Origin: Bacillus sp. ISL-37
GTDB taxonomy: Bacteria > Bacillota > Bacilli > Bacillales > Cytobacillaceae
Assembly (NCBI RefSeq): GCF_018613315.1
Contig: NZ_JAGGQL010000024.1
Span: 1 to 64,000, forward strand
Length of the DNA stretch: 64,000 nucleotides
Reading direction: 5' to 3'
Shown: piece by piece, positions 1 through 64,000 of the stretch
How positions within the stretch are numbered: position 1 is the stretch's first letter
Layout of the letters: each line of letters opens with the position of its first letter
Made by a program: the position numbers and the translations under genes
The notes under the pieces: generated by a model
What the model was told of the DNA's origin: nothing
What the model saw: the letters and a program-made list of their open reading frames with translations, nothing else
Databases searched by the model: none

Positions 1-45
1 GAGACGATGTTTTGTCCGAACCTGGCTTCACTTCAGACAAAACAA

Positions 46-79
46 CAAAAAAAGCCGCAAGATATTCCGGTATCTGCGG
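46..79 (-). terminator. Intrinsic terminator
   Basis: The arms CCGCA (55-59) and TGCGG (75-79), extended by AGATA/TATCT, form a hairpin. Read on the minus strand it is followed by a run of T (46-53). It lies just downstream of the small minus-strand gene at 112-297. A second inverted repeat, TTTTGTC (10-16) and GACAAAA (36-42), lies closer to the window edge and may belong to an upstream gene outside the window. Confidence 0.75.
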
Positions 80-111
80 TAGTTCTTTGGAATAAGCACC
101 GATGGTTCTTA

Positions 112-297
112 CTAGTTATGAATCTGTGATTCTATTGGTTCCTGCTTGCTGGCAACTAGCATATCTCTTTCTCGAAGAAGTGATTCCATATACATATAGA
201 CGATTTGCTTGGTTTTATCATCCGCTTTTATGACATCAAGGTGCTGCATGCATTTCCGTATTGTCGGATGAATCGGCTTTTGAGAATGTAATTCCAA
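112..297 (-). CDS. Small hypothetical protein
   Basis: A 61-residue soluble, helix-rich, charged protein that I do not recognise; no membrane segment or Cys motif is visible. I chose the TTG start at 295-297 because AGGAGTGG lies 5-8 nt upstream. The alternative in-frame GTG at 304-306 would sit directly against the Shine-Dalgarno. The gene is transcribed alone and ends at a clear hairpin terminator (46-79), which supports it being real. It is divergent from the universal stress gene, so the two share the 300-450 intergenic region. Function unknown. Confidence 0.55.
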   Translation of the reverse strand: MELHSQKPIHPTIRKCMQHLDVIKADDKTKQIVYMYMESLLRERDMLVASKQEPIESQIHN

Positions 298-389
298 ACC
301 GACCACTCCTATCCAAAATTTTAAAAAGCTTACAACAAGGTTCGCCAGTTTTTGATGATTTTTGAGGGTATATGGAAATTTTTAGGTCG

Positions 390-415
390 GTTAGTTCCAT
401 TTTAAAAATGGGTAT
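390..415 (+). promoter_or_regulatory. SigmaB-like promoter upstream of the universal stress gene
   Basis: GTTAGT (390-395), a 14-nt spacer and GGGTAT (410-415) resemble the general-stress sigmaB consensus GTTTAA-N12/14-GGGTAT. The -10 is exact and the -35 matches four of six. The site is 38 nt before the start codon of a gene type that is commonly in the sigmaB regulon. It is a motif match only. Confidence 0.45.
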
Positions 416-453
416 TAAACAGTAAGACGTACTAATCTTGGAGGTTGATCTAT

Positions 454-972
454 ATGGCAGGAATAAAAAATGTGGTTCTCGCTTACGATGATTCAGCAGG
501 CAGCAAGAAAGCTCTGCAATTGGCAAAGGAGATCGCTAGAGATAAAGAAGGCGTAAAATTGTATGTTGGCCATGTATATGAGGAAAAAGTCAAAAGTGAG
601 TTGGTTGAATCAACCCAGCGCCCCATTGAGCATCTGCCCATTAACAACTTTCCGGCGGATGTTATCCAGGTGCCTCCACTGGCTATGGAACAAGGAGCAC
701 TCGATAAATCAGAGCACTCAATCATTACCCACAGCTCTGAACAAGCCTTTAACAACGCAAAGGCCGAACTGGATGCTCTTAATATGGATACTGAATACTC
801 CACCCTGGATGGAAGTCCAGCCGAGAGTATTTTAGAATTCGCCATGGATGTAGATGCTGATTTAATCATCATAGGCCAATCAGGAAATGAAGGTATCAAG
901 CGTAAAATTCTTGGCGGTGTTAGTCAAAAGGTAGCCAATAACGCTCATTGCCATGTACTCATTGCAAAATAA
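454..972 (+). CDS. UspA-family universal stress protein
   Basis: A 172-residue single-domain Usp protein, expected to be cytoplasmic and to bind ATP. The N-terminal strand IKNVVLAYDDSAGSKKAL is typical of the fold. The C-terminal GQSGNEGIKRKILGGVS matches the G-2x-G-9x-G nucleotide-binding loop of ATP-binding Usp proteins. An insert of about 40 residues after the first helix makes it slightly longer than the usual 140-150 residues. I chose ATG 454 rather than the upstream in-frame TTG 445 because GGAGG (440-444) lies 9 nt before the ATG. A sigmaB-like promoter precedes it and a strong terminator follows. The molecular target is unknown. Confidence 0.93.
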   Translation: MAGIKNVVLAYDDSAGSKKALQLAKEIARDKEGVKLYVGHVYEEKVKSELVESTQRPIEHLPINNFPADVIQVPPLAMEQGALDKSEHSIITHSSEQAFNNAKAELDALNMDTEYSTLDGSPAESILEFAMDVDADLIIIGQSGNEGIKRKILGGVSQKVANNAHCHVLIAK

Positions 973-982
973 AAGCCAAAAA

Positions 983-1017
983 CAGCCGGGCTTATGCCAC
1001 CCGGCTGTTTAATATTT
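983..1017. terminator. Bidirectional intrinsic terminator
   Basis: CAGCCGGG/CCCGGCTG hairpin between the convergent usp gene and the XRE regulator. A T-rich tract follows on the plus strand, and TTTTTGGCTTTT follows on the minus strand. Confidence 0.85.
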
Positions 1018-1045
1018 TTCGTTATTTACTGCGATCCAGACTCGC

Positions 1046-1510
1046 TTATCCCTTCAGCGCTTCAGCTGCAATCTCCTCTAACCGCTCTCTTGTTTCGTTT
1101 TCTTCAAAACTGCTGAATATCCGAAAGTCGTCTTGATCAAGAATCCTGTAATGCTGGCTCAGAATGTTTTGCTGCATGACAAATCCTCCATCTCTGGCTA
1201 CTTCCCTCCACCAGACTTTACCGCCCAATGTTTTCTCTTTTCGATAATCTGTCCCTTCATGGGCAATGGTTTCAAGGACCTCTAGTGGTTCATTGCCGAA
1301 CAAAAACTGGATTGTTTCTGTTTCCCTGAACAAGGCGCATATGGTCACAACTGTCGACCAGCCGGCTTGGACTCTGCCTTTTTCAATCTGGACAAGCGTC
1401 TTTTTGGAGATTCCGATGATATCAGCCATTTTATCCTGTGTATAACCAACTTCTGCCCGCAGCACCCTAACTTTTTCCGAGACCCTGCTAATGATTTCAT
1501 CCCTCGTCAT
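1046..1510 (-). CDS. XRE-family helix-turn-helix regulator
   Basis: A 154-residue putative DNA-binding protein. The N-terminal Cro/CI-type HTH (about residues 8-60) contains YTQDKMADIIGISKKTLVQIEKG, the classic pattern of this fold. The remaining 90 residues are charged with no recognisable ligand domain. I preferred the Met at 1508-1510, 9 nt after AAAGGA, over the Met three codons upstream, which abuts the Shine-Dalgarno. It is monocistronic and convergent with usp. Target genes cannot be read from the sequence. The protein is longer than a minimal Xre repressor, so the C-terminal part may bind an effector or dimerise. Confidence 0.85.
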   Translation of the reverse strand: MTRDEIISRVSEKVRVLRAEVGYTQDKMADIIGISKKTLVQIEKGRVQAGWSTVVTICALFRETETIQFLFGNEPLEVLETIAHEGTDYRKEKTLGGKVWWREVARDGGFVMQQNILSQHYRILDQDDFRIFSSFEENETRERLEEIAAEALKG

Positions 1511-1616
1511 CCGCTTCATTCCTTTAAGTTCTTTAAGTGTAATTTTACACTATATTAATTTGAATTCAAAATACTTTTTACATTTATTTTATTATTTCAA
1601 TCAGTATCAAAGTTAG

Positions 1617-1672
1617 GCAGTTGATTTCCGTTCCAGGCGCTTCGCATTTCATTACTTAAATCAGCAACTGAA
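1617..1672. repeat. Relic of a dispersed hairpin element
   Basis: The stretch GTTGATTTCCGTTCCAGGCG and following CTTCGC closely matches part of the 90-nt inverted-repeat element at 55470-55559 (GTTGATTTTTGTTCTAGGCA then CTTCGC). Both carry an internal inverted repeat around GTTGATT/AATCA(GC)AAC. Here the outer termini are not recognisable, so I read it as a decayed copy. Confidence 0.5.
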
Positions 1673-1684
1673 CACATCCGTTTG

Positions 1685-1716
1685 AAAAAGGAATGCAATG
1701 ATCTGCATTCCTTTTG
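1685..1716 (-). terminator. Intrinsic terminator of the feo operon
   Basis: AAAAGGAATGCA and TGCATTCCTTTT form a 12-bp hairpin immediately after the stop codon of the small Cys-rich protein gene, with T-rich sequence on the minus strand. It closes the feoA-feoB-small protein operon. Confidence 0.75.
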
Positions 1717-1717
1717 T

Positions 1718-1879
1718 TTATTTTATGTGTTTTTCCTGGCTGACGCTGCAGTTGCTTGAACAAGAGCTTTGGATGGAACAGGCAGCGCATTTTCCTTCCT
1801 TCGATTTCTTGATGAATCGGTAGAAGGCCCAGCCGGCATATCCGAATATAGCACCGCCGATTAGTATGTTTGCGATCAT
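1718..1879 (-). CDS. FeoB-associated Cys-rich membrane protein
   Basis: A 53-residue protein. One N-terminal membrane segment (about residues 3-20, ILIGGAIFGYAGWAFY) is followed by a basic turn and a short tail with four Cys (CAAC, then SSC and SNC). This matches the FeoB-associated Cys-rich membrane protein family found next to feoB in Bacillota. It is proposed to help ferrous iron uptake, possibly as a FeoC-like accessory or metal ligand; the mechanism is not established. AAGGAGG lies 7 nt before the ATG. It starts 20 nt after the feoB stop and precedes the operon terminator. Confidence 0.85.
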   Translation of the reverse strand: MIANILIGGAIFGYAGWAFYRFIKKSKEGKCAACSIQSSCSSNCSVSQEKHIK

Positions 1880-1899
1880 AGATCTTCCTCCTTCTGGGC

Positions 1900-3912
1900 T
1901 TAGGTTAATCCTAACAACCTACCGCCCTGATAAATAACCAGAGACAAGACATATGCGATAACCAGGGCATAAGCGATTGAAAAAGTGGTCCAGCGTCTAG
2001 AACCAGTTTCTTTATAAATGGTTGCGACCGTTGCGAGACATGGAATGTATAACAAGATGAATGCCATGAAACTGTATGCAGCAAGTGGTGTATAATGGGC
2101 AGCTAGCAAACCTTGCAGACTTGCTTCATCTGGAACAAAATAAATGATATTCATTGTTGAAATAATAGCTTCTTTTGCCAGGAACCCTGTGAAAAGGGAT
2201 GCACTGGCCTGCCATGTGCCAAAGCCTATAGGGGCAAATAATGGAGCGAATATGCCTCCAAGTAAAGCTAAATAGCTGTCATCCATGCTGACATTCACGC
2301 CTTCCGGACCAGCGTAGGCAAGCAGCCAGATCAGGACGGATCCGGCAAAAATGAAGGTTCCCGCCTTCTTTACGAATCCCTTTCCCTTATCCCATGTACT
2401 TCTCCAAAGGGCTCTTGCCTGTGGCAGCCTGTATGGTGGAAGCTCAATAACGAATACCGAAGTTTCACCCTTCAAAAGAGTCTTCGAGAATACTTTGGCC
2501 AGAATAAGTGCAATCACTACACCTAATACATACAAACTCAAGACGACAGCTGCTTTCTGTTCTACAAAAAACGCTCCGACAAACAAGGCGTATACAGGCA
2601 ATCGGGCTGAACATGACATCAGAGGTGTCAACAGGATGGTCATCAGCCTTTCCTTTGGCGTCTCAATCGTCCTTGCTGCCATAATGCCTGGTACGTTACA
2701 GCCGAATCCGATCATCATCGGAATGAACGCCTTTCCGTTCAGGCCGACTGATTCCATCAGGCGGTCCATTACCAGCGCGACACGGGCCATATAACCTGAA
2801 TCCTCAAGCAAGGATATGAAAAAGAACAAAATGAAGATCTGCGGCACAAAGACGAGGACTCCCCCTACCCCGGCAACGATTCCATCAAGAATAAGATCTT
2901 TGATGAATGTTGAAGCACCTGCCGCAGCCAATGCTGCTGTAATCCCCGATGTTAATGGCCCGGACAAAAATGAATCCAATGCGTCTGACAGCGGGAAGCC
3001 AAGCCAGTCAAAGGTAAGCATGAACATGATATACATAAGGACTAGAAAAATCGGGATTCCGAGAAATTTATTCGTTACGACCATGTCAACCTTCTCAGTC
3101 AGAGGAACCTTTTTACTATCCTGTTTTGTGGTAGCAGCAGATACTATTTTATCTATCGCTTCACTTCGCTTCCGGTAGATTACCTGGTCAAGCGCTTGTT
3201 TGCTGTCTGCATTTTGTTGTTGGTCAACAGTAACTGAGTTGATTAATTTTTCAATTTCATCAATCGGCAAAATTGTTGCCAAATAATTTTTTACATAAAG
3301 GTTGCCTTCAAGCAGTTGAAGAGCAAGCCAGCGAACGGGGTGCTGTATCTTCCCAGTCAGCTTGTTCTCAAGCTCCAGGATTCCAGCTTCAATCGCTTTT
3401 CCATAATAAACGAGATTGTTCTTCCCTGTTCCGACAGTTCCAGCAGTCACCAGCTCTGCAAGCTCGTTACACCCCTTGCCTGTCCTGGCAACAACAGGGG
3501 CTACATTAACTCCCAGTGATTCAGACAGTTTGGCAATATCAATTTGTATCCCCCTGTTTTTCGCCACATCCAGCATGTTTAAGCCAATTATGACCGGTGC
3601 ACCGTATTCCAATAGCTGCAAGGTAAGGTGCAGATTGCGCCTTAACTGAGAAGCATCCAGGATATTCAGAAGCTTTTCAAAGGGTTCATTCAGGAAGAAA
3701 TTTGTAACGACACCCTCATCTTTAGAAAGGGGATTGAGAGTATAGACTCCTGGAAGGTCAATAAGCTGATCCTTTCCATTTTTAAAAAGGCCTACTTTCT
3801 TTTCGACCGTTACACCGCTCCAGTTGCCTACATATTCATAAGAACCTGTTAAGTTATTAAACAATGAAGTTTTTCCAGTGTTGGGGTTTCCAATGAGCGC
3901 AATATTCATCAT
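1900..3912 (-). CDS. feoB: Ferrous iron transport protein B
   Basis: A 670-residue Fe(II) transporter of the cytoplasmic membrane. The N-terminal GTPase domain has G1 GNPNTGKT (8-15), G3 DLPG (52-55) and G4 NMLD (112-115). A helical insertion follows, then from about residue 280 a polytopic core with two Gate-like regions; the first carries GFGCNVPGIMAART with the conserved Cys. Length is normal for FeoB (about 650-770). It overlaps feoA by four bases (ATGA) and is followed by the Cys-rich accessory protein. The Fur box upstream of feoA implies induction under iron limitation. Nothing looks broken. Confidence 0.97.
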   Translation of the reverse strand: MMNIALIGNPNTGKTSLFNNLTGSYEYVGNWSGVTVEKKVGLFKNGKDQLIDLPGVYTLNPLSKDEGVVTNFFLNEPFEKLLNILDASQLRRNLHLTLQLLEYGAPVIIGLNMLDVAKNRGIQIDIAKLSESLGVNVAPVVARTGKGCNELAELVTAGTVGTGKNNLVYYGKAIEAGILELENKLTGKIQHPVRWLALQLLEGNLYVKNYLATILPIDEIEKLINSVTVDQQQNADSKQALDQVIYRKRSEAIDKIVSAATTKQDSKKVPLTEKVDMVVTNKFLGIPIFLVLMYIMFMLTFDWLGFPLSDALDSFLSGPLTSGITAALAAAGASTFIKDLILDGIVAGVGGVLVFVPQIFILFFFISLLEDSGYMARVALVMDRLMESVGLNGKAFIPMMIGFGCNVPGIMAARTIETPKERLMTILLTPLMSCSARLPVYALFVGAFFVEQKAAVVLSLYVLGVVIALILAKVFSKTLLKGETSVFVIELPPYRLPQARALWRSTWDKGKGFVKKAGTFIFAGSVLIWLLAYAGPEGVNVSMDDSYLALLGGIFAPLFAPIGFGTWQASASLFTGFLAKEAIISTMNIIYFVPDEASLQGLLAAHYTPLAAYSFMAFILLYIPCLATVATIYKETGSRRWTTFSIAYALVIAYVLSLVIYQGGRLLGLT

Positions 3913-4133
3913 ACTCGCTCCACTTCAATCCTTAGTGCTTCTTTGCGGCGGATGCCGATGCATTGCCCGCATGATTCAACCATGACAGGGCCACCAAAAG
4001 GCAAGATGCATTTTACGCACACTTCTGAGCCTTCCGCTATTCCCAAATCAAGTAATCTTCTTCTCACAAATTTATCTGCACTAGCAATATTCATGATCCG
4101 GCCTTTTTCACCAGTCTTTAATTTTCCCAGCAT
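3909..4133 (-). CDS. feoA: Ferrous iron transport protein A
   Basis: A 74-residue SH3-like cytoplasmic partner of FeoB. LKTGEKGRIMNI and RRRLLDLGIAEGSEV are the typical FeoA core. I chose the ATG at 4131-4133, which sits 5 nt after GGTGA; longer starts at TTG 4151 or ATG 4139 have poor Shine-Dalgarno spacing. It is the first gene of the feo operon and overlaps feoB by ATGA. Two Cys (in VCVKC) and another in ESCGQC are present and could affect metal binding, but FeoA is not normally a metalloprotein. Its role is to bind and modulate FeoB. Confidence 0.92.
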   Translation of the reverse strand: MLGKLKTGEKGRIMNIASADKFVRRRLLDLGIAEGSEVCVKCILPFGGPVMVESCGQCIGIRRKEALRIEVERV

Positions 4134-4213
4134 AGCCATCACCTTTTTCAAGTTTTTGTTATTTTTAGAGAGAATGTATGTTGATCTTCACTTTTTACAC
4201 CTTTTTTTCTAAA

Positions 4214-4228
4214 TGAGAATGATTATCT
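4214..4228. promoter_or_regulatory. Fur box
   Basis: TGAGAAT-G-ATTATCT matches the 7-1-7 Fur inverted repeat TGATAAT-n-ATTATCA at 12 of 14 arm positions. It is about 80 nt upstream of feoA, in the position expected for an iron-repressed promoter. Confidence 0.85.
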
Positions 4229-4383
4229 TTATTTAACCAGTTTAGCTCGAGTTCCACTGTGACTTATGTCACTATACCTCAGCTGCAAACGTAGATTTTA
4301 TGCAAACTCCATATAATTGACAATATTTTCACCTGTAATCACTTCATCCAAATCATTATATACCCATTAGGGTATTAAAAGAA

Positions 4384-4414
4384 TATAAAAATAGGAGAGC
4401 TGTTTCAGCTCTCC
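4384..4414 (-). terminator. Intrinsic terminator of thiT
   Basis: GGAGAGCTG-TTT-CAGCTCTCC hairpin (4393-4414), followed on the minus strand by TATTTTTATATTC. Confidence 0.88.
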
Positions 4415-4420
4415 TTCACA

Positions 4421-5017
4421 TCATATTTTATTGCTAACTTGTGTGGATTGGACCATTCTTGACGGTGCGTAGCTAATGACAAGAATGACGATTATCGCAC
4501 TTAAAATCATGCTTGGGAGCATGTAAGTGCCGTTATAGATAATAGAATACAGCCACGCTGGCTGTCCTTCTGGCGCCCAGACTCCAAAGAAAATCCAGCC
4601 CGAAAAGAAATGAGCGATAAAACGGAGCAAGCTCCCAATGAAGGTACCAGCAATGATAAAACCAATCCATTTCTTCTTATCGCTATTTTGGATGCTGTCC
4701 TTAATCTGTCTGGCAAAAATCCCGGCAATCCCAAGCACGGTGAAAGCCACCAAATAATCGATGAATCCCTGTACAGGGTGATAAATTTGCGAGAAGCCAA
4801 GAATAAACTGCAATAAGCCTAATAGCAGCCCGGTTATTGCCCCGCCCTTTACTCCCCAACGAAATGCCATCAGGAATACAGGTACCATCGCGATCGATAC
4901 TGAACCGCCCTGCGGCCAGATTCTTGAAAATAAAAATCCTGAAAATAAATCAAGCAAATAAGCCAGTGCGGAAAATACGGCAATTTCCACTAAAAAGAGA
5001 GTCTGTTTTTGTTTCAT
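4421..5017 (-). CDS. thiT: ECF thiamine transporter S component ThiT
   Basis: A 198-residue substrate-binding membrane subunit of an energy-coupling-factor thiamine transporter. Six hydrophobic segments are visible. IAVFSALAYLLDL near the N terminus and GLLLGLLQFILGF in the middle match the ThiT/YuaJ family. The ATPases and T component (EcfA, EcfA', EcfT) must come from elsewhere. I chose ATG 5015-5017 with GGAGG 8 nt upstream; the longer open frame would run into the riboswitch. A TPP aptamer and terminator lie directly upstream, which independently confirms the thiamine link. Confidence 0.95.
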   Translation of the reverse strand: MKQKQTLFLVEIAVFSALAYLLDLFSGFLFSRIWPQGGSVSIAMVPVFLMAFRWGVKGGAITGLLLGLLQFILGFSQIYHPVQGFIDYLVAFTVLGIAGIFARQIKDSIQNSDKKKWIGFIIAGTFIGSLLRFIAHFFSGWIFFGVWAPEGQPAWLYSIIYNGTYMLPSMILSAIIVILVISYAPSRMVQSTQVSNKI

Positions 5018-5081
5018 CTTTTGTTCCTCCTTCTTTTTAGAATGAGGTCCGTTTCTAACACGCCTTTTCTGCTTCAGAAAC

Positions 5082-5128
5082 AAAAAAAGCAATCGTGGGG
5101 ATCGATATAGGATTCCCAAGATTGCTTT
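5082..5128 (-). terminator. Riboswitch expression-platform terminator
   Basis: AAAGCAATC and GATTGCTTT pair around an inner TGGG/CCCA stem and are followed by a T run. It lies between the TPP aptamer and thiT, so it is expected to form when TPP is bound and stop transcription. Confidence 0.88.
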
Positions 5129-5138
5129 CCTATCGCAT

Positions 5139-5228
5139 CCACATTCCTTCGCTAGCATTAACTAACAGGTTCAAAGGGTAAGAACTCGGCCGCTCACTCT
5201 CAGCTGCTTTACGCAGCTCCCCTTGTGG
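5139..5228 (-). promoter_or_regulatory. TPP riboswitch aptamer (THI element)
   Basis: Read on the minus strand, the P1 arms CCACAAGG and GGAATGTGG enclose the invariant THI-box signatures: GGGGAGC, GCTGAGAG, ACCCTTTGAACCTG and AATGCTAGCGAAGG. The element precedes thiT with a terminator between them, indicating transcriptional repression by thiamine pyrophosphate. Confidence 0.96.
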
Positions 5229-5491
5229 TTATTATTTAATTTCTACACTATGAATATACTACGTCTACTATTCAATAACAAGTATAACCTTTCTGTAATC
5301 TCTGGTCGATCCAATAAATGTCGATGACTCAATAGACAAAACTCTCTCATTGTTGCTAAAAAAATCGGTCTTTTGTCACGATTTTAGCTATTCGACGCAA
5401 TTCAGCGGATGTTCTCAATATTCGACAAAGGGATTTCATGATTTTTCTCGAATCTTTAATACCGATATGAAAAACTGGGGGACTTAATGAA

Positions 5492-6622
5492 ATGCTGCCA
5501 ATTACGGATAACCGATTGCTTAGCTTCCTGACTAGTGAAAAGGAAAAACTCATTGCCGACTGGACGGATAATATAATCGTTTCAGAAGATGATCCATATA
5601 AAGAGAAAATCAGCAAGAACGCTGAGAGAATGTATGTAATCATTCTTTCGGTATTTTCCAAGACAAGTGAAGAATTGGAAGAACACATCCAAAAGCTTGC
5701 TTTTATGGTCGGAGAAGAACGAGTTCGCGCTGACATTAACATTGGAGATTTTGTCTATAATGTCAACTCGGGACGATCAGTTCTTTACAAGCACCTTCAC
5801 AAAATGAATATGGAATGGGAGGAAATGCAGGAGGCGATCAATCGGATCAATTATTGTTTTGATACCTTCTTGTATTACGCTGTATCCTATTACAATGAAC
5901 AGAAAAACAAGGTCATCGAAGAGAAGAATCAGTTCATCGATTCAACACATAAGGACAGACTGACATTGCTTGGCCAAATGACATCAAGCTTCATCCATGA
6001 ATTCCGCAACCCGTTAACTTCCATCCAGGGCTTCATTCAGCTATTGAAATCCGAACATGAAGATATGAAGTATCTCGATATCATCTCCAGCGAGCTGGAG
6101 CAATTGAATTTCCGGATTTCGCAATTCCTGCTTTTATCAAAAAAAGAGCTGATTGGTAAAGAGAAGACCCTTTTCTCATTGAATAGAATGATTGAGGAAG
6201 TATTGAATTTCCTATATCCCAGCATCCTTGACACAAAGGTCCGGATTATCAAGGAAGTGGCAGACGATATGGAATTGTACGGCTATGCTGATGAAATCAG
6301 GCAGGTCCTCATCAATATCATCTTTAATGCCATTGATGTATTGAGCCAGTACCGTGACGATCCACAGATTGAAATAAAAGGATTTTTCGTGAATGATACC
6401 CATATCAAAATTGAGATTTCAAATAATGGGCCAATCATTCCTGACCAGTTACTAAAAACCATTTTCGAACCATTCGTCACAACCAAAACACTTGGAACCG
6501 GACTCGGTTTGTTCGTCTGCCGGGAAATCATCGAAAAGCATAAAGGAATTCTCGCCTGTTCATCAGAACCGGACAAGACGTCCTTCATCATGCTGCTGCC
6601 TTTGACAAGAATAGAAAACTAG
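5492..6622 (+). CDS. Soluble sensor histidine kinase with an RsbRD-like N-terminal domain
   Basis: A 376-residue orphan kinase without membrane segments. Residues 1-140 are all-helical and resemble the N-terminal RsbRD/globin-like helical domain (LLSFLTSEKEKLIADW). The phosphoacceptor His169 lies in SSFIHEFRNPLTSIQGF. The ATPase domain shows an N box (Asn275, Asn279), an F box FEPFVTTK and the G2 loop GTGLGL (335-340). In G1 the usual Asp is replaced in SNNGPIIP, so nucleotide binding may be altered. The HEFRNPLTSIQGF box is of the sporulation phosphorelay (Kin) type and no response regulator is adjacent. TTCGACA (5421-5427) equals a reverse Spo0A box, but a 7-mer is weak evidence. Confidence 0.88.
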   Translation: MLPITDNRLLSFLTSEKEKLIADWTDNIIVSEDDPYKEKISKNAERMYVIILSVFSKTSEELEEHIQKLAFMVGEERVRADINIGDFVYNVNSGRSVLYKHLHKMNMEWEEMQEAINRINYCFDTFLYYAVSYYNEQKNKVIEEKNQFIDSTHKDRLTLLGQMTSSFIHEFRNPLTSIQGFIQLLKSEHEDMKYLDIISSELEQLNFRISQFLLLSKKELIGKEKTLFSLNRMIEEVLNFLYPSILDTKVRIIKEVADDMELYGYADEIRQVLINIIFNAIDVLSQYRDDPQIEIKGFFVNDTHIKIEISNNGPIIPDQLLKTIFEPFVTTKTLGTGLGLFVCREIIEKHKGILACSSEPDKTSFIMLLPLTRIEN

Positions 6623-6663
6623 CAATATTAAAACTGGGCTTTAGCAGACCCTGTTGATCACAA

Positions 6664-6695
6664 AGAGACCCTGCCGTAAATGGCAGGGTCTCTTC
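6664..6695. terminator. Bidirectional intrinsic terminator
   Basis: AGAGACCCTGCC and GGCAGGGTCTCT form a 12-bp stem between the convergent kinase gene and the DAACS symporter gene. T-rich sequence follows on the plus strand (TTCTCCTTT); on the minus strand the T tract is short. Confidence 0.85.
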
Positions 6696-6699
6696 TCCT

Positions 6700-7974
6700 T
6701 TATTCAGAGTATTCAAGTGAGCGGTTGTCCGCCACATTTTTCACTTTGCTTTTCTCCGGTCGTAATGCATGCTTTTTCTCAGTTTCAGAGACAATTACCG
6801 CGCAAGCTGCATCGCCAGTAATATTGACAGCGGTACGAGCCATATCCAGCAAACGGTCGATGCCCAGTATCAGTCCAATCCCTTCAACAGGCAGACCTAC
6901 AGATTGGAGTACCATCGCCAGCATGATCAAACCAACGCCTGGAACACCTGCAGTTCCAATACTCGCAAGCACAGCAGTCAGGACAACCGTCAGAAGCTCG
7001 ACCATTGTGAGATTGGCACCGTACACCTGTGCAATGAAGACAGTAGCCACCCCCTGCATGATTGCCGTTCCGTCCATATTGATCGTTGCTCCAAGAGGCT
7101 GAACAAAGCTGCTGACAGATTCAGGGACACGAAGGTTCTTCTGTGCTGTTTCCATTGATACCGGAAGTGTAGCATTACTGCTCGATGTACTGAAGGCTAC
7201 CCCCATCGCCGGGGAGAATTGCTTAAAGAACCAGAATGGGTTTTTCTTTCCAAGGAAATATACCCCTGACCCATAAGTAATGAACGCATGGACAACTAGA
7301 GCCAGAACAACGACAATCATGTATATTCCCATCGCCTTGATGGCGTCGATTCCCTGGCTTCCGATCGCCGTTGCGATTAAACCAAAAGTTCCGTACGGAG
7401 CAAACTTCATGACAAGGCCTACCAGATACATCATGATCTCATTTCCTTGTTCAATCAGATTCAAAATTCCTCTTGTTTTGTTACCAAGTGCAGTTAAAGC
7501 AATACCAATGAATAGCGCAAACACGATAATTTGCAGCATATTGCCAGTTGTCAGTGCTTCAAACGGGTTCGCCGGAATAAGATTTAAAAAGGTTTCGCTT
7601 ACTGGCGGAGCTTCTTCAGCTTTGAATTCTGCTCCACTCGTATCAAACTGACCCATCAAGCCAGGCTTGATTAAATAGGCCAGCGCAAGACCAATTGAAA
7701 TAGCTATAGCTGTTGTCGTTAAAAAGAAGCTTACCGTCTTAAAGCCAATCCTGCCGAGTTTTTTAGGGTCGCCTAATCCTGCAGTTCCTAGAATAATCGA
7801 AAACAGGACAATTGGTACGACGAGCATACTGATTAAATTGATGAATATCTTACCTAGAGGCGTAAATAAGAATTTATCTAAAACAGTGAACAATTCGGGT
7901 GAAAAAATGTTGAGGATCAGCCCGGTCATTGCGCCAAGTCCAAGGCCAATCAAGATCTTAGTCGTTAATTTCAT
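6700..7974 (-). CDS. Dicarboxylate/amino acid:cation symporter (DAACS family)
   Basis: A 424-residue integral membrane carrier that couples uptake of an acidic amino acid or C4-dicarboxylate to sodium or protons. It has the family's serine-rich hairpin (AFSTSSSNATLP), the NMDGTA motif in TM7 and a second re-entrant region (SIGTAGVPGVGLIML). Length fits the GltP/GltT/DctA group. Substrate choice cannot be set from motifs alone; glutamate/aspartate is the likeliest guess. GGGAGG precedes the ATG by 6 nt. It is monocistronic and is distinct from the cystine-type member at 43282. Confidence 0.93.
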   Translation of the reverse strand: MKLTTKILIGLGLGAMTGLILNIFSPELFTVLDKFLFTPLGKIFINLISMLVVPIVLFSIILGTAGLGDPKKLGRIGFKTVSFFLTTTAIAISIGLALAYLIKPGLMGQFDTSGAEFKAEEAPPVSETFLNLIPANPFEALTTGNMLQIIVFALFIGIALTALGNKTRGILNLIEQGNEIMMYLVGLVMKFAPYGTFGLIATAIGSQGIDAIKAMGIYMIVVVLALVVHAFITYGSGVYFLGKKNPFWFFKQFSPAMGVAFSTSSSNATLPVSMETAQKNLRVPESVSSFVQPLGATINMDGTAIMQGVATVFIAQVYGANLTMVELLTVVLTAVLASIGTAGVPGVGLIMLAMVLQSVGLPVEGIGLILGIDRLLDMARTAVNITGDAACAVIVSETEKKHALRPEKSKVKNVADNRSLEYSE

Positions 7975-8099
7975 AATCTTCCTCCCAAAAAAAAGTATAA
8001 AAAAACAATGTAAAGCTTTATTCCCTCTTTTGGACGAATAAAACCACAGAGAGCTAATTGGTCAACTCTACCATCAGAGTAAAGTTTAAGGAGGTTTCT

Positions 8100-8660
8100 A
8101 TGTTAACTTTAAAAGTTGATTCTGAACTTGAACTTCGAATTTTTGAGCCGCACGAAGCTGGGGAGTTGTTCTGGCTTGTGGATTCCAATCGCCGCTATTT
8201 GCGGGAATGGCTGCCCTGGATTGATGGTATTCAATCTCCGGGACAATTTTACTCGGTCATTCAAATGTGGCAGAAAAATTTCCAGGAAGGAAGCAGCAGG
8301 CACTTTGGGATCCGATACAGGGGAGTCCTTGCAGGCAGCATCAGCCTCCATGCTATTGACTGGAACCACTCGCAGGCAAGCATCGGCTACTACCTGTCGG
8401 AAAAACTGCAAGGCAGGGGCATTATAATCAGAACGGTGAAAGCAGTAATAAACCATGCTTTTTTTGAGTTAGGACTTAACCGCATTGAAATCCGATGCGG
8501 CAAGGACAACGATAAAAGCAAGGCTATTCCCAAGAAGCTTGGGTTTTACAAGGAGGGCATCCTGCGTGATGGGGAATTTCTAAATGGAAACTTCCATGAT
8601 TTGATTGTATATGGGCTTCTTTCAAGAGAATGGCAAAGAAGACATACGCTTGTTCCTTAG
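8100..8660 (+). CDS. GNAT acetyltransferase, RimJ/RimL-YdaF type
   Basis: A 186-residue GNAT enzyme using acetyl-CoA. LRIFEPHEAGELFWLVDSNR at the start and REWLPWID are typical of the ribosomal-protein-serine acetyltransferase subgroup (B. subtilis YdaF-like). Acetyl-CoA binding motif A reads LSEKLQGRGII, and NRIEIRCGKDNDKSKAIPKKLGF is the usual second half. ATG 8100 has AAGGAGG 6 nt upstream; the longer frame has none. The substrate is inferred from family only (an N terminus or small molecule is possible). It is convergent with the downstream kinase gene. Confidence 0.92.
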   Translation: MLTLKVDSELELRIFEPHEAGELFWLVDSNRRYLREWLPWIDGIQSPGQFYSVIQMWQKNFQEGSSRHFGIRYRGVLAGSISLHAIDWNHSQASIGYYLSEKLQGRGIIIRTVKAVINHAFFELGLNRIEIRCGKDNDKSKAIPKKLGFYKEGILRDGEFLNGNFHDLIVYGLLSREWQRRHTLVP

Positions 8661-8674
8661 TCACCAGGCGCTAA

Positions 8675-9742
8675 TCAATGGATTGGCAGCTTGATAGTGA
8701 ATGTCGTTCCCTCTGAACTTGATTCCACTTTAATTTTGCCATCATGTTCCTCAATGATTTTATAGCAAATCATCAAACCCAGGCCATTCCCATTCGCCTT
8801 TGTCGTAAAAAACGGCTTGCCAATCTTGTCCAAATCCTCAGCAGGAATTCCTGTACCAGTGTCAGCAATTGCAATAATCAGCTCGTCGTCTGATTTAGAG
8901 ATCGAAACCGTTATTTCACCTGGCAATTCCATCGCATCAATCGCATTCATCAGCATATTGATCAATACCTGTTTGATCTTATTCCCATCGCAAAGAAACA
9001 TTCCGTCTCCCAATGTGGATTCTTTTGTTATTTCGACGCACTTCTTTGCTGCCTCAGCCATCAGCAGAGTAATTGCATGGTCAACTAAATCATTCATATC
9101 AAATGACTTAAAGTCGGACTTATGCGGCTTTGCCATAAGCATCAGTTCTTTTGATACTGCCTCCATCCGCTTTATTTCCTCTTCCATGATCGCTAAATAG
9201 TTGTGATTCAATTCTTCTCCGGCCTTCATAAGCTGGATAAACCCTTTCAGGCTTGTCAAAGGGTTTTTGATCTCGTGCGCAATACCTGCAGCAAGCTGGC
9301 CAACAACATTCAACTTCTCATACTCAAGAATAAAATGCTCTGCTTTGATTTTTGCGGAAATATCACTTGTAACTGAAAAAAGTTCAAATGGTTCATCTGT
9401 TTCCGGATGCCGTACCACTGAGATTTGTGAACTCACCCAGATATACACTCCGTCTTTTCGCTTAATACGATAGGTAAGAATGGACACTTCCACCCCATCA
9501 GGCATGGCAGTATTCAAAATCCTTTTATAATCTTCTGCATGTACAAATAAAGTGTACAGTTTTCCGATTAATTCAGCTTGCTCATACCCGAGCATAGCCT
9601 GAACAGATGGCGAAACATATTTAATGAGACCATCAGGAGTTCTTTTGCAAATAAAATCCATGGATGGTTCTACCCAAATATTATCATTCGTCTTTTCGAC
9701 TTTTTGCAGCTTTCTTTCCAAACTGGATAATAGAGTACTCAT
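8675..9742 (-). CDS. PAS-domain sensor histidine kinase (sporulation kinase-like)
   Basis: A 355-residue soluble kinase. One PAS domain (about 25-130, with YVSPSVQAMLGYEQAELIG) is followed by a short linker. His156 is in AAGIAHEIKNPLTSLKGFIQLM, and a complete ATPase domain follows: N box LINMLMNAIDAM, G1 DTGTGIP, F box GKPFFTTK and G2 GNGLGL. The phosphoacceptor region is the KinA/KinE type, suggesting input to the Spo0F phosphorelay, though the partner is not encoded nearby. GGGAGG lies 7 nt before the ATG. All catalytic motifs are intact, unlike the kinase at 5492. Confidence 0.92.
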   Translation of the reverse strand: MSTLLSSLERKLQKVEKTNDNIWVEPSMDFICKRTPDGLIKYVSPSVQAMLGYEQAELIGKLYTLFVHAEDYKRILNTAMPDGVEVSILTYRIKRKDGVYIWVSSQISVVRHPETDEPFELFSVTSDISAKIKAEHFILEYEKLNVVGQLAAGIAHEIKNPLTSLKGFIQLMKAGEELNHNYLAIMEEEIKRMEAVSKELMLMAKPHKSDFKSFDMNDLVDHAITLLMAEAAKKCVEITKESTLGDGMFLCDGNKIKQVLINMLMNAIDAMELPGEITVSISKSDDELIIAIADTGTGIPAEDLDKIGKPFFTTKANGNGLGLMICYKIIEEHDGKIKVESSSEGTTFTIKLPIH

Positions 9743-9986
9743 AGCCAGCCTCCCTTTTGTAAAATTTTACTGAATATTTAAATTAATATCAAACTCTAAC
9801 TGTCAAATAAACCACAAAAAGGGTTTTATTTACATTGGGAAATTTTTCTGAAGTTTAGGAAAAGCACTAATTTGTTAAAAACTGAATTTTCCAATATAAT
9901 TACACATAAACTTCATACTTTATGTGTCCGTTTCATACATTGATATCAAAACGTATTAATTTTCCCCTCAATTATTCTCTATATGG

Positions 9987-10241
9987 TATAATAAAATTTA
10001 AATGATAAAGCTGAGGTGGTATGATGGGGCAATCTATCGTATCAAGAATTTAACAGCTGCAAAAGCGGAAGGAACAGCATAACAGGATGTTGGCCCTGGC
10101 TGGACCAGCCGCTCGGAACGGGCCGTTATAATTTCTTGATGAATTTAATTATTTATATTGAAGCCTGCAAATCCAGGCTTAATTTTGAGTTTACTGGGAG
10201 GTGACTCCTTACCCGCACACCAGCGGGCTAAGGGAACTTAT
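9987..10241 (+). promoter_or_regulatory. Structured 5' leader with candidate aptamer and terminator (unassigned)
   Basis: An extended -10 (TGGTATAAT, 9984-9992) should start transcription near 9999, giving a leader of about 240 nt. ATCAAGAA (10041-10048) pairs with TTCTTGAT (10133-10140) and closes a domain with three inner stems. These are CTGC/GCGG with an AAAA loop (10057-10068), CAGCAT/ATGTTG (10075-10092) and GGCCC/GGGCC (10092-10124) holding GGCTG/CAGCC. A weak terminator-like hairpin AAGCCTG/CAGGCTT (10161-10180) followed by AATTTTGAGTTT comes next, then CCCGC/GCGGG near the ribosome binding site. I could not match it to a riboswitch class I know. Confidence 0.5.
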
Positions 10242-11591
10242 TTGGACATATTTAACTTGGTTTGGATAGCCATTTTAATTGCTTTAACGGCTTTTTTCGT
10301 CGTTTCAGAATTTGCGATAGTTAAAGTGAGGAGTTCCAGAATCGACCAATTAATAGAGGAAGGCAGCAAAAAAGCTGTGCTCGCAAAAAGAGTCATTTCC
10401 AATCTGGATGAGTACCTTTCTGCTTGCCAGCTGGGGATTACAGTCACTGCTCTTGGTATTGGCTGGCTTGGAGAGCCGGCGATTGCCGATCTGCTAAAAC
10501 CGTTATTCACCAGCCTGGATATTCCGGAATCCTTCGGACATGTCTTGTCAGTTGGAATTGCGTTCATGACCATCACATTCCTGCATGTCGTAGTCGGGGA
10601 ATTGGCCCCTAAGACATTGGCAATCCAAAAAGCAGAGTGGGTGTCGCTGAATACAGCTGGTCCACTGATCCTTTTTTACAAGATCATGTATCCATTCATC
10701 TGGCTGTTGAACGGATCTGCCCGTCTTGCTGTTGGTCTTGTCGGCCTTAAACCTGCCTCTGAACAGGAATTGGCCCATTCTGAGGAAGAACTTCGCATTA
10801 TCCTGTCTGAGAGCTTTAAAAGTGGTGAAATCAACCAGTCAGAGTTTAAGTATGTAAATAAAATTTTCGAATTTGACAACCGGATCGCCAAAGAAATCAT
10901 GGTGCCCCGCACGGAAATTATTACGTTGTCAAAAGAGGATTCACTGGAGAGTTTTCTCCAGATTGTGAAGGAAGAGAAATTCACACGATACCCTGTCATT
11001 GACGGAGACAAGGACCATATTGTCGGATTAGTCAATATAAAAGAAGTAATGACTGATTTCATCAATGAACAAGGACGGAGCAAAAAAGCGCTAGATTCAT
11101 ATATTCGCCCAATCATCCGAGTCATCGACAGCATTCCAATTCATGACTTGCTGGTAAAAATGCAAAAAGAACGCATTCACATGGCAATCTTGATGGACGA
11201 ATATGGTGGAACTTCCGGGCTTGTGACAGTAGAAGATATCCTTGAAGAAATTGTAGGAGAAATTCGTGACGAGTTCGATATGGATGAAGTGCCGATGATA
11301 CGCAAAATCCAAGAAAGCCATTACATCATCGATGCCAAACTGCTTGTCAGTGAAGTGAATGAACTTCTGGCACTTGATATCAATGATGAAGATGTCGATA
11401 CAATCGGCGGCTGGATGCTTACCGAAAATTACGAAGTCAAGCAAGGCGACGTTGTCAGCTTCGGATCTTACCTTTTCAAAATCACCGAAATGGAAGAGCA
11501 TCACATCAAATATATCGAAGTAATGAAACAACCTGAAATCGAAAAGACAGCAGATAGTTTTTTTATGAATAAGACAGAAGTTGTTTCATAA
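10242..11591 (+). CDS. CNNM/HlyC-CorC family membrane transporter with CBS pair
   Basis: A 449-residue protein of the CNNM (DUF21)-CBS-CorC_HlyC architecture. Residues 1-200 hold about four membrane segments (IAILIALTAFFVVSEFAIVKV near the start). A CBS pair begins at about residue 215 with KEIMVPRTEIITLSKED, and the C terminus is a CorC_HlyC domain (GGWMLTENYEVKQGD). Relatives such as B. subtilis MpfA export magnesium; 'hemolysin' is a historical name. I chose TTG 10242 with AAGGGA 6-7 nt upstream. The 28 extra codons of the longer frame are inside the structured leader and are not conserved-looking. The leader suggests ion-responsive control. Confidence 0.92.
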   Translation: MDIFNLVWIAILIALTAFFVVSEFAIVKVRSSRIDQLIEEGSKKAVLAKRVISNLDEYLSACQLGITVTALGIGWLGEPAIADLLKPLFTSLDIPESFGHVLSVGIAFMTITFLHVVVGELAPKTLAIQKAEWVSLNTAGPLILFYKIMYPFIWLLNGSARLAVGLVGLKPASEQELAHSEEELRIILSESFKSGEINQSEFKYVNKIFEFDNRIAKEIMVPRTEIITLSKEDSLESFLQIVKEEKFTRYPVIDGDKDHIVGLVNIKEVMTDFINEQGRSKKALDSYIRPIIRVIDSIPIHDLLVKMQKERIHMAILMDEYGGTSGLVTVEDILEEIVGEIRDEFDMDEVPMIRKIQESHYIIDAKLLVSEVNELLALDINDEDVDTIGGWMLTENYEVKQGDVVSFGSYLFKITEMEEHHIKYIEVMKQPEIEKTADSFFMNKTEVVS

Positions 11592-11614
11592 CGATCAAGC
11601 GTTACTTCCAATAG

Positions 11615-11654
11615 ACAAAACCCAGGCAGGTCCTCCCTGCCTGGGTTTTGTTTT
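11615..11654. terminator. Bidirectional intrinsic terminator
   Basis: AAAACCCAGGCAGG and CCTGCCTGGGTTTT form a 14-bp stem between the convergent CNNM and CDF genes, with TTTTGTTTT on the plus strand. Confidence 0.9.
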
Positions 11655-12609
11655 ACACTTTCCAGGTTTGTACGTCATCTGCTTCGATGATTCCCAGAAT
11701 AACATCATCTACGTCCGGATCCTTTAAGACTTTGTCCCTGACCCTGAACTTGATATCATCTGCATCAGCCAGTGTCAGCCCTTTGCGGAGTTCCAGATAG
11801 CTTTCGACATGGTACTGCCTGCCCTCCTGAACAATCCTTAATGTATTGATATCAATGACATCTGGATCTGACAGGATGAGATTAGCTATACGGTCCTCAA
11901 CTACTTTAGGTGCTGAAACACCAATGAGACCTACCGTGTTCTCATACCCAATCTTCAAAGCAATCCCGATCAGCAGGATGCCAATTAGCAAGGTTCCAAT
12001 ACCATCAAGCAAATAAAATCCTGTTACATGGGCAAGGACAATTGAAGCCAATGCTAGGAGCGCTCCAAATGTCGCAATTAAATCTTCATAGAAAACCAGT
12101 CTTGTCGGCGGTGCTGCAAGGCTAACATTCTTAAATGCATTTGCGACTATACCAAAGCCCTTAGCATCGCTTCTTGTTTCATGGGCAATCTCTTTCATGG
12201 CCTTAACCAGAATTCCTCCATCAACAAGTACCGCAATTGCCATGATAATGACATTAAGCCACAAATTGGATGAAGCTTTCGGATGCTGGACCAGCTCCCA
12301 CCCTTTGATGACTGTTTCGTATGCCATGATCGAAATGATGATGACCGCCACGAGCACGAACAAGTTTACAACTCTTCCAAATCCAGTCGGGAAGCGTTTG
12401 GTTGCTTCTTTTTCCGAAATAGCACTGCCGATGAAAACAAAAAACTGATTCAATGCATCCGCAACTGAATGAAGCGTTGTCGCTAGCATCGTACCGCTTC
12501 CGCTGATACCAGCAGCTACCCCTTTGATGATTGCAAGGAAGGTATTCCCTATCGCAGCAATCCCTGAAGATTTATTTCCTCTTTTAAGAAAATCAATCAT
12601 TGATGACAT
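11653..12609 (-). CDS. Cation diffusion facilitator (CDF), YdbO/ZnT9-like
   Basis: A 318-residue CDF membrane protein with six predicted membrane segments and a C-terminal ferredoxin-like cytoplasmic domain (LTLADADDIKFRVRDKVL). The TM2 site reads HSVADALNQ, with His and Asp in the metal-site positions. The TM5 site is reduced (VLVDGG in place of the usual HxxxD), so it differs from classical zinc exporters such as the CzcD-like protein at 22605. Relatives include B. subtilis YdbO and eukaryotic ZnT9. The transported metal is uncertain. ATG 12609 has a close GGAG; the next in-frame ATG three codons later is also possible. Confidence 0.85.
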   Translation of the reverse strand: MSSMIDFLKRGNKSSGIAAIGNTFLAIIKGVAAGISGSGTMLATTLHSVADALNQFFVFIGSAISEKEATKRFPTGFGRVVNLFVLVAVIIISIMAYETVIKGWELVQHPKASSNLWLNVIIMAIAVLVDGGILVKAMKEIAHETRSDAKGFGIVANAFKNVSLAAPPTRLVFYEDLIATFGALLALASIVLAHVTGFYLLDGIGTLLIGILLIGIALKIGYENTVGLIGVSAPKVVEDRIANLILSDPDVIDINTLRIVQEGRQYHVESYLELRKGLTLADADDIKFRVRDKVLKDPDVDDVILGIIEADDVQTWKV

Positions 12610-12736
12610 TTCTCCACCCGCTTTGCTATTTTCTTCTATCGGTTATAGTTATATGTCCTTTACATTTTTCACATTTCTGTCTTCTTTAAACATCTATTTG
12701 TATTTAGCTGATAGTAATTAGAGTAAGGGATAGCTA

Positions 12737-12773
12737 AAAGAGCCCATCAGGAATATCTCCTGATGGGCTCTTT
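12737..12773 (-). terminator. Intrinsic terminator
   Basis: AAAGAGCCCATCAGGA and TCCTGATGGGCTCTTT form a 16-bp stem directly after the radical-SAM gene. Confidence 0.85.
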
Positions 12774-12781
12774 ACTAAAAT

Positions 12782-14578
12782 TTACGTCCTGCTTTTAGAG
12801 GCTTCTCCAACTCTTTTGTTATAGGCATTCCATTTCTGTTTTGCGTTGATCAAGATGTCCTCTACCAACAGCTCGATTCCGATTGCCGTCAGCGAGAAGA
12901 CATTAGCATAATGCTTCTTCACTTCCCATTTCAATTCATGCTTCCCGCAAATACTGTATTTGTTCACTTCTTCCATTTCCTTGCTGAGCAATGCCAGTTG
13001 CTGTTTTTTTTCCTGTTCAGGAAGAGCAACGATTTCATCGATTTTTTCTATATATTCAAGTGACTTGGTGATTTTCTCATTCACCTCATCATGTGTCTTT
13101 TTGTCTACAAGATCATACTTCAGTTTAAAGGCATTAAGGCTTCTGGCAGATTCATAGGTTGATCTCACAATTTCATCCCTGGTCATATAATCTGTTTCAA
13201 AGCTGAGCATGTATTTCCATGATGGCTGGGTGATTGCTTTTCTATGATCCTCAATTGTATGGCAGAATTTCTTATAGCCATATTTTTCAGGATCTTCAAA
13301 TGCCGGGCTAGCCGGATCCAGGAACGGTGCAAGCGGAGCGACAAAATAGGATAGTCGTTTATCCCCACCGCACGCATTGTGAATCTCCTCACAAAAATCG
13401 ACATTATCAAGGGCGCTTTGATAATCCTGATGCGGTATGCCAACCATGAAAAATATATCAATCTTCTTGCAGCTATGCTTCAATGCAGATTGCAGCGTTT
13501 CAATCACTTTTGCATTCGTGCAGTTGAATTTGCCGTTATAACGGCGAATCTTCTCATCATGTGTTTCCAAGGTCAATTCAACGCTGTATTTCGGTACAAC
13601 CTTCTCGATTTTCGCAAAAAAATCTTCGTTTGCATACTGGAATAATTCAAATACCAACTCATTCTTAAGATTAATCTTGCTGAGCCTCTCAAAAAATTCA
13701 TCGACATAATCCTTACCCGCCTGGCGTATGTCATGAAGAATGAAAATTGGTGCCCTGCTGAAGCGCTGGATGAAAAGTATGTCTTCAACTAGTTTCGCAG
13801 GCGAGCGTTTAGCCAGGACTTTACGGTTGCAGTTATCCTTGTACGATTGTTTCGAGCCACCGCATATCAAGCATCCCTGGGTACATCCCTTTGCAGTGAG
13901 GATCGCCGTATTAGGGTATTGAAGCCAGCCGTTGTATGGCAGTGGATCCAGGAAGTTTTTATATTTGAAGACCGACTTAATTGTATATCGATATCCGGGA
14001 ATATCAAATTCATCCAGGCTGTCAGGAACATGGCTTAACGGGTTGTATACTGGAATGTCTCCGTCCTTCCAAGTAAGGTTTGGGATCCCGCCTAGATGAT
14101 GGGTTCCATTTTTCAAATGGTTGATTAAAAGGAGCATCAATTTTTCGGTTGAATCGCCCCGCATGACAAAGTCAATGAATGGATATTCTATTAGCTCTTT
14201 ATGGTAATAAGTTGATGATAAACCGCCAAAAACCATAGGAGTTTCAGGATGAAGATTCTTCACAATTTTGGCCAGTTCAATACTTCCATGAGCGTGAGGG
14301 AGCCAGTGAAGGTCAATACCAAAAGCCCGTGTCTTGATCTTTTTCAATTTCTTTTCGACATCAAAATTTTCATCCATCAGCATTCGATTCGCGATGTTGA
14401 TGATTTTAACGTGCAAGCCTTGGCGTTCTAAATATTCCGCAATGCTCGTCAGGCCAATAGGATACATTTCGAATACCGGAGAGGATGGAACGACGTCACT
14501 GATTGGGCCAGCCAACAGCGCATTTTTTCGGAAATCGTATACACTTGGCGCATGGAGAAGAACTAAATCGTATCTCAA
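12782..14578 (-). CDS. B12-binding-domain radical SAM protein (Ta0216-like)
   Basis: A protein of about 598 residues. An N-terminal cobalamin-binding-like Rossmann domain (about 1-140, with PIGLTSIAEYLERQG and VFGGLSSTYYH) precedes a radical-SAM core. The core has CTQGCLIC (CxxxCxxC, near residues 232-239) to bind the 4Fe-4S cluster and SAM. The DxHxxG cobalamin ligand motif is imperfect (DLHWLPHAHG), so B12 may bind base-on or not at all. It fits the poorly characterised family I know as the Ta0216-type B12-binding/radical SAM proteins; the substrate is unknown. I chose TTG 14576-14578, 5 nt after GAGGTGA, over GTG 14587. It is monocistronic with its own terminator. Confidence 0.85.
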   Translation of the reverse strand: MRYDLVLLHAPSVYDFRKNALLAGPISDVVPSSPVFEMYPIGLTSIAEYLERQGLHVKIINIANRMLMDENFDVEKKLKKIKTRAFGIDLHWLPHAHGSIELAKIVKNLHPETPMVFGGLSSTYYHKELIEYPFIDFVMRGDSTEKLMLLLINHLKNGTHHLGGIPNLTWKDGDIPVYNPLSHVPDSLDEFDIPGYRYTIKSVFKYKNFLDPLPYNGWLQYPNTAILTAKGCTQGCLICGGSKQSYKDNCNRKVLAKRSPAKLVEDILFIQRFSRAPIFILHDIRQAGKDYVDEFFERLSKINLKNELVFELFQYANEDFFAKIEKVVPKYSVELTLETHDEKIRRYNGKFNCTNAKVIETLQSALKHSCKKIDIFFMVGIPHQDYQSALDNVDFCEEIHNACGGDKRLSYFVAPLAPFLDPASPAFEDPEKYGYKKFCHTIEDHRKAITQPSWKYMLSFETDYMTRDEIVRSTYESARSLNAFKLKYDLVDKKTHDEVNEKITKSLEYIEKIDEIVALPEQEKKQQLALLSKEMEEVNKYSICGKHELKWEVKKHYANVFSLTAIGIELLVEDILINAKQKWNAYNKRVGEASKSRT

Positions 14579-14795
14579 AATACTCACCTCGAAGTAAAAT
14601 ATACTCTATTAATCTGCCTAATAAAGGCAATGCATGATTACACCTTAATGATAACTCCCGGATCCTTCGTCTTAGTCCCGCAAAGTGTAATATTTTGTGA
14701 ACAACTGAACAAATCCGATTCTAGAGAGCGTCAGACCCTGATGAATAAAGGGATTGCGAGTTTATGAAAGTTCTGTGGATGATTATAAGAAAAAC

Positions 14796-14962
14796 GTAAG
14801 CGCCTTGGTCAGCCCCGACAAGCGCTGCCCGCCTAAAACGCCACATCGTGTGGCAGGCGGGTCTGCACGTCCTGTGCCACGGAGGGCCGTCCAGTGAAGT
14901 CGTTCTTTGACTTCATTGGGCGGACCGAAGCGACTCGAGGGGCTAGGCGCTGGAGCTGGACA
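14796..14962. repeat. Dispersed hairpin element, copy 1 (long form)
   Basis: The ends are near-complementary: AAGCGCC...CAGCCCCGA at one side and TCGAGGGGCTAGGCGCT at the other. The core GTGAAGTC-GTTCTT-GACTTCAT is itself a hairpin. A second copy lies at 23669-23782. This copy has an extra insert of about 53 nt (14830s-14880s) with its own stem CCCGCCT/AGGCGGG. It contains no gene. Similar elements are, to my knowledge, common in Bacillaceae intergenic regions. Confidence 0.75.
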
Positions 14963-14994
14963 ATTTTCGCAGTTGAAATTATATAAATTCTAGT

Positions 14995-15026
14995 AAAAAA
15001 AAGAGACTGCTATATCGCAATCTCCC
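14995..15026 (-). terminator. Intrinsic terminator
   Basis: GAGATTGC/GCAGTCTC (one mismatch) hairpin followed by a run of T on the minus strand, directly after the coiled-coil protein gene. Confidence 0.8.
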
Positions 15027-15032
15027 AATAAA

Positions 15033-15386
15033 CTATTTTTCCTGCTGGACCATCAGGATTTCTTCCTCGACTCTGCCCAATTTTAGCAAATGTGAATCCA
15101 GCCGTTTGTGGATCGTGCTGAATTCTGTATTGTTTTTTAACTCTGCTTTGCTCAGCAATTCCTTTAACATGTTTTCGATTTTTGCGCTCTGCGCTTCTTC
15201 CATTCTTTCAAGTGCGTCTTTAATATCTGTAATGTCGATCTGGTTAGATGTTACGCGATGTTCAATACTATCGACTTTCTCGAGACGGTCGAGTCTTTTT
15301 TCTATGTGTTCAGTTCTTTTATTCAATGAGTTAATTGAACTCTCGATACCTTTTAAGAGATTAATGATTTCAGATAACCCTTCCAT
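15033..15386 (-). CDS. Coiled-coil hypothetical protein
   Basis: A 117-residue highly charged protein that is almost entirely heptad-patterned (LLKGIESSINSLNKRTEHIE then KRLDRLEKV), predicted as a parallel coiled coil. It has no signal peptide, membrane segment or catalytic motif. GGAG lies 9 nt before the ATG. It has its own terminator, so it is likely expressed alone. I do not recognise it; small coiled-coil proteins of this kind are common in Bacillaceae and often have no known role. Confidence 0.75.
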   Translation of the reverse strand: MEGLSEIINLLKGIESSINSLNKRTEHIEKRLDRLEKVDSIEHRVTSNQIDITDIKDALERMEEAQSAKIENMLKELLSKAELKNNTEFSTIHKRLDSHLLKLGRVEEEILMVQQEK

Positions 15387-15502
15387 ATTGCATGGCTCCC
15401 CTTTATTTGGCTTAAGGTTATTTTATCATCATTAACCACATCGATATGTTACAAAACTGGTAACAAAAAGGTTATTTGTTTGCATTTTTGCCACATTTCA
15501 TC

Positions 15503-16984
15503 TTACTTCAGCTCTAGGTCACTCAACGCTTTTTCAGCGCTTCTTCTGGACATATTTATGGAGTTCCAGCTATCTTCTGAATACTGCAGATCTTGCTTTC
15601 TTTGCAGCAACAAGTCTGAGAGACCTGGGTGGTCCGGATTAATTTTATAAAGCTCCATCAGCCCCTCCACTCCTTGATAGGACAACGAATTCAGATAGTA
15701 AATATCAATTTTTCCGGTTTCTGAGTAACGCTCCAAATTGCGTTCGACGACAAATCGGTCAAGCTGGATTGTATTGACCAAAGTATAGAAAATGATTGCG
15801 GATATAATGTAGAAGCGTACAAGCGACAGCCGATCCATCCATATCCTTATCAATGAATAGCATAAAATCACCAGCAGGAAAATCATGAATGAATGGGCCA
15901 GCACCCTGGCAAAGGTAAATCCGTACGCCTCTTCATACATGAAAAGACGTATAAAAGCTGAATATAGCATGACTCCGCTGAAAAAAACGAGTAGTGAAAG
16001 AAGGCCGCGAATAACCAGCGTCAAAAATTTAGCCGTTTTTTCAACATAGGTAACAATTGTTGAGATGATCAGTAAATTCAGCAAAGTGACAAAAAGCAGT
16101 TCAAAGAATCCTCTGCGCGCAAATTCAGCATACGTATATCCTTCTTTCAATGTTTCACTGAAAAAATATTGGAATTGGACAACCACAAATAGCAGGTAAA
16201 CGATATTCAATAAAGTCAGCACTGTCAGAGTGATCACGCTATCCCACGCCATCTTTTCATTTTGCGTCTGCAGTTCAGGAGGCAGTGGCTGCCTGGTCCT
16301 TAGCACCTGCAATAATCCAAAGATCACCAATGTATAAATGATGATTGCGATTGTACGCAAAACCTCTTCTTCTATTTTCAATCCCAAAAGCCAGCGCGGT
16401 ATAGTACCTAGGAGGTTTCCAAACTGCTGGTCAGCAGAGACAAGCAGGTTGACGATGACAAACAAGAGCGGCAATGAAATAGCCACGCCTATCAACACTT
16501 TTCGAATCGTTGCACTCTTTCTTTCTTCAAGTCCCCTGACAGCCAATTTTGGAGCATACATAATGAACCTGAACACATAGGCAATCGCAGCTCCTACTGT
16601 TAAAAAGAGCTTTTGGACAAACGGCCATCTATGCCACTGGTTCTCCATCGGGTAGGTGACAAGTACAAGTTGAATAAGTACCATCACTGGAATCACCAGG
16701 ATGTTCAGCATATATAAAACCATATTCGAATTCAGGAAAAAACTTGTTGCGAGCAGCCATATTGAAGCAATCAAGAGTAATCCAAGCTTTTTATTCGTAA
16801 AGGAGAATGAACGATACCTCCAGAAAAATACTCCATAAAAGCAAGTAATAAAAACAGGATACGACAATCCAATTATGCCATGCAAAAATGACCTTTCCGC
16901 CAAAATTCCTAAAGCAAGACAGACCAGGAAAAATATCCAGTCTCCTTTTTTTAGTTTAAATTCCATTTTCTCTTCCATTTTCAC
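15503..16984 (-). CDS. DUF4173 (DUF4153-like) polytopic membrane protein
   Basis: A 493-residue protein with about 11-12 membrane segments. ETLKEGYTYAEFARRGFFEL is the signature I associate with DUF4173. A hydrophilic C-terminal tail of about 90 residues (VERNLERYSETGKIDIYYLN) probably lies on one side of the membrane. Function is unknown. It follows the PadR-DUF1700 pair on the same strand, and its promoter region carries the same operator-like motif as padR, so the three genes may be one regulated membrane module. GTG 16984 follows GGAGG by 6 nt; an in-frame ATG two codons later is also possible. Confidence 0.82.
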   Translation of the reverse strand: MKMEEKMEFKLKKGDWIFFLVCLALGILAERSFLHGIIGLSYPVFITCFYGVFFWRYRSFSFTNKKLGLLLIASIWLLATSFFLNSNMVLYMLNILVIPVMVLIQLVLVTYPMENQWHRWPFVQKLFLTVGAAIAYVFRFIMYAPKLAVRGLEERKSATIRKVLIGVAISLPLLFVIVNLLVSADQQFGNLLGTIPRWLLGLKIEEEVLRTIAIIIYTLVIFGLLQVLRTRQPLPPELQTQNEKMAWDSVITLTVLTLLNIVYLLFVVVQFQYFFSETLKEGYTYAEFARRGFFELLFVTLLNLLIISTIVTYVEKTAKFLTLVIRGLLSLLVFFSGVMLYSAFIRLFMYEEAYGFTFARVLAHSFMIFLLVILCYSLIRIWMDRLSLVRFYIISAIIFYTLVNTIQLDRFVVERNLERYSETGKIDIYYLNSLSYQGVEGLMELYKINPDHPGLSDLLLQRKQDLQYSEDSWNSINMSRRSAEKALSDLELK

Positions 16985-16996
16985 TCTCTCCCTCCA

Positions 16997-17062
16997 CCTA
17001 GAATAACTAGGTATATATTCAAAAAAACACCCTGTAATTCTATATACATAGAATTTCTATGT
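16997..17062. promoter_or_regulatory. Putative PadR operator region
   Basis: CCTAG-AATAA-CTAGG (17000s) is followed by TATATAT, and a perfect 8-1-8 inverted repeat ACATAGAA-T-TTCTATGT lies at 17046-17062. On the minus strand ATATATACCTAG...CTAGG mirrors ATATATACCTTTTAATACTAGG upstream of padR. The shared motif suggests autoregulated PadR control of both transcripts. Confidence 0.45.
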
Positions 17063-17077
17063 ACTAGACCAAAAAAA

Positions 17078-17719
17078 TTAGATGGAAGCCTTTTTCCCCC
17101 ATCTATATCCAATCCAGCAAATCGGATACAATAGCGCCGTAAAAAGAATACAAATAATAATGAATATCGGGCTCAGCAGCGGCTGGAACCAGTCATACGG
17201 TATTAGCTTGAACAAAGTCAGGTTCATAAGAATGATGTTCGGCAGTATGGATAGGATAAACGTCTTTTTCATTAACCTTCTCCCTTTATGGCCAAAGCCT
17301 TTGCCTATCTCATATCCAAGCAGTGCCCAAAAGAAGAGATAAAGCAAAATGATCACAGCAGGTATCGAGGTGAGGCTTTTCCACGCCATGTCAATGAAAG
17401 GGAAATCGAAAAGATTATGTACCAGAGTCAGGATGGTACCGCCAACGAAGAAAATCAGATTGGCCAAAATGAAAACCCATTGAGTTTTCATTGGTGTCGT
17501 TGATAGTTCTTCACGCCAGCTATCCGCAATTTCTTCTGGAGTCCCCAATCTTGAATAAAGTTCCGAGCTGATATCCGCTTCATCTCTTTGTTTACCGTTA
17601 AATTCGCCCAGCATTTCTGTGATATGGCTGTCGTATTCAGCCAAAATCTGCTCTTTGTCTGGATGCTTCCCTAAATGCCTGCCAAGCTCGGTGAGGAAGT
17701 CAGTCTTTAACTGGATCAT
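17078..17719 (-). CDS. DUF1700/HAAS-domain membrane protein
   Basis: A 213-residue protein. The N-terminal helical HAAS-like domain (about 1-70, [22 protein letters not shown] then a [10 protein letters not shown] turn) is followed by four membrane segments. This family is typically encoded beside PadR regulators and is proposed to act as a membrane-bound sensor or scaffold; no enzymatic role is known. It overlaps padR by 20 nt, so translation is probably coupled. The downstream DUF4173 gene completes the module. Confidence 0.87.
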
Positions 17720-18047
17720 TTTTCGGTCTCCTGATCACTTTGTTCATAACATTGACGAATTGCTGCCACTCTTCTGTCTTCTCTATGAGGACTTCTCTTC
17801 CTTCTTGAGTGATCCGATAATATTTCCTGGCCGGGCCTTTTTCCTGCTCCTGCCAGTAAAATTCAATGTATTCCTGCTTTTCAAGTTTATGCAGTGCTGG
17901 ATACAAGGTTCCTTCTTTTACCTGAAGACTATGGTCACTTCGCTTATCAAGTTCTTTCACAAGCTCGTATCCATACATATCCCGTTCATTCAACAGCTGG
18001 AGCAGCACAAGGGATGTGCTACCTTTTAAAAGTTCACGATTAAACAT
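17700..18047 (-). CDS. PadR-family transcriptional regulator
   Basis: A 115-residue winged-helix repressor. [20 protein letters not shown] then GYELVKEL and [18 protein letters not shown] are the PadR hallmark, and the C-terminal helix ([20 protein letters not shown]) should dimerise. It is the first gene of an operon with the overlapping DUF1700 gene. PadR proteins usually repress their own operon; the AT-rich motif ATATATACCT...CTAGG just upstream is the candidate operator. The effector is unknown. Confidence 0.93.
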
Positions 18048-18057
18048 CCTATCACCT

Positions 18058-18084
18058 ACCTAGTATTAAAAGGTATATATCCGC
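18058..18084. promoter_or_regulatory. Putative PadR operator upstream of padR
   Basis: ACCTAGTATTAAAAGGTATATAT overlaps the promoter and leader of padR and resembles the site near 17000. Both contain CTAGNAT/TA and GGTATATAT at similar spacing. Confidence 0.4.
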
Positions 18085-18125
18085 ATCATAATATAACTTG
18101 GGTAATTTTGCAAATAGAAAATCAA

Positions 18126-18160
18126 AAGCAGACTGCAATCATTTGCAAGTCTGCTTTTTA
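18126..18160 (-). terminator. Intrinsic terminator of gdx
   Basis: AGCAGACT and AGTCTGCT pair, with TTTTGATTTTC on the minus strand after the hairpin, 10 nt beyond the gdx stop codon. Confidence 0.8.
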
Positions 18161-18167
18161 AATATGA

Positions 18168-18491
18168 CTAATTGCTTCCGGATGTTGCTTTCAGTCCAAT
18201 GATGCCGACCAAAATAAAGCCTACGAACATCAGCCTTAAAAGATTGCGCGGCTCTCCAAACAGGACAATCCCGAGAATGACTGCGCCTGCTGCTCCTATT
18301 CCTGTCCAGATTGCATATGCCGTACCTATTGGCAAAGTTTTAACTGCCATAGACAAAAAATAAAAGCTTATTGCCATCCCTACCAGCGTAATCAACGAAG
18401 GTACAGCTTTGGTGAATCCTTCTGTATACTTCAAGCCAATGGCCCACACGACTTCAAATATACCGGCAATAACTAAATAAAACCAAGCCAT
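18168..18491 (-). CDS. gdx: Guanidinium exporter (SMR family, SugE/Gdx type)
   Basis: A 107-residue, four-helix small multidrug resistance protein. The catalytic Glu is in AGIFEVVWAIGLKYTEGF, the sequence that separates Gdx/SugE proteins from EmrE-like multidrug pumps. It should act as an antiparallel dimer exchanging guanidinium for protons. The guanidine-I riboswitch directly upstream confirms the substrate class. AAAGGAG precedes the ATG by 9 nt. It is a single gene rather than a heteromeric SMR pair. Confidence 0.95.
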   Translation of the reverse strand: MAWFYLVIAGIFEVVWAIGLKYTEGFTKAVPSLITLVGMAISFYFLSMAVKTLPIGTAYAIWTGIGAAGAVILGIVLFGEPRNLLRLMFVGFILVGIIGLKATSGSN

Positions 18492-18547
18492 AATTCTTAA
18501 CTCCTTTCATAAGAAAAGCGCAGGCCCTGCATGTGCTGGAGCAGGAC

Positions 18548-18588
18548 TAAAAAAACCCGGAAGATATCGATGGATATCTCCCGGGTTT
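18548..18588 (-). terminator. Riboswitch expression-platform terminator
   Basis: AACCCGGGAGATATC and GATATCTTCCGGGTT pair (one mismatch) and are followed by a T run. The 5' arm overlaps the 3' end of the guanidine aptamer, so ligand binding should prevent termination. Confidence 0.88.
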
Positions 18589-18665
18589 TTGTCCCTCCGT
18601 GTACACAGGCATCCCTGTGCGCCCTCTCTCGGACCAGTCCAGCATAAGCGCCGCGGAACCCTAGA
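18577..18665 (-). promoter_or_regulatory. Guanidine-I (ykkC) riboswitch aptamer
   Basis: On the minus strand it begins CTAGGGTTCCGCGG, continues with ACTGGTCCGAGAGAGG, and ends ACACGGAGGGACAAAAACCC then GGGAGA. These are the invariant ykkC blocks. It controls the gdx exporter and is expected to switch expression on when guanidinium binds. Confidence 0.96.
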
Positions 18666-18721
18666 GGACTTTTTATAAAAGGAATAATAACATAATCTAC
18701 ATCTTCAGTCAAAAATGCCAA

Positions 18722-21079
18722 TCAGGTCTCCTGGAGCTGCTTGTTCATCATTGTTTCATATTCATTTGATGGCAAAGGCGGCGAGTAGAAATACCCCTGG
18801 ACTTCTTGACAGCCAAGTGATTTCAACAGGTCAATCTGCGATGCCGTTTCAACACCCTCGGCAATGACCTTTAACTTCAGGTTCGTTGCCATTGAGACAA
18901 TCGTTGATATGATTTCGCGGTTTTCCTGGGAGTGTGAAATGAAGCTTTGGTCAATTTTCAACCGATCGACTGATAGTTTACTTAAATAGCTCAAAGAACT
19001 GTATCCCGTTCCAAAGTCATCAATGCTGACTTCAATTCCAATTTCTCTTAATGCCTGGAGCTGTGAGTTGATACTGTCTTCCTTCTTGATCATGATGCTC
19101 TCAGTCACTTCGATTTCAATCAACTCACCATAAAGATCGTACTCCTTGAGAGTATGCTGCATGAACTTCACGAAATCCTCCTGGTAGAAATGGATAATCG
19201 AGATATTGATTGAAGTACGAGGAACCTCGAACCCCCGATCCTTCCATGTGACAAGCTGACTGAACACCTGCCTGATGATTAATCTCTCGAGGGGTACGAT
19301 TAAGTTGGCCTCCTCGGCAATCGGGATGAATACACCAGGAGGAATCATTCCGTGACGAGGATGCTTCCATCTAGCCAATGCTTCAGCCCCTGTTATTTCA
19401 TTAGTTGTTGCATTGTATTTAGGCTGGTAAAAGACGGTGAGAGATTTACTATTTATAGCGTTCCGCAAATCATTCTCAAGCTCAAACTTATTCACGTTCT
19501 GATCCACCATACTCTGGTCAAAAAACTGAAAGTGGTTTGCACCGTTTTCTTTTGCCTTATACATCGCCATGTCAGCGTATTTCAGCAATAATTCAAGGTT
19601 ATTTGTATCTTCAGGATACTTGGAGATTCCAATACTTGCCGTGATCAGGAATTCCATGCCCTCCGCAAAAAGCGGTGACTGGAATTCTCGTACAATCTCA
19701 TTGGCAATCTTGTCTGGCTGATTTCCTCCAGTAACAAGAATCGCGAATTCATCACCGCCAATTCTTGCCACAATACATTCCTCTGGCACAACTTCCGAAA
19801 GATTCTTGCCGATTTGCATCAAGATTTTATCACCAAACGAATGCCCGAAGGTATCATTGATTCTTTTAAACCGGTCAAAATCAAGATAAATTAACGAAAA
19901 TGCTTCATCCTTTATAAATAGTGAAGCCATTACTTTCTCTAAGTTCCGTCTATTAGGCAAATTAGTCAGTTCATCATGATATGCCAGATACTCAATCATC
20001 TTGTCTGCTTTTTTCTGTTCTGTTATGTCCCTCACTATCCCAAAGACACCAACTGTTGTATTTTTGACGATAATCCTGACTGCTGTGATCCTCACGTCCG
20101 CATAAGTCGAATCAGCCCTTTTAAGGGTGGTTTCAATCAATTTCGTCTCGCCGCTAAGGACTTTCATGAAATATTTCCTGATTTTCATTTCTTCCTCGCT
20201 GCCGCCAATCAGATCAATGAAATGCAGTCCAGCTAATTCATTAGGCATGTAACCTGTCAGTTCAACTGCCTGTTTATTGACACTTAAAATATTTCCTTGC
20301 AAATCGACCCTGAACACAGAATCAGGGTTATGGCTGAACAAGGATAAATGGGATTGGACATTCTTCATGATGAGCTTTTCGCCAAACAGGTCAGGAACGA
20401 GCATGAATAATAAGTTTGCGGCGGCCATATAAATGAACGGTGCCAGGAAAGAATGGACACCGCTTCCATCCGTAATCTCCATCATTGAAGTCAAGACGAT
20501 ATATGGAATACCTCCTAGTGCCATGCCCCCAAGGACACTCCCTGTATATTTATAATCTTTGATAAACTCATAAATATCCTCGTTTGTAATCTGCATTAAA
20601 AATCTGATCAGCGTGAAGGATGTAACCACTATCATTAAAAATGCCATCACAGATAATATTGGCTGAATCTCGATTGCGTCCCTGAAGATGATATAAAATG
20701 CGGTATACTCTGCCATCATGATACTAGCTGCGATCAATAGGCTGGTGGAAATATACTGCGCTGTGTTCGCAATGTCCCTTTGCGCCAGGCTCAAAGCCGC
20801 ATAGGACCCAACTCCGCAGATACCAAAGAATAACAGAAAAAATAAATAAAAATCGCTCGTCGAAAATGGGACGCCTGCGGAAATAATAACAAACAGATGG
20901 GTCAGCATAAATGTAAGAGCCAAAAGAAGTGAATAAAGGACCATTTTACGTTTTTTTCTATCAGTAGCCTTTTTGATTTGCCTGCTGAACTCAACCGCCA
21001 TTATTGACGAAATGATTAAAAAAACGACAGTCAGAGCTATATTATTAAAGTCGAATATGTACATATGGGGAATATTCAT
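18722..21079 (-). CDS. Membrane PAS-GGDEF-EAL cyclic-di-GMP protein
   Basis: 785 residues. Residues 1-230 contain about seven membrane segments. A PAS domain follows (about 250-355, RVDLQGNILSVNKQAVELTG), then a GGDEF domain with an intact ARIGGDEFAILV (439-450) and an EAL domain starting GAEALARWKHP. EAL catalytic residues are visible: the Glu of EAL, a second Glu in EIEVTES, the Asp pair in IDDFGTGYSS, Lys in LKID, Glu in AEGVET and Gln in QVQGYFYSPP. Both synthesis and breakdown of c-di-GMP are therefore possible; which dominates cannot be told. It is monocistronic, with GAGGGG ahead of the ATG. Confidence 0.94.
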   Translation of the reverse strand: MNIPHMYIFDFNNIALTVVFLIISSIMAVEFSRQIKKATDRKKRKMVLYSLLLALTFMLTHLFVIISAGVPFSTSDFYLFFLLFFGICGVGSYAALSLAQRDIANTAQYISTSLLIAASIMMAEYTAFYIIFRDAIEIQPILSVMAFLMIVVTSFTLIRFLMQITNEDIYEFIKDYKYTGSVLGGMALGGIPYIVLTSMMEITDGSGVHSFLAPFIYMAAANLLFMLVPDLFGEKLIMKNVQSHLSLFSHNPDSVFRVDLQGNILSVNKQAVELTGYMPNELAGLHFIDLIGGSEEEMKIRKYFMKVLSGETKLIETTLKRADSTYADVRITAVRIIVKNTTVGVFGIVRDITEQKKADKMIEYLAYHDELTNLPNRRNLEKVMASLFIKDEAFSLIYLDFDRFKRINDTFGHSFGDKILMQIGKNLSEVVPEECIVARIGGDEFAILVTGGNQPDKIANEIVREFQSPLFAEGMEFLITASIGISKYPEDTNNLELLLKYADMAMYKAKENGANHFQFFDQSMVDQNVNKFELENDLRNAINSKSLTVFYQPKYNATTNEITGAEALARWKHPRHGMIPPGVFIPIAEEANLIVPLERLIIRQVFSQLVTWKDRGFEVPRTSINISIIHFYQEDFVKFMQHTLKEYDLYGELIEIEVTESIMIKKEDSINSQLQALREIGIEVSIDDFGTGYSSLSYLSKLSVDRLKIDQSFISHSQENREIISTIVSMATNLKLKVIAEGVETASQIDLLKSLGCQEVQGYFYSPPLPSNEYETMMNKQLQET

Positions 21080-21504
21080 CCTGCCCCTCGTTTTCTGTCT
21101 GGTTTATTTGCTTTCAGACTAGCGGTCTATGTATGACAATTTCCGGGAAAAAGACTGAAGCTTTCTAAATATTATACAATATTCAACATTAATTGAACTG
21201 TTTTGATCATAATTTTCACAATTTTCAAAACGATCCATTACCAATCTAACGGTAAATTTTATATAATATAAGGAGAAGCAATTCATTTATTTTCTCTAAA
21301 CCCTCCCCGGTTCCTGCTTCAAACACCATGGTAAACCATTTTCAAAATATCACAAAAGCACAGACTCTTACTTTTATATCGGCAAAACCACAGATTTTTT
21401 AACCCAAATCCGCTTACAAGGCTTTACAAATATATAACGCCACTTATGTTATTGGATTATTGTGAAATAAGGGTACTTCCTGCCCTAGAAAGGAGGGGAA
21501 TAGT
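21080..21504. other. Intergenic region, no gene seen
   Basis: This 425-nt divergent intergenic region holds the promoters of the c-di-GMP gene (minus) and the 21505 gene (plus). I find no open frame with a ribosome binding site, no strong hairpin and no known regulatory motif. AT-rich tracts near 21255-21270 (TATATAATATAAGGAG) look like promoter or ribosome-binding debris but lead to no frame. Confidence 0.5.
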
Positions 21505-22167
21505 ATGGATAAGGATAAGCAGAATGACAGAAGAAATATCAAAAATACTTTCCCACGAAAACCTGGCTTAAGAGTCGCAGCTGCAGCAGTCTGGCCAATT
21601 ATCGGTTATCTGATTGACCTCGTGTTTGATTTAATCCCATATGTAACTGTTTTAGGTTCCGTTGGAGGCTTTGCCCTATATTTTCTTTTCACTCACAGGA
21701 CGAAAGAAATACCAAACGATACACCAAAGGTTTGGCCAATCATTGAGACCAGTGTTGAAGAGATAAAAAAAGCAGTACGTATTTATTCGGAACAGCTTCC
21801 AAAAGGCGTCTACCGCACAATTCTCGTTAAGGAAGATAACAGCATTGATGTTGAGCAACTTGCCCCAATCCTTAAAGGCCTTCCATCCCGAAATTTTTAC
21901 ATGTCAAAGGAAACATATGATATTTTCGATGAAGACGAGAAAGATCTCGCACTAACGATAGATAAAGTCCAGAAAGCAGTAGACCTCTATGTTAGGGAGA
22001 ATAAGGAATATCCAATGCTGCCTTATGACCCATTAAACAGGGTGAACTATTATCAGCTTTTGAAGGCCCATTGCCTGGACACCCAACCAGAGATTGAGCT
22101 TTATATCACCAATTACGATGGTCTCGTTACCCATAAAAAACCAAAGAAGAACAGCACAGGAAATTGA
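21505..22167 (+). CDS. Conserved hypothetical protein (DUF3939-like) with a membrane hairpin
   Basis: 220 residues. A basic N-terminal tail is followed by a hydrophobic stretch at about 24-62 that could form two short membrane helices (VWPIIGYLIDLVFDLIPYVT), then a soluble domain of about 150 residues. The soluble part (VEEIKKAVRIYSEQLPKGVY then RTILVKEDNSID, and GLPSRNFYMSKETYDIF) resembles DUF3939 from memory, which is not certain. GGAGG lies 7 nt before the ATG. It is upstream of the CzrA-type regulator but 53 nt away, so co-transcription is possible. No function is assigned. Confidence 0.75.
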   Translation: MDKDKQNDRRNIKNTFPRKPGLRVAAAAVWPIIGYLIDLVFDLIPYVTVLGSVGGFALYFLFTHRTKEIPNDTPKVWPIIETSVEEIKKAVRIYSEQLPKGVYRTILVKEDNSIDVEQLAPILKGLPSRNFYMSKETYDIFDEDEKDLALTIDKVQKAVDLYVRENKEYPMLPYDPLNRVNYYQLLKAHCLDTQPEIELYITNYDGLVTHKKPKKNSTGN

Positions 22168-22220
22168 ATAACTGTGTAAAAGAAAAGATACAGTTATAAT
22201 AGGAGCAGGAGGCGATTAAC

Positions 22221-22541
22221 TTGGAAGAAAAGAAAAATAATTCTCCTGTAATGGAGCTTGATGAGGAAACTTTATTCATCGTTTCACAGACTTTCAAAGC
22301 ACTTTCAGACCCGACACGGCTCAGGATCCTCCATCTTTTGTTCCAGGGGGAACATTCGGTCAATGAAATAGCAGAAAAACTTTCATTACTGCAATCAACC
22401 GTTTCACACCAATTGCGTTTTCTAAAAAACCTCAGGCTCGTCAAATTCAGGAGAGAGGGTACATCTCTATTTTATACGCATGACGACGAACACGTCATTG
22501 ACCTGTTAAAGCAGAGCATAGAACATGCCAGCCATCATTGA
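22221..22541 (+). CDS. czrA: CzrA-type ArsR/SmtB metal-sensing repressor
   Basis: A 106-residue winged-helix repressor. [17 protein letters not shown] and [20 protein letters not shown] are the ArsR/SmtB core. The C-terminal helix has Asp and His in DDEHV and two His in EHASHH, the alpha5 zinc/cobalt site of CzrA. It should leave DNA when zinc or cobalt binds. TTG 22221 is the start, with GGAGG 8 nt upstream. It faces the CzcD-like exporter gene, and the operator-like palindrome at 23549 lies at that gene's promoter. The pairing matches the known CzrA-CzcD system. Confidence 0.92.
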
Positions 22542-22580
22542 TGAGATTGCCCATCAATATTGGCTGGCATGTTTTTTTAC
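22526..22580 (+). terminator. Intrinsic terminator of czrA
   Basis: CATGCCAGCCATCATTGATG pairs with CATCAATATTGGCTGGCATG (about 19 of 20 positions) and TTTTTTT follows. The 5' arm overlaps the last codons and stop of czrA. Confidence 0.85.
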
Positions 22581-22604
22581 ACAATAACCCAACACAGGTA
22601 ATAA

Positions 22605-23528
22605 TCAATTGCAAGGTCCGTGCGCGCATGGGCACCCATGCTCTTCCCCTTCTACCTGAAGGGTACTATGATCAATTCCAAAGCGGTCGTGCAACAGCTT
22701 TTGTGCTTTGTGGAGTACGCGATCATGTGCTCCTTCCCCTTCGACGGCAATATGCCCGCTAAGCATTAAGACACCTGAAGTGATCGACCAAACGTGAACA
22801 TCGTGTACATCTTTTACTTCTGGAATCTTCATTATTTCATCTTTCACTACATTCAATTCAATCTCCTGAGGTGTGCCTTCCATCAAGACATGGAAGCTCT
22901 CCTTTGTCACTCGCCAGCCGCTGATGATGATGAGAATCGCAACCGCAACGCTTGCAATGGGATCCGCAAGTCCCCAGCCAAAAAAGTAGATCAGCAATGC
23001 TGCTGTAATTGCGCCAACCGAGCCAAGCATATCTCCCAGCACATGAAGGAATGCGCTTCTTACATTCAAGTTCTCATCTTTGTCTCCACTCATCAGGATC
23101 CAAGCGGCGATGATATTGACAATTAACCCGATAACCGAAATCGTCAGCATTCCCATGCTTTGTACTTCTGGGGGATCTGTAAAACGTTGGTACGCTTCAA
23201 CAAATATATAAATCGAGATGATGATTAATGTAAGACCGTTTAAAGCAGCTGCAATGATTTCAAATCGTTTGAAGCCAAACGTCTTTGATTGTGTTGCTTT
23301 TCTTTCACCAAGCTTCATTGCGAACAAACTTAACCCAAGCGCAGCCGCATCACTCAGCATATGGCCCGCATCTGATAGGAGTGCAAGGCTGTTTGTGATT
23401 ACCCCGCCAATCACCTCTACAACCATGAAAGTGGCGATCAGGAGAAAAGCCCAGAATAATGCTTTTTTGTTGTTTGTATGACTATGGCTATGACCGTGGC
23501 CATGGCCGTGTGAATGATTATGCCCCAT
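22605..23528 (-). CDS. czcD: Zinc/cobalt/cadmium efflux CDF transporter CzcD
   Basis: A 307-residue CDF exporter with six membrane segments. The N terminus is His-rich (GHNHSHGHGHGHSHSH). The TM2 site HMLSD and TM5 site HVLGDMLGS hold the HxxxD metal ligands, and a C-terminal metal-binding domain carries HVWSITSG and an unusual Cys/His tail (EEHGCPCAHGPC). I chose ATG 23526-23528, which has AGGAGGG 6 nt upstream. The CzrA-type operator just upstream fits metal-induced expression. Unlike the CDF at 11653, all canonical ligands are present. Confidence 0.94.
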   Translation of the reverse strand: MGHNHSHGHGHGHSHSHTNNKKALFWAFLLIATFMVVEVIGGVITNSLALLSDAGHMLSDAAALGLSLFAMKLGERKATQSKTFGFKRFEIIAAALNGLTLIIISIYIFVEAYQRFTDPPEVQSMGMLTISVIGLIVNIIAAWILMSGDKDENLNVRSAFLHVLGDMLGSVGAITAALLIYFFGWGLADPIASVAVAILIIISGWRVTKESFHVLMEGTPQEIELNVVKDEIMKIPEVKDVHDVHVWSITSGVLMLSGHIAVEGEGAHDRVLHKAQKLLHDRFGIDHSTLQVEGEEHGCPCAHGPCN

Positions 23529-23548
23529 ACGTTTCCCTCCTTTTCTTA

Positions 23549-23572
23549 TATATGAATATATGCTCATATATA
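23549..23572. promoter_or_regulatory. CzrA-type operator
   Basis: TATATGA-ATATATGC-TCATATA is a near-perfect inverted repeat of the ArsR/SmtB type, similar to the Staphylococcus czr operator (ATATGAA...TTCATAT). It lies just upstream of czcD, with the repressor gene facing it. Confidence 0.75.
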
Positions 23573-23668
23573 TAATTATGTCTTATTTGCGAAATTGGTT
23601 CAATAAAAAGCTTGTCCATTATTTAAATACCTTTTAATTATAGTTTTTACACAAAAAAAGAACAAAAA

Positions 23669-23782
23669 GCGCAAGCGCCTCGTTCAGCCCCGACAAGCGC
23701 TGGAGGGCCTGACAGTGAAGTCGTTCTTTGACTTCATTGGCAGGACCGAAGCGACTCGAGGGGCTAGGCGCTGGAGCTAGAT
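23669..23782. repeat. Dispersed hairpin element, copy 2 (short form)
   Basis: It matches copy 1 (14796-14962) at both ends and in the core, without the 53-nt insert. Outer arms AAGCGCC/GGCGCT and inner CCTG...CAGG around GTGAAGTC/GACTTCAT can form one long hairpin. The arm bases differ from copy 1 but still pair, so the fold appears conserved. Confidence 0.75.
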
Positions 23783-23838
23783 TAAGAAAACTTCCTGAAG
23801 TTATCCATCTCAATAACTTTATAAATTCCTTAACCAAA

Positions 23839-23862
23839 ATTAAAACCGCTGGAGACCAGCGG
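23839..23862 (-). terminator. Intrinsic terminator of spoVR
   Basis: CCGCTGG-TCTC-CAGCGG hairpin followed by TTTTAATTTTGG on the minus strand. Confidence 0.8.
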
Positions 23863-23874
23863 CTTGTTCTTACC

Positions 23875-25284
23875 TTATAAATACTTGCGATGGATACCCT
23901 TCCCATCATAGGTGTAGAGCATTGTCCTGTTCTCTACCATCGTCTCGATATGGCATTTCCGTCCCCAAAGCTGATGAATATACGGAAGTACTTTTTCCAA
24001 ATATTTAATGTCCAGCTCGATGCCTTCGAAGCCGTGAGTTATATACAACTCCCCATTTTTCAAGTAATCGCCATCCGTCACGGTCAAATATGGGAATCCG
24101 CCATTGACTCTCATGCTGACAAGCTGGTCGCGGACTTGTTCCCACGCTTTATCAACGACTTTGTATTCTCGTCCCTGCTTTTGGAAAAGATACATATCTT
24201 CACGCATGACCAGATCCTTCGTCAAGTAATTGCGTAAAAATGAAATATCTGATTCGATTTCACGGACTTCAAACATTTTTTCCCGGCCTGATCCTGGTTT
24301 TACTCCACGACGTTTCATTTCCTCAGTCGGGTTATTATAACGGTCTTCGATATCTTCAAAAATTTTGATTCCTAAATAATATGGATTGATTCCCGTTTTG
24401 GATGGCTGAACGACCCCGGCATTCAATTTTGCAAACTCGATTGATTCACCGCTCGTCAGGTCCATTTCCCGGAGAATCCGTTGGTGCCAATAAGAGGCCC
24501 AGCCTTCATTCATGATTTTTGTTTCAAGCTGCGGCCAAAAATAGAGCATTTCCTCCCGCATCATTGTCAGGATATCCCTCTGCCAATCATCCAGCTCGCG
24601 GCTATAACTTTCAATGAACAACAGTAGATCTTTCTCAGGGCGCGGCGGGAATTTCTTCTTCTTTACCTTCTCTGTTGATTCGGACTTTGTTGACTCAAGG
24701 GCCCAAAGATCATCATATGGAGTTGCTATTGACGTTGGTTCATCATCGAAATCATCGTCGGCTGACCATGCGAGCTTCGGCCTCATCAACGATGGATCGA
24801 TATGCTCTTCAATGGCTAGCACCGCATCTAAGAAAGACTCCACTGCTTGTTTTCCATGCTCGATTTCATATTTCCGGATTCTCTCTGCCGTTGCTGACAT
24901 GCTTTCGACCATATCCCGCTTCGTATTTTGGAATCGAACATTGTTTTTGAAGAAATCACAGTGTGCCAAAACATGGGCAACAATCAATTTGTTCTGGATC
25001 AACGCGTTTGAATCCAGCAAGAAGGCGTAGCATGGATTTGAATTGATGACAAGTTCATAAATTTTTGAAAGCCCTAAGTCATAATGCAGCTTCATTTTAT
25101 GAAATTGTTTTCCAAAGCTCCAATGCGAAAATCTCGTTGGCATTCCATAGGCACCAAATGTATAGATGATTTCTGCAGGACATATTTCATACCTCATCGG
25201 ATAAAAGTCCAGCCCAAACCCTTTAGCGATTTCGGTAATTTCAGAAATGGCATATTCCAGTGACTTTTGATCTTCCGACACCAT
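23875..25284 (-). CDS. spoVR: SpoVR family protein
   Basis: A 469-residue cytoplasmic protein of the SpoVR family, linked in B. subtilis to spore cortex formation, though its biochemistry is unknown. Recognisable stretches are [35 protein letters not shown] and [15 protein letters not shown]. Length is typical. ATG 25282-25284 has AAAGGGGGAG just upstream, which is better placed than the GTG five codons earlier. It sits in the conserved yhd neighbourhood next to the YhdB-like gene. Confidence 0.95.
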
Positions 25285-25352
25285 CTCTCCCCCTTTCACC
25301 TCTTACAACAATGTATGAGAAAAAAAGGAGAAAGATGAACAGGTTAGAAACT

Positions 25353-25679
25353 TTACTGCTGTAGTTGTTCGGTAACAGAAAGGCTCAATAACCTGTCACT
25401 TTTCACATCATGGGCGACTTGCACAGTGATAATAACCGTTTTTCTATTGTCACTGACCTTGTATTGAAATGAGTCAAGTACCTGGCGATCGTCTTTCTGC
25501 TTCCTGCCCATATACTTATAATTCCGGACCGTCTCATCGGGAAATTCTTCATTGATTACGGCAGTAGCTATCTTCCCATACTTTTCGTAAGCAGGAGTTT
25601 GAGCATTAATATCCCCTCTTTGGATTCCCATTAACAAAATCAAAAATACAGTTATAGCGAAAAAATACTTTTTCATCAT
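25353..25679 (-). CDS. Secreted DUF3889 (YqzG-like) protein
   Basis: A 108-residue protein with a signal peptide (MMKKYFFAITVFLILLMG, with cleavage plausible near INAQ). The mature domain (PAYEKYGKIATAVINEEFPD then NYKYMGRKQKDDRQV) resembles the DUF3889/YqzG family of small exported Bacillus proteins. No catalytic residues are apparent and the function is unknown. AAAGGAG is 4-7 nt ahead of the ATG. It lies 68 nt upstream of spoVR on the same strand, so it could be co-transcribed. Confidence 0.8.
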   Translation of the reverse strand: MMKKYFFAITVFLILLMGIQRGDINAQTPAYEKYGKIATAVINEEFPDETVRNYKYMGRKQKDDRQVLDSFQYKVSDNRKTVIITVQVAHDVKSDRLLSLSVTEQLQQ

Positions 25680-25865
25680 ACACTCCTTTAAACTGCTCAG
25701 CTTTATAATCAACTTCGGTATGTAGTCATTCTAAGTTCATTTGAATGCCCAATTATACAGGTAAAACTTGAAAACCCCAGTAAACAAGGTCGTCCAACAT
25801 TTTCTGAGGAAGATACGGCGTCAACTCCATATAATATTATCAACTCCTCATAAGGAGGATTGGAT

Positions 25866-26120
25866 ATGAAAAAAACGGATTATGATCGTGCTTTATATTA
25901 CACGCACCGATCTCAATGGGATAACCTACTCATCCTTATGGTCAGGACAGAGGACCAGTTCCTGGCTAAAAAGATTGAACATTTTCTCCACGCTTACAAC
26001 TTTGAAAAAGATTATGCTGTCATTGAAAAACGCCTGTATTCCCTGCTCAGATATATCGACCACGCAAATGTAGCCGCCGGCGATGACTACCTGGAAACCG
26101 CTGTAACCGGCTCGATTTAA
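25866..26120 (+). CDS. yhdB: YhdB-like small protein
   Basis: An 84-residue soluble protein (DYDRALYYTHRSQWDNLLIL, then AKKIEHFLHAYNFEKDYAV) that I associate with B. subtilis YhdB; function is unknown. ATG 25866 has GGAGG 7 nt upstream; the open frame extends two codons further to a TTG. Its location between spoVR and the yhcZ/yhcY genes repeats the B. subtilis order. A bidirectional terminator follows. Confidence 0.8.
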   Translation: MKKTDYDRALYYTHRSQWDNLLILMVRTEDQFLAKKIEHFLHAYNFEKDYAVIEKRLYSLLRYIDHANVAAGDDYLETAVTGSI

Positions 26121-26137
26121 ACAAGAGAATTCCACCA

Positions 26138-26187
26138 AAAAAAATAACACGGCTACCTATATTAAGGTGCCGTGTTTGTTATTTTTT
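26138..26187. terminator. Bidirectional intrinsic terminator
   Basis: Long stem AAAAAATAACACGGC / GCCGTGTTTGTTATTTTTT between the convergent yhdB and yhcZ genes. Confidence 0.85.
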
Positions 26188-26224
26188 ATGCTGTTTCCCA
26201 TTGTTAATTAATGGTTTATCTTTC

Positions 26225-26884
26225 TCAAGCGGAGGGCGGTTCCTGGTCTACGAGGCGATTCCGGACAGCATATAACGCTGCCTGAGTACGGTCAGCCAAT
26301 TCCAATTTTGCCAGGACATTGGAAACATGCGTTTTGACTGTTTTTTCCGTAATATACAATGAAGCTGCAATCTCTTTATTGCTTTTGCCGCTGGCGATTT
26401 CTTTCAACACCTCCAGCTCACGCCTTGTAAGCTCATCAAGCAGTTTCCTTTCTTGGCGGTTATTGCCTGATAGATGCTTTAAAACAAGTGATGTTGCTTT
26501 TGGATGCAGCTGATTTTCACCATCCATGATCCTCAATATTGCTTTTACCAGTTCATCTGGCTGGATATCTTTAAGCTGATAGCCAGATGCACCTGCCTCA
26601 ATGGCTGGGATCACATGTTCCTGGTCTGCAAAGCTGGTCAGCATCATGATTTTAATGTCTGGGTTCTCTGCCTTGATGATCTTCGTTGCTTCAATCCCGT
26701 TCATAACCGGCATGATTAGATCCATTAAAATAATGTCCGGGTTCAATGCCCTTGCAAGCTCAACAGCTTCCTTTCCATTCCCTGCTTCCCCGACAATCTC
26801 TATTTGTTCCTGTGTCCTAAGGAAAAAAACCAACCCTCTTCTTACGACATGATGGTCATCCGCAATCAGAATTTTAATTGTCAT
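26225..26884 (-). CDS. yhcZ: NarL/LuxR-type response regulator YhcZ
   Basis: 219 residues. The receiver domain (1-120) has the acidic pair in ADDHH, the phosphoacceptor Asp in IILMDLIMPVMNG, Thr/Ser in MLTSF and Lys in YQLKD. A linker and a LuxR-type HTH follow (LTRRELEVLKEIASGKSNKE then AASLYITEKTVKTHVSN). ATG 26882-26884 follows a G-rich Shine-Dalgarno. It begins 20 nt after the yhcY stop, so the pair forms an operon. It is the cognate regulator of the GAF kinase and homologous to Staphylococcus AirR/YhcR. Confidence 0.93.
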   Translation of the reverse strand: MTIKILIADDHHVVRRGLVFFLRTQEQIEIVGEAGNGKEAVELARALNPDIILMDLIMPVMNGIEATKIIKAENPDIKIMMLTSFADQEHVIPAIEAGASGYQLKDIQPDELVKAILRIMDGENQLHPKATSLVLKHLSGNNRQERKLLDELTRRELEVLKEIASGKSNKEIAASLYITEKTVKTHVSNVLAKLELADRTQAALYAVRNRLVDQEPPSA

Positions 26885-26904
26885 CCCCCATCCCCCCTTT
26901 TGTA

Positions 26905-28023
26905 TCATATCGGGATCTTTACAATAATCATTGTTCCTTCACCTGGTTTACTGAGTATTTCAAGCTTGCCCCCAAGCGAGTAAGCCCTTGTTTGCATGCT
27001 TTTCAGACCTAGTGATGGAAGTTCCTTTTCCGGATTAAAATTAAAGCCTGCACCATCATCCTGAATCTGCATTTCTACCTGACCATTGGCCGAATCGAGT
27101 GTTAAGTGAACTCTTTCGGCCTGGGAATGTTTTTTGCAATTGGCCAGCGCTTCCTGCCCGATTCTCCAAAGCGCTTCTTCCACTTTCCCTGGAAGACTTG
27201 AAACACCAACTACCTTTGTTTCAAGTGGCAAATCCAGCATCTCTGCATAACCCGCAAGCGCGCAGATGATCCCGTTCTCGAGACCACGAGGGCGCAATTG
27301 CCAGATCAGTGCTCTCATCTCTCCTTGAGCTTCCTGCGCCAGATCCTGTATATATGAAAAAGTATCTTTCAGTTCCGGAGTATCCGCCATTTCTGTGCCG
27401 GCCCTTGCCGTCAAACTCAGTGAAAAAAGAAGCTGGTTCACTGAATCATGCAAATCCCTGGCCAGTCGGTTCCGCTCGGCTGCCAACGCAAGTTCCTGCT
27501 CCTGCTGGGAAAGCCTTATCCTTTTTATCGCCGTTCCGATCTGGAATGCGACTGCTTCGAGCAAAGCGAGTTCATCTTTTTTGAAATGGGTTTTATTTGG
27601 TGTTCCTACATTCATGACACCGAACTTTTCATTTCCCGCTCTTAACGGAACAGTCGCATGGTGAGTCAAACCATTCGTTTCGCCACTTTTATTATTTATT
27701 GCATCCTCAAGTCTTTTACATTCGAAGATATTCGTCGCTTTTTTTAATCTTCCATCATTATAGCGGTCTACACACCAGCAGCCTCCCTCGCACATTGGAG
27801 CGAAATTGTCCATGGATAATGCAGGAGGCAACTCAACCCTTGCAGCCAGCTGGTAGTCGCCCTGTGCGTCAATCAGAAAGATCCAGCCTGTCTCAAGTCC
27901 TGTTATTTGCAGCAGCCTTCTCAATACCTCGGCCAGAACAGTATTAAGCTCTGTGCCCTCGTTCAATAGTTCAGCGATTTCCTTTAAAATGCCGACATCT
28001 GAATTCGCTTTATCCCCAGCCAT
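26905..28023 (-). CDS. yhcY: GAF-domain sensor histidine kinase YhcY (AirS-like)
   Basis: 372 residues, soluble. A GAF domain (about 15-165) is followed by a HisKA_3 dimerisation domain with His192 in AAERNRLARDLHDSVNQLLF and a HATPase domain (QDDGAGFN, SLGLKSM). The GAF domain has four Cys (78, 82, 84 and 102, in MCEGGCWCV and FECKRL). In Staphylococcus aureus the homologue AirS binds an oxygen- and redox-sensitive 2Fe-2S cluster through GAF cysteines, so redox sensing is likely here. It forms an operon with yhcZ. Confidence 0.92.
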   Translation of the reverse strand: MAGDKANSDVGILKEIAELLNEGTELNTVLAEVLRRLLQITGLETGWIFLIDAQGDYQLAARVELPPALSMDNFAPMCEGGCWCVDRYNDGRLKKATNIFECKRLEDAINNKSGETNGLTHHATVPLRAGNEKFGVMNVGTPNKTHFKKDELALLEAVAFQIGTAIKRIRLSQQEQELALAAERNRLARDLHDSVNQLLFSLSLTARAGTEMADTPELKDTFSYIQDLAQEAQGEMRALIWQLRPRGLENGIICALAGYAEMLDLPLETKVVGVSSLPGKVEEALWRIGQEALANCKKHSQAERVHLTLDSANGQVEMQIQDDGAGFNFNPEKELPSLGLKSMQTRAYSLGGKLEILSKPGEGTMIIVKIPI

Positions 28024-28129
28024 CCAATCCCCCCATTTTCCTATATTATATCTCTAATCGGAAAATTCCGCTTTTGAAAAAAGTCTGATCTCCTCTCATT
28101 CAAAAGTCGTAGTTATCAACTTTTTATAC

Positions 28130-28162
28130 AAAAAAAATCCGAAGAGGGAATTCCTCTTCGGA
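28130..28162 (-). terminator. Intrinsic terminator
   Basis: Perfect hairpin TCCGAAGAGGGAATTCCTCTTCGGA followed by a T run on the minus strand, after the SDR gene. Confidence 0.9.
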
Positions 28163-28169
28163 CTCTGCA

Positions 28170-28892
28170 TTAAGCAATCGGGTAATTCTGGACAAGCGGA
28201 TGGATGACGATTTCGTCAATCAGCATATGTTTTGGAGCGGATGCCATATAGACAACAGCGTTCGCGATGTCTTCCACCTTAAGCCAGTCATGTTTCTCTG
28301 GCAGACCTTGTTCTGAGTTAGCGAAATAAGTATCGACCATTCCTGGATTAATGGTGCCAACACGGATTCCATATTCCCTGACTTCCTGCGCAAGTGCCCC
28401 ACTGAAGCCTTGGACAGCGTACTTCGAAGCAGTATAGGCACTCCCGTTTGGAATTGTGTATCGGCCAACATCAGAGGAAATCGTAATAATCGTGCCTGAT
28501 TTACGCTCCTTCATATGAGGCAGTACGGCTTTCGCACCAAGGAATACACCCTGGACATTTACTTCAAATAGCTTTTTCCATTCTTCAACCGTTACTTCCT
28601 CGGCCAGTTTAAAAAAGCCGATACCCGCGTTATTGACAAGTACATCAACCTGCCCGAATGCTTCAACCGTTTTTTCAACGAGGTTTTTCACCTGCTGCTC
28701 ATCGCTGACATCAGTCTGGACCGCAATGACATCAGAAAAACCATTCTGCTTCAATTCTTCCGCAGTGTTGTTGATTTCTTCAGAGCTTCCTGCAACCGCA
28801 AGTTTCATTCCCTGTTCAGCTAATTTAGCGGCGATTTCCTTGCCGATTCCTCTTGATGCACCTGTGACGATTGCGACTTGTTCTTTTAACAA
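28170..28892 (-). CDS. Short-chain dehydrogenase/reductase
   Basis: A 240-residue Rossmann-fold oxidoreductase with the NAD(P) motif TGASRGIG (10-17), the NNAG motif near 87, a catalytic Ser in TISSDVG and YTASK near 152. It resembles FabG and other 3-ketoacyl or alcohol dehydrogenases, but FabG-specific residues cannot be judged by eye and no fatty-acid genes are nearby. It lies 38 nt downstream of pgcA on the same strand and ends at a strong terminator, so it may be the last gene of a pgcA transcript. The substrate is unknown. Confidence 0.92.
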   Translation of the reverse strand: MLKEQVAIVTGASRGIGKEIAAKLAEQGMKLAVAGSSEEINNTAEELKQNGFSDVIAVQTDVSDEQQVKNLVEKTVEAFGQVDVLVNNAGIGFFKLAEEVTVEEWKKLFEVNVQGVFLGAKAVLPHMKERKSGTIITISSDVGRYTIPNGSAYTASKYAVQGFSGALAQEVREYGIRVGTINPGMVDTYFANSEQGLPEKHDWLKVEDIANAVVYMASAPKHMLIDEIVIHPLVQNYPIA

Positions 28893-28929
28893 AGTAATTA
28901 CTTCCTTTCAGCTGTTTCTCTAAGTTGTT

Positions 28930-30675
28930 TTACAGGTTCTTTGCTGCTTCCATTTTCTGTTCAACTACCTCCATGAAATCCTGTTCGATTTTTTGGAGTT
29001 TCTGCTTGCTTTCTGCGAGGCTCTTGTCGTTCACACCAAAATAAAACTTAATCTTTGGCTCAGTACCAGATGGGCGAAGGCAAACCCATGTGCCATCCTC
29101 AAGATAGTATTTGATGACGTTTGAAGAAGGAAGTTGGATTTTTTCTTCCTCGGTGCTTTCATTCACTCTTACACTTGTTAAATAATCTTCCACTGCCGTT
29201 ACTTTCAATTCACCAAGTTGCTTAAGCGGCTCCTGGCGGAAGACTCCAAGTGTCTTCTGGATTAATTCCGCACCCTCTTTTCCTTTTAGCGTCAGGGAAC
29301 GAAGTCCTTCCTGGTAGTAACCATACTCTTCAAATACACTTAGAAGCGCTTCGTACAAAGACATGCCCTTCTTTTTGTAATATGCGCAAACCTCGACAGC
29401 TAGCATTGCCGCCTGGACTGCATCTTTATCCCGGGCAAAGTCGCCGATTAAGTATCCATAGCTTTCTTCATAGCCAAACAGGAATTTATACTCTCCTGAG
29501 TCTTCATATTGTTTAATTTTTTCAGCTATGAACTTGAAGCCAGTCAGGACATCGATTGTATCGATTCCGAAAGATGAAGCGATTTTGCGGCCAAGTTCGG
29601 ATGTAACGATTGTTTTGAACACGGCTCCATTCGCTGATAAAGTTTCTTTCTCCTGCTTTTGCGTCAGGATATAATGCAGCAGCAGTGCACCCGTCTGGTT
29701 TCCTGTCAGGACAACATATTCCCCGTCTTGATCTTTCACAGCGATACCGAGACGGTCAGCGTCCGGATCTGTGGCGATCAGCACATCCGCATCAATTTTC
29801 TTCCCTTCACGGATTGCCAGCTCAAATGCAGCATGCTCTTCTGGATTCGGGCTTTTTACTGTCGAAAATTCAGGATCCGGAAGCTCCTGCTCTTTCACCA
29901 CTACAACATTCTGGTACTTCAGGTTCGTCAGTATATTGCGCACAGGCATATTGGCTGTTCCATGCAATGGAGTGAAGACCACTTTCACATCGGCTTCATC
30001 CGACAGTCCCGGGTTTTCGGAAATGGTCATCAGCTTTTCAAGATAGGCACGGTCCACTTCAGGCCCAATCATCTTAATCAAGCCTTTTTCCTTCAGCTCA
30101 TGCTCGTCCATTACCTCGATAGATAATTCATTTTCGATTTCGTTTACCTTGGCAATCACTTCATCAGCACTATCTGGAGGAAGCTGGCCGCCATCCGGAC
30201 CATATACTTTATAACCATTATATTCAGGGGGATTATGGCTGGCGGTTATGACGATTCCCGCATATGCGTGCAGATGTCGGACCGCGAATGACAACTCCGG
30301 AGTAGGCCGCAGTTCTTCAAAAACATATGTCTGGATTCCACGCGTCGCTAATGTTTTTGCAGCCTCCATTGCGAATTCAGGTGATTTATGGCGTGAATCA
30401 TATGCGATCGCCACACCACGCTGCTTCGCTTCACTTCCTTGTTCTTCTATGTATGCTGCCAGGCCAGCTGATGCCTTGCGGACAGTGTATAAGTTCATCC
30501 GGTTGGTACCAGCACCAATTTCTCCGCGCATACCACCAGTGCCGAATTCCAAATTTTTATAAAAAACTTCCTCTAAATGCTTCTCGTTTTCTTTAAATGA
30601 GTCAAGCTCAGTTTTAAGCTCCGGATCCAATCCGGCAAAACCAAGCCATTTCTCAGCTTGCTTTTTCCAATCCAT
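28930..30675 (-). CDS. pgcA: Alpha-phosphoglucomutase/phosphomannomutase PgcA
   Basis: A 581-residue enzyme that interconverts glucose 6-phosphate and glucose 1-phosphate, supplying UDP-glucose for glycolipids and wall teichoic acid. The phosphoserine loop is [15 protein letters not shown], the magnesium loop [13 protein letters not shown], the sugar-recognition loop [10 protein letters not shown], and the phosphate-binding loop [10 protein letters not shown]. Length matches B. subtilis PgcA (YhxB). ATG 30673-30675 lies 7 nt after GGAGG. Its neighbours yhcY/yhcZ and yhcX repeat the B. subtilis order. Repeat array A lies directly upstream of its promoter region. Confidence 0.96.
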
Positions 30676-30811
30676 CAAATGACCTCCCGTAAATAAGATT
30701 TGAAACTTACAGCTAATTATAAAACAAGATAGAGTGAGATTGATAACTTTTATGCTAACTTGTCAATTTGTTTTCATATCATTTCAGTGATTTTGTGAAT
30801 ATACTCCCTTA

Positions 30812-31528
30812 TTGGTGACCTCTTTTTCCGGTTTCTGGGATTTCAGGGCGCCAAGACGCTTTATTGGTGACCTCTTTTTCTTGTTTCTGAGATTTTGGGT
30901 CACCAAGACGCTTTATTGGTGACCCCTTTTTCTTATTTCTGGGATTTTAGGGCACCAAGACGCTCTATTGGTGACCTCTTTTTCTTGTTTCTGAGATTTC
31001 AAGGCGCCAAGACGCTTTATTGGTGACCTCTTTTTCTTGTTTCTGAGATTTTGGGTCACCAATACGCTTTATTGGTGTCCTCTTTTTCTTGTTTCTGGGA
31101 TTTTAGGGCACCAATACGCTTTATTGGCGACCTCTTTTTCTTGTTTCTGGGATTTTAGGGCACCAATACGCTTTATTGGCGACCTCTTTTCTTGTTTCTG
31201 GGATTTTAGGGCACCAATACGCTTTATTGGCGACCTCTTTTCTTGTTTCTGGGATTTTGGGGCACCAATACGCTTTATTGATGACCTTTTTTTCTTATTT
31301 CTGGGATTTTAGGGCACCAAGACGCTCTATTGGTGATCTCTTTTTCTTGTTTCTGGGATTTTAGGGCACCAATACGCTCTATTGGTGACCTCTTTTTCTT
31401 GTTTCTGGGATTTTAGGGCACCAAGACGCTTTATTGGTGACCTCTTTTTCTTGTTTCTGGGATTTTAGGGCACCAAGACGCTTTATTAGTGACCTCTTTT
31501 TCCGGTTGATGGGATTTCCAGGGTGCAA
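30812..31528. repeat. Tandem hairpin array A (14 units, 52-nt period)
   Basis: Fourteen units start at 30812, 30864, 30916, 30968, 31020, 31072, 31124, 31176, 31227, 31278, 31330, 31382, 31434 and 31486; eleven of thirteen steps are exactly 52 nt and two are 51 apart. Each unit has arms TTGGTGACC and GG(G/T)CACCAA around about 25 nt of T-rich sequence, then a 9-nt linker like GACGCTTTA. The last unit is degenerate. It lies between the yhcX stop and the 5' side of pgcA. Open frames inside are artefacts because 52 is not a multiple of three. Confidence 0.95.
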
Positions 31529-31637
31529 ATTGGAAGTCCAAGTGATGATCGAGTTCGGCCTCAGCCAATTCCAATCCCACTGAAAAACACCTAGGGAATT
31601 CACTCTTTTTCCCCAGGTGCTGCAACTTATCCTACTT

Positions 31638-33176
31638 CTACTTCTTATACTGGATCCGATAAATATCGTGCCTGCGGTCTTTCAGCTGGCGGACTGTGCC
31701 GTCCTGACGCTGGCGGCGGAGGATTTCAAGGTCAACATCGCCAATCATGACCATTTCGATATTCGGGTTCGTTTCGCCGACAATCCCATCCCTTGCGAAT
31801 TCGAAATCAGAAGGCGCGAAGATTCCTGACTGGGCATATTGGATATCCATGTTTTCTGTTTGCGGCAGGTTGCCGACGGTACCAGAAATGACAGTGTATA
31901 CCTGGTTTTCGACAGCTCTTGCCTGAGCGCAGTAACGTACCCGCAGGTAACCCTGGCGATCCTCGGTACAAAACGGTGTGAAAATGATTTTGGCTCCCAT
32001 ATCAGTGGCAATCCTCGCAAGCTCAGGGAATTCGATGTCATAACAAATTTGAATGGCGATTTTGCCACAGTCTGTATCGAACACCTTCAACTCATCACCG
32101 CGGCTGATTCCCCACCATCTGCGCTCATTAGGCGTGATATGAAGCTTATATTGCTTATCTATCGTTCCATCACGGCGGAACAAGTAAGAGATATTGTATA
32201 TTTCGTCATCTTCTTCTTTTACCAAGTGCGAACCGCCAATGATGTTGACATTATAACGGACGGCCAGATCGGTAAAAAGCTCGATGTATTGCTCTGTATA
32301 TTCAGTCACCCTGCGGACAGCGAGCGAAGGTGATTTCTCATCCATGAAGGACATAAGCTGTGTCGTGAAGATTTCCGGGAATACCGCAAAATCTGAGCCA
32401 GCATCCGCAGCAACATCCGTAAAGTATTCAACCTGGTGTGCCAGATCTTCAAATGACTTGATTTTTCTCATCATATACTGGACAACGCAAATCCGGACTG
32501 GGTTGCTGGTTTTATAGAATCTCTTCGATTTTGGCTGGTAGTCAACATTATTCCATTCCATCAATGTCGCGTACTTATTCGACTGGAGATCGTCCGGGAG
32601 GTAGTTCGGGTTGATCCTCATCAGTGTAAAGTCATTCCTTAGCTGGAACGAGAGTACCGGGTCATATATTTTATGCGATGCGACTTGCCGTACATATTCA
32701 CGAGGTGACATTTCTTCCGCGTGCAGATGGTAATTCGGAATCCTGCCGCCGATAATGATACTTTTCAAGTTCATCTGCCTTGCGAGATCCTTCCTTGCTT
32801 CGTACAAACGGTAGCCAACCTTCATTCTCCTGAATTCAGGATGAGTCATGACTTCAATTCCATACAAGTTATAGCCTTCTGGATTATGGTTCGAGATATA
32901 GCCTTCATCTGTGACATCATCCCAGCTATGGCGATCATCGTATTCATCAAAGTTTATTATCAGACTTGAGCAGGAACCAACTACTTTCCCATCATACTCT
33001 GCGACAAATTGGCCTTCTGGAAAGATTTCAAGGTGGCTCTCAAGCTGATCGCGCTTCCATGGCTCCATCCCAGGAAAGCAGCTGTTCTGCATTTTGATAA
33101 TCTCATCAATATCCTCTTGCTTCGTGTTGCGGATGATCATTCTTTTTTCAAATTTGGACAAATCCAATTCGCTCAT
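31638..33176 (-). CDS. yhcX: GNAT acetyltransferase-nitrilase fusion YhcX
   Basis: 512 residues. An N-terminal GNAT domain (about 10-200, MIIRNTKQEDIDEIIKMQNS) is fused to a C-terminal carbon-nitrogen hydrolase domain (about 220-490). The nitrilase triad is visible: Glu in FPEIFTT, Lys in YKLHITPNERRWWG and Cys in IQICYDIEFPEL. This matches B. subtilis YhcX; the amide substrate and acetyl acceptor are unknown. I chose the Met of MSELDLSKFEKRM, which aligns with the family; an upstream ATG at 33200 has a weaker site. Array A lies immediately downstream. Confidence 0.9.
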   Translation of the reverse strand: MSELDLSKFEKRMIIRNTKQEDIDEIIKMQNSCFPGMEPWKRDQLESHLEIFPEGQFVAEYDGKVVGSCSSLIINFDEYDDRHSWDDVTDEGYISNHNPEGYNLYGIEVMTHPEFRRMKVGYRLYEARKDLARQMNLKSIIIGGRIPNYHLHAEEMSPREYVRQVASHKIYDPVLSFQLRNDFTLMRINPNYLPDDLQSNKYATLMEWNNVDYQPKSKRFYKTSNPVRICVVQYMMRKIKSFEDLAHQVEYFTDVAADAGSDFAVFPEIFTTQLMSFMDEKSPSLAVRRVTEYTEQYIELFTDLAVRYNVNIIGGSHLVKEEDDEIYNISYLFRRDGTIDKQYKLHITPNERRWWGISRGDELKVFDTDCGKIAIQICYDIEFPELARIATDMGAKIIFTPFCTEDRQGYLRVRYCAQARAVENQVYTVISGTVGNLPQTENMDIQYAQSGIFAPSDFEFARDGIVGETNPNIEMVMIGDVDLEILRRQRQDGTVRQLKDRRHDIYRIQYKK

Positions 33177-33456
33177 ATAATCCTGCATCCTTTCTCTCAT
33201 AAAAAACGCTATATTAACATTTTACTTACTATTTATGTAAAAAAACAAACAATCCTAAAAATCATCATCATATTCCTATACCCTAAATTCATCGGTTATA
33301 ACTCTTTATTTAGTTTCTCCCTTTATATTGGGAAAAATTATTTCACATAATGTTAATTGAATTATTTTATTACATTCCTTAAGATGTAATGAGAGATAGT
33401 TGTTTCTTTTATAAAGAATGTTTAAATAGAGACTACATAGCTTAGGGGAGATTAGC

Positions 33457-33894
33457 TTGAAAGAGACGAAAAAAGATTCGAGGGAGTCGTATTTATTTGC
33501 GGCTTGGGCTACATCGATCATTGCCATGTTCGGCAGTCTGTATTTCTCGGAAATCCGCCAGTATGAGCCTTGCCTGCTGTGCTGGTATCAGCGAATCCTG
33601 ATGTATCCTTTTGCCTTGATACTGGGGATTGCCGTTGTCAAAAAAGATTATAAGATTTCCTTTTATACGATGATTATGGCAGCTGTCGGCGGACTGATAT
33701 CACTGTATCATTATTCATTGCAAAAGGTGCCATTCATGGCTGACAATGCTGATACTTGCGGAAGGGTGCCTTGTACAGGCCAATATATCAACTGGCTTGG
33801 TTTTATCTCCATCCCATTCCTGGCTTTAACTGCTTTTATCATTATTTTTTCACTAAGTATGTTGATCTGGAAGAAATCTAAGGAGGAAGCGTAA
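33457..33894 (+). CDS. bdbC: DsbB-like disulfide bond formation protein BdbC
   Basis: A 145-residue membrane thiol oxidase with four helices. Redox pairs are CLLC (39-42) and Cys101/Cys106 in the second outer loop. It should pass electrons from an exported thioredoxin-like partner to menaquinone. TTG 33457 is the start, with GGGGAG 7 nt upstream. The next gene begins 2 nt after its stop and encodes a membrane-anchored thioredoxin-like protein, its probable partner. The stated role follows from the family. Confidence 0.94.
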   Translation: MKETKKDSRESYLFAAWATSIIAMFGSLYFSEIRQYEPCLLCWYQRILMYPFALILGIAVVKKDYKISFYTMIMAAVGGLISLYHYSLQKVPFMADNADTCGRVPCTGQYINWLGFISIPFLALTAFIIIFSLSMLIWKKSKEEA

Positions 33895-33895
33895 A

Positions 33896-34366
33896 TTGAA
33901 AAAGGTTATTGTTTTTTTATTAATTATCATTGGATTATTAGCAGCATTATTTTTTCTAAATAAAGCGCAAAATGAGGAAAAAGCTGAAGGAAATCCTTAC
34001 GGAAAGAATTCGCTTCATCCTGAAACCGTCAAACAGCTGGATGATCCGAACTATCAAAATATCATCCTGCCTGAAGAGCTGGATAAGAAGCTTGAAAACG
34101 GTGAGGATGTTACCGTATATTTCCACAGTCCAACATGCTCTCACTGCGTTCGCACCACTCCAGTAGTTGCTCCTCTAGCAGAGGATATGGATGTTGATCT
34201 CGTACAATATAATCTTCTTGAATTTGAACAAGGCTGGAATGATTATGGAATCGAATCGACTCCAACAATTGTACAATACAAGGATGGAAAAGAAGTCAAC
34301 CGAATCGTTGGCTACCAGGAAGAAGCGACATTCGAAAATTGGTTCAATGAGAATACCTTAAAATAA
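33896..34366 (+). CDS. Membrane-anchored thioredoxin-like protein
   Basis: 156 residues. An N-terminal hydrophobic anchor (3-21) is followed by an extracytoplasmic thioredoxin fold with the active site TCSHC (80-84) and a cis-Pro region ESTPTIVQY. CSHC is not the classic CGPC and suggests an oxidase or isomerase-type redox potential. It starts at TTG with AAGGAGG 9 nt upstream, coupled to bdbC. It is likely the substrate oxidant reoxidised by BdbC, in the role BdbD plays in B. subtilis, although its sequence is not BdbD-like. Confidence 0.9.
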   Translation: MKKVIVFLLIIIGLLAALFFLNKAQNEEKAEGNPYGKNSLHPETVKQLDDPNYQNIILPEELDKKLENGEDVTVYFHSPTCSHCVRTTPVVAPLAEDMDVDLVQYNLLEFEQGWNDYGIESTPTIVQYKDGKEVNRIVGYQEEATFENWFNENTLK

Positions 34367-34370
34367 CAAC

Positions 34371-34397
34371 AAAACGCCTGCGATTCGCAGGCGTTTT
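34371..34397. terminator. Bidirectional intrinsic terminator
   Basis: AAAACGCCTGCG-ATT-CGCAGGCGTTTT, a perfect 12-bp stem between the convergent redox operon and yhcU. Confidence 0.9.
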
Positions 34398-34428
34398 CAT
34401 TTAGATCTGTTTTTAATGTTTCTCGCTC

Positions 34429-34827
34429 TTAAAGTAACAGTCTATTGGCGGCTTTCGTATAGGTACTGATATAATCTAGATGGACATGCTTGGAGTCAGA
34501 AAACTGACTGTAATTAAATGGGAAACAGATTCCATAGTCTGTCAATGTCTGGACATTTTTCCGGAATATCCACTGATATTTTTCAGGAATATGACCAGAC
34601 TCCAAAATAGAGATCAATGTCTGCATGCTTGTAATTACCTGGAAAGCATCTCCAAGTGTACTGAATCTCTCGAACTGCTCGGGCCTTGTATGTAATACTT
34701 CAAGCCTTTCAAATTCATGAATGTCTTCATCTGAAAAGTACAATGGAAAAATATCAGTATAAAAATACCTTGCCAATTCAACTACTTTCTCTTCTTGTCC
34801 GGGAGTAGACGCAAAAACAATTTTCAA
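34429..34827 (-). CDS. yhcU: YhcU-like (DUF5365) protein
   Basis: A 132-residue soluble protein (LKIVFASTPGQEEKVVELAR, then YFYTDIFPLYFSDEDIHEF) that I associate with B. subtilis YhcU/DUF5365; function unknown. TTG 34825-34827 has AAGGTGG 8 nt upstream; the longer open frame lacks a site. Its position next to the yhcT pseudouridine synthase repeats B. subtilis. A TATATATACCTAGAAT motif upstream (about 34870) resembles the PadR-like sites near 17-18 kb. Confidence 0.75.
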   Translation of the reverse strand: MKIVFASTPGQEEKVVELARYFYTDIFPLYFSDEDIHEFERLEVLHTRPEQFERFSTLGDAFQVITSMQTLISILESGHIPEKYQWIFRKNVQTLTDYGICFPFNYSQFSDSKHVHLDYISTYTKAANRLLL

Positions 34828-35030
34828 TGATCGACCCACCTTTTTTAACACTTTGTAATCTATTCGTAATATATATACCTAGAATAACATATCCATTCCA
34901 ATTTTCTGGGTGGTAATTATGACCATGCATGCGGTAAAAGTTGACAGATTCCTATTGAATGAAAACGAGTTTATATAATACTTTTTCATAGAGCAAAATC
35001 AAATCTAACTCACCAAGTCAGGAGACAAAT

Positions 35031-35951
35031 ATGATACATACTAACAAAAAAGGCGAATGGTTTGAACTGGTCATTCCCGCTGAATGGGAACAGCACACTC
35101 TTGAAACACTTTTCAAGGATTTTTGGAAAGCTCCAAAAAAATTGGTCCATCATTTAAGGATGGAAAAGAACGTCCTGATTAACGGAAATATTCCTGATTG
35201 GACACACCCACTCAAAAAGAACGATCGCTTAAGCATGAAGGTTTTTACTGAAGAAGAGGTTACCGTCATCCCTGAATACTTGAATGTTGATATCATCTAT
35301 GAGGATGACCACCTGATTGTATTCAATAAGCCTGCCCGAATGGATACTCATCCAAACGAGAGCGGCCAGGGTGGCACTCTGGCGAACGGAGCTGCTTTCC
35401 ATATGCAGTCAAATGGAGAGATTACCCGTCCCCGTCATATACACAGGCTCGACAGGGAGACAACTGGTGCAGTGCTATTTGCCAAACACCCGCTTATCAC
35501 AGCTATTCTCGATAAAATGCTTGAGGAACGTACCATTAAAAGAACATATCTGGCTTTGGCTGACGGGATCATCAGACAGAAAAAAGGAACCATCAATAAA
35601 CCAATCGGCCGTGACCGTCATCATCCAACAAGAAGAAGAGTTTCGGAAACAGGCCAGCAGGCCATCACCCACTTTAAAGTATTAGATCAAATGAAACAGA
35701 AAGACCTGACCCTTATCCAATGTATACTGGATACTGGCAGGACCCATCAAATCCGGGTACATTTCAGCGCTATTGGGCATCCACTGGCTGGAGACAGCCT
35801 CTACGGAGGAAGCGATACCTTTCACAGGCAAGCGCTGCATGCGGTAAAAATGGAATTCACCCACCCGTTTACACAGGAAAAAATAATATGCCACGCACCT
35901 TTTATCGACCAATCACCAATATTTATTAACATTGATCCATATGAGATTTAA
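35031..35951 (+). CDS. yhcT: RluA-family pseudouridine synthase YhcT
   Basis: A 306-residue RNA-modifying enzyme. The catalytic Asp is in IHRLDRETTGAVLFAK, and GRTHQIRVHFSAIGHPLAGD is the second conserved block. The N terminus (about 1-85) has an S4-like RNA-binding segment (VHHLRMEKNVLINGN). Family members convert specific uridines in rRNA or tRNA; the target of this one is unknown. The ATG has GGAGAC 7 nt upstream. It is divergent from yhcU. Confidence 0.93.
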   Translation: MIHTNKKGEWFELVIPAEWEQHTLETLFKDFWKAPKKLVHHLRMEKNVLINGNIPDWTHPLKKNDRLSMKVFTEEEVTVIPEYLNVDIIYEDDHLIVFNKPARMDTHPNESGQGGTLANGAAFHMQSNGEITRPRHIHRLDRETTGAVLFAKHPLITAILDKMLEERTIKRTYLALADGIIRQKKGTINKPIGRDRHHPTRRRVSETGQQAITHFKVLDQMKQKDLTLIQCILDTGRTHQIRVHFSAIGHPLAGDSLYGGSDTFHRQALHAVKMEFTHPFTQEKIICHAPFIDQSPIFINIDPYEI

Positions 35952-35993
35952 GTTTTTTTCAGCCTATGCTTAAGGTTAAGCATATAAATTTCC

Positions 35994-36028
35994 AAAAAAA
36001 AAATCCTTCCGAAGACGGAAGGATTTTT
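35994..36028. terminator. Bidirectional intrinsic terminator
   Basis: AAATCCTTCCG-AAGA-CGGAAGGATTT with flanking A and T runs, between the convergent yhcT and GlsB-type genes. Confidence 0.92.
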
Positions 36029-36033
36029 TTCTA

Positions 36034-36291
36034 TTAGTCAGCTTTACGCATACTCTTCATAACAAGGCTAACGATGAATACTAATGCAATCGCACCGATC
36101 AATGCCGGAACAATCGCAAAGTCAGCAACTACAGGTCCCCAGTCTCCTAAGATTGCTTGTCCAATCCAAGCACCTACGAAACCAGCGATGATGTTACCGA
36201 TTACGCCGCCAGGAATATCTCTACCCAAGATCAATCCTGCTAACCACCCAATAATACCACCAATAATTAATGCCCAAAGAAAACTCATCAT
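36034..36291 (-). CDS. GlsB/YeaQ/YmgE-family stress membrane protein
   Basis: An 85-residue protein with three membrane helices and the Gly-rich pattern GGIIGWLAGLILGRDIPGG then GNIIAGFVGAWIG, typical of the transglycosylase-associated/GlsB family. Its role is not well defined; relatives respond to envelope stress and may anchor Asp23/Gls24-type proteins. AGGAGG lies 10 nt before the first ATG. A sigmaB-like promoter sits at 36352-36376. It is transcribed alone. Confidence 0.92.
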   Translation of the reverse strand: MMSFLWALIIGGIIGWLAGLILGRDIPGGVIGNIIAGFVGAWIGQAILGDWGPVVADFAIVPALIGAIALVFIVSLVMKSMRKAD

Positions 36292-36351
36292 AATGTAATT
36301 CCTCCTTAAAAATTAGATGTATTTTACAAGTAGTAATAGTGCTAAGGGTTT

Positions 36352-36376
36352 TTACCCCCTTTTAAAGAGTTCAAAC
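36352..36376 (-). promoter_or_regulatory. SigmaB-like promoter of the GlsB-type gene
   Basis: On the minus strand GTTTGA, a 13-nt spacer and GGGTAA match GTTTAA-N12/14-GGGTAT at five of six in each box. The site is about 60 nt upstream of the start codon. Confidence 0.5.
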
Positions 36377-36630
36377 TGCAGTGATGTAAAATTAGCTATG
36401 CTGATTTTCATTGCTTCCCGGGAGCTAAACAGCTTGCTCTAACCTTATATTACCTCAATTTCCATGGTGTTAAACCAATGGGTTCTGCAGTCTAACAAGC
36501 AGTATTCTAAGATGTTGAATCTTGTTGTTTTCTGCTTGTACACCTACATTACCACCCACAGATTATTTTAAAACCTTCGGGATGATAATTTAGTCTTTAC
36601 CAGTTATCACGCAGTGTTCTCTTTCTTTTA

Positions 36631-36834
36631 ATGTATCCATTTCGCAAAATAAAAAACGGACTGATTGAAATTCAGTCCGTCATTGTGAAAATAATTCTTT
36701 TTAAAAGCTTCTTTAATCGAATGCTGTTGTACCCAATGGAAGGCGAGGAGCTGGAGAAGAATCGTGATTTACTGGTACGGGAGTTTGAGGCGATTACGGT
36801 GCCAGAGCACGGGAAGTTCGTGGATGGAGAATAA
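36631..36834 (+). pseudogene. Possible decayed gene remnant
   Basis: The 897-nt stretch 36292-37188 has no convincing gene. This open frame ends with a protein-like segment (EGEELEKNRDLLVREFEAIT) but has no ribosome binding site, and its first half runs through an inverted repeat (ACGGACTG/CAGTCCGT, 36655-36680). That repeat would be a minus-strand terminator (followed by TTTTTTA), yet no minus-strand gene precedes it. Together they look like debris of a lost gene. The rest holds AT-rich spacer and the 21-nt repeats at 36980. Confidence 0.3.
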
Positions 36835-36979
36835 ATGATGAGGGAAGCACTCGAAAAAGTGCTGCGGGCATCTTGTTTTACAGAGGAATCTACTACATCT
36901 GTGAACTACTTGCTAAAACCAGAGGAAAATAATCTAAATGAGATGGCCGATTCTTCTTTATTGGCGAAAAACGAAATTT

Positions 36980-37084
36980 ATCGATCACTTTTTGAATTAT
37001 ATTGGCGGATTTTTGATTTTATCGACCACATTTTGAATTATTTCGACCACTTTTCGCATTTTTTCGACCACATCCGAATTTTTC
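36980..37084. repeat. Degenerate 21-nt tandem repeats
   Basis: Five units begin at 36980, 37001, 37021, 37042 and 37063, most of them variants of (A/T)TCGACCACATTTTGAATTAT. The even period keeps an open frame (FIDHILNYFDHFSHFFDHI), but there is no start signal and I regard it as non-coding. Confidence 0.7.
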
Positions 37085-37087
37085 CAA

Positions 37088-37125
37088 ATAAAAAAGCGAA
37101 GCGGAGCAGTGTCCGCTTCGCTTTT
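37088..37125. terminator. Intrinsic terminator
   Basis: AAAAAGCGAAGCGG and CCGCTTCGCTTTTT, a 14-bp stem about 65 nt beyond the stop of the minus-strand aldo-keto reductase gene; usable in both directions. Confidence 0.85.
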
Positions 37126-37188
37126 TGTAGTTAGTTGGTTCTGGTCCCATAGAGTTCATCATCTGCCCAGCGTTCGGCGAGCTCTGCT

Positions 37189-38013
37189 TTAAAAATCAAT
37201 ATGGTCAGGATCGGCCCCAAAGCGCTGGTCCTTGTTAAGTCCATTTATCTCTTCCAGCTCTTTTTGATTCAGCTGAAAATCAAATATTTCTGCGTTTTCT
37301 TTTAACCTTGACGGTGTGACTGATTTAGGAATTGGGATAATTTTATTTTCCAGGTGCCATCTTAAAATGATCTGCGCAGGGGTCTTGCCGTGCTGTGCAG
37401 CAATCTTCCCGAGCACAGGTTCCTCAAGGAATCTACCTCGTGATAATGGTGACCATGCTTCTACTTTGATGTCATTTTGCTGACAGAAGTCCCTCAGTTC
37501 AACCTGAGACAACAACGGATGAAGCTCTACCTGGTTGATAACCGGTTTTTCAGCAGCATGGCTCAGCAGGTCTTTCAAATGATGTATTTTAAAATTGCTG
37601 ACACCGATCGCCTTCACCCTGCCTTCGCGATACAATTCTTCAAGAGCGCGCCACGTTTCTAAGTATTTTCCTTTTACAGGCCAATGGACGAGATATAGAT
37701 CCAAATAATCCAGCCCTAATCTCTCCATGCTGTCATCGAAGGCCTTCAAAGTATTTTCATATCCCTGCTCCGAATTCCAGACCTTCGTTGTTATAAACAA
37801 CTCTTCCCTTGGGATTCCGCTGTTTCGGATGGCCTGACCAACACCCTCTTCATTCTGGTAAAAAGAAGCTGTATCTATGAGCCGGTAGCCAAGGTCAAGC
37901 GCAGTATGAATCGTTTTTTCGAGTTGTTCACCTTCCTCGACTTTATAGACACCGAGGCCAAAAGCCGGCATTTTCACTCCGTTATGTAATTCAATCGTAT
38001 CAAAAATGCTCAC
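37189..38013 (-). CDS. Aldo-keto reductase, YvgN/YtbE type (copy 1)
   Basis: A 274-residue NADPH-dependent (beta/alpha)8 reductase of aldehydes such as methylglyoxal. The catalytic tetrad is Asp47, Tyr52, Lys77 and His110. Signatures are GYRLIDTASFYQNEEGVG and YLDLYLVHWPVKGKY, and the cofactor loop is IPIPKSVTPSRLKEN. It is a paralogue of the protein at 60718. GTG 38013 has GGAGGGG 8 nt upstream. It is monocistronic. The physiological substrate is inferred from B. subtilis YvgN and YtbE. Confidence 0.93.
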   Translation of the reverse strand: MSIFDTIELHNGVKMPAFGLGVYKVEEGEQLEKTIHTALDLGYRLIDTASFYQNEEGVGQAIRNSGIPREELFITTKVWNSEQGYENTLKAFDDSMERLGLDYLDLYLVHWPVKGKYLETWRALEELYREGRVKAIGVSNFKIHHLKDLLSHAAEKPVINQVELHPLLSQVELRDFCQQNDIKVEAWSPLSRGRFLEEPVLGKIAAQHGKTPAQIILRWHLENKIIPIPKSVTPSRLKENAEIFDFQLNQKELEEINGLNKDQRFGADPDHIDF

Positions 38014-38228
38014 CGTGAATTCCCCTCCTTTTTAATCCATTCTATTCCTCTATAAACTCGAATACAAATCAAAACGGCTGCCAATCTGACAGCCGCCAAA
38101 TCTATATAAACGGCTCATCGGCCGAAATTTTTCGTTTTGATTAATCTTTAAGTTCCCGGCAAAAATTTGTCCTAAACAGCCGGACAATACAATTTTTTCA
38201 AATGGGCTTATCTTTATTTATTAAACGC

Positions 38229-38260
38229 AAAAAAAGGCCCGGGACAAAATCCCGGACTTC
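38229..38260 (-). terminator. Intrinsic terminator
   Basis: GTCCGGGATTTTGTCCCGGGC hairpin with CTTTTTTTGCG after it on the minus strand, following the DUF302 gene. Confidence 0.82.
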
Positions 38261-38273
38261 ATGTTGTTTAAAA

Positions 38274-38657
38274 TTATTTAATATTGTCAATTGCACCGAT
38301 CAGCCTTTTTTCGATGTCTGCCGCGATTGCCTGCAGGTCATCATTTTCCACAAATTTAATCAGTTCTGTTGGCTTTGGAAGGCCCACCTTAGTTGTACCA
38401 TTATCTTTATACACTACAATTTTGCAAGGGAGAAAATAGCTCACGATAGGATTCTTTTCAAGTACCCTCTTTGCTTCATGCGGATTGCACACTTCAAGGA
38501 TAATATAGTCACCGTCAAGTTCCACACCTTTACCAGCTAATGTTTCCTTCATATTCAGAGACCAAAGGACACCGAATTTCTCATCTTTCAAGCTTGCTTC
38601 GAGTGCAGATACTGCTTCATTCATTGACTTGTCCACTTCAATCGTATGATGGAACAT
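38274..38657 (-). CDS. DUF302-domain protein
   Basis: A 127-residue soluble protein, one DUF302 domain (AVSALEASLKDEKFGVLWSL near the start, ILEVCNPHEAKRVLEKNP in the middle, FLPCKIVVYKD late). The fold resembles TT1751-type dimers; function is unknown, and Cys in EVCNP and LPCK are typical of the family. ATG 38655-38657 has AAGGAG 8 nt upstream; the longer frame has no site. It is monocistronic. Confidence 0.88.
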   Translation of the reverse strand: MFHHTIEVDKSMNEAVSALEASLKDEKFGVLWSLNMKETLAGKGVELDGDYIILEVCNPHEAKRVLEKNPIVSYFLPCKIVVYKDNGTTKVGLPKPTELIKFVENDDLQAIAADIEKRLIGAIDNIK

Positions 38658-38826
38658 GTTCATCTCTCCTTTCGATTTTAAAAAATACCTCTCTTTCATA
38701 GTAGATAAACCACTATAGGTATTATAAATATTGTGCCATAGGAAAAAACCGCCGTACACTATTTTGCATTCCGGCGGTCAGCACGTCCATATAAGAAAGT
38801 ACTTCGTTCTAGTCTAAAGTCGTTGC

Positions 38827-39009
38827 TTAATATCTTTCCTGCAGCTCAGAAATCTCCACAGTTGTCCTTTCTTCCAATGGCCCACGCAGATGGACAGTGG
38901 CAGTGCGTCCGTCTTCGTTTAAATGGTCAATCCACACGGATGCACCGTTATAAATCACATCTATTTCTGCAGACGATGACAGTATTTGTCTAACTCGATT
39001 CAAATCCAT
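38827..39009 (-). CDS. sspH: H-type small acid-soluble spore protein (copy 1)
   Basis: A 60-residue protein matching the SspH family pattern (LNRVRQILSSSAEIDVIYNG then VWIDHLNEDGRTATVHLRG). These minor spore proteins are made in the forespore and accumulate in the spore core. GGAGG precedes the ATG by 7 nt. It is more divergent than the second copy at 46768. Promoter class cannot be read confidently, but sigmaG control is expected for the family. Confidence 0.88.
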   Translation of the reverse strand: MDLNRVRQILSSSAEIDVIYNGASVWIDHLNEDGRTATVHLRGPLEERTTVEISELQERY

Positions 39010-39157
39010 ATTCTTACCTCCGCAATCAAATTTTCTCCACTATTTTAGCTAGAAGCATTTCTTTTTATTCGCTCTGGAGAATTATATATGCCTGATTGCC
39101 ACAGAATTGGTAAGATTACGATAGAATAAAAGTAACGTATAAATTCAGGAGGTCATT

Positions 39158-40981
39158 ATGCCTGATTGGTCATATCACCCATTATTTAAACCATGGCTGT
39201 CCATTTTGCCCGGAAATGCAGGACGGGAATTCATCCACCGTGGGATGTCCACCATCGCAAAGTTTCCAGGGGGCAGATCTTTCATCGAGTTTCTTGGGCA
39301 TAAGTCTCCCTCGGAAAAATTGCACCGCAATTTGTTTGGGCTTCATTTCGGTAGCCCGGTTGGGTTAAGTGGGAAGATTGACCCACAATTATCCGGGATT
39401 GAAGCCTTTCCGAATCTTGGCTTTGGTGCAATTGAAGTTGGTCCCATCACCAAATTTCCGAGAGAGTCTGAAACAGCAGGATCTCTTTCAAAAACTAATG
39501 ATGCCTTGATCCTGCCTGAATATGCTGAGACGATTGGACTTATCGCCACAAAAAACAAACTAACAAAATCACGGACAGTGCCAATCCTGATCCGGCTAGA
39601 AGAACCGATAAACACTGCGGAACATTTAAAAGATGCTGGCGATGTCTTCATAATCGAAATTGATTCAATTGAAAGCATCGATGATCTCACTCATATAAAA
39701 GTGGTTCTTCTAAACAAGCCTGTCCTTTTAGCTATTAGGCATTCTACTGTTGCCGGCAATCTTTTGAAGCTTAAATCAGCCAGTCATATTGCGGACGGAA
39801 TTATGATTGAAGAAGACCGTATTTTAACAGACGGAAAACAGGTCTTGCCACTTCAGCAAACAGATGGAATGATACATGCTCTGAAGATCATAAAAAATGA
39901 AATTGATTTACCGGTCGTTACCTCTGGAGGCGTTGCTGAACCTGCCGATGCGCTCGCCCTTTTTGAGGCAGGTGCGGAACTAGTCTTTTTATCCGGGGGC
40001 TATGTCGCATCAGGGCCGGGGTTGCCCAAAAGAATCAATGAAGCGCTTCTTGACGAACTAGGAGACGAGAGGAAAGAGCTTCCTGGCTGGATCTGGTATT
40101 GGCTGTTCGGACTTTTCATCCTGGTTGGAGGAGTCTTGGTCTTATTCTTCAGTTTCACGAAGGTCATCCTCTTCTATGATGAAGCATTCCTGCAAATGAC
40201 CAGGCTTGAATTGATGGCCTACAATCCCAATCTTTATAAATTCATGTCACATGACAGGATGACACTTGCCGGTACGATGATTTCTGGGGGCTTCATCTAT
40301 ATGCAGCTTGCACGTCATGGCATCCGTTATGGAATCCACTGGGCAAAAAGAGCTTTCAATATCGGGGCGATTACAGGATTCCTGGGAATCATGCTTTTTC
40401 TTGGATTCGGTTATTTCGACTGGCTGCACGGTTTGTTCTGGCTCATTTTGCTTCCTTTTTACATCATGGGCTACATAAAAACACGTTCAGCAAATCAATC
40501 GCCCTCTTCAAAAAACCGCACAAACCATTCATCCTGGAAGAAGGCAGTATATGGCCAGCTATTGTTTGTCATCCTCGGTTTCTCCTTTGTGCTCGGCGGG
40601 ATTGTCATATCGACAATTGGGGCAACTTATGTGTTTGTTGATACTGACCTGAGTTATATTTGTATGACACCAGACCAACTGAATGCGCTGAACGAAAAAC
40701 TGATCCCGGTCATCGCTCATGACCGCGCGGGCTTTGGCAGCGCACTCTTCAGTGTAGGGTTGCTTGTACTAACTCTGTCTCTGTGGGGATTCCATGAAGG
40801 TTCTGCCTGGGTTTGGAGAACATTCCTAATCGGGGGAATACCCGCTTTTACAGCTGGAATTTTCACGCACCTGTATATAGGTTACATTGACTTTATCCAC
40901 CTCTTGCCGGCTTATTTCGCATTGGCGCTTTACATCGGCGGTTTATGGCTTACGAAAGATTACTTCAAATCCAAAAGGTAA
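39158..40981 (+). CDS. DHODH-like domain fused to a polytopic membrane domain
   Basis: 607 residues. Residues 1-300 look like a class 2 dihydroorotate dehydrogenase barrel: PVGLSGKIDPQLSGIEAFPN, LGFGAIEVGPIT and a C-terminal FMN-type region VTSGGVAEPADALALFEAGA then GPGLPKRINEALL. The catalytic NxSSPNT segment is missing, so pyrimidine synthesis is unlikely. From residue 311 there are about eight to nine membrane segments (WIWYWLFGLFILVGGVLVLF onward). GGAGG lies 5 nt before the ATG. It has its own terminator and no pyr genes nearby. The role is unknown; a flavin-binding membrane sensor or enzyme is speculative. Confidence 0.85.
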   Translation: MPDWSYHPLFKPWLSILPGNAGREFIHRGMSTIAKFPGGRSFIEFLGHKSPSEKLHRNLFGLHFGSPVGLSGKIDPQLSGIEAFPNLGFGAIEVGPITKFPRESETAGSLSKTNDALILPEYAETIGLIATKNKLTKSRTVPILIRLEEPINTAEHLKDAGDVFIIEIDSIESIDDLTHIKVVLLNKPVLLAIRHSTVAGNLLKLKSASHIADGIMIEEDRILTDGKQVLPLQQTDGMIHALKIIKNEIDLPVVTSGGVAEPADALALFEAGAELVFLSGGYVASGPGLPKRINEALLDELGDERKELPGWIWYWLFGLFILVGGVLVLFFSFTKVILFYDEAFLQMTRLELMAYNPNLYKFMSHDRMTLAGTMISGGFIYMQLARHGIRYGIHWAKRAFNIGAITGFLGIMLFLGFGYFDWLHGLFWLILLPFYIMGYIKTRSANQSPSSKNRTNHSSWKKAVYGQLLFVILGFSFVLGGIVISTIGATYVFVDTDLSYICMTPDQLNALNEKLIPVIAHDRAGFGSALFSVGLLVLTLSLWGFHEGSAWVWRTFLIGGIPAFTAGIFTHLYIGYIDFIHLLPAYFALALYIGGLWLTKDYFKSKR

Positions 40982-40985
40982 AATT

Positions 40986-41010
40986 AGGACTCATTTGAGT
41001 CCTTTTTTAA
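40986..41010 (+). terminator. Intrinsic terminator
   Basis: AGGACTCA-TTT-GAGTCCTTTTTT directly after the fusion gene. Confidence 0.9.
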
Positions 41011-41092
41011 TTGGGTGAAAATGCTTTTTTTGTGTGATACTAAGTAACAAAATCCAAATTTTAAAATTCGCACTTGAAAAAAGAGCTAAAAA

Positions 41093-41127
41093 CGAATAAT
41101 ATATTATTTGTGTTTAAAAATCGTTCG
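41093..41127. promoter_or_regulatory. Candidate PurR boxes
   Basis: CGAAT (41093-41097, in AAACGAATAAT) and GTTCG (41123-41127, in ATCGTTCGTATTTTT) are inverted and 25 nt apart. The B. subtilis pur operon control region has about 24 nt between its CGAAC and GTTCG. The site is upstream of a purine permease, which supports the reading; it is unusually close to the start codon. Confidence 0.5.
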
Positions 41128-41144
41128 TATTTTTGGAGGAGCTC

Positions 41145-42446
41145 ATGTTTAAATTAAAAGAGAACAACACGAATGTAAAAACAGAAATGATGGCCGGTAT
41201 AACGACCTTTTTCACAATGGTTTATATCGTTGTCGTCAACCCTATCATCCTGGCTGATGCCGGCGTTCCCTTTGAGCAAGTTTTTACAGCGACAATAATT
41301 GCTGCTGTGATCGGTACGCTTTGGATGGCCTTATTTGCTAATTATCCAATCGCTATCGCTCCTGGTATGGGATTGAACGCTTACTTTGCCTACTCTGTTG
41401 TAGGCAACAACCAGAACATTTCATATGAGACTGCATTCGCTGCGGTTTTTATCGCGGGTTTAATATTTGTCATCCTCTCCCTGACTCCATTCCGTGAAAA
41501 GTTGATTGAAGCAATTCCAGCCAACTTAAAGCACGGAATAACGGCAGGTATTGGACTTTTTATTGCTTTCATCGGTTTGCGTCTTACAGGAATCATCACC
41601 GACCACCCATCGAACTTGGTAGGTCTTGGGGATCTGCATTCCCCATCTGCAGTGCTGGCATTGATTGGTCTTGCAGTCACGCTTGTCTTAATGGTGCTTA
41701 AAGTGAATGGAGCATTGTTCCTGGGAATGGTCGTCACTGCATTGATCGCCTTCTTCACAGGCCAATTGGACTTCAAAGAAGGTTTCATGTCTATGCCATC
41801 ACTTCCCGAAGGCATGATTGTCCTGAATCCATGGACAGCATTGATGGATGTCGTACAAAACAGCTTATACGCAGTTGTCTTTTCTTTTATCCTGGTGACA
41901 ATCTTTGATACTACCGGAACAATGATCGGTGTAGCCCACCAGGCAGGCTTGATGAAAGGAAATTCAATGCCGCGTGCAAGAGAAGCATTGCTGTCTGACT
42001 CGATCGCAACTGCCGCAGGTGCTATGTTCGGAACAAGTCCGACAACGGCCTATATTGAATCATCATCAGGTGTTGCTGCAGGTGGACGTACTGGTCTTAC
42101 CTCGCTGACAGTAGCCGGTCTTTTTATCGCCGCTGCTTTCTTCGGACCGCTTGTCAGTGCAGTTTCCGGATTATCGGCTATTACTGCTCCGGCATTAATC
42201 ATTGTCGGAAGCTTGATGATGGGCAGCATTTCACAAATCAGCTGGGACGAGCTTGACGAAGCATTCCCTGCTTTCCTGATCATCTTGAGCATGCCGCTTA
42301 CATCAAGCATCGCAACCGGCATCGCGCTTGGTTTCATTTCCTATCCTTTACTGAAAGTAGTAAAAGGGCAATGGCGTGATGTACACCCGCTGCTTTACGT
42401 TTTTGCAGTGCTGTTCTTTTACCAGCTCGCTTTCTTGCCTCACTAA
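41145..42446 (+). CDS. NCS2-type purine permease (PbuG/PbuO family)
   Basis: A 433-residue membrane carrier for adenine, guanine or hypoxanthine of the AzgA/PbuG branch. Typical blocks are AGITTFFTMVYIVVVNP, IAPGMGLNAYFAY, the TM8 loop FDTTGTMIGVAHQAGL and GTSPTTAYIESSSGVAAGGR. ATG 41145 has GGAGG 5 nt upstream. It is a paralogue of the protein at 55595, but is apparently controlled by PurR boxes instead of a riboswitch. Exact substrate is not decided by sequence. Confidence 0.93.
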   Translation: MFKLKENNTNVKTEMMAGITTFFTMVYIVVVNPIILADAGVPFEQVFTATIIAAVIGTLWMALFANYPIAIAPGMGLNAYFAYSVVGNNQNISYETAFAAVFIAGLIFVILSLTPFREKLIEAIPANLKHGITAGIGLFIAFIGLRLTGIITDHPSNLVGLGDLHSPSAVLALIGLAVTLVLMVLKVNGALFLGMVVTALIAFFTGQLDFKEGFMSMPSLPEGMIVLNPWTALMDVVQNSLYAVVFSFILVTIFDTTGTMIGVAHQAGLMKGNSMPRAREALLSDSIATAAGAMFGTSPTTAYIESSSGVAAGGRTGLTSLTVAGLFIAAAFFGPLVSAVSGLSAITAPALIIVGSLMMGSISQISWDELDEAFPAFLIILSMPLTSSIATGIALGFISYPLLKVVKGQWRDVHPLLYVFAVLFFYQLAFLPH

Positions 42447-42490
42447 GGGGTGGCCAGGCTCTGAATTTTGATATAACCTACTTGATGTAA

Positions 42491-42523
42491 CAGGAACCTG
42501 CCGATTGGCAGGTTCTTTTTTTA
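42491..42523 (+). terminator. Intrinsic terminator
   Basis: AGGAACCTGCC-GATT-GGCAGGTTCTTTTTTT after the purine permease gene. Confidence 0.92.
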
Positions 42524-42590
42524 TGTCATGTTCTAACACTTGTCTTTTTACATAGAAATAAGGGGAGAAGGACAAGGCTGGTGATAATGG

Positions 42591-43167
42591 ATGACAGGAA
42601 AAATTCTTGCTGTATTAGTAGGCAGCATGTTACTGGGGATAGGGGGTTAATGGTTTTTTGGTACCCCATCACTTACTCGACGGCGGAATGATCGGAATTG
42701 GTTTAATCATCCACTATTTTTATGGCTGGCCGACGGGCTTGACCATGATTTTTCTAAGTATACCATTATACGTACTGGCCTGGATACTGGAGCGAAAATA
42801 CTTTTTTCATAGTCTTCATGGATTGTTGGTATCAAGTCTGTTCATCGACTTGTTCGCTCCAGTGGAACAAGGACTGCAATTAGGCATTTTTTCAAGCGCG
42901 ATCATAGGCGGCCTATTAGTCGGATGCGGTATCGGGTTGATGCTCCGCTATGAAACGAGCACTGGAGGAACTGACCTGTTAGCCCAGTTAATCCATAAAT
43001 TTTCATCTCTAAATGTAGGAATCTTGATTTTTTTAATAGATGGCCTTGTGGTTTTGTCAGGTTTAAAAGTGATCGGGATGGAAAAATTCATCTATTCCCT
43101 GCTAACAATAACCTGTGTAGGTTTGATGACATCTTTGTGTGTGATAAAAAGAGAGCAAGTACTATAA
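42591..43167 (+). pseudogene. YitT-family membrane protein, frameshifted near the N terminus
   Basis: The frame from ATG 42591 reads MTGKILAVLVGSMLLGIGG and stops at 42648. The following frame continues VPHHLLDGGMIGIGLIIHYF to 43167. Removing one G from the run of five at 42643-42647 restores a continuous GIGVNGFLVPHHLLDGG, exactly what YitT/DUF161 N termini look like. The rest has five hydrophobic segments and lacks the usual C-terminal DUF2179 domain, so it is a short-form member. Either a real one-base insertion, a phase-variable tract or a sequencing error. Function of the family is unclear. Confidence 0.82.
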
Positions 43168-43235
43168 TTAATTTTTATTAAGACCCCAGTCATCTGTTAC
43201 TGCTTCTCATATTCTGGACAAATCCAAAGAATTAG

Positions 43236-43269
43236 AAAAGCCAGCCAAAATATCTTTGGCTGGCTTTTA
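43236..43269 (-). terminator. Intrinsic terminator of tcyP
   Basis: AAAAGCCAGCCAAA and TTTGGCTGGCTTTT, a 14-bp stem downstream of tcyP, usable in both directions. Confidence 0.88.
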
Positions 43270-43281
43270 CTATATTTACGC

Positions 43282-44670
43282 TTACGCTTCTGCTTCGATT
43301 TTTTGATTCATATCTGTATAGACCGATGAATCGATTTCTTTTGTGATTCTGCTTGTCAGGATGCCTGATGTCATCGAGCCGCTTACATTTACTGCTGTAC
43401 GTCCCATATCAATCAATGGTTCGATTGAAATCAGCAAGCCGGCAAGTGCAACTGGCAGGTTCAATGCAGAGAGCACGAGCAATGCCGCGAATGTAGCTCC
43501 GCCCCCAACACCGGCAACTCCGAAGGAACTGATGGCTACGATGGCGATCACGGTTGCGATGAATGATGGTGTCAATGGGTCAACACCAACTGATGGTGCA
43601 ATCATGACTGCGAGCATCGCAGGATAAATCCCGGCGCAGCCATTTTGCCCGATAGATAACCCGAAGGAACCGGCAAAGTTTGCAATCCCTTCTGGAACGC
43701 CAAGCGAGCGCTGTGTTTTGATATTTAATGGCAATGCCCCGGCACTCGTTCTTGAAGTGAAAGCAAACGCGAGAACAGGAAATGCTTTTTTAATATAAGT
43801 GACTGGATTTAAACCAGCAATCGTCAGTAATAACAAGTGGATAATGAACATGATTGCAAGAGCAACATATGAAGCTGCTACGAATTTACCTAGTTTTAAG
43901 ATTGCGTCGAAATCACTTAAGGCAACGGTCTTTGTCATGATGGCAAGAACTCCATATGGAGTCAGGCGCAGGATCAGCGTGACCACCCTCATGATGACCG
44001 CATAAAAAGCATCCACAATCTTGGCAAAAAGCTCTGCCTGGTCAGGAGACTTTCTTCTCACTCCAAGGTATGCGATTCCCAGGAATGCCGCGAAAATAAC
44101 AACGGATATTGTAGATGTCGGTCGTGCCCCAGTGAAGTCAAGAAATGGATTGGCTGGCAATAGATCAAGAATTTGCTGTGGCATCGTGCGCCCTTCAATT
44201 CCTCCATACGTTTCCTCAAGTTTCTCCGCACGCGCTTGCTCTGCCTCACCCTGTGTGATTTGCACAGCTTCAAGGTCAAAACCAACAGCAGTAGCGATAC
44301 CAACCGCAGCGGCAACAGCTGTTGTGCCAACCAGCAAGCCGAGAATCAGTGTACTGATTTTACCGATGTTATTCGTCAGCTTTAGCTTTGTGAAAGCAGC
44401 TAAAATCGATATAAATACTAGCGGCATAACGATCATTTGCAGGAACTTTACATAACCGCTTCCCACAATCGAGAACCAGTCAGTACTCTGAGTAATGACC
44501 TCAGATCCCGCTCCGTAAAAGAATTGCAATGCAAAACCGAATACAATCCCGATTCCCAGTGCAATGAATACTCGTTTAGAAAATGAAACATGCTTCTTTT
44601 GCATGTAAAAAAGAACAGCAATGATGCCTAGCATAACTACAATATTTAAAATAACAAGTCCAGTAGTCAC
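43282..44670 (-). CDS. tcyP: L-cystine symporter TcyP
   Basis: A 462-residue DAACS-fold transporter closest to B. subtilis TcyP (YhcL), a high-affinity cystine importer. The family-specific block AFAFTSRTSAGALPLNIKTQ replaces the SSSNATLP hairpin of glutamate carriers; SIGQNGCAGIYPAML and GVAGVGGGATFAAL are the other re-entrant regions. GTG 44668-44670 is the start, with AGGAGGG 8 nt upstream, and a good SigA promoter lies 30-60 nt further up. The gene is transcribed toward its own terminator. Next to it lies a thiol-redox gene (44878), which fits cystine reduction. Confidence 0.94.
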   Translation of the reverse strand: MTTGLVILNIVVMLGIIAVLFYMQKKHVSFSKRVFIALGIGIVFGFALQFFYGAGSEVITQSTDWFSIVGSGYVKFLQMIVMPLVFISILAAFTKLKLTNNIGKISTLILGLLVGTTAVAAAVGIATAVGFDLEAVQITQGEAEQARAEKLEETYGGIEGRTMPQQILDLLPANPFLDFTGARPTSTISVVIFAAFLGIAYLGVRRKSPDQAELFAKIVDAFYAVIMRVVTLILRLTPYGVLAIMTKTVALSDFDAILKLGKFVAASYVALAIMFIIHLLLLTIAGLNPVTYIKKAFPVLAFAFTSRTSAGALPLNIKTQRSLGVPEGIANFAGSFGLSIGQNGCAGIYPAMLAVMIAPSVGVDPLTPSFIATVIAIVAISSFGVAGVGGGATFAALLVLSALNLPVALAGLLISIEPLIDMGRTAVNVSGSMTSGILTSRITKEIDSSVYTDMNQKIEAEA

Positions 44671-44702
44671 TGACTTTCCCTCCTAATTTATCATTCTCGA
44701 AT

Positions 44703-44731
44703 AATATAATACATGTATTCTGATAAGTCAA
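44703..44731 (-). promoter_or_regulatory. SigA-type promoter of tcyP
   Basis: On the minus strand TTGACT, a 17-nt spacer and TATATT. It lies about 35 nt upstream of the GTG start. I see no clear S-box leader between promoter and gene. Confidence 0.65.
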
Positions 44732-44832
44732 CTCGGAATTAAAAATATGACCCTCCCCCATGAAAGATTTATATATTATAATTTATGAACTCCAATAAAG
44801 TTCCATGCTACTTAAAAATTTTATTTAAGAAC

Positions 44833-44860
44833 AAAAAGCCCTCACATTCGAAGGCTTTTT
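44833..44860 (-). terminator. Intrinsic terminator
   Basis: AAAAAGCC and GGCTTTTT pair around a 12-nt loop, 17 nt beyond the stop of the glutaredoxin-like gene. Confidence 0.75.
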
Positions 44861-44877
44861 GTCATTCAGTATTAAGA

Positions 44878-45153
44878 TTATAAGCTTCCAGCAAGCTCTT
44901 CAATTTCACTTCTGTTATTTTCAAATCCGATCAATACTTTTTTATCTTTCATGAACAAGAACTTTGTGCTCGTAAAAATAAACGCAGGAACAATTACAGT
45001 ACCTGTTAATTCTTTTAGCTTTTTCTCCTTTTCAGGCTCATCCTGAACATTGATTTCTTCATACGGTACATTTTTTTGCGAAAGAAACTCCTTCGCTTCC
45101 TGGCAATCCGTTCACATAGGCCGCGTGAAAAGTGTTAATGAGTTTCTGTCCAT
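44878..45153 (-). CDS. Glutaredoxin-like protein with in-frame TGA, candidate selenoprotein
   Basis: 92 codons (91 residues) in one frame, interrupted only by TGA at codon 14 (45112-45114). The sequence before it is MDRNSLTLFTRPM and after it TDCQEAKEFLSQKNVPYEEI, so TGA replaces the first Cys of the CxxC active site of a glutaredoxin fold. The rest is intact (cis-Pro loop GTVIVPAFIF) and ends at a normal TAA. GGAGG lies 7 nt before the ATG. A hairpin 15 nt after the TGA resembles a bacterial SECIS. I recall annotated UxxC glutaredoxin-like (seleno)protein families. The alternative is a nonsense mutation; selA/selB/selC are not in this window. Confidence 0.7.
45078..45096 (-). promoter_or_regulatory. 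Candidate bacterial SECIS hairpin
   Basis: On the minus strand GCGAAGG-AGTTT-CTTTCGC forms a 7-bp stem (one G.U) with a 5-nt loop whose second base is G. The loop begins 22 nt after the TGA. Bacterial SECIS models require a small hairpin with a G in the first two loop positions at about 16-37 nt, and this fits. Confidence 0.55.
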
Positions 45154-45478
45154 TCTATTGCCTCCTCTGCAGTTTTTTGTACAAATAGTATATCGCCAAG
45201 TTATGAGGGCCATCCAATAATCCGCTTGGACATCATGTAATCCAAACTTTGGATATTCATGCCTTTCCATTAGAGAAGTCATGTCGAAAAAAAGCTTTTC
45301 TTTTTATATTTAAGAACATTTCAAAAAGCAACTAGTGCGAAAAAATAGTCATGGTAAAAAAAGCAACTTGAATCAATTTTATGTTAAAGTAAAAGTAATA
45401 TATCCGAATAATTTGTCTTCTTAACGAACATATTTTTTGAATGGAGCGGTCGCTCCTTGTCGACTGGAGATTAAGACT
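45154..45478. other. Intergenic region between divergent genes
   Basis: No gene seen. It carries promoters for the glutaredoxin-like gene and the kinase. TGTCGAA (45282-45288) equals a Spo0A box, and a perfect 14-nt palindrome GGAGCGGTCGCTCC lies at about 45441-45454 just upstream of the kinase ribosome binding site. Both are short and may be chance. Confidence 0.35.
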
Positions 45479-46753
45479 ATGAACCAATTAACTGTTCTTG
45501 TATTGAATCTGATCTTCATCCTGTTTACTACATTTGTGTTCCAATACATTATCGTAAACAAATTTACTAATTTATATAGGAAATACTCCAAAACCTTCAT
45601 TATTATCTTGGGCGGAATTCAAATTCTGTTCTGTATGTCTTTTACGGTGATCGGCAGTTCTGATTTCATCTTCGACCTCCGATTGATCCCCGTTGTCGTC
45701 GGGGGCTTGTATGGCGGTCCCGTTGTCAGCATCATGCTTTTCATCACCGTTGTAGCCGCAAGAATTCCTTTTGGTGGCAACGGGGTATGGATTAACTTTT
45801 TCAACATGCTCACCATTACTGTTTTAATCGTTTATCTATCCAGTAAGTTCAGGGCTTTCCCTTTGTCCAGGAAACTATATACTGTTGTGGCGGTCTCTTT
45901 ATCTTATACCGTCCTCATTTTCCTGATGAAGGCGGCAGTGTTTGACGACTTGTCTAATTTCCAATTCATGCTCTTATACGGTCTGGCCCTTTCTGCCGGA
46001 ATTTTCATTGTGACTTATTATATTGAAATCATGAGGCAGAACCAGCTTTTACATAATGCTGTCATCAAGTCCGATAAGATTGAAGTTGTCTCCCAATTGG
46101 CTGCCAGTGTCAGTCATGAGGTCCGTAATCCGCTTACGGTCACACGCGGGTTCCTGCAAATGCTTAAGGATCCTACGATTGAGGAAAAAAAGAGGCTTTA
46201 TTACTTGAATACGGCAATCGATGAACTCGATCGTGCAGAAAGTATCATTAAAGATTACCTTAATTTCGCCAAACCACAATCGGAAATGGAGTCATCCATC
46301 TGTGTAAAAGAAGAAATCGAAAAAGCACTTGAGCTTATCCTTCCTTATGCGAATCATTTTTCGGTAAATATAAAAAGGGATTTGATGGCGGGAATGAATG
46401 TCGCCGGTGAAGCCGCCAAATTCCATCAATGTATACTCAATATCATCAAAAACGGCATTGAGGCTATGCCAAACGGCGGTGATCTGGTGATCAGCTGTCG
46501 CGAGATGGCCAATAACCATGTATCCATCACGATCAAAGATACAGGATGCGGAATGTCTCCACAGCAATTAGCGAAAATCGGGGAACCTTACTTTTCAACC
46601 AAGGCAGAAAAAGGCACTGGGCTGGGCATGATGGTCGTTAATAAGATTATCCATGAAATGGGCGGTACGGTAAACGTAAAAAGCAAACTTAACGAAGGCA
46701 CCCAATTCAAGATCACATTACCGCTTTATAACATGGAAAAACGGGAGACGTAG
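45479..46753 (+). CDS. Membrane histidine kinase with a 5TM-LytS-like sensor
   Basis: A 424-residue kinase. Residues 1-185 contain five to six membrane helices with the 5TMR-LYT pattern (LRLIPVVVGGLYGGPVVSIM, RIPFGGNGVWINFFN). His213 lies in AASVSHEVRNPLTVTRGFLQ, followed by an intact ATPase domain (N box ILNIIKNGIEAM, G1 DTGCGMSP, F box GEPYFSTK, G2 GTGLGM). The HEVRNPLTVTRGFLQ box is of the sporulation kinase type (KinB-like topology). ATG 45479 has GGAG 9 nt upstream; the longer frame has no site. No regulator gene is adjacent. Confidence 0.9.
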   Translation: MNQLTVLVLNLIFILFTTFVFQYIIVNKFTNLYRKYSKTFIIILGGIQILFCMSFTVIGSSDFIFDLRLIPVVVGGLYGGPVVSIMLFITVVAARIPFGGNGVWINFFNMLTITVLIVYLSSKFRAFPLSRKLYTVVAVSLSYTVLIFLMKAAVFDDLSNFQFMLLYGLALSAGIFIVTYYIEIMRQNQLLHNAVIKSDKIEVVSQLAASVSHEVRNPLTVTRGFLQMLKDPTIEEKKRLYYLNTAIDELDRAESIIKDYLNFAKPQSEMESSICVKEEIEKALELILPYANHFSVNIKRDLMAGMNVAGEAAKFHQCILNIIKNGIEAMPNGGDLVISCREMANNHVSITIKDTGCGMSPQQLAKIGEPYFSTKAEKGTGLGMMVVNKIIHEMGGTVNVKSKLNEGTQFKITLPLYNMEKRET

Positions 46754-46770
46754 ATTCTCCCGTTTTTCTA
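46737..46770. terminator. Intrinsic terminator
   Basis: AAAACGGGAGA-CGTAGA-TTCTCCCGTTTTT overlaps the kinase stop codon and reaches the 3' end of the convergent sspH gene. Confidence 0.85.
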
Positions 46771-46947
46771 TTCCTCTATTAAATTCAAGACTGGTACGTC
46801 TCTTTCAACATCCGGTTCTGACTTTGAATAAATTCTTGCCATTTTGGTCTTTTCGTCAACATGCTGGATGATGATTGGCGTCCCATCATAAGTTACATTA
46901 ATCATATCTGCTGACTCAACAATTTCTTTTGCGCGGCCTATATTCAT
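46768..46947 (-). CDS. sspH: H-type small acid-soluble spore protein (copy 2)
   Basis: A 59-residue protein close to the SspH consensus (NIGRAKEIVESADMINVTYD, GTPIIIQHVDEKTKMARIYS). The function is as for copy 1 at 38827: a forespore-expressed core protein of the spore. ATG 46945-46947 has AAGGAGG 9 nt upstream; the 16 extra N-terminal codons of the open frame have no site and are not conserved-looking. It supports the conclusion that the organism sporulates. Confidence 0.93.
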   Translation of the reverse strand: MNIGRAKEIVESADMINVTYDGTPIIIQHVDEKTKMARIYSKSEPDVERDVPVLNLIEE

Positions 46948-47005
46948 TCCTGCGTTCCTCCTTCTTGGTAACAAACATAATTTATGCTTAATCATGTTCT
47001 GCTAT

Positions 47006-47046
47006 CCAAAAAAAACGAGCTGAAATTCAAATCTTGAAATTCAGCC
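47006..47046 (-). terminator. Intrinsic terminator overlapping the AI-2E gene end
   Basis: GCTGAATTTCAAGA and the partly complementary TTTGAATTTCAGC form a stem, with CGTTTTTTTTGG after it on the minus strand. Confidence 0.75.
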
Positions 47047-48058
47047 GAATTACATTTGCTTTTCTTAAAGTGTCGTAGATAATCACGATAATCGGACCGA
47101 TAAAAATCCCGGAAAGCCCGAGCAGTTTGAGTCCAATATACATGCTGATCAATGAGGCAAGCGGAGAAATGCCAAGGTTTGATGAATATATCTTTGGCTC
47201 GATCACCCTGCGGACAACAGTGATGACCAGAAACAAAATGATTAATCCAATTCCCAGAAAATGATTATCCTGCAGAATCGCAATAATTGCCCATGGTACC
47301 AGGACTGATCCGGTTCCGAGAATCGGCAGAATATCGACAATGACAATCAACAATGACAGCAGTCCCGTATATTTAACCCCTAGTATGCTCAACCCTGCCA
47401 TCGCCATAATGAAGGTGACCAAACTCAGGATAACCTGCGCTTTTAAAAAACCTATCCCTGCCTTATTCAACTGGCTTCCAACCAAGAAGACCTTCTGCCG
47501 AGTTTGCTCCTTCAAATGGGATTCCAGCTTCATTTTAAGATTAGGTAGCTCAAGACTGAACAAAAATAACGCAATAAGATAAACAAGAAACTCAATCATG
47601 AACCCTGGTATTGCCGTGAGCAGATTGATTATGCCGGCAATGAATTGCTGCAGGAACGAATCAAGCGTGTTTATATTCTTTTCAATCGTCGCTTCAATCT
47701 GGTCAATGACTTCTCCCGGGAAGTTTTTTGAGTAAAATTCCCACTTGCCCATCAAAGGAAGAATCGCTGTTCTGTAAATGTCCCTTACGAATGTAGGAGT
47801 TCGCTCGGATAAGGATACCGCTTGATGGGCGATAATTGAAACCAGGTTATATCCAATAACACCTAACAGGAGCACATAGCTGATAAATACTCCGATCACA
47901 GCCTGAAGACGCTTGAATGAAAATCTTTTCATAATCCATTGAACCATTCCTTCGAGCATGACTGCTGTTAACACAGCAAAAATGAGCGGAAGGCTATATG
48001 GAACAAGGAAAAAAATCACTGCAGCAATCACTGCAATCCATACCCATTTTTTCCACAT
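47027..48058 (-). CDS. AI-2E family transporter (YtvI-like)
   Basis: A 343-residue membrane protein with the AI-2E/PerM fold: an N-terminal helix pair, a soluble helical segment (about 85-145, with TPTFVRDIYRTAILPLMGKW) and a C-terminal bundle including VDILPILGTGSVLVPWAI and LASLISMYIGLKLLG. Family members transport varied solutes (autoinducer-2, Na+/H+), and the YtvI branch is linked to sporulation. The substrate is unknown. GGGGAG lies 10 nt before the ATG. It is downstream of nothing obvious, with its own promoter region containing short repeats. Confidence 0.88.
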   Translation of the reverse strand: MWKKWVWIAVIAAVIFFLVPYSLPLIFAVLTAVMLEGMVQWIMKRFSFKRLQAVIGVFISYVLLLGVIGYNLVSIIAHQAVSLSERTPTFVRDIYRTAILPLMGKWEFYSKNFPGEVIDQIEATIEKNINTLDSFLQQFIAGIINLLTAIPGFMIEFLVYLIALFLFSLELPNLKMKLESHLKEQTRQKVFLVGSQLNKAGIGFLKAQVILSLVTFIMAMAGLSILGVKYTGLLSLLIVIVDILPILGTGSVLVPWAIIAILQDNHFLGIGLIILFLVITVVRRVIEPKIYSSNLGISPLASLISMYIGLKLLGLSGIFIGPIIVIIYDTLRKANVIRLNFKI

Positions 48059-48145
48059 ATAATAGATACTCCCCTAATGGAAATTAAAACTGTCAGACCT
48101 TTAAAAATACTATAAACCATCTTTAGTCTATCCGCTAATTTTTTC

Positions 48146-48231
48146 ACTAGGTATTTTTGAAAAAAATACTAGGTCTTTTTGAAAAAAAAAAATACTAGGT
48201 CTTTTTGAAAAAAAAATACTTGGTATTTTGG
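48146..48231. repeat. Short tandem repeats with variable A tracts
   Basis: ACTAGGT(A/C)TTTTTGA followed by an A run starts at 48146, 48168 and 48194, with a partial copy (ACTTGGTATTTT) at 48218. Unit lengths are 22, 26 and 24 because the A runs differ. It lies in the divergent region between the AI-2E gene and the DNA glycosylase gene. Confidence 0.85.
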
Positions 48232-48299
48232 GCAAAAAATAATGGATGACTCATTCAGCTGCAGGGTATAAAGATTAAAAAGAGTTATTAGGAGGTTTT

Positions 48300-48959
48300 A
48301 TGTCAGAACAATGTGATGCTTTCCAGACACTTGACAATAAGTTCTATCAGCAGCCTACCCTAGAATTGGCGATATCGCTCCTGGGATGCATTTTAGTGAA
48401 AGAAACTGAAGAAGGAACAGCCGCGGGAATAATTGTGGAGACAGAAGCCTATGTCGGTCCAATGGACAAAGCGGCGCACAGCTATAATAATCGCAGGACG
48501 AAAAGGACAGAGATCATGTTCCATGAAGCTGGTTTAGCCTATACTTATGTTATGCACACCCATACACTCTTCAATGTTGTCAGTGGAAAGAAAGACAATC
48601 CAGAGGCAGTTTTGATCAGAGCCATACAACCTGTTGAGGGATTCGACTTAATGGTTAAGCGCAGAGGTATGCCGGATTCAGCCAATCTCACCAATGGACC
48701 CGGAAAGCTAACGAAAGCAATGGGCATAAATACATCCGATTACGGGCATCCCTTAACAGAGAAACCACTTTTCATCTCGCAAGGGTTTGTACCTGAGACC
48801 ATTTCTTCAGGGAAGAGAATCGGCATCGACAATTCCGAAGAAGCAAGAGACTATCCATGGCGTTTTTGGATCACCGGTAATCGCTATGTATCACGACATC
48901 AGATTGCCGAGAAGATAATAGTTTTAAAAGATATTAGTACAAACGGAGGAACAAAATGA
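48300..48959 (+). CDS. DNA-3-methyladenine glycosylase (AAG/MPG family)
   Basis: A 219-residue base-excision repair enzyme that removes alkylated purines. It shows IIVETEAYVGPMDKAAHSYN with the catalytic Glu region, RTKRTEIMFHEAGLAYTYVM, VLIRAIQPVEG and GPGKLTKAMGI. AGGAGG lies 5-6 nt before the ATG. Its stop overlaps the start of the HAD phosphatase gene by ATGA, so the two are translationally coupled although their functions are unrelated. It differs from AlkA-type glycosylases. Confidence 0.95.
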   Translation: MSEQCDAFQTLDNKFYQQPTLELAISLLGCILVKETEEGTAAGIIVETEAYVGPMDKAAHSYNNRRTKRTEIMFHEAGLAYTYVMHTHTLFNVVSGKKDNPEAVLIRAIQPVEGFDLMVKRRGMPDSANLTNGPGKLTKAMGINTSDYGHPLTEKPLFISQGFVPETISSGKRIGIDNSEEARDYPWRFWITGNRYVSRHQIAEKIIVLKDISTNGGTK

Positions 48960-49480
48960 ATAAAGCAATATTTTTGGACCGGGATGGAGTTCTCAATGAA
49001 GTATTATCTCACCGGGTAAAATTCGTTAACACTCCTGAAGATCTTTATCTCCTTGAGGGTGCAGCAGAAGCAGTCGCAGAATTGAGCAAGGCTGGCTATG
49101 AAATTTTTGTAGTCACTAATCAGGGAGGCGTCGGACTTGGATTCCTGAAGGAAAAGCGCCTGCAAGAAATCCATGATCACATGGTAAAGATGATCAGGGA
49201 ACATGGTGGCCATATCAAGGAGGTTGCCTACTGCCCACACAAACCAAAGGCAGGCTGTGAATGCCGAAAACCTAATGCCGGAATGCTTCTTGACCTTGCC
49301 AGCAGGCATGATATCGAATTGACAGGAAGTGTCATGGTTGGAGATCACGAGCGCGATATCGAAGCTGGCAAAAAAGCAGGCTGCAAAACTGTCTTCATAG
49401 GGACCGATGAAACAGGAGCCGATAAGCAGGCCCCTTCACTGCAGGCAGCGGTTCCGTTAATTTTGGAGCTTTTGGAATAA
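48956..49480 (+). CDS. HAD-IIIA phosphatase (GmhB-like)
   Basis: A 174-residue phosphatase of the D,D-heptose 1,7-bisphosphate phosphatase family. The nucleophile motif is FLDRDGVLNE (Asp8, Asp10), motif II is FVVTNQGG, motif III KPNAGML and motif IV VGDHERDIEAG. A zinc-binding loop CPHKPKAGCECRKP is present, typical of GmhB. In Gram-positive bacteria without heptose LPS the substrate may be another sugar or histidinol phosphate-like compound. It is coupled to the glycosylase gene and ends before a terminator. Confidence 0.92.
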   Translation: MNKAIFLDRDGVLNEVLSHRVKFVNTPEDLYLLEGAAEAVAELSKAGYEIFVVTNQGGVGLGFLKEKRLQEIHDHMVKMIREHGGHIKEVAYCPHKPKAGCECRKPNAGMLLDLASRHDIELTGSVMVGDHERDIEAGKKAGCKTVFIGTDETGADKQAPSLQAAVPLILELLE

Positions 49481-49541
49481 GGATTATGAAAAAAAGTAAT
49501 TATCCTTCAATCAAACGATGTAGCCACAGTTGATACACTTT

Positions 49542-49575
49542 AAAAACGCTGCCATAGAGAACTGGCAGCGTTTTT
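49542..49575 (+). terminator. Intrinsic terminator
   Basis: AAAAACGCTGCCA and TGGCAGCGTTTTT, a 13-bp stem after the HAD gene. Confidence 0.9.
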
Positions 49576-49661
49576 GACTTCTTTATTGTTTCATTACATT
49601 AAGAGTTGAGCCAAAGAACTGGAATGCTTTTTTTAAAACAGCTTTGAGTATGTCAGCCTTG

Positions 49662-50172
49662 TATGTGACCGTGACTTCACTTTTTCTCGGTTCACGGGCA
49701 CATATTTTCCTTTTATGTGACCGTGACTCCTGTTTTTCTCGGTTCACGGGCACATATTTCCCTTTTATGTGACCGTGACTTCACTTTTTCTCGGTTCACG
49801 GGCACATAACTCCCTTTTATGTGACCGTGACTTCAGCTTTTCTCGTTTCATGGGCACATATTTCCCTTTTATGTGACCGTGACTTCAGCTTTTCTCGTTT
49901 CACGGTCACATAACTCCCTTTTATGTGACCGTGACTTCAGCTTTTCTCGGTTCACGGGCACATATTTCCCTTTTATGTGACCGTGACTCCTGTTTATCTC
50001 AGTTCACGGGCACATATTTCCCTTTTATGTGACCGTGACTCCTGTTTATCTCAGTTCACGGGCACATATTTTCCTTTTATGTGACCGTGACTCCTGTTTT
50101 TCTCAGTTCACGGGCACATATTTCCCTTTTATGTGACCGTGGCTTCACTTTTTCTCGGTTCACGGGCACATA
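49662..50172. repeat. Tandem hairpin array B (10 units, 52-nt period)
   Basis: Ten units from 49662, period 52 nt. Each has 13-nt arms TATGTGACCGTGA and TCACGG(G/T)CACATA around 17 nt (such as CTTCACTTTTTCTCGGT), then a 9-nt linker TTTCCCTTT. Linker sequence is AACTCCCTTT-like in some units. The array fills the gap between the HAD gene terminator and the vor operon 3' end. Confidence 0.95.
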
Positions 50173-50202
50173 ACTCTTCAACAATGTTATCCCTCCCCAA
50201 CG

Positions 50203-50757
50203 TTATGACTTAGGGATGGTTTCCTTAGTCAAAGATCGCCCCAGTTCAAGAGCTCGACGATTGACCTCCAAAAGTGAGTGCTTTTCCGGGGAAAGCACTT
50301 TTTTCAATGCTTCCAATATTGATTCATCGGACAGAATACCCGTTTCCTCCAGGAATGCCCCAAGCAGGATCATATTAGCGACTTTTGGATTCCCGAGCTC
50401 ATTCGCCTTGTCGGTTGCATCAATATTTAAAACTCTTATATCGGTCCTAGCTGACACTTTTGAAATCAATGATGAGTTCACAACTAATAACCCGCCTGCC
50501 CTGACCACCGGTTCAAACTTTTCATATGACGGGTTATTAAGGACAATTGCTGTCGTCGGCCGCGACACAAGTGGTGAACCTACCTGTTCCACGCTGACGA
50601 CGACTGCACAGTTGGCTGTTCCGCCGCGCTGCTCGGGACCGTAGGAAGGCAGCCAGGATACAAACTTTCCTTCAGTCATACCAGCATAGGCAATCAGCTG
50701 GCCCATCGACATGACTCCCTGGCCGCCAAACCCGGCAATCAAAATTTCCTCCATCAT
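50203..50757 (-). CDS. 2-oxoacid:ferredoxin oxidoreductase gamma subunit
   Basis: 184 residues. The start [15 protein letters not shown] and [18 protein letters not shown] are typical of the gamma (POR_N-like) subunit of pyruvate/2-oxoacid:ferredoxin oxidoreductases (VorC/KorC). It forms a complex with the alpha and beta subunits and the 4Fe-4S ferredoxin-like subunit to oxidise a 2-oxoacid to acyl-CoA while reducing ferredoxin. It overlaps the beta gene by ATGA and is the last gene of the operon; array B begins just downstream. Confidence 0.92.
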
Positions 50758-51506
50758 CCCTCAGCCCCCTTTGGTATATCCTTATACACGCCAAGAGGAT
50801 AGGCTGGCACCATATTGTCCTTAATCCAATCAAGAGATTCATTGGGATCAAGGCCCCAGTTTGTCGGACAGCTGGACAGAATCTCGACCATCGAGAAACC
50901 CAGTCCCTGCTTCTGTGTTTCAAATGCTTTGCGAATCGCTTTCTTCGCTTTAAGGATGTTCGGCACATCATGAGTCGAAACTCGTTCGATATAAGCTGTT
51001 CCATCCAGAGTTGACAGCATCTCACTTACCCGGATCGGCAGTCCCTGGATGCTCGCATCCCGGCCGAATGGAGTCGTAGCCGTTTTCTGGCCAACCAATG
51101 TTGTCGGCGCCATTTGTCCTCCAGTCATTCCATAAATCGCATTATTCACAAAAATAACAGTAATATTTTCACCTCTGGCAGCGGCGTGGATAGCCTCGGC
51201 AATCCCAATCGAAGCAAGGTCGCCATCACCCTGGTAGGTAAAAACAAACCGGTCAGGCAGGACGCGCTTAATGCCTGTGGCGACAGCTGGAGCCCTGCCA
51301 TGTGCTGCCTGGGTCATATCACAATTGAAATATTCATATGAAAGCACAGAGCATCCGACAGAAGCGACTCCAACTGTATCCTCAAGAATCCCCATTTCTT
51401 CAAGGACTTCGCCAACCATCCTGTGGATGATTCCGTGCGTGCAGCCGGGACAATAGTGCGTCTGGTTATCAGTTAATCCGGATGTTTTCTCAAACACGGT
51501 CTTCAT
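50754..51506 (-). CDS. 2-oxoacid:ferredoxin oxidoreductase beta subunit (TPP-binding)
   Basis: About 250 residues. [14 protein letters not shown] holds Cys residues near the TPP site, [13 protein letters not shown] is the thiamine diphosphate/magnesium motif and [17 protein letters not shown] the conserved loop. It binds TPP and hands electrons to iron-sulfur clusters. I chose ATG 51504-51506, which is 7 nt after GAGG; another ATG two codons upstream overlaps the alpha stop. Substrate range (2-oxoisovalerate versus 2-oxoglutarate) is not settled. Confidence 0.93.
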
Positions 51507-51508
51507 TG

Positions 51509-52573
51509 TCATACCTCGACACCCCCTGCCAGCTGTATGATTTGATCGTAAATTTCTTCCTGCGTAGGGACGACCCCGCCAGTGCGCCCAAAGAAGGAAA
51601 CCGGGGCCTTGCCCTCGACAGCAAGTCTGACATCCTCAACCATCTGGCCTGCGCTCATCTCGACTGAGAGATAGCCCTTCACCCTGTCACGGGTTTCAAT
51701 GAACGGCTGCTCAGGGAATGGCCAAAGCGTGATCGGACGGATCATCCCAATTTTCAGTCCATCTCTCCTCGCTTTATTGATTGCATTCATGGCAATCCTT
51801 GCTGCAGTTCCATAAGCAGTTACAATATATTCGGCATCTTCTGTTTCAAACGTTTCGTATCTGACTTCATCTTGCTTAATCAAGGCGAATTTTTTCTGTA
51901 AAAGTTCATTCCGTTTTTCGAGTGCATCTGCATTCAATTCTAGTGAAGAGATAATTCTTGGTTTCCCATCACCGCGTGTTCCAGTTGTAGCCCATTCCTT
52001 TTGTTCCGGCTTCCTCTCGCTCAATTCCTTGAACTCTACCGGTTCCATCATCTGTCCGAGCATGCCGTCCCCAAGCAGGATAACCGGCGTCCGGTAACGG
52101 TCGGCGATATCAAATGCCGCTTCAGTCAGGTCAATGATTTCCTGAAGCGTGGACGGAGCCAGGACAGGTGTATGGTAATCCCCATGACCGCCACCTTTTG
52201 TCACCTGGAAATAGTCCGATTGTGCCGGCTGGATATTGCCGAGTCCGGGCCCTCCCCGGACGACATTCACAATCAGTGCCGGCAGTTCTGCTCCTACCAG
52301 GTATGAGATTCCTTCCTGCTTCAAGCTGAATCCAGGACTGGATGATGATGTCATCACACGCACACCGGTTCCAGCCGCGCCATACACCATATTGATCGCT
52401 GCTACTTCACTTTCCGCCTGTAAAAATAATCCCCCAACCTCTGGCAGCCTTCTGGCCATATAGGCAACAAGCTCACTCTGCGGAGTGATCGGATAGCCGA
52501 AAAAATACTTGCAGCCCGCATGGACAGCGGCTTCCGCAATGACCTCGTTACCCTTCATAAGTACTTTCCCCAT
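51509..52573 (-). CDS. vorB: 2-oxoacid:ferredoxin oxidoreductase alpha subunit (VorB-like)
   Basis: About 354 residues. [20 protein letters not shown] then [47 protein letters not shown] and the C-terminal [19 protein letters not shown] are the alpha-subunit hallmarks. The best named relatives are 3-methyl-2-oxobutanoate (2-ketoisovalerate) ferredoxin oxidoreductase subunits. ATG 52571-52573 has GGAG 8 nt upstream. It lies 16 nt after the ferredoxin gene in a five-gene operon. Confidence 0.92.
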
Positions 52574-52589
52574 TGTCAAATCTCCTTTG

Positions 52590-52820
52590 CTATACAGATT
52601 TCCTTACCTTTTCTGGCCTATAGACAGTGATTACCGAATCCGGACACATCTGTGCGCACTTGCCGCAGCTGATGCAATTTTCCTGGTCTGTCACAACCGC
52701 CGGCCGGTAGCCTTTTTCATTCAAGTAATCAGCAAGATAAATCACATTTGTCGGACAAGCGTTCACGCACAGCTTGCATGATTTACAAGTCTCTTCATTA
52801 AAAACAACTCTCTGCTCCAC
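52590..52820 (-). CDS. 2x[4Fe-4S] ferredoxin-type subunit
   Basis: A 76-residue subunit with two cluster motifs, TCKSCKLCVNACP (Cys12, 15, 18, 22) and NCISCGKCAQMCP. It is the delta/ferredoxin-like subunit that passes electrons from the oxidoreductase core. GTG 52818-52820 has GGAGG 8 nt upstream; nine further codons upstream are in frame but include the Shine-Dalgarno. It starts 14 nt after the stop of the P-loop ATPase gene. Confidence 0.93.
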   Translation of the reverse strand: MEQRVVFNEETCKSCKLCVNACPTNVIYLADYLNEKGYRPAVVTDQENCISCGKCAQMCPDSVITVYRPEKVRKSV

Positions 52821-52834
52821 CGTATTTGCCTCCT

Positions 52835-53512
52835 TTACATTTCCCATGGCAATTTTAAATACCTCGAAATCACTTTTACATGGGACTCTGATTCAATTCC
52901 AGCACTTTCAGCTGATAAATGCTGCGGTACCATCGTGTACAACAAAGGAATTCCCAATTTATCTGACAGCTCCTTGCCTAACGCAAACCCCTTTTCGACA
53001 TCCTGAATCGTCGTTTCGGATCCTACATTTGAGTTATTGATAATTCCTGTGATTTTCAGCCTGGAGGCTTTTTCGATTTTCTGCAATGTCTCAACCGCCC
53101 CCTCCAGAGTACTGACATATGGACGGTTTGCATTCAAAATAAACAGCACCTCTGGCTTCATTTCTTTCCAATCGTTATAAAATTGCCCCAGTGCCGTAGC
53201 TCCATCTTTATCTCCTCCAGCATCGACGATCAGCTTATAGGCCGGGTCATAGATCACCCTGCTCATATCGCCCGGAACAATTGGCAAATCAGCGGCTGCA
53301 AGCCTTTCAGCAGGTGCAAGAAGTTCAATTCCATTTTGTTCAAAAATATTCCTGGCGTCCCTCGCACGGTAATATGGATTAACGATGTCGAGATCGGCAA
53401 CTGCTGTCCTGGCATTTGTTTTCCTCGCCTCGAGTGCTAGATTAATTGATATCTCTGTTTTTCCGCTGCCAAAATGGCCGGTAATGATGGTGATGTCCGC
53501 ACCTTTTTTCAC
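52835..53512 (-). CDS. P-loop NTPase (MinD/CooC-like) at the head of the oxidoreductase operon
   Basis: 225 residues. GHFGSGKT (12-19) is a deviant Walker A without the signature first Lys; VADLDIVNPYYRARD is the switch I/Walker B-like region and LIVDAGGDKDGA follows. The fold resembles SIMIBI ATPases such as MinD and CooC-type metal-cluster maturases, but no Cys metal site is visible. Co-transcription with the ferredoxin and oxidoreductase genes suggests a role in enzyme maturation or assembly; this is inference. GTG start with GGGAGGTG upstream, and a perfect cre site 20 nt further. Confidence 0.8.
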   Translation of the reverse strand: MKKGADITIITGHFGSGKTEISINLALEARKTNARTAVADLDIVNPYYRARDARNIFEQNGIELLAPAERLAAADLPIVPGDMSRVIYDPAYKLIVDAGGDKDGATALGQFYNDWKEMKPEVLFILNANRPYVSTLEGAVETLQKIEKASRLKITGIINNSNVGSETTIQDVEKGFALGKELSDKLGIPLLYTMVPQHLSAESAGIESESHVKVISRYLKLPWEM

Positions 53513-53531
53513 CGGTTCCCACCTCCCTTGT

Positions 53532-53545
53532 TGAAAGCGTTTTCA
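53532..53545. promoter_or_regulatory. CcpA cre site
   Basis: TGAAAGCGTTTTCA matches the cre consensus TGWAARCGYTWNCW at every position. It is 20 nt upstream of the operon's first gene and downstream of a TATAAT-like box (rc near 53565-53570), a position suited to glucose repression. Confidence 0.88.
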
Positions 53546-53641
53546 TTTTATGTCAACTTCATTATATAAATTTCTACCAGGCTTCTCTTTGATAAAAGTC
53601 ACGTTTTTAGAAAAACTGATCAAAAAAGTGTTAACCAACTT

Positions 53642-53673
53642 AAAAAAGGAGTTCCACGACAGAACTCCTGTTT
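53642..53673 (-). terminator. Intrinsic terminator
   Basis: AGGAGTTC-TGTCGTG-GAACTCCT followed by TTTTTTAAG on the minus strand, after the 53679 gene. Confidence 0.87.
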
Positions 53674-53678
53674 AAGTC

Positions 53679-53999
53679 TTATATTGCAAAGCTCAGAATC
53701 ACTTTTTGCGGCATGTCCTGTTCTTCATAAACATCTTTTCTCAATCTCTCACAAGAAGGCATCTCATACGAAAAATCTTCCACTGCTTCAGGGATCATTC
53801 CATCTGCTTTCAGTGCATTAAAAACTTTTTGCATTGCGTCATCTGTATCCAGGCAATCTTCAGAACCTTCATATTTAAAACAATCAACGCACGTTTCCAC
53901 GATATTTGCATCAATCTGTTCCTGTATAAATACTAATTTTGCGCCAGCCATCTTCTCAACTTCACGATTTTCCAATTCAATAATCGTTGTTACGTTCAT
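53679..53999 (-). CDS. Hypothetical protein with Cys pair
   Basis: 106 residues, acidic and soluble, with no recognisable domain (VTTIIELENREVEKMAGAKL near the start, then ETCVDCFKYEGSEDC). The CxxC plus a third and fourth Cys suggest metal or redox chemistry, but I cannot name a family. ATG 53997-53999 has GGAGG 8 nt upstream. It is monocistronic with its own terminator, and lies between the oxidoreductase operon and the CBS protein gene without an obvious link. Confidence 0.65.
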   Translation of the reverse strand: MNVTTIIELENREVEKMAGAKLVFIQEQIDANIVETCVDCFKYEGSEDCLDTDDAMQKVFNALKADGMIPEAVEDFSYEMPSCERLRKDVYEEQDMPQKVILSFAI

Positions 54000-54174
54000 T
54001 ATTGGCACCTCCATTTGGATTACACTATCATTATAGTAAGTAAAAATCCAAACAGGGGTGTTTTGTCATTTAGTTCATTTATTATTCACATATGCCGGTC
54101 AAAAAGTTGTCAAAAACTCCTAAACAAAGGGATTTTCGATACCCATACAGGGATTTAACTAAATCAGCACATAC

Positions 54175-54897
54175 TTAATCCAATGCATCGATTTCAACTA
54201 AATCCCAGGGGGTGATGATCCCGATCGGCCGCTCGGAGGCTTTTCCATTCTCTGTGATTAATACTGCTTCCAGCTTCCTGTTTTCAAGATGATACTTTTC
54301 AAAGATATCCTCTACCGAGAATATATCCGAGTTCTTCGGTGCAAACTCTACGAATCTCTTTAAATGAAGATACTCCAGGTCGCTAATTTTTACATCCTCT
54401 ATCGTTCTGCCGCCCTCCAGCAGATTACTCGCAAGCCACTGGGCAATGCAATTCGAAGTCAATAACCACTTGAATCCATTGTCATCATAGACAGGAAACT
54501 GGGAATAGGCCCTTTTCTGGATAATTTTCAAGACATCAACTAAACTGGTATCTTCTTTAAAATAAAACACTGGTCTTGTCGCGATCTCCAATGCATTCTT
54601 CGGATCTGACACTTGACTGGCGATCATTTCAATCTTCTCCACCACTTTTTCATGCGGTTCAGCTATATAAAAATCCAGCGCAATTTTGTCATGCACAAGT
54701 GAATTCCGAAGGCGCCCATACATCTTTAAGTCATGATAATATTTTCGGATAATCGAATGTCTCGGATAATTAATCCGCAGCAACTCTGAAAATTTATCAG
54801 TCGTCTCATTCCTAGCATTCCTCTGCATCCACCGATGAATCTGGTTGAACGCCACTTCAAATCTCTCAGATCTTTTTTCGTTTTGAATAACAGCCAA
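54175..54897 (-). CDS. CBS-pair protein with an N-terminal HEPN-like domain
   Basis: 240 residues. Residues 1-95 are helical and include RLRNSLVHDK, an Rx4H motif (Arg64, His69) like the active site of HEPN nucleases. Residues 98-235 hold a CBS pair (ATRPVFYFKEDTSLVDVLKI, YSQFPVYDDNGFKWLLTSNC, then IGIITPWDLVEI). CBS pairs bind adenosine nucleotides, so nucleotide-sensing control of the N-terminal domain is plausible. I chose TTG 54895-54897, 8 nt after AAGGAG; longer starts have none. It is transcribed alone. Enzymatic activity is speculation. Confidence 0.72.
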   Translation of the reverse strand: MAVIQNEKRSERFEVAFNQIHRWMQRNARNETTDKFSELLRINYPRHSIIRKYYHDLKMYGRLRNSLVHDKIALDFYIAEPHEKVVEKIEMIASQVSDPKNALEIATRPVFYFKEDTSLVDVLKIIQKRAYSQFPVYDDNGFKWLLTSNCIAQWLASNLLEGGRTIEDVKISDLEYLHLKRFVEFAPKNSDIFSVEDIFEKYHLENRKLEAVLITENGKASERPIGIITPWDLVEIDALD

Positions 54898-55073
54898 TTT
54901 AATGTCTCCTTGCTTCATATCATTATGTATTTCACCATTTACTATGATTTCTCCGGACTTTTGTTCGCGTTTATGACGAATTTTATCCATAGTGTGCTGT
55001 ATTTCCTTAATAGTATCAAAAAATATGCTAATATTGCTTGTTGATCTGTAAAACTGGCACTCTTACATACTTG

Positions 55074-55160
55074 ATTCCGCGAAATTGTATGGTTATTGAT
55101 TTCACACCTTGATTCCGCGAAAGTCCATGATAATTCCGCTATTTTCCACCATAATTCCGC
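55074..55160. repeat. Degenerate ATTCCGC repeats
   Basis: (T)AATTCCGC occurs at 55074, 55112, 55133 and 55154; the last three are 21 nt apart and one spacing is 38. It is the second 21-nt-type repeat of the window (see 36980) but the sequence differs. The open frame across it is not supported by a ribosome binding site. Confidence 0.65.
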
Positions 55161-55311
55161 GACTTGGAAAATCGCAAACAGATATACCAACTAGCTTCCA
55201 GCTCCCCCTAATAATCAGAAAAAAACAAATAGATAAACTTTAAGAATTGCAATTGACCTCGATGTAAATTGCTGATACTATCACTAGTATTATTTAAATC
55301 TATAATCTTTT

Positions 55312-55380
55312 CCTTGTATATGTTCGAGAATATGGCTCGGACGTTTCTACCATGCTACCGTAAAAGGCGTGACTACAAGG
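55312..55380 (+). promoter_or_regulatory. Purine (guanine-type) riboswitch aptamer
   Basis: P1 arms CCTTGTA and TACAAGG enclose GAATATGGC, GTTTCTACC, CCGTAAA and GACTAC, the invariant purine-riboswitch blocks. C in GAC-TAC (the specificity position) points to guanine/hypoxanthine rather than adenine. Confidence 0.95.
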
Positions 55381-55428
55381 GACTTTGATATTTGCTATTC
55401 TTTTTGGCATCTATTTGTCCTTTGTGGT

Positions 55429-55467
55429 ACTCCGGCAGTATAAAACTGCCGGAGTTTTTTTATTTTT
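55429..55467 (+). terminator. Riboswitch expression-platform terminator
   Basis: ACTCCGGCAG-TATAAAA-CTGCCGGAGT followed by TTTTTTTATTTTTT, 48 nt after the aptamer. Purine binding should favour it. Confidence 0.92.
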
Positions 55468-55469
55468 TA

Positions 55470-55559
55470 GGCTCTGTTAAAGAAGGCTGTTGATTTTTGT
55501 TCTAGGCACTTCGCTACAATCAACAGGAGTAAAAAACAATATTGGGTTTTAACAGAGCC
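55470..55559. mobile_element. Miniature inverted-repeat element in the pbuG leader
   Basis: 90 nt with perfect 12-nt ends GGCTCTGTTAAA / TTTAACAGAGCC and an internal inverted repeat GTTGATT/AATCAAC. It has no coding capacity. It sits between the riboswitch terminator and the pbuG start, so it is transcribed with pbuG. Sequence similar to its centre occurs at 1617-1672. No clear target-site duplication. Confidence 0.75.
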
Positions 55560-55594
55560 ATTTTCTTAAATAAACTACCAGGAGGACAGCACAC

Positions 55595-56887
55595 ATGAAA
55601 AACTTTTTCCAGTTCGCAGAACGAAATACAAATTATAAACAAGAAACACTTGCCGGAATCACGACGTTCTTGTCGATGGCGTACATTCTTGTTGTCAATC
55701 CATTAATCCTTAGCCAGGCAGGCATGGATAAGGGGGCTGTTTTTACAGCTACAGCTCTATCAGCCATCATCGGCTCCCTTCTTATCGGTCTGCTAGCTAA
55801 CTTCCCGATTGGAATCGCTCCAAGCATGGGCTTGAATTCATTTTTCACTTTTACCGTCAGCATCGGGATGGGAGTCAAATGGGAGGTCGCCCTTACTGGT
55901 GTGTTCATCGCGGGTGTTCTGTTCGTCATCCTCAGTCTTTTGAAGATCCGCGAAAAAATCATCAATGTCATCCCTCAGGATCTTAAGCATGCAATCGCTG
56001 CGGGAATCGGTTTCTTCGTCGCCTTCATCGGCTTGAAAAATGCGGGTATCATCGTTGGCAGCGAAGCGACTTTTGTCTCTATCGGCAACCTGACATCAGG
56101 CCCTGTCCTGCTTGCTCTCTTTGGCTTCATCGTCAGTGTCATCATGATGGTCCGCGGAATCAGTGGCGGTATCTTTTATGGAATGGTGATTGCCACAATC
56201 GTTGGTATTTTCACTGGCTTGATTGAAAAACCTACAGCAATCGTCGGTTCGGTTCCTGACATCTCACCAACGTTTGGTGTCGTCTTCAACCACCTGGGAG
56301 ATATCTTCTCCCCAGATGTACTTGCCGTCATTTTTACATTCTTATTTGTTGCTTTCTTTGATACTGCTGGAGCACTAATTGCGGTAGCCAGCCAGGCTGG
56401 TTTGATGAAGGACAATAAAATTCCCAACGCTGGCCGTGCCCTTCTTGCCGACGCGGGCTCGGCTGTTGCTGGAGCTGTACTTGGCACTTCCACAACAGCG
56501 TCGTTCGTTGAATCATCAGCAGGCATCGCGGTCGGTGGTCGGACCGGCTTCACTTCCGTAATCATTGCGGCGTGCTTCGGTGTGGCAATGCTCTTCTCTC
56601 CAATCCTGTCCGTAATCACACCAGAAGTTACCGCTCCGGCACTCATTATTGTTGGTGCATTGATGGCAACCGAAATCAGTAAAATCAATTGGAACAACCT
56701 TGCTGTGATTATCCCTTCATTCGTAACAATCATCATGATGCCGCTCACCTTCAGTGTCGCAACAGGAATCGCCCTTGGTTTCATTCTTTATCCATTGATG
56801 ATGCTTGGCATGGGCAAGCTTAGAGAAGTCCATCCAATTATGTATATTCTTGGTGTGTTGTTTGTTGGTTATTTTATTTATGTATAA
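55595..56887 (+). CDS. pbuG: Hypoxanthine/guanine permease PbuG
   Basis: A 430-residue NCS2/AzgA-type purine permease. Typical blocks are AGITTFLSMAYILVVNP, IAPSMGLNSFFTF, FDTAGALIAVASQAGL and LGTSTTASFVESSAGIAVGG. AGGAGG is 7-10 nt upstream of the ATG. Its guanine riboswitch and terminator mark it as the purine-repressed permease, while the paralogue at 41145 has PurR-like boxes. A small mobile element lies in its leader. Confidence 0.95.
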   Translation: MKNFFQFAERNTNYKQETLAGITTFLSMAYILVVNPLILSQAGMDKGAVFTATALSAIIGSLLIGLLANFPIGIAPSMGLNSFFTFTVSIGMGVKWEVALTGVFIAGVLFVILSLLKIREKIINVIPQDLKHAIAAGIGFFVAFIGLKNAGIIVGSEATFVSIGNLTSGPVLLALFGFIVSVIMMVRGISGGIFYGMVIATIVGIFTGLIEKPTAIVGSVPDISPTFGVVFNHLGDIFSPDVLAVIFTFLFVAFFDTAGALIAVASQAGLMKDNKIPNAGRALLADAGSAVAGAVLGTSTTASFVESSAGIAVGGRTGFTSVIIAACFGVAMLFSPILSVITPEVTAPALIIVGALMATEISKINWNNLAVIIPSFVTIIMMPLTFSVATGIALGFILYPLMMLGMGKLREVHPIMYILGVLFVGYFIYV

Positions 56888-56889
56888 AA

Positions 56890-56925
56890 TAAACCCCGTC
56901 ACTCTATGTAAGAGGGCGGGGTTTA
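56890..56925. terminator. Bidirectional intrinsic terminator
   Basis: AAACCCCG and CGGGGTTT pair around an 18-nt loop between the convergent pbuG and Gfo/Idh/MocA genes. Confidence 0.82.
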
Positions 56926-56933
56926 GCTATTTC

Positions 56934-57842
56934 TTAGATTCCTTCTAACTCGACCACGATTTTTTCACAGAGCTCATGCGTTTTCAGGGAATCCTTTGCG
57001 GTAATTGAAGGTAATGAATGATTACCGACTGCCTGGATGAAATCAAAAATAATTTGCTCGAAGCCACGCTTATGGAGGGTCGGCTCCCAGTCACTTCCTC
57101 CATGTCTCGTTTCATTCCGGTTTTCCTGGACGAGCACGTCTGAAACATTCACTGCCGTTCTTTTTTGATCAGAGTGAAAAACTTCCACCTTTTCCTCGAC
57201 AACGCCGCTGTCACGGTTCATAATTCCGATTGCAATCCCTTCTTCTGCCTGCAGCTGAATTACTACGTGATGCAATAAAGCTCCATTTTTCTTTCCGGTA
57301 ACATTAACCTGCTTTATGTCGTAGGGAAACAAAAATCTTAACGTATCGACCACATGGATAAAATCATCGAGTATGAAATGGCGTATTTCCCCAGGCAAGG
57401 CCTTCCTGTTTTTCTGCATGATTACCATATTAGGTTCTTTCAACTCAGCCAACTGTTTATACGCCGGGGCATATCTGCGGTTAAAACCTGTCATTAATAT
57501 CAAGCCTTTATCCTCAGACAGCTCTGTCAATTCCCTGGCTTGTTCATACTCATAGGCAATCGGCTTATCGACATACACATGGATACCAGCCAGCAGCAGT
57601 TTTTTCACAATTTTATGATGTGATTCAGTTGCACTATGGACAAAAGCACCCTTGACTCCACTTTCAATAAGCTCATCCAGACTTAGATGTATATGGGCAA
57701 ACCTATACTTGGAAGCCAGAGTTTTCAGCTTGGCAATATCTCGCGTGTAAAGGTGGAATTCAATATCTCCCTTTTCCGCGAATACAGGCAGATAGGCCTT
57801 TTGCGCAATATCCCCTAACCCAATAATTCCAATCTTCAACAT
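56934..57842 (-). CDS. Gfo/Idh/MocA-type NAD(P) oxidoreductase
   Basis: 302 residues. The N-terminal Rossmann domain has LKIGIIGLGDIAQKAYLP; EKP is represented by YVDKPIAY, where Lys binds the cofactor side, and FNRRYAPAYKQL follows. The C-terminal domain should bind a sugar or polyol. The substrate is unknown and there are no sugar genes nearby. It is monocistronic and ends at the terminator shared with pbuG. The start ATG at 57840-57842 has GGGGGAAATCGAC upstream. Confidence 0.92.
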   Translation of the reverse strand: MLKIGIIGLGDIAQKAYLPVFAEKGDIEFHLYTRDIAKLKTLASKYRFAHIHLSLDELIESGVKGAFVHSATESHHKIVKKLLLAGIHVYVDKPIAYEYEQARELTELSEDKGLILMTGFNRRYAPAYKQLAELKEPNMVIMQKNRKALPGEIRHFILDDFIHVVDTLRFLFPYDIKQVNVTGKKNGALLHHVVIQLQAEEGIAIGIMNRDSGVVEEKVEVFHSDQKRTAVNVSDVLVQENRNETRHGGSDWEPTLHKRGFEQIIFDFIQAVGNHSLPSITAKDSLKTHELCEKIVVELEGI

Positions 57843-57898
57843 GTCGATTTCCCCCTACCTTTATTGATATTTCAAGTGTACACAGGAACCTGGACAAT

Positions 57899-57932
57899 AA
57901 AAAGAAATCAGCCCTGACCAGGCTGATTTCTT
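57899..57932 (-). terminator. Intrinsic terminator of the DegV gene
   Basis: AAGAAATCAGCC and GGCTGATTTCTT, a 12-bp stem with T-rich sequence on the minus strand. Confidence 0.88.
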
Positions 57933-57953
57933 ACTTTGTTTTACTATTGAGGA

Positions 57954-58799
57954 CTATTCGTTAATCCAGGCAAGCCCAATTGTTCCCTGCCCTGTATGAG
58001 TTCCAGCCACTGGACTGAACGTAGTTGCGGTAAAAGAAATGTTTGGAAAACGCTGCTGAAGTTCCGCACGCCATTCCTCAGCCAATTCTTTCACATTTCC
58101 ATGAATGACACTTGCTTCTTTAATATTCGCTGAAGCCTCTTCAAAAATTTGAAACAGGCGTTCCTTGACCTTTTTTTCCGTCCTGATTTTATCAAAAAGG
58201 ACTACCTTGCCATCATCGAACCTGACAATCAGCTTTAATTTAATCAAGCTGCCGATAATCACCTGTGTCGTGGATAAACGCCCACCCTTATGCAGCTGCT
58301 CAAGGCTTCCTGGTGCCATATATAAATTGGCCTTGTCAGGGAGTGTTTTTAAATAGGAAACAATTTCGGAATAGGACTTCCCTTGCTTTTGAAGTTCAAC
58401 ACCCTTTTCAACCATGCGCCCCAACGGATACGAACCTATCTTCGAATCGATGACATCGACTTTGAAATCTACCATGCTGGAAGCTGCCATGGAGGATTGA
58501 TAAGTTCCTGTCAGAGCGCTCGAAGCGTGGATTGCGATCGCATGCTTATATTGCTCCTTAAGTTTTTGGTAAAGTTCCACAAACTCCCCAATAGCAGGCT
58601 GCGATGTTTTCGGAAGGACCTTTGATGCTGCCAGCTTTGGATAAAAATCCTCTGCAGTGATATCTACACCTTCCAAATATGATTCTTCACCAAAAATAAT
58701 ACTTAAAGGTACAACATATATATGATTATTTTTTATGTATTCTTCTGTTAGTCCAGATGTACTGTCAGTTACCCATGCAATTTCATTTAATGTAGTCAT
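57954..58799 (-). CDS. DegV-family fatty-acid-binding protein
   Basis: A 281-residue protein of the DegV/FakB fold. WVTDSTSGLTEEY and IHASSALTGTYQSS are the fatty-acid carboxylate-binding blocks, and LYMAPGSLEQLHKGGRLSTT the conserved middle segment. FakB-type members present fatty acids to FakA kinase for phosphorylation; whether this one does is inferred. ATG 58797-58799 has GGAG 5 nt upstream; the longer frame lacks a site. Its own terminator follows. Confidence 0.93.
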   Translation of the reverse strand: MTTLNEIAWVTDSTSGLTEEYIKNNHIYVVPLSIIFGEESYLEGVDITAEDFYPKLAASKVLPKTSQPAIGEFVELYQKLKEQYKHAIAIHASSALTGTYQSSMAASSMVDFKVDVIDSKIGSYPLGRMVEKGVELQKQGKSYSEIVSYLKTLPDKANLYMAPGSLEQLHKGGRLSTTQVIIGSLIKLKLIVRFDDGKVVLFDKIRTEKKVKERLFQIFEEASANIKEASVIHGNVKELAEEWRAELQQRFPNISFTATTFSPVAGTHTGQGTIGLAWINE

Positions 58800-59003
58800 G
58801 ATTTCTCCTGTTCTTGTCAAAAATATCGTTGAATATGCTTACATTTTCCATGATATATGAAGAAGCCTTATAAGACTATTAGTAATTTTCAAGAATACGA
58901 TTTATTTGTTAAAAACAATGAAAAAGTTAATAACACAGACACATGTTTCTCATTCCGGTTAAAGGGAACAATTGTAATAAACCTGACTGGAGGAAAGTGA
59001 CTC

Positions 59004-59672
59004 ATGGACCCATATATCTACGGTTTATATTCCCTCATCTACTTGTTTTTATTCCTATGGGGACTAAAATTATCCATTAAGCATGGATTTTTTTCCTGGC
59101 TGAATGTTCTTTTGCTCGTTACATTCGGTTTAGTGTATGACAACCTTATACTAGCCATGGGGAGCGTGATTGGAAAAGGAAGCTTTTTAGAAGCCTTGAA
59201 TGAGATGCGGTACTGGCTCCACGCATTCTTTACGCCATTGTTGATTTTATTTTCCTGGGCAGCTATCAGGAAGACAAGAGTCCGCTGGCCGAAAGCACGG
59301 GCAGGATTTGTCCTGGCGGGAGTCTTCACTCTGGCTATGATTATTGCTGAACTTATACAAAATACCATCGGACTCAAGCTTGAGCCCGCCCAGAAATATG
59401 GAGTACTAAGCTATGAATCTGCCGGATCACATGGCCCCCCTATTATGATCATTGGTGTTACTGTTGCGTTACTGCTTGCAGGGATTATCCTCTGGAAAAA
59501 GCTGAAGTGGAAATGGATGGCCATCGGCGTCATTTTGATGGGTATAGGAAGCGCTGTGCCAATTCCATTGGAGAGTGATGCAGCTACCAACGGCTTCGAA
59601 CTGATTTTACTAATTTCCTTATGGGCCACAAAAGCTTTCCTTGATAAAAATTCAAATCAGGCCACGATATGA
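59004..59672 (+). CDS. Hypothetical polytopic membrane protein
   Basis: 222 residues with about seven membrane segments (YGLYSLIYLFLFLWGLKLSI at the start, MAIGVILMGIGSAVPIPLE near the end). Charged loops are short and no catalytic motif stands out; I do not recognise the family. GGAGG is 10 nt before the ATG at 59004. It ends at a strong terminator that overlaps the 3' end of the convergent redox gene. Confidence 0.75.
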   Translation: MDPYIYGLYSLIYLFLFLWGLKLSIKHGFFSWLNVLLLVTFGLVYDNLILAMGSVIGKGSFLEALNEMRYWLHAFFTPLLILFSWAAIRKTRVRWPKARAGFVLAGVFTLAMIIAELIQNTIGLKLEPAQKYGVLSYESAGSHGPPIMIIGVTVALLLAGIILWKKLKWKWMAIGVILMGIGSAVPIPLESDAATNGFELILLISLWATKAFLDKNSNQATI

Positions 59673-59691
59673 GGCCTGATTTGAATTTAAA
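59646..59691. terminator. Bidirectional intrinsic terminator
   Basis: AAATTCAAATCAGGCC and GGCCTGATTTGAATTT, a 16-bp stem between convergent genes; it overlaps both gene ends. Confidence 0.9.
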
Positions 59692-59914
59692 ATAAAGTCT
59701 TCACTTCTTGTGCTGACAGCTGTTTCCCCGCTGAAACAACTTTTTCATCAATGACCAAAGCTGGTGTACTCTTCACTTTATACTTTTCTATTTCCTTATT
59801 ATCTTCTACCATTTCGACGACCGCTGCGACACCCGCTTCCTTTACAGCAGCATTTATACTATCTTCAAGACTTTTGCACTTTTCGCAACCAGGACCCAGT
59901 ACTTTGATGATCAT
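59687..59914 (-). CDS. Small thioredoxin-fold redox protein
   Basis: A 75-residue mini-thioredoxin with active site GCEKCKSL (Cys10-Glu-Lys-Cys13) and a cis-Pro region KSTPALVIDEKV, matching the small 'redox-active disulfide protein' family. It lacks the first strand/helix of full thioredoxins. Partners are unknown. The ATG has GGAGATAG 6-8 nt upstream. Array C lies just upstream of it. Confidence 0.9.
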   Translation of the reverse strand: MIIKVLGPGCEKCKSLEDSINAAVKEAGVAAVVEMVEDNKEIEKYKVKSTPALVIDEKVVSAGKQLSAQEVKTLF

Positions 59915-60001
59915 AATTTCTATCTCCTTTCACATTTGACTATGTTTAATTACCTTTATATCTTAAATGTACCCTGATTTTAAGAATAAAAGCCTTTTAT
60001 C

Positions 60002-60609
60002 TGACAGCTTTTCTGGTGAATGAACCAAAGCTGTCAAGATTCCGACGTTATTTTGACAGCTTCTCTGGTGCATGGACCAAAGCTGTCAAGATTCCACCGT
60101 TTTTTTGACAGCTTTTCTGGTGCATGGGCCAAACCTGTTATGATTCCATCGTTATTCTGACAGCTTTTCTGGTGCATGAGCTAAAGCTGTCAAGATTCCA
60201 TCGTTATTCTGACAGCTTTTCTGGTGCATGAGCCAAGCTGTCAAGATTCCATCGTTATTCTGACAGCTTTTCAGGCGCATGGGCCAAACCTGTCAAGATT
60301 CCATCGTTATTCTGACAGCTTTTCTGGTGCATGAGCCAAACCTGTCATGATTCCTTCGTTTTTCTGACAGCTTTTCAGGCGAATGGGCCAAAGCTGTCAT
60401 GATTCCGACGTTATTCTGACAGCTTTTCAGGCGAATGGGCCAAACCTGTCATGATTCCCCCGTTATTCTGACAGCTTTTCTGGTGCATGGGCCAAAGCTG
60501 TCACGATCCCTTCGTTTTTCTGACAGCTTTTCAGGTGTATGAGCTAAAGCTGTCATGATTCCGCCGTTATTCTGACAGCTTTTCAGGGAAATGGGCCAAA
60601 GCTGTCAAG
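60002..60609. repeat. Tandem hairpin array C (12 units, 52-nt period)
   Basis: Twelve units from 60002, with TGACAGC starts 52 nt apart in most units (one unit is 51). Each unit has arms TGACAGCTTT and AAAGCTGTCA (some AAACCTGTCA) around 15 nt such as TCTGGTGCATGGGCC, then a 17-nt linker like AGATTCCATCGTTATTC. It lies in the divergent region between the mini-thioredoxin gene and the aldo-keto reductase gene. Confidence 0.95.
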
Positions 60610-60717
60610 ATTCTAACAGATCATCTTTTAATCCACCAAGGAAGTCCAATTACTTTTTAGCATTCAAAAAATATGAGAAAATAAAATAGCAATTGAATTG
60701 ATAAGGAGGCGCATGAT

Positions 60718-61548
60718 ATGCCACAAAATCTCCAGGATACTACGACTTTACATAATGGTGTCAAGATGCCATGGTTTGGCCTTGGTGTGTTCAAGGTACA
60801 GGAAGGTTCTGAAGTTGTAGAATCTGTTAAAGCAGCGCTTAAAAATGGCTACAAGAGCATCGATACTGCAGCAGTTTACAAGAACGAGGAAGGCGTGGGC
60901 CAGGGAATAAAAGAAGCTGGTGTTCCGCGTGAAGAATTGTTTATCACGACGAAGGTCTGGAATTCTGACCAGGGTTATGAATCCACACTTAAGGCATTTG
61001 AGACAAGCATGGAAAAGCTTGGCCTTGATTACCTTGACCTTTACCTGATTCACTGGCCGGTAGCGGGTAAATATAAAGAAACATGGAAGGCACTTGAAAA
61101 GCTTTATAAAGATGGAAGAGTCCGCGCCATTGGCGTGAGCAACTTCCATGTTCATCATCTTAAAGATTTGATGACTGATGCTGAAATCAAGCCAATGGTT
61201 AACCAGGTCGAATACCATCCACACCTGGCCCAGACTGAGCTGCTTGAGTTCTGCAAAGCTGAAGGCATCCAAATGGAAGCCTGGTCTCCATTGAAGCAGG
61301 GAGAGCTTTTATCAGAACCAACAATCGTTGAAATCGCAGAAAAGCATAAAAAATCGCCCGCACAAGTGATCCTGCGCTGGGATTTACAAAATGAAGTGGT
61401 GACGATTCCTAAATCAATCAAGGAACATCGTATTATCGAAAATGCAAATATCTTCGATTTCGAGCTTTCTGCCGCTGATATGGACCGCTTGAACAGCTTG
61501 AACAAGAATGAGCGTGTAGGTCCCGATCCGGATAATTTCGATTTCTAA
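60718..61548 (+). CDS. Aldo-keto reductase, YvgN/YtbE type (copy 2)
   Basis: 276 residues, a paralogue of the protein at 37189 with the same motifs. The tetrad is Asp49, Tyr54, Lys79 and His112; SIDTAAVYKNEEGVGQG and YLDLYLIHWPVAGKYK are diagnostic. It should reduce methylglyoxal and other small aldehydes with NADPH. AAGGAGG lies 8-9 nt before the ATG. Its promoter lies next to array C. Monocistronic, followed by a terminator. Confidence 0.94.
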   Translation: MPQNLQDTTTLHNGVKMPWFGLGVFKVQEGSEVVESVKAALKNGYKSIDTAAVYKNEEGVGQGIKEAGVPREELFITTKVWNSDQGYESTLKAFETSMEKLGLDYLDLYLIHWPVAGKYKETWKALEKLYKDGRVRAIGVSNFHVHHLKDLMTDAEIKPMVNQVEYHPHLAQTELLEFCKAEGIQMEAWSPLKQGELLSEPTIVEIAEKHKKSPAQVILRWDLQNEVVTIPKSIKEHRIIENANIFDFELSAADMDRLNSLNKNERVGPDPDNFDF

Positions 61549-61567
61549 TTAACATCAATGCAACTTG

Positions 61568-61597
61568 GACGCAGATTAGTTTCTGCGTCTTTTTTAT
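61568..61597 (+). terminator. Intrinsic terminator
   Basis: GACGCAGA-TTAGTT-TCTGCGTC followed by TTTTTTATTTC after the aldo-keto reductase gene. Confidence 0.9.
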
Positions 61598-61603
61598 TTC
61601 TTT

Positions 61604-61789
61604 AGGCTGTTTTCGTAAAGATTGTTGTTAAAATCCTAAAGCCGATTTTAACGTAATATATGCCCATTTTGCAGGTCGGTATTAAGTTTTCATGCTCTTT
61701 TCTCATAAGCAGCGTCAACTTTACGAAGGTATATAGGTAATTCAATCCAATTTTGCATTCAATAGCAACAAAGTTTGAGAAAAGAGCCT
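61604..61789. mobile_element. Possible miniature inverted-repeat element
   Basis: The ends AGGCTGTTTTC and GAAAAGAGCCT match as inverted repeats with one mismatch, 186 nt apart. Internal palindromes (GTTAAAATC...GATTTTAAC) and a second CGTAAAG/CTTTACG pair are present. No coding sequence is seen. It fills most of the gap before the nitronate monooxygenase gene. Confidence 0.45.
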
Positions 61790-61910
61790 TTCTTAAAAAT
61801 CAATACCAAATAATTATACCTAAATATAGTATCTGGTGCTAAAAATCACATCTTTTTATAAATCTGCATGTTAAACTGCAAAGGAATAAATTTAGAGAGG
61901 GGTTTTTAGC

Positions 61911-62876
61911 ATGGACTTGCCAAAACTTAAGATTGGCCATATGGTTCCCAGGGTTCCAATAATGCAAGGCGGTATGGGGGTAGGCATCTCGCTCAGCGGA
62001 TTGGCATCAGCGGTTGCAAACGCAGGCGGAATTGGTATCATCTCCGGAACAGGGATCACAGTTGAAGAGATGCGTCTGCATATCAGGAAAGCCAGGAAGC
62101 TAACACAGGGTAATGGATACATCGGGGTAAACGTATTGTTTGCGATGAATGATTTTGCTGAAAAAATGAAAGCTGCACTAGATGAAAAAGTTGATTTCAT
62201 CATATCTGGAGCCGGAATTTCACGAGATATGTATTCATGGGGAAAGCAAGCGGGGATCCCGGTCATTTCCATTGTCTCCTCTGCCAAGCTAGCTAAAATC
62301 TCGGAACGCCTGGGTGCTGCTGCAGTGGTAGTTGAAGGATTTGAAGCAGGCGGGCATCTTGGGACTGACAAGCCCCTTTTTGACATACTGCCTGAAATTG
62401 TTGAGTCTGTGACCATCCCGGTGATTGCTGCTGGAGGAATCATGACTGGGGCTGATATCGCTAAGGCTTTGTCCCTTGGAGCTTCTGGCGTCCAAATGGG
62501 CACAAGATTTGTTGCCAGTGATGAATGCGACGCTCCGCAAAGCTTCAAGGAGAAATACGTGTCAGCCACTGAAAAAGACACAATACTGGTGAAAACCACA
62601 GTAGGGCTGCACGGTCGGGCCATTGCCAATCATTTTACTAAGCTAATCACTACCTCAGATAAACTTAGGATCAAAAAATGTCGTGATTGCCTGAAAAATT
62701 GCTCCTATCAATTTTGTACACTGGACTCTCTGCTCACCTCTGTTGCCGGCGATGTAGAGAATGGCCTCGTATTCGCTGGCTCTAGGGTAAGTGAAATTAA
62801 AGAAATCTTGCCGGTCCGGGCAATCATAGAAAACTTAAAAACGGAATATAAAACAGCCGTTCAAAGCTTTGCCTAA
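61911..62876 (+). CDS. Nitronate monooxygenase family flavoenzyme
   Basis: A 321-residue FMN-binding TIM barrel. IMQGGMGVGISLSGLASAVA then NAGGIGIISG, the VVEGFEAGGHLG block with a catalytic His-like position, and IPVIAAGGIMTGADIAKALS then LGASGVQMGTRF are typical. It resembles NMO/2-nitropropane dioxygenase and FabK-like enoyl reductases; a Cys-rich insert (KKCRDCLKNCSYQFCT) near the end is unusual for NMO and closer to some FabK-like relatives. GAGAGGGG lies 9-14 nt before the ATG at 61911. Activity is inferred from family. Confidence 0.88.
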   Translation: MDLPKLKIGHMVPRVPIMQGGMGVGISLSGLASAVANAGGIGIISGTGITVEEMRLHIRKARKLTQGNGYIGVNVLFAMNDFAEKMKAALDEKVDFIISGAGISRDMYSWGKQAGIPVISIVSSAKLAKISERLGAAAVVVEGFEAGGHLGTDKPLFDILPEIVESVTIPVIAAGGIMTGADIAKALSLGASGVQMGTRFVASDECDAPQSFKEKYVSATEKDTILVKTTVGLHGRAIANHFTKLITTSDKLRIKKCRDCLKNCSYQFCTLDSLLTSVAGDVENGLVFAGSRVSEIKEILPVRAIIENLKTEYKTAVQSFA

Positions 62877-62943
62877 ATAAAGATTGTATTAGATTTGGGG
62901 CAGACCAACGAATTGGCTTAGGGCTTTTTCCGAGCTCTCAATT

Positions 62944-62981
62944 AAAAAAATTCACAGACAACCTAATTCGTGGTTGTCTGT
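62944..62981 (-). terminator. Intrinsic terminator of the NRDE gene
   Basis: ACAGACAACC and GGTTGTCTGT hairpin followed on the minus strand by GAATTTTTTTAATTG. Confidence 0.87.
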
Positions 62982-62987
62982 TTTGCT

Positions 62988-63743
62988 TCACAAAGTTATC
63001 AAAAACTCCTGGTTTGACCGCTGATCCTTTGTATGAACCCGTTCATTAAGATAGATTTCTTTTTCATTGATCAATATGACGGTAGAGCTTCTCGTCCCGT
63101 ATCCATCGCTTTTGATAAACATCGGTGACAGCAAACGCTCCCACTCCAGCGAGACACCTGTTGAAGGCAGCAGATGGTCTGGTGCAGGGTCGGCATTTTC
63201 CAAATGGGCAAATAACTGGTCAACCAGATCTGTATGCTCTCCAGAAATAATGCTGGCAAGTCCCGCCTTCCCTCGTTCTACCTTTGGCCAGTCCGTATTA
63301 AACAAGTGGTTGCTGACACCATGAATACCAGGATCAATTTTTCGCAAGGGGCCTCCACGGTTGGAATAATAATAAAGCTCCTCCAAATTCCCTGCTAGTA
63401 GATTATAACCCGGATATTCATGACGGCGATTGGCCAAGTCCTGTAAATAGGCCTGCGGGTTATCTTTCCCTTTCAGAAAATCTGCAACAAGCTCCCCTCT
63501 TGTTCTTTTCCCATTCGTGGTTTCACTTGGGTCGCGATAATTAGTCAGGGCAGCAAACTTGCCTGAAGTCGTCACCCCCATCCATGTTCCCATTTTTTCA
63601 AGATCTCGGCCGGCGAGCAGTTCTGGCACATCTTCCCAAAAATAAGCCGGCGCAGTTTCCCGGGCATATGCTTCATCCCTATTAGCAGCAATAATAAGCT
63701 TATACTTCGGATGCACTTTGTAGGCAAATAAAATCAAACACAT
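62988..63743 (-). CDS. NRDE-family (TANGO2-like) protein
   Basis: A 251-residue protein whose N terminus MCLILFAYKVHPKYKLIIAA then NRDE gives the family its name; GTWMGVTTSGKFAALTNYRD follows. Homologues include human TANGO2 and are thought to act in heme or lipid handling, unproven in bacteria. The Cys at position 2 and the fold suggest an Ntn-hydrolase-like enzyme. The ATG has only a weak Shine-Dalgarno (GGAAAG at 12-17 nt). It has its own terminator and no operon partners. Confidence 0.92.
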   Translation of the reverse strand: MCLILFAYKVHPKYKLIIAANRDEAYARETAPAYFWEDVPELLAGRDLEKMGTWMGVTTSGKFAALTNYRDPSETTNGKRTRGELVADFLKGKDNPQAYLQDLANRRHEYPGYNLLAGNLEELYYYSNRGGPLRKIDPGIHGVSNHLFNTDWPKVERGKAGLASIISGEHTDLVDQLFAHLENADPAPDHLLPSTGVSLEWERLLSPMFIKSDGYGTRSSTVILINEKEIYLNERVHTKDQRSNQEFLITL

Positions 63744-63790
63744 AAATCATCACAGCTTTCCGTTCATTTTCCACTATTATAACTCAACGC

Positions 63791-63821
63791 AAAAAAAGAG
63801 AAGGACCAAGTCCCTCTCTTT
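63791..63821 (-). terminator. Intrinsic terminator
   Basis: AAAGAGAGGGAC and GTCCTTCTCTTT (one mismatch) followed by TTTTTTGCG on the minus strand, after the nucleoside transporter gene end. Confidence 0.85.
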
Positions 63822-63829
63822 CCTCATTT

Positions 63830-64000
63830 TTATAAAAGCATACCTGCCATTGCCGCACTCAATAATGATGCAAGCATACCAGCGATGACAGCTCGTACAC
63901 CCATGCGAGCGATGTCTCCGCGACGATTTGGAGCAAGGCTTCCAAGACCGCCAAGCAGGATTCCCATTGAAGAGACGTTTGCGAATCCACAAAGAGCAAA
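63830..64000 (-). CDS. Concentrative nucleoside transporter, C-terminal part (NupC-like), partial
   Basis: The last 56 codons of a gene that continues beyond the window. The end [20 protein letters not shown] then [18 protein letters not shown] and a final hydrophobic helix ([17 protein letters not shown]) match the C terminus of NupC/CNT sodium- or proton-coupled nucleoside carriers. Coordinates are cut by the window edge; the 5' end is not visible. Confidence 0.88.

Follow-up and report, generated by a model that had tools for sequence, protein, structure and literature searches.

A predicted selenocysteine-containing glutaredoxin with an in-frame UGA and a SECIS-like hairpin in Bacillaceae

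Introduction

A glutaredoxin selenoprotein in which selenocysteine (Sec, U) replaces the first cysteine of the CxxC motif was reportedly characterised by Kim et al. 2011. The UxxC glutaredoxin is listed as a selenoprotein family in the tables of two reviews, with WP_010943784.1 as an example (PMC9312934, PMC13188914), and ten Sec glutaredoxins are counted in the passages on the Sargasso Sea set (PMC1088965). For the Bacillales, a survey from 2006 gives three selenoproteins in three families, and the passages of that survey that concern glutaredoxin name it only for Geobacter, Alkaliphilus and Moorella.

The locus described here lies in the window, a stretch of 64,000 nucleotides (64 kb) from a Bacillus sp. 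genome. It resembles the known UxxC selenoprotein glutaredoxin (PF00462) in belonging to the glutaredoxin family and in having Sec predicted as the first residue of CxxC, and differs in that its branch is found in Bacillaceae, in a genome with the bacillithiol synthase BshC. The UXX-star models (NF041212, NF041211 and NF041114) likewise describe small glutaredoxin-like selenoproteins, and NF041212 matches the protein at 48.2 bits, below its cut-off of 66; in a review table UXX-star family 1 carries UxxT and family 2 GxGU, as opposed to the UxxC found here. The nearest general models also stay below their cut-offs, GlrX_YruB (TIGR02196) with 50.7 against 88.55 bits and the NrdH-type TIGR02194 with 40.3 against 85.75 bits, so that none of the NCBIfam models exceeds its cut-off with this glutaredoxin. 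A "glutaredoxin family protein" of staphylococcal plasmids is 39-40% identical, approximately, over residues 1-84, but has CxxC rather than UxxC, groups with the Cys forms in the tree and stands in a copper gene context (copA/copZ). A literature search that covered largely what is readable outside subscription journals, in part as excerpts, returned no description of the present Bacillaceae glutaredoxin. Since the UxxC family already stands in the tables of both reviews and no NCBIfam model is exceeded, it is the Bacillaceae branch, and not the family, that is new and unannotated, and this Bacillus branch of selenium glutaredoxins looks to have been overlooked.

Our reading, to which we give a probability of about 95% on the strength of the sequence comparisons below, is that the product of the gene is a glutaredoxin-like thiol oxidoreductase with selenocysteine in a UxxC motif, and that the UGA at codon 14 would be recoded through SelB and a hairpin in the mRNA.

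The gene and its surroundings

The gene lies on the minus strand and runs from an ATG at 45153 to a TAA at 44880-44878, with 91 codons before the stop. An earlier note on this DNA, made from the letters only, had proposed a selenocysteine glutaredoxin at the correct place without giving the strand. The features are as follows.

44878..45153, minus strand: glutaredoxin coding sequence, 91 residues, with a UGA (predicted Sec) at codon 14, UxxC and a TAA stop (from sequence, homologues and predicted structure)
45112..45114, minus strand: UGA codon 14, first CxxC position (same codon in 42/44 family loci)
45078..45096, minus strand: bacterial SECIS-like hairpin, 7 bp, loop AGUUU, 22 nt past the UGA (from comparison and published rules)
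45161..45167, minus strand: ribosome binding site GAGGAGG (from sequence)
44829..44863, minus strand: stem-loop, probable intrinsic terminator (from folding energy against shuffles)
43282..44670, minus strand: SDF-family symporter (TcyP-like), context only (Pfam, 323 bits; 18/19 Mesobacillus loci)

Translation bears out that the frame is intact but for a single TGA at 45114-45112, which is codon 14 and the first Cys position of CxxC (MDRNSLTLFTRPMUTDCQ...), and when Cys is substituted for Sec the protein matches Pfam Glutaredoxin PF00462 with 55.6 bits against a cut-off of 22.9. The ribosome binding site claimed for the start is indeed present as GAGGAGG at 45167-45161, 7 nt upstream of the ATG, and, as had been remarked, the ordinary ORF list contains no full-length ORF for the gene. 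The TAA end was likewise correct; the terminator announced behind it is seen as a strong stem-loop 3′ of the TAA (-19.2 kcal/mol, equalled in none of 200 shuffles) and is absent from the list of a consensus terminator scan, and we regard it as a probable intrinsic terminator.

The closest named relatives are Mesobacillus, with 95% identity in M. selenatarsenatis SF-1 and 79-81% in M. subterraneus. The transporter encoded next to the gene falls into the SDF family of symporters (Pfam, 323 bits) and is presumably TcyP; none of the NCBIfam models passed its cut-off for this transporter. Its gene lies downstream on the same strand in 18/19 Mesobacillus loci and, across the 33 UGA loci from outside Mesobacillus, was found in none of the fetched flanks. 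The adjacency that the earlier note offered as support is thus real, but as a clue to function it was rejected, because a strong stem-loop separates the two genes and the loci outside Mesobacillus are without that neighbour in their fetched flanks.

Conservation of the in-frame UGA among homologues

The search within the family covered 193 genomes, and from it 44 subfamily loci were examined, namely those among the matches listed with at least 59 bits together with one truncated locus (L075); TGA stood at codon 14 in 42 and TGC in 2. Matches listed at 41 bits or less were set aside as presumed other glutaredoxins, an assignment made on score only, and nine further loci, presumably repeats of loci already in the set, did not enter the counts. 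Among the matches listed, the UGA gene occurs in 19/21 genomes of the genus, the two others being G079, which is 66% complete, and the near-complete G089, which has the Sec machinery and no close copy of the glutaredoxin among the matches listed. Because it is common to 19/21 genomes of the genus, the TGA is not a sequencing error of a single assembly.

An order-wide search of 397 genomes drawn from a larger group gave a match in 50. Five weak matches outside the family (E 1.6e-14 to 9.9e-13) were left out, and matches in genomes already in the counts were not added a second time; in the 38 out-of-family loci examined, the codon in question was TGA in 10 and one for Cys in 28. Together this gives 52 UGA loci in 49 genomes and 30 Cys loci in 27 genomes, all in the same alignment column, so that UGA stands where homologues have Cys, and stops elsewhere in the gene were found only in the truncated L075. 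On plasmids, 4 of 112 matching records were examined, from PLSDB tables that were incomplete, and in the three with a UGA gene the annotated gene starts past the UGA in 2 and is unlisted in 1.

Were the gene a pseudogene or a sequencing error, the TGA would have arisen by chance and the hairpin by coincidence. The interrupted frame, the missing full-length ORF and L075, a truncated copy of the gene in genome G139, are what such a reading would predict, but an identical TGA codon in 52 loci of 49 genomes, a conserved hairpin and a dN/dS of 0.086 past the TGA leave it a negligible chance.

Selenocysteine machinery of the genome

The earlier note had called for a search of the genome for the Sec machinery, and all four components were found in the source genome (4.74 Mb, 62 contigs): SelA with 479 bits (E 1.1e-143), SelB with 357.7 bits against a cut-off of 242.25, SelD with 395 bits (E 2.5e-118) and tRNA-Sec with 67.1 bits against a cut-off of 47, the last also called by ARAGORN as tRNA-SeC with anticodon tca. 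Two further genes of the genome hold in-frame UGA codons, selD itself (AGUGCK) and fdhA, for formate dehydrogenase (NRTUHAPSVAGL). In 14 well-known genomes used as a control, the SelA search was positive in 2, E. coli and M. jannaschii, and the tRNA-Sec model, which is looser, exceeded its cut-off in 5.

Full-strength SelA (E 4.3e-121 or better) is present in 48/49 genomes with the UGA form versus 12/27 genomes with the Cys form (Fisher p 8e-8, a nominal value given the relatedness of the genomes). The one genome with the UGA form that departs from this is G171, whose UGA glutaredoxin (L043, G171:C10:89098-89352) has 6/7 hairpin pairs and adjoins a P-type ATPase; no SelA match was obtained there, and the SelB and tRNA-Sec searches gave nothing over cut-off. 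This gene may be a transfer, a contamination (the assembly is listed at 5%) or a stranded gene.

Some side observations concern the machinery genes. At G000:C60:140735-141487 the source genome has another match resembling formate dehydrogenase, which also holds a single internal TGA. About 140 bp from its tRNA-Sec gene (1497-1593 of L002) lies a phage-type integrase gene (393-1361, minus strand; Pfam Phage_integrase 118.8 bits), and the tRNA-Sec gene may serve as an attachment site. One contig of G139 carries two tRNA-Sec genes over the Rfam cut-off, approximately 13 kb apart (G139:C38:3740-3834 and 17186-17278).

Selection on the protein past the UGA

Over codons 15-88 of 19 Mesobacillus genes the median dN was 0.095, the median dS 1.15 and the median dN/dS 0.086, from 162 of 170 pairs (8 pairs without a usable dS were dropped). 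The codons past the UGA are under purifying selection in Mesobacillus.

Such selection on the full-length protein does not name the inserted residue, and decoding of UGA without Sec, by general read-through or as another amino acid in this lineage, would also account for it; the UGA gene of G171, with no Sec machinery detected, fits that explanation. UGA is, however, an ordinary stop here, ending 8 of the 30 stop-to-stop frames of at least 250 codons in the window, and 8 of the 42 UGA glutaredoxin genes of the family themselves terminate in TGA. With SelA accompanying the UGA form in all genomes but one and the hairpin above chance in the UGA forms only, decoding without Sec is very improbable.

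Equally improbable is that UGA and hairpin form a selenium-responsive switch in which a short product or the transcript matters and not a Sec protein. Recoding depends on the supply of Sec-tRNA and expression would therefore track selenium, as a switch requires, but the purifying selection on codons 15-88 speaks against it, as do the Cys homologues, which are full-length and have their hairpin region at chance level. Sec insertion thus remains the preferred reading of the UGA.

The SECIS-like hairpin

The hairpin described in the earlier note agrees with the sequence: at 45096-45078 on the minus strand, a stem of GCGAAGG and CUUUCGC encloses the loop AGUUU, with 22 nt from UGA to loop. According to the legend of Fig. 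2 in PMC13188914, bacterial SECIS elements have a loop of 3-9 nt, a stem of 4-16 bp, a distance of 16-37 nt from the UGA, a G in the first two loop positions and a minimum free energy of -7.5 or lower. The present hairpin falls within these ranges whether taken as AGUUU with 7 bp or, as folded, as GUU with 8 bp, the distance being 22 or 23 nt and the energy -9.8 kcal/mol. This energy was obtained for a 31-nt piece, for which none of 200 shuffles folded as well. The fold of a 57-nt piece was less exceptional (z -1.66, 14/200 shuffles) and that of a 114-nt piece unremarkable (65/200 shuffles). The energy of a single hairpin was rejected as main proof because its value depends on the length folded, and as longer pieces fold unexceptionally it is comparison that carries the argument for the hairpin.

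Among 47 distinct UGA sequences, 96.0% of 329 pair cells were paired, and pairing fell to 32-72% when the partner strand was slid as a control. Two-sided changes were found in 18 cells, a number reached in none of 500 shuffles, and they are confined to the two basal pairs: the most basal is G-C in 33 sequences, U-A in 3, U-G in 1 and unpaired in 10, and the second C-G in 31, G-C in 8, U-A in 6 and unpaired in 2. Of the other five pairs two are invariant, two vary one-sidedly and one has an unpaired cell as its sole departure. Neither the number of pairs with a two-sided change (362/500 shuffles as high) nor the further pair types (223/500) was above shuffles.

When codons were shuffled given each protein, with the codon usage of this window applied as an approximation to all loci, the hairpin reached p≤0.05 in 49/52 UGA loci and 0/30 Cys loci. 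The mean number of hairpin pairs was 6.75 in UGA loci versus 4.22 expected, and 3.57 in Cys loci versus 3.10 expected. Within Mesobacillus the synonymous difference was 0.035 in the six hairpin codons versus 0.381 in the 67 others, none of 20000 random sets being as low. Of all six-codon windows in the gene, the one with the lowest value opens at codon 20, where the hairpin codons begin. Codons 34-35, 37 and 78-80 are likewise synonymously frozen. As judged from these sequence comparisons the hairpin is under selection as RNA. The conservation that had been asked of it is thus there, in compensatory changes at two basal pairs and in synonymous constraint, and with the machinery search and the alignment of homologues the proposal of a selenocysteine glutaredoxin has come through the sequence tests named for it and is supported.

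Changes between selenocysteine and cysteine

A tree of 79 proteins, built on 93 columns, which are few for so many rows, gave 4 changes between Sec and Cys, or 3 when only well-supported branches were considered. In one case the Cys form (L069) is nested in a Sec clade at forks with support of 96/92 and 95/89, and its genome, G050, contains SelA, SelB and tRNA-Sec. In L069 the hairpin motif survives over its first 16 nt, with pairing down to 5/7, the chance level for its codons, and a reversion from Sec to Cys that left part of the SECIS behind is the probable explanation. Passages of PMC1794560 describe such reversions with a SECIS remnant for other families. Another Cys form, L063, from a genome without SelA, was considered as a reversion and rejected, since in the tree it falls among other Cys forms.

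Fold and proposed mechanism

The predicted structure (mean pLDDT 89.6) has the order strand-helix-strand-helix-strand-strand-helix (E-H-E-H-E-E-H) of glutaredoxins. The best solved Foldseek match, also the best by sequence, was the dithiol cGrx1 of entry 7c10 (E 6.4e-5, TM 0.70/0.84), which we take to be a clostridial selenoprotein glutaredoxin. The best matches were mostly glutaredoxins and thioredoxin-like proteins, in agreement with a thioredoxin-type fold, and in an alignment of 16 sequences with Sec written as C, positions 14 and 17 (CxxC/UxxC) and V55-P56, the Val-Pro pair, were invariant.

The proposed mechanism starts from what can be read from sequence, namely the machinery, the position of the UGA, the selection past it and the selection on the hairpin as RNA. 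SelB and Sec-tRNA-Sec would recode UGA-14 under the direction of the hairpin, in which the stem starts 15 nt and the loop 22 nt past the UGA. By analogy with the known Sec glutaredoxin, Sec-14 would attack and Cys-17 would resolve, and the protein is most likely a thiol-disulfide oxidoreductase. As BshC is present in the source genome (599 bits), bacillithiol or the thioredoxin pool would be a likelier reductant than glutathione. Any role in metal stress would be conjectural and is suggested by the gene neighbours outside Mesobacillus.

Gene neighbours and a possible link to copper

These neighbours raise the alternative of a redoxin for copper handling, whose Sec or Cys would bind Cu(I) or keep thiols reduced under copper, in place of a general disulfide reductase. 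In raw counts over the fetched flanks, with ATPases taken as those similar to one representative that passes the copper-ATPase cut-off, a P-type ATPase was found near 18/33 UGA loci outside Mesobacillus and near 16/30 Cys loci; either that ATPase or a CsoR-like gene was near 21/33 UGA loci outside Mesobacillus. Since the flanks mostly extended to only about 1.5-2 kb, these counts are lower bounds. The Cys homologue of the staphylococcal plasmid has as neighbours copA, copZ, a cation transporter and the gene of a metal-sensing repressor. Against this, such neighbours occur in 0/19 Mesobacillus loci, and the representative ATPase passes the cadmium-ATPase cut-off as well as the copper-ATPase cut-off. 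A copper function is an alternative to be taken seriously, with the odds against it, and the general thiol-disulfide oxidoreductase is preferred.

More speculative still is a wider scenario in which a Bacillaceae lineage that annotation misses would use selenium in copper tolerance: a UxxC redoxin of copper-export islands would bind or release Cu(I) by its selenolate, move with islands and plasmids, and toggle between Sec and Cys, leaving SECIS fossils behind. The present reading adds a predicted selenoprotein in 19/21 genomes of the genus, among the matches listed, and in other genera of the order, and supplies, from bacteria related to each other, a naturally occurring series of one redoxin in Sec and in Cys form. 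With such a series, the choice of selenium over sulphur becomes directly testable, possibly with a copper stress assay.

The UGA genes with a copper-type P-type ATPase in their flanks are L042-L047, L049-L052, L062, L064, L066, L070, L075, L090, L118 and L119. Some of these loci also have a His-rich protein of 273 aa, for which no Pfam or NCBIfam family match was obtained, a CsoR-like repressor or a small NIR_SIR-domain protein.
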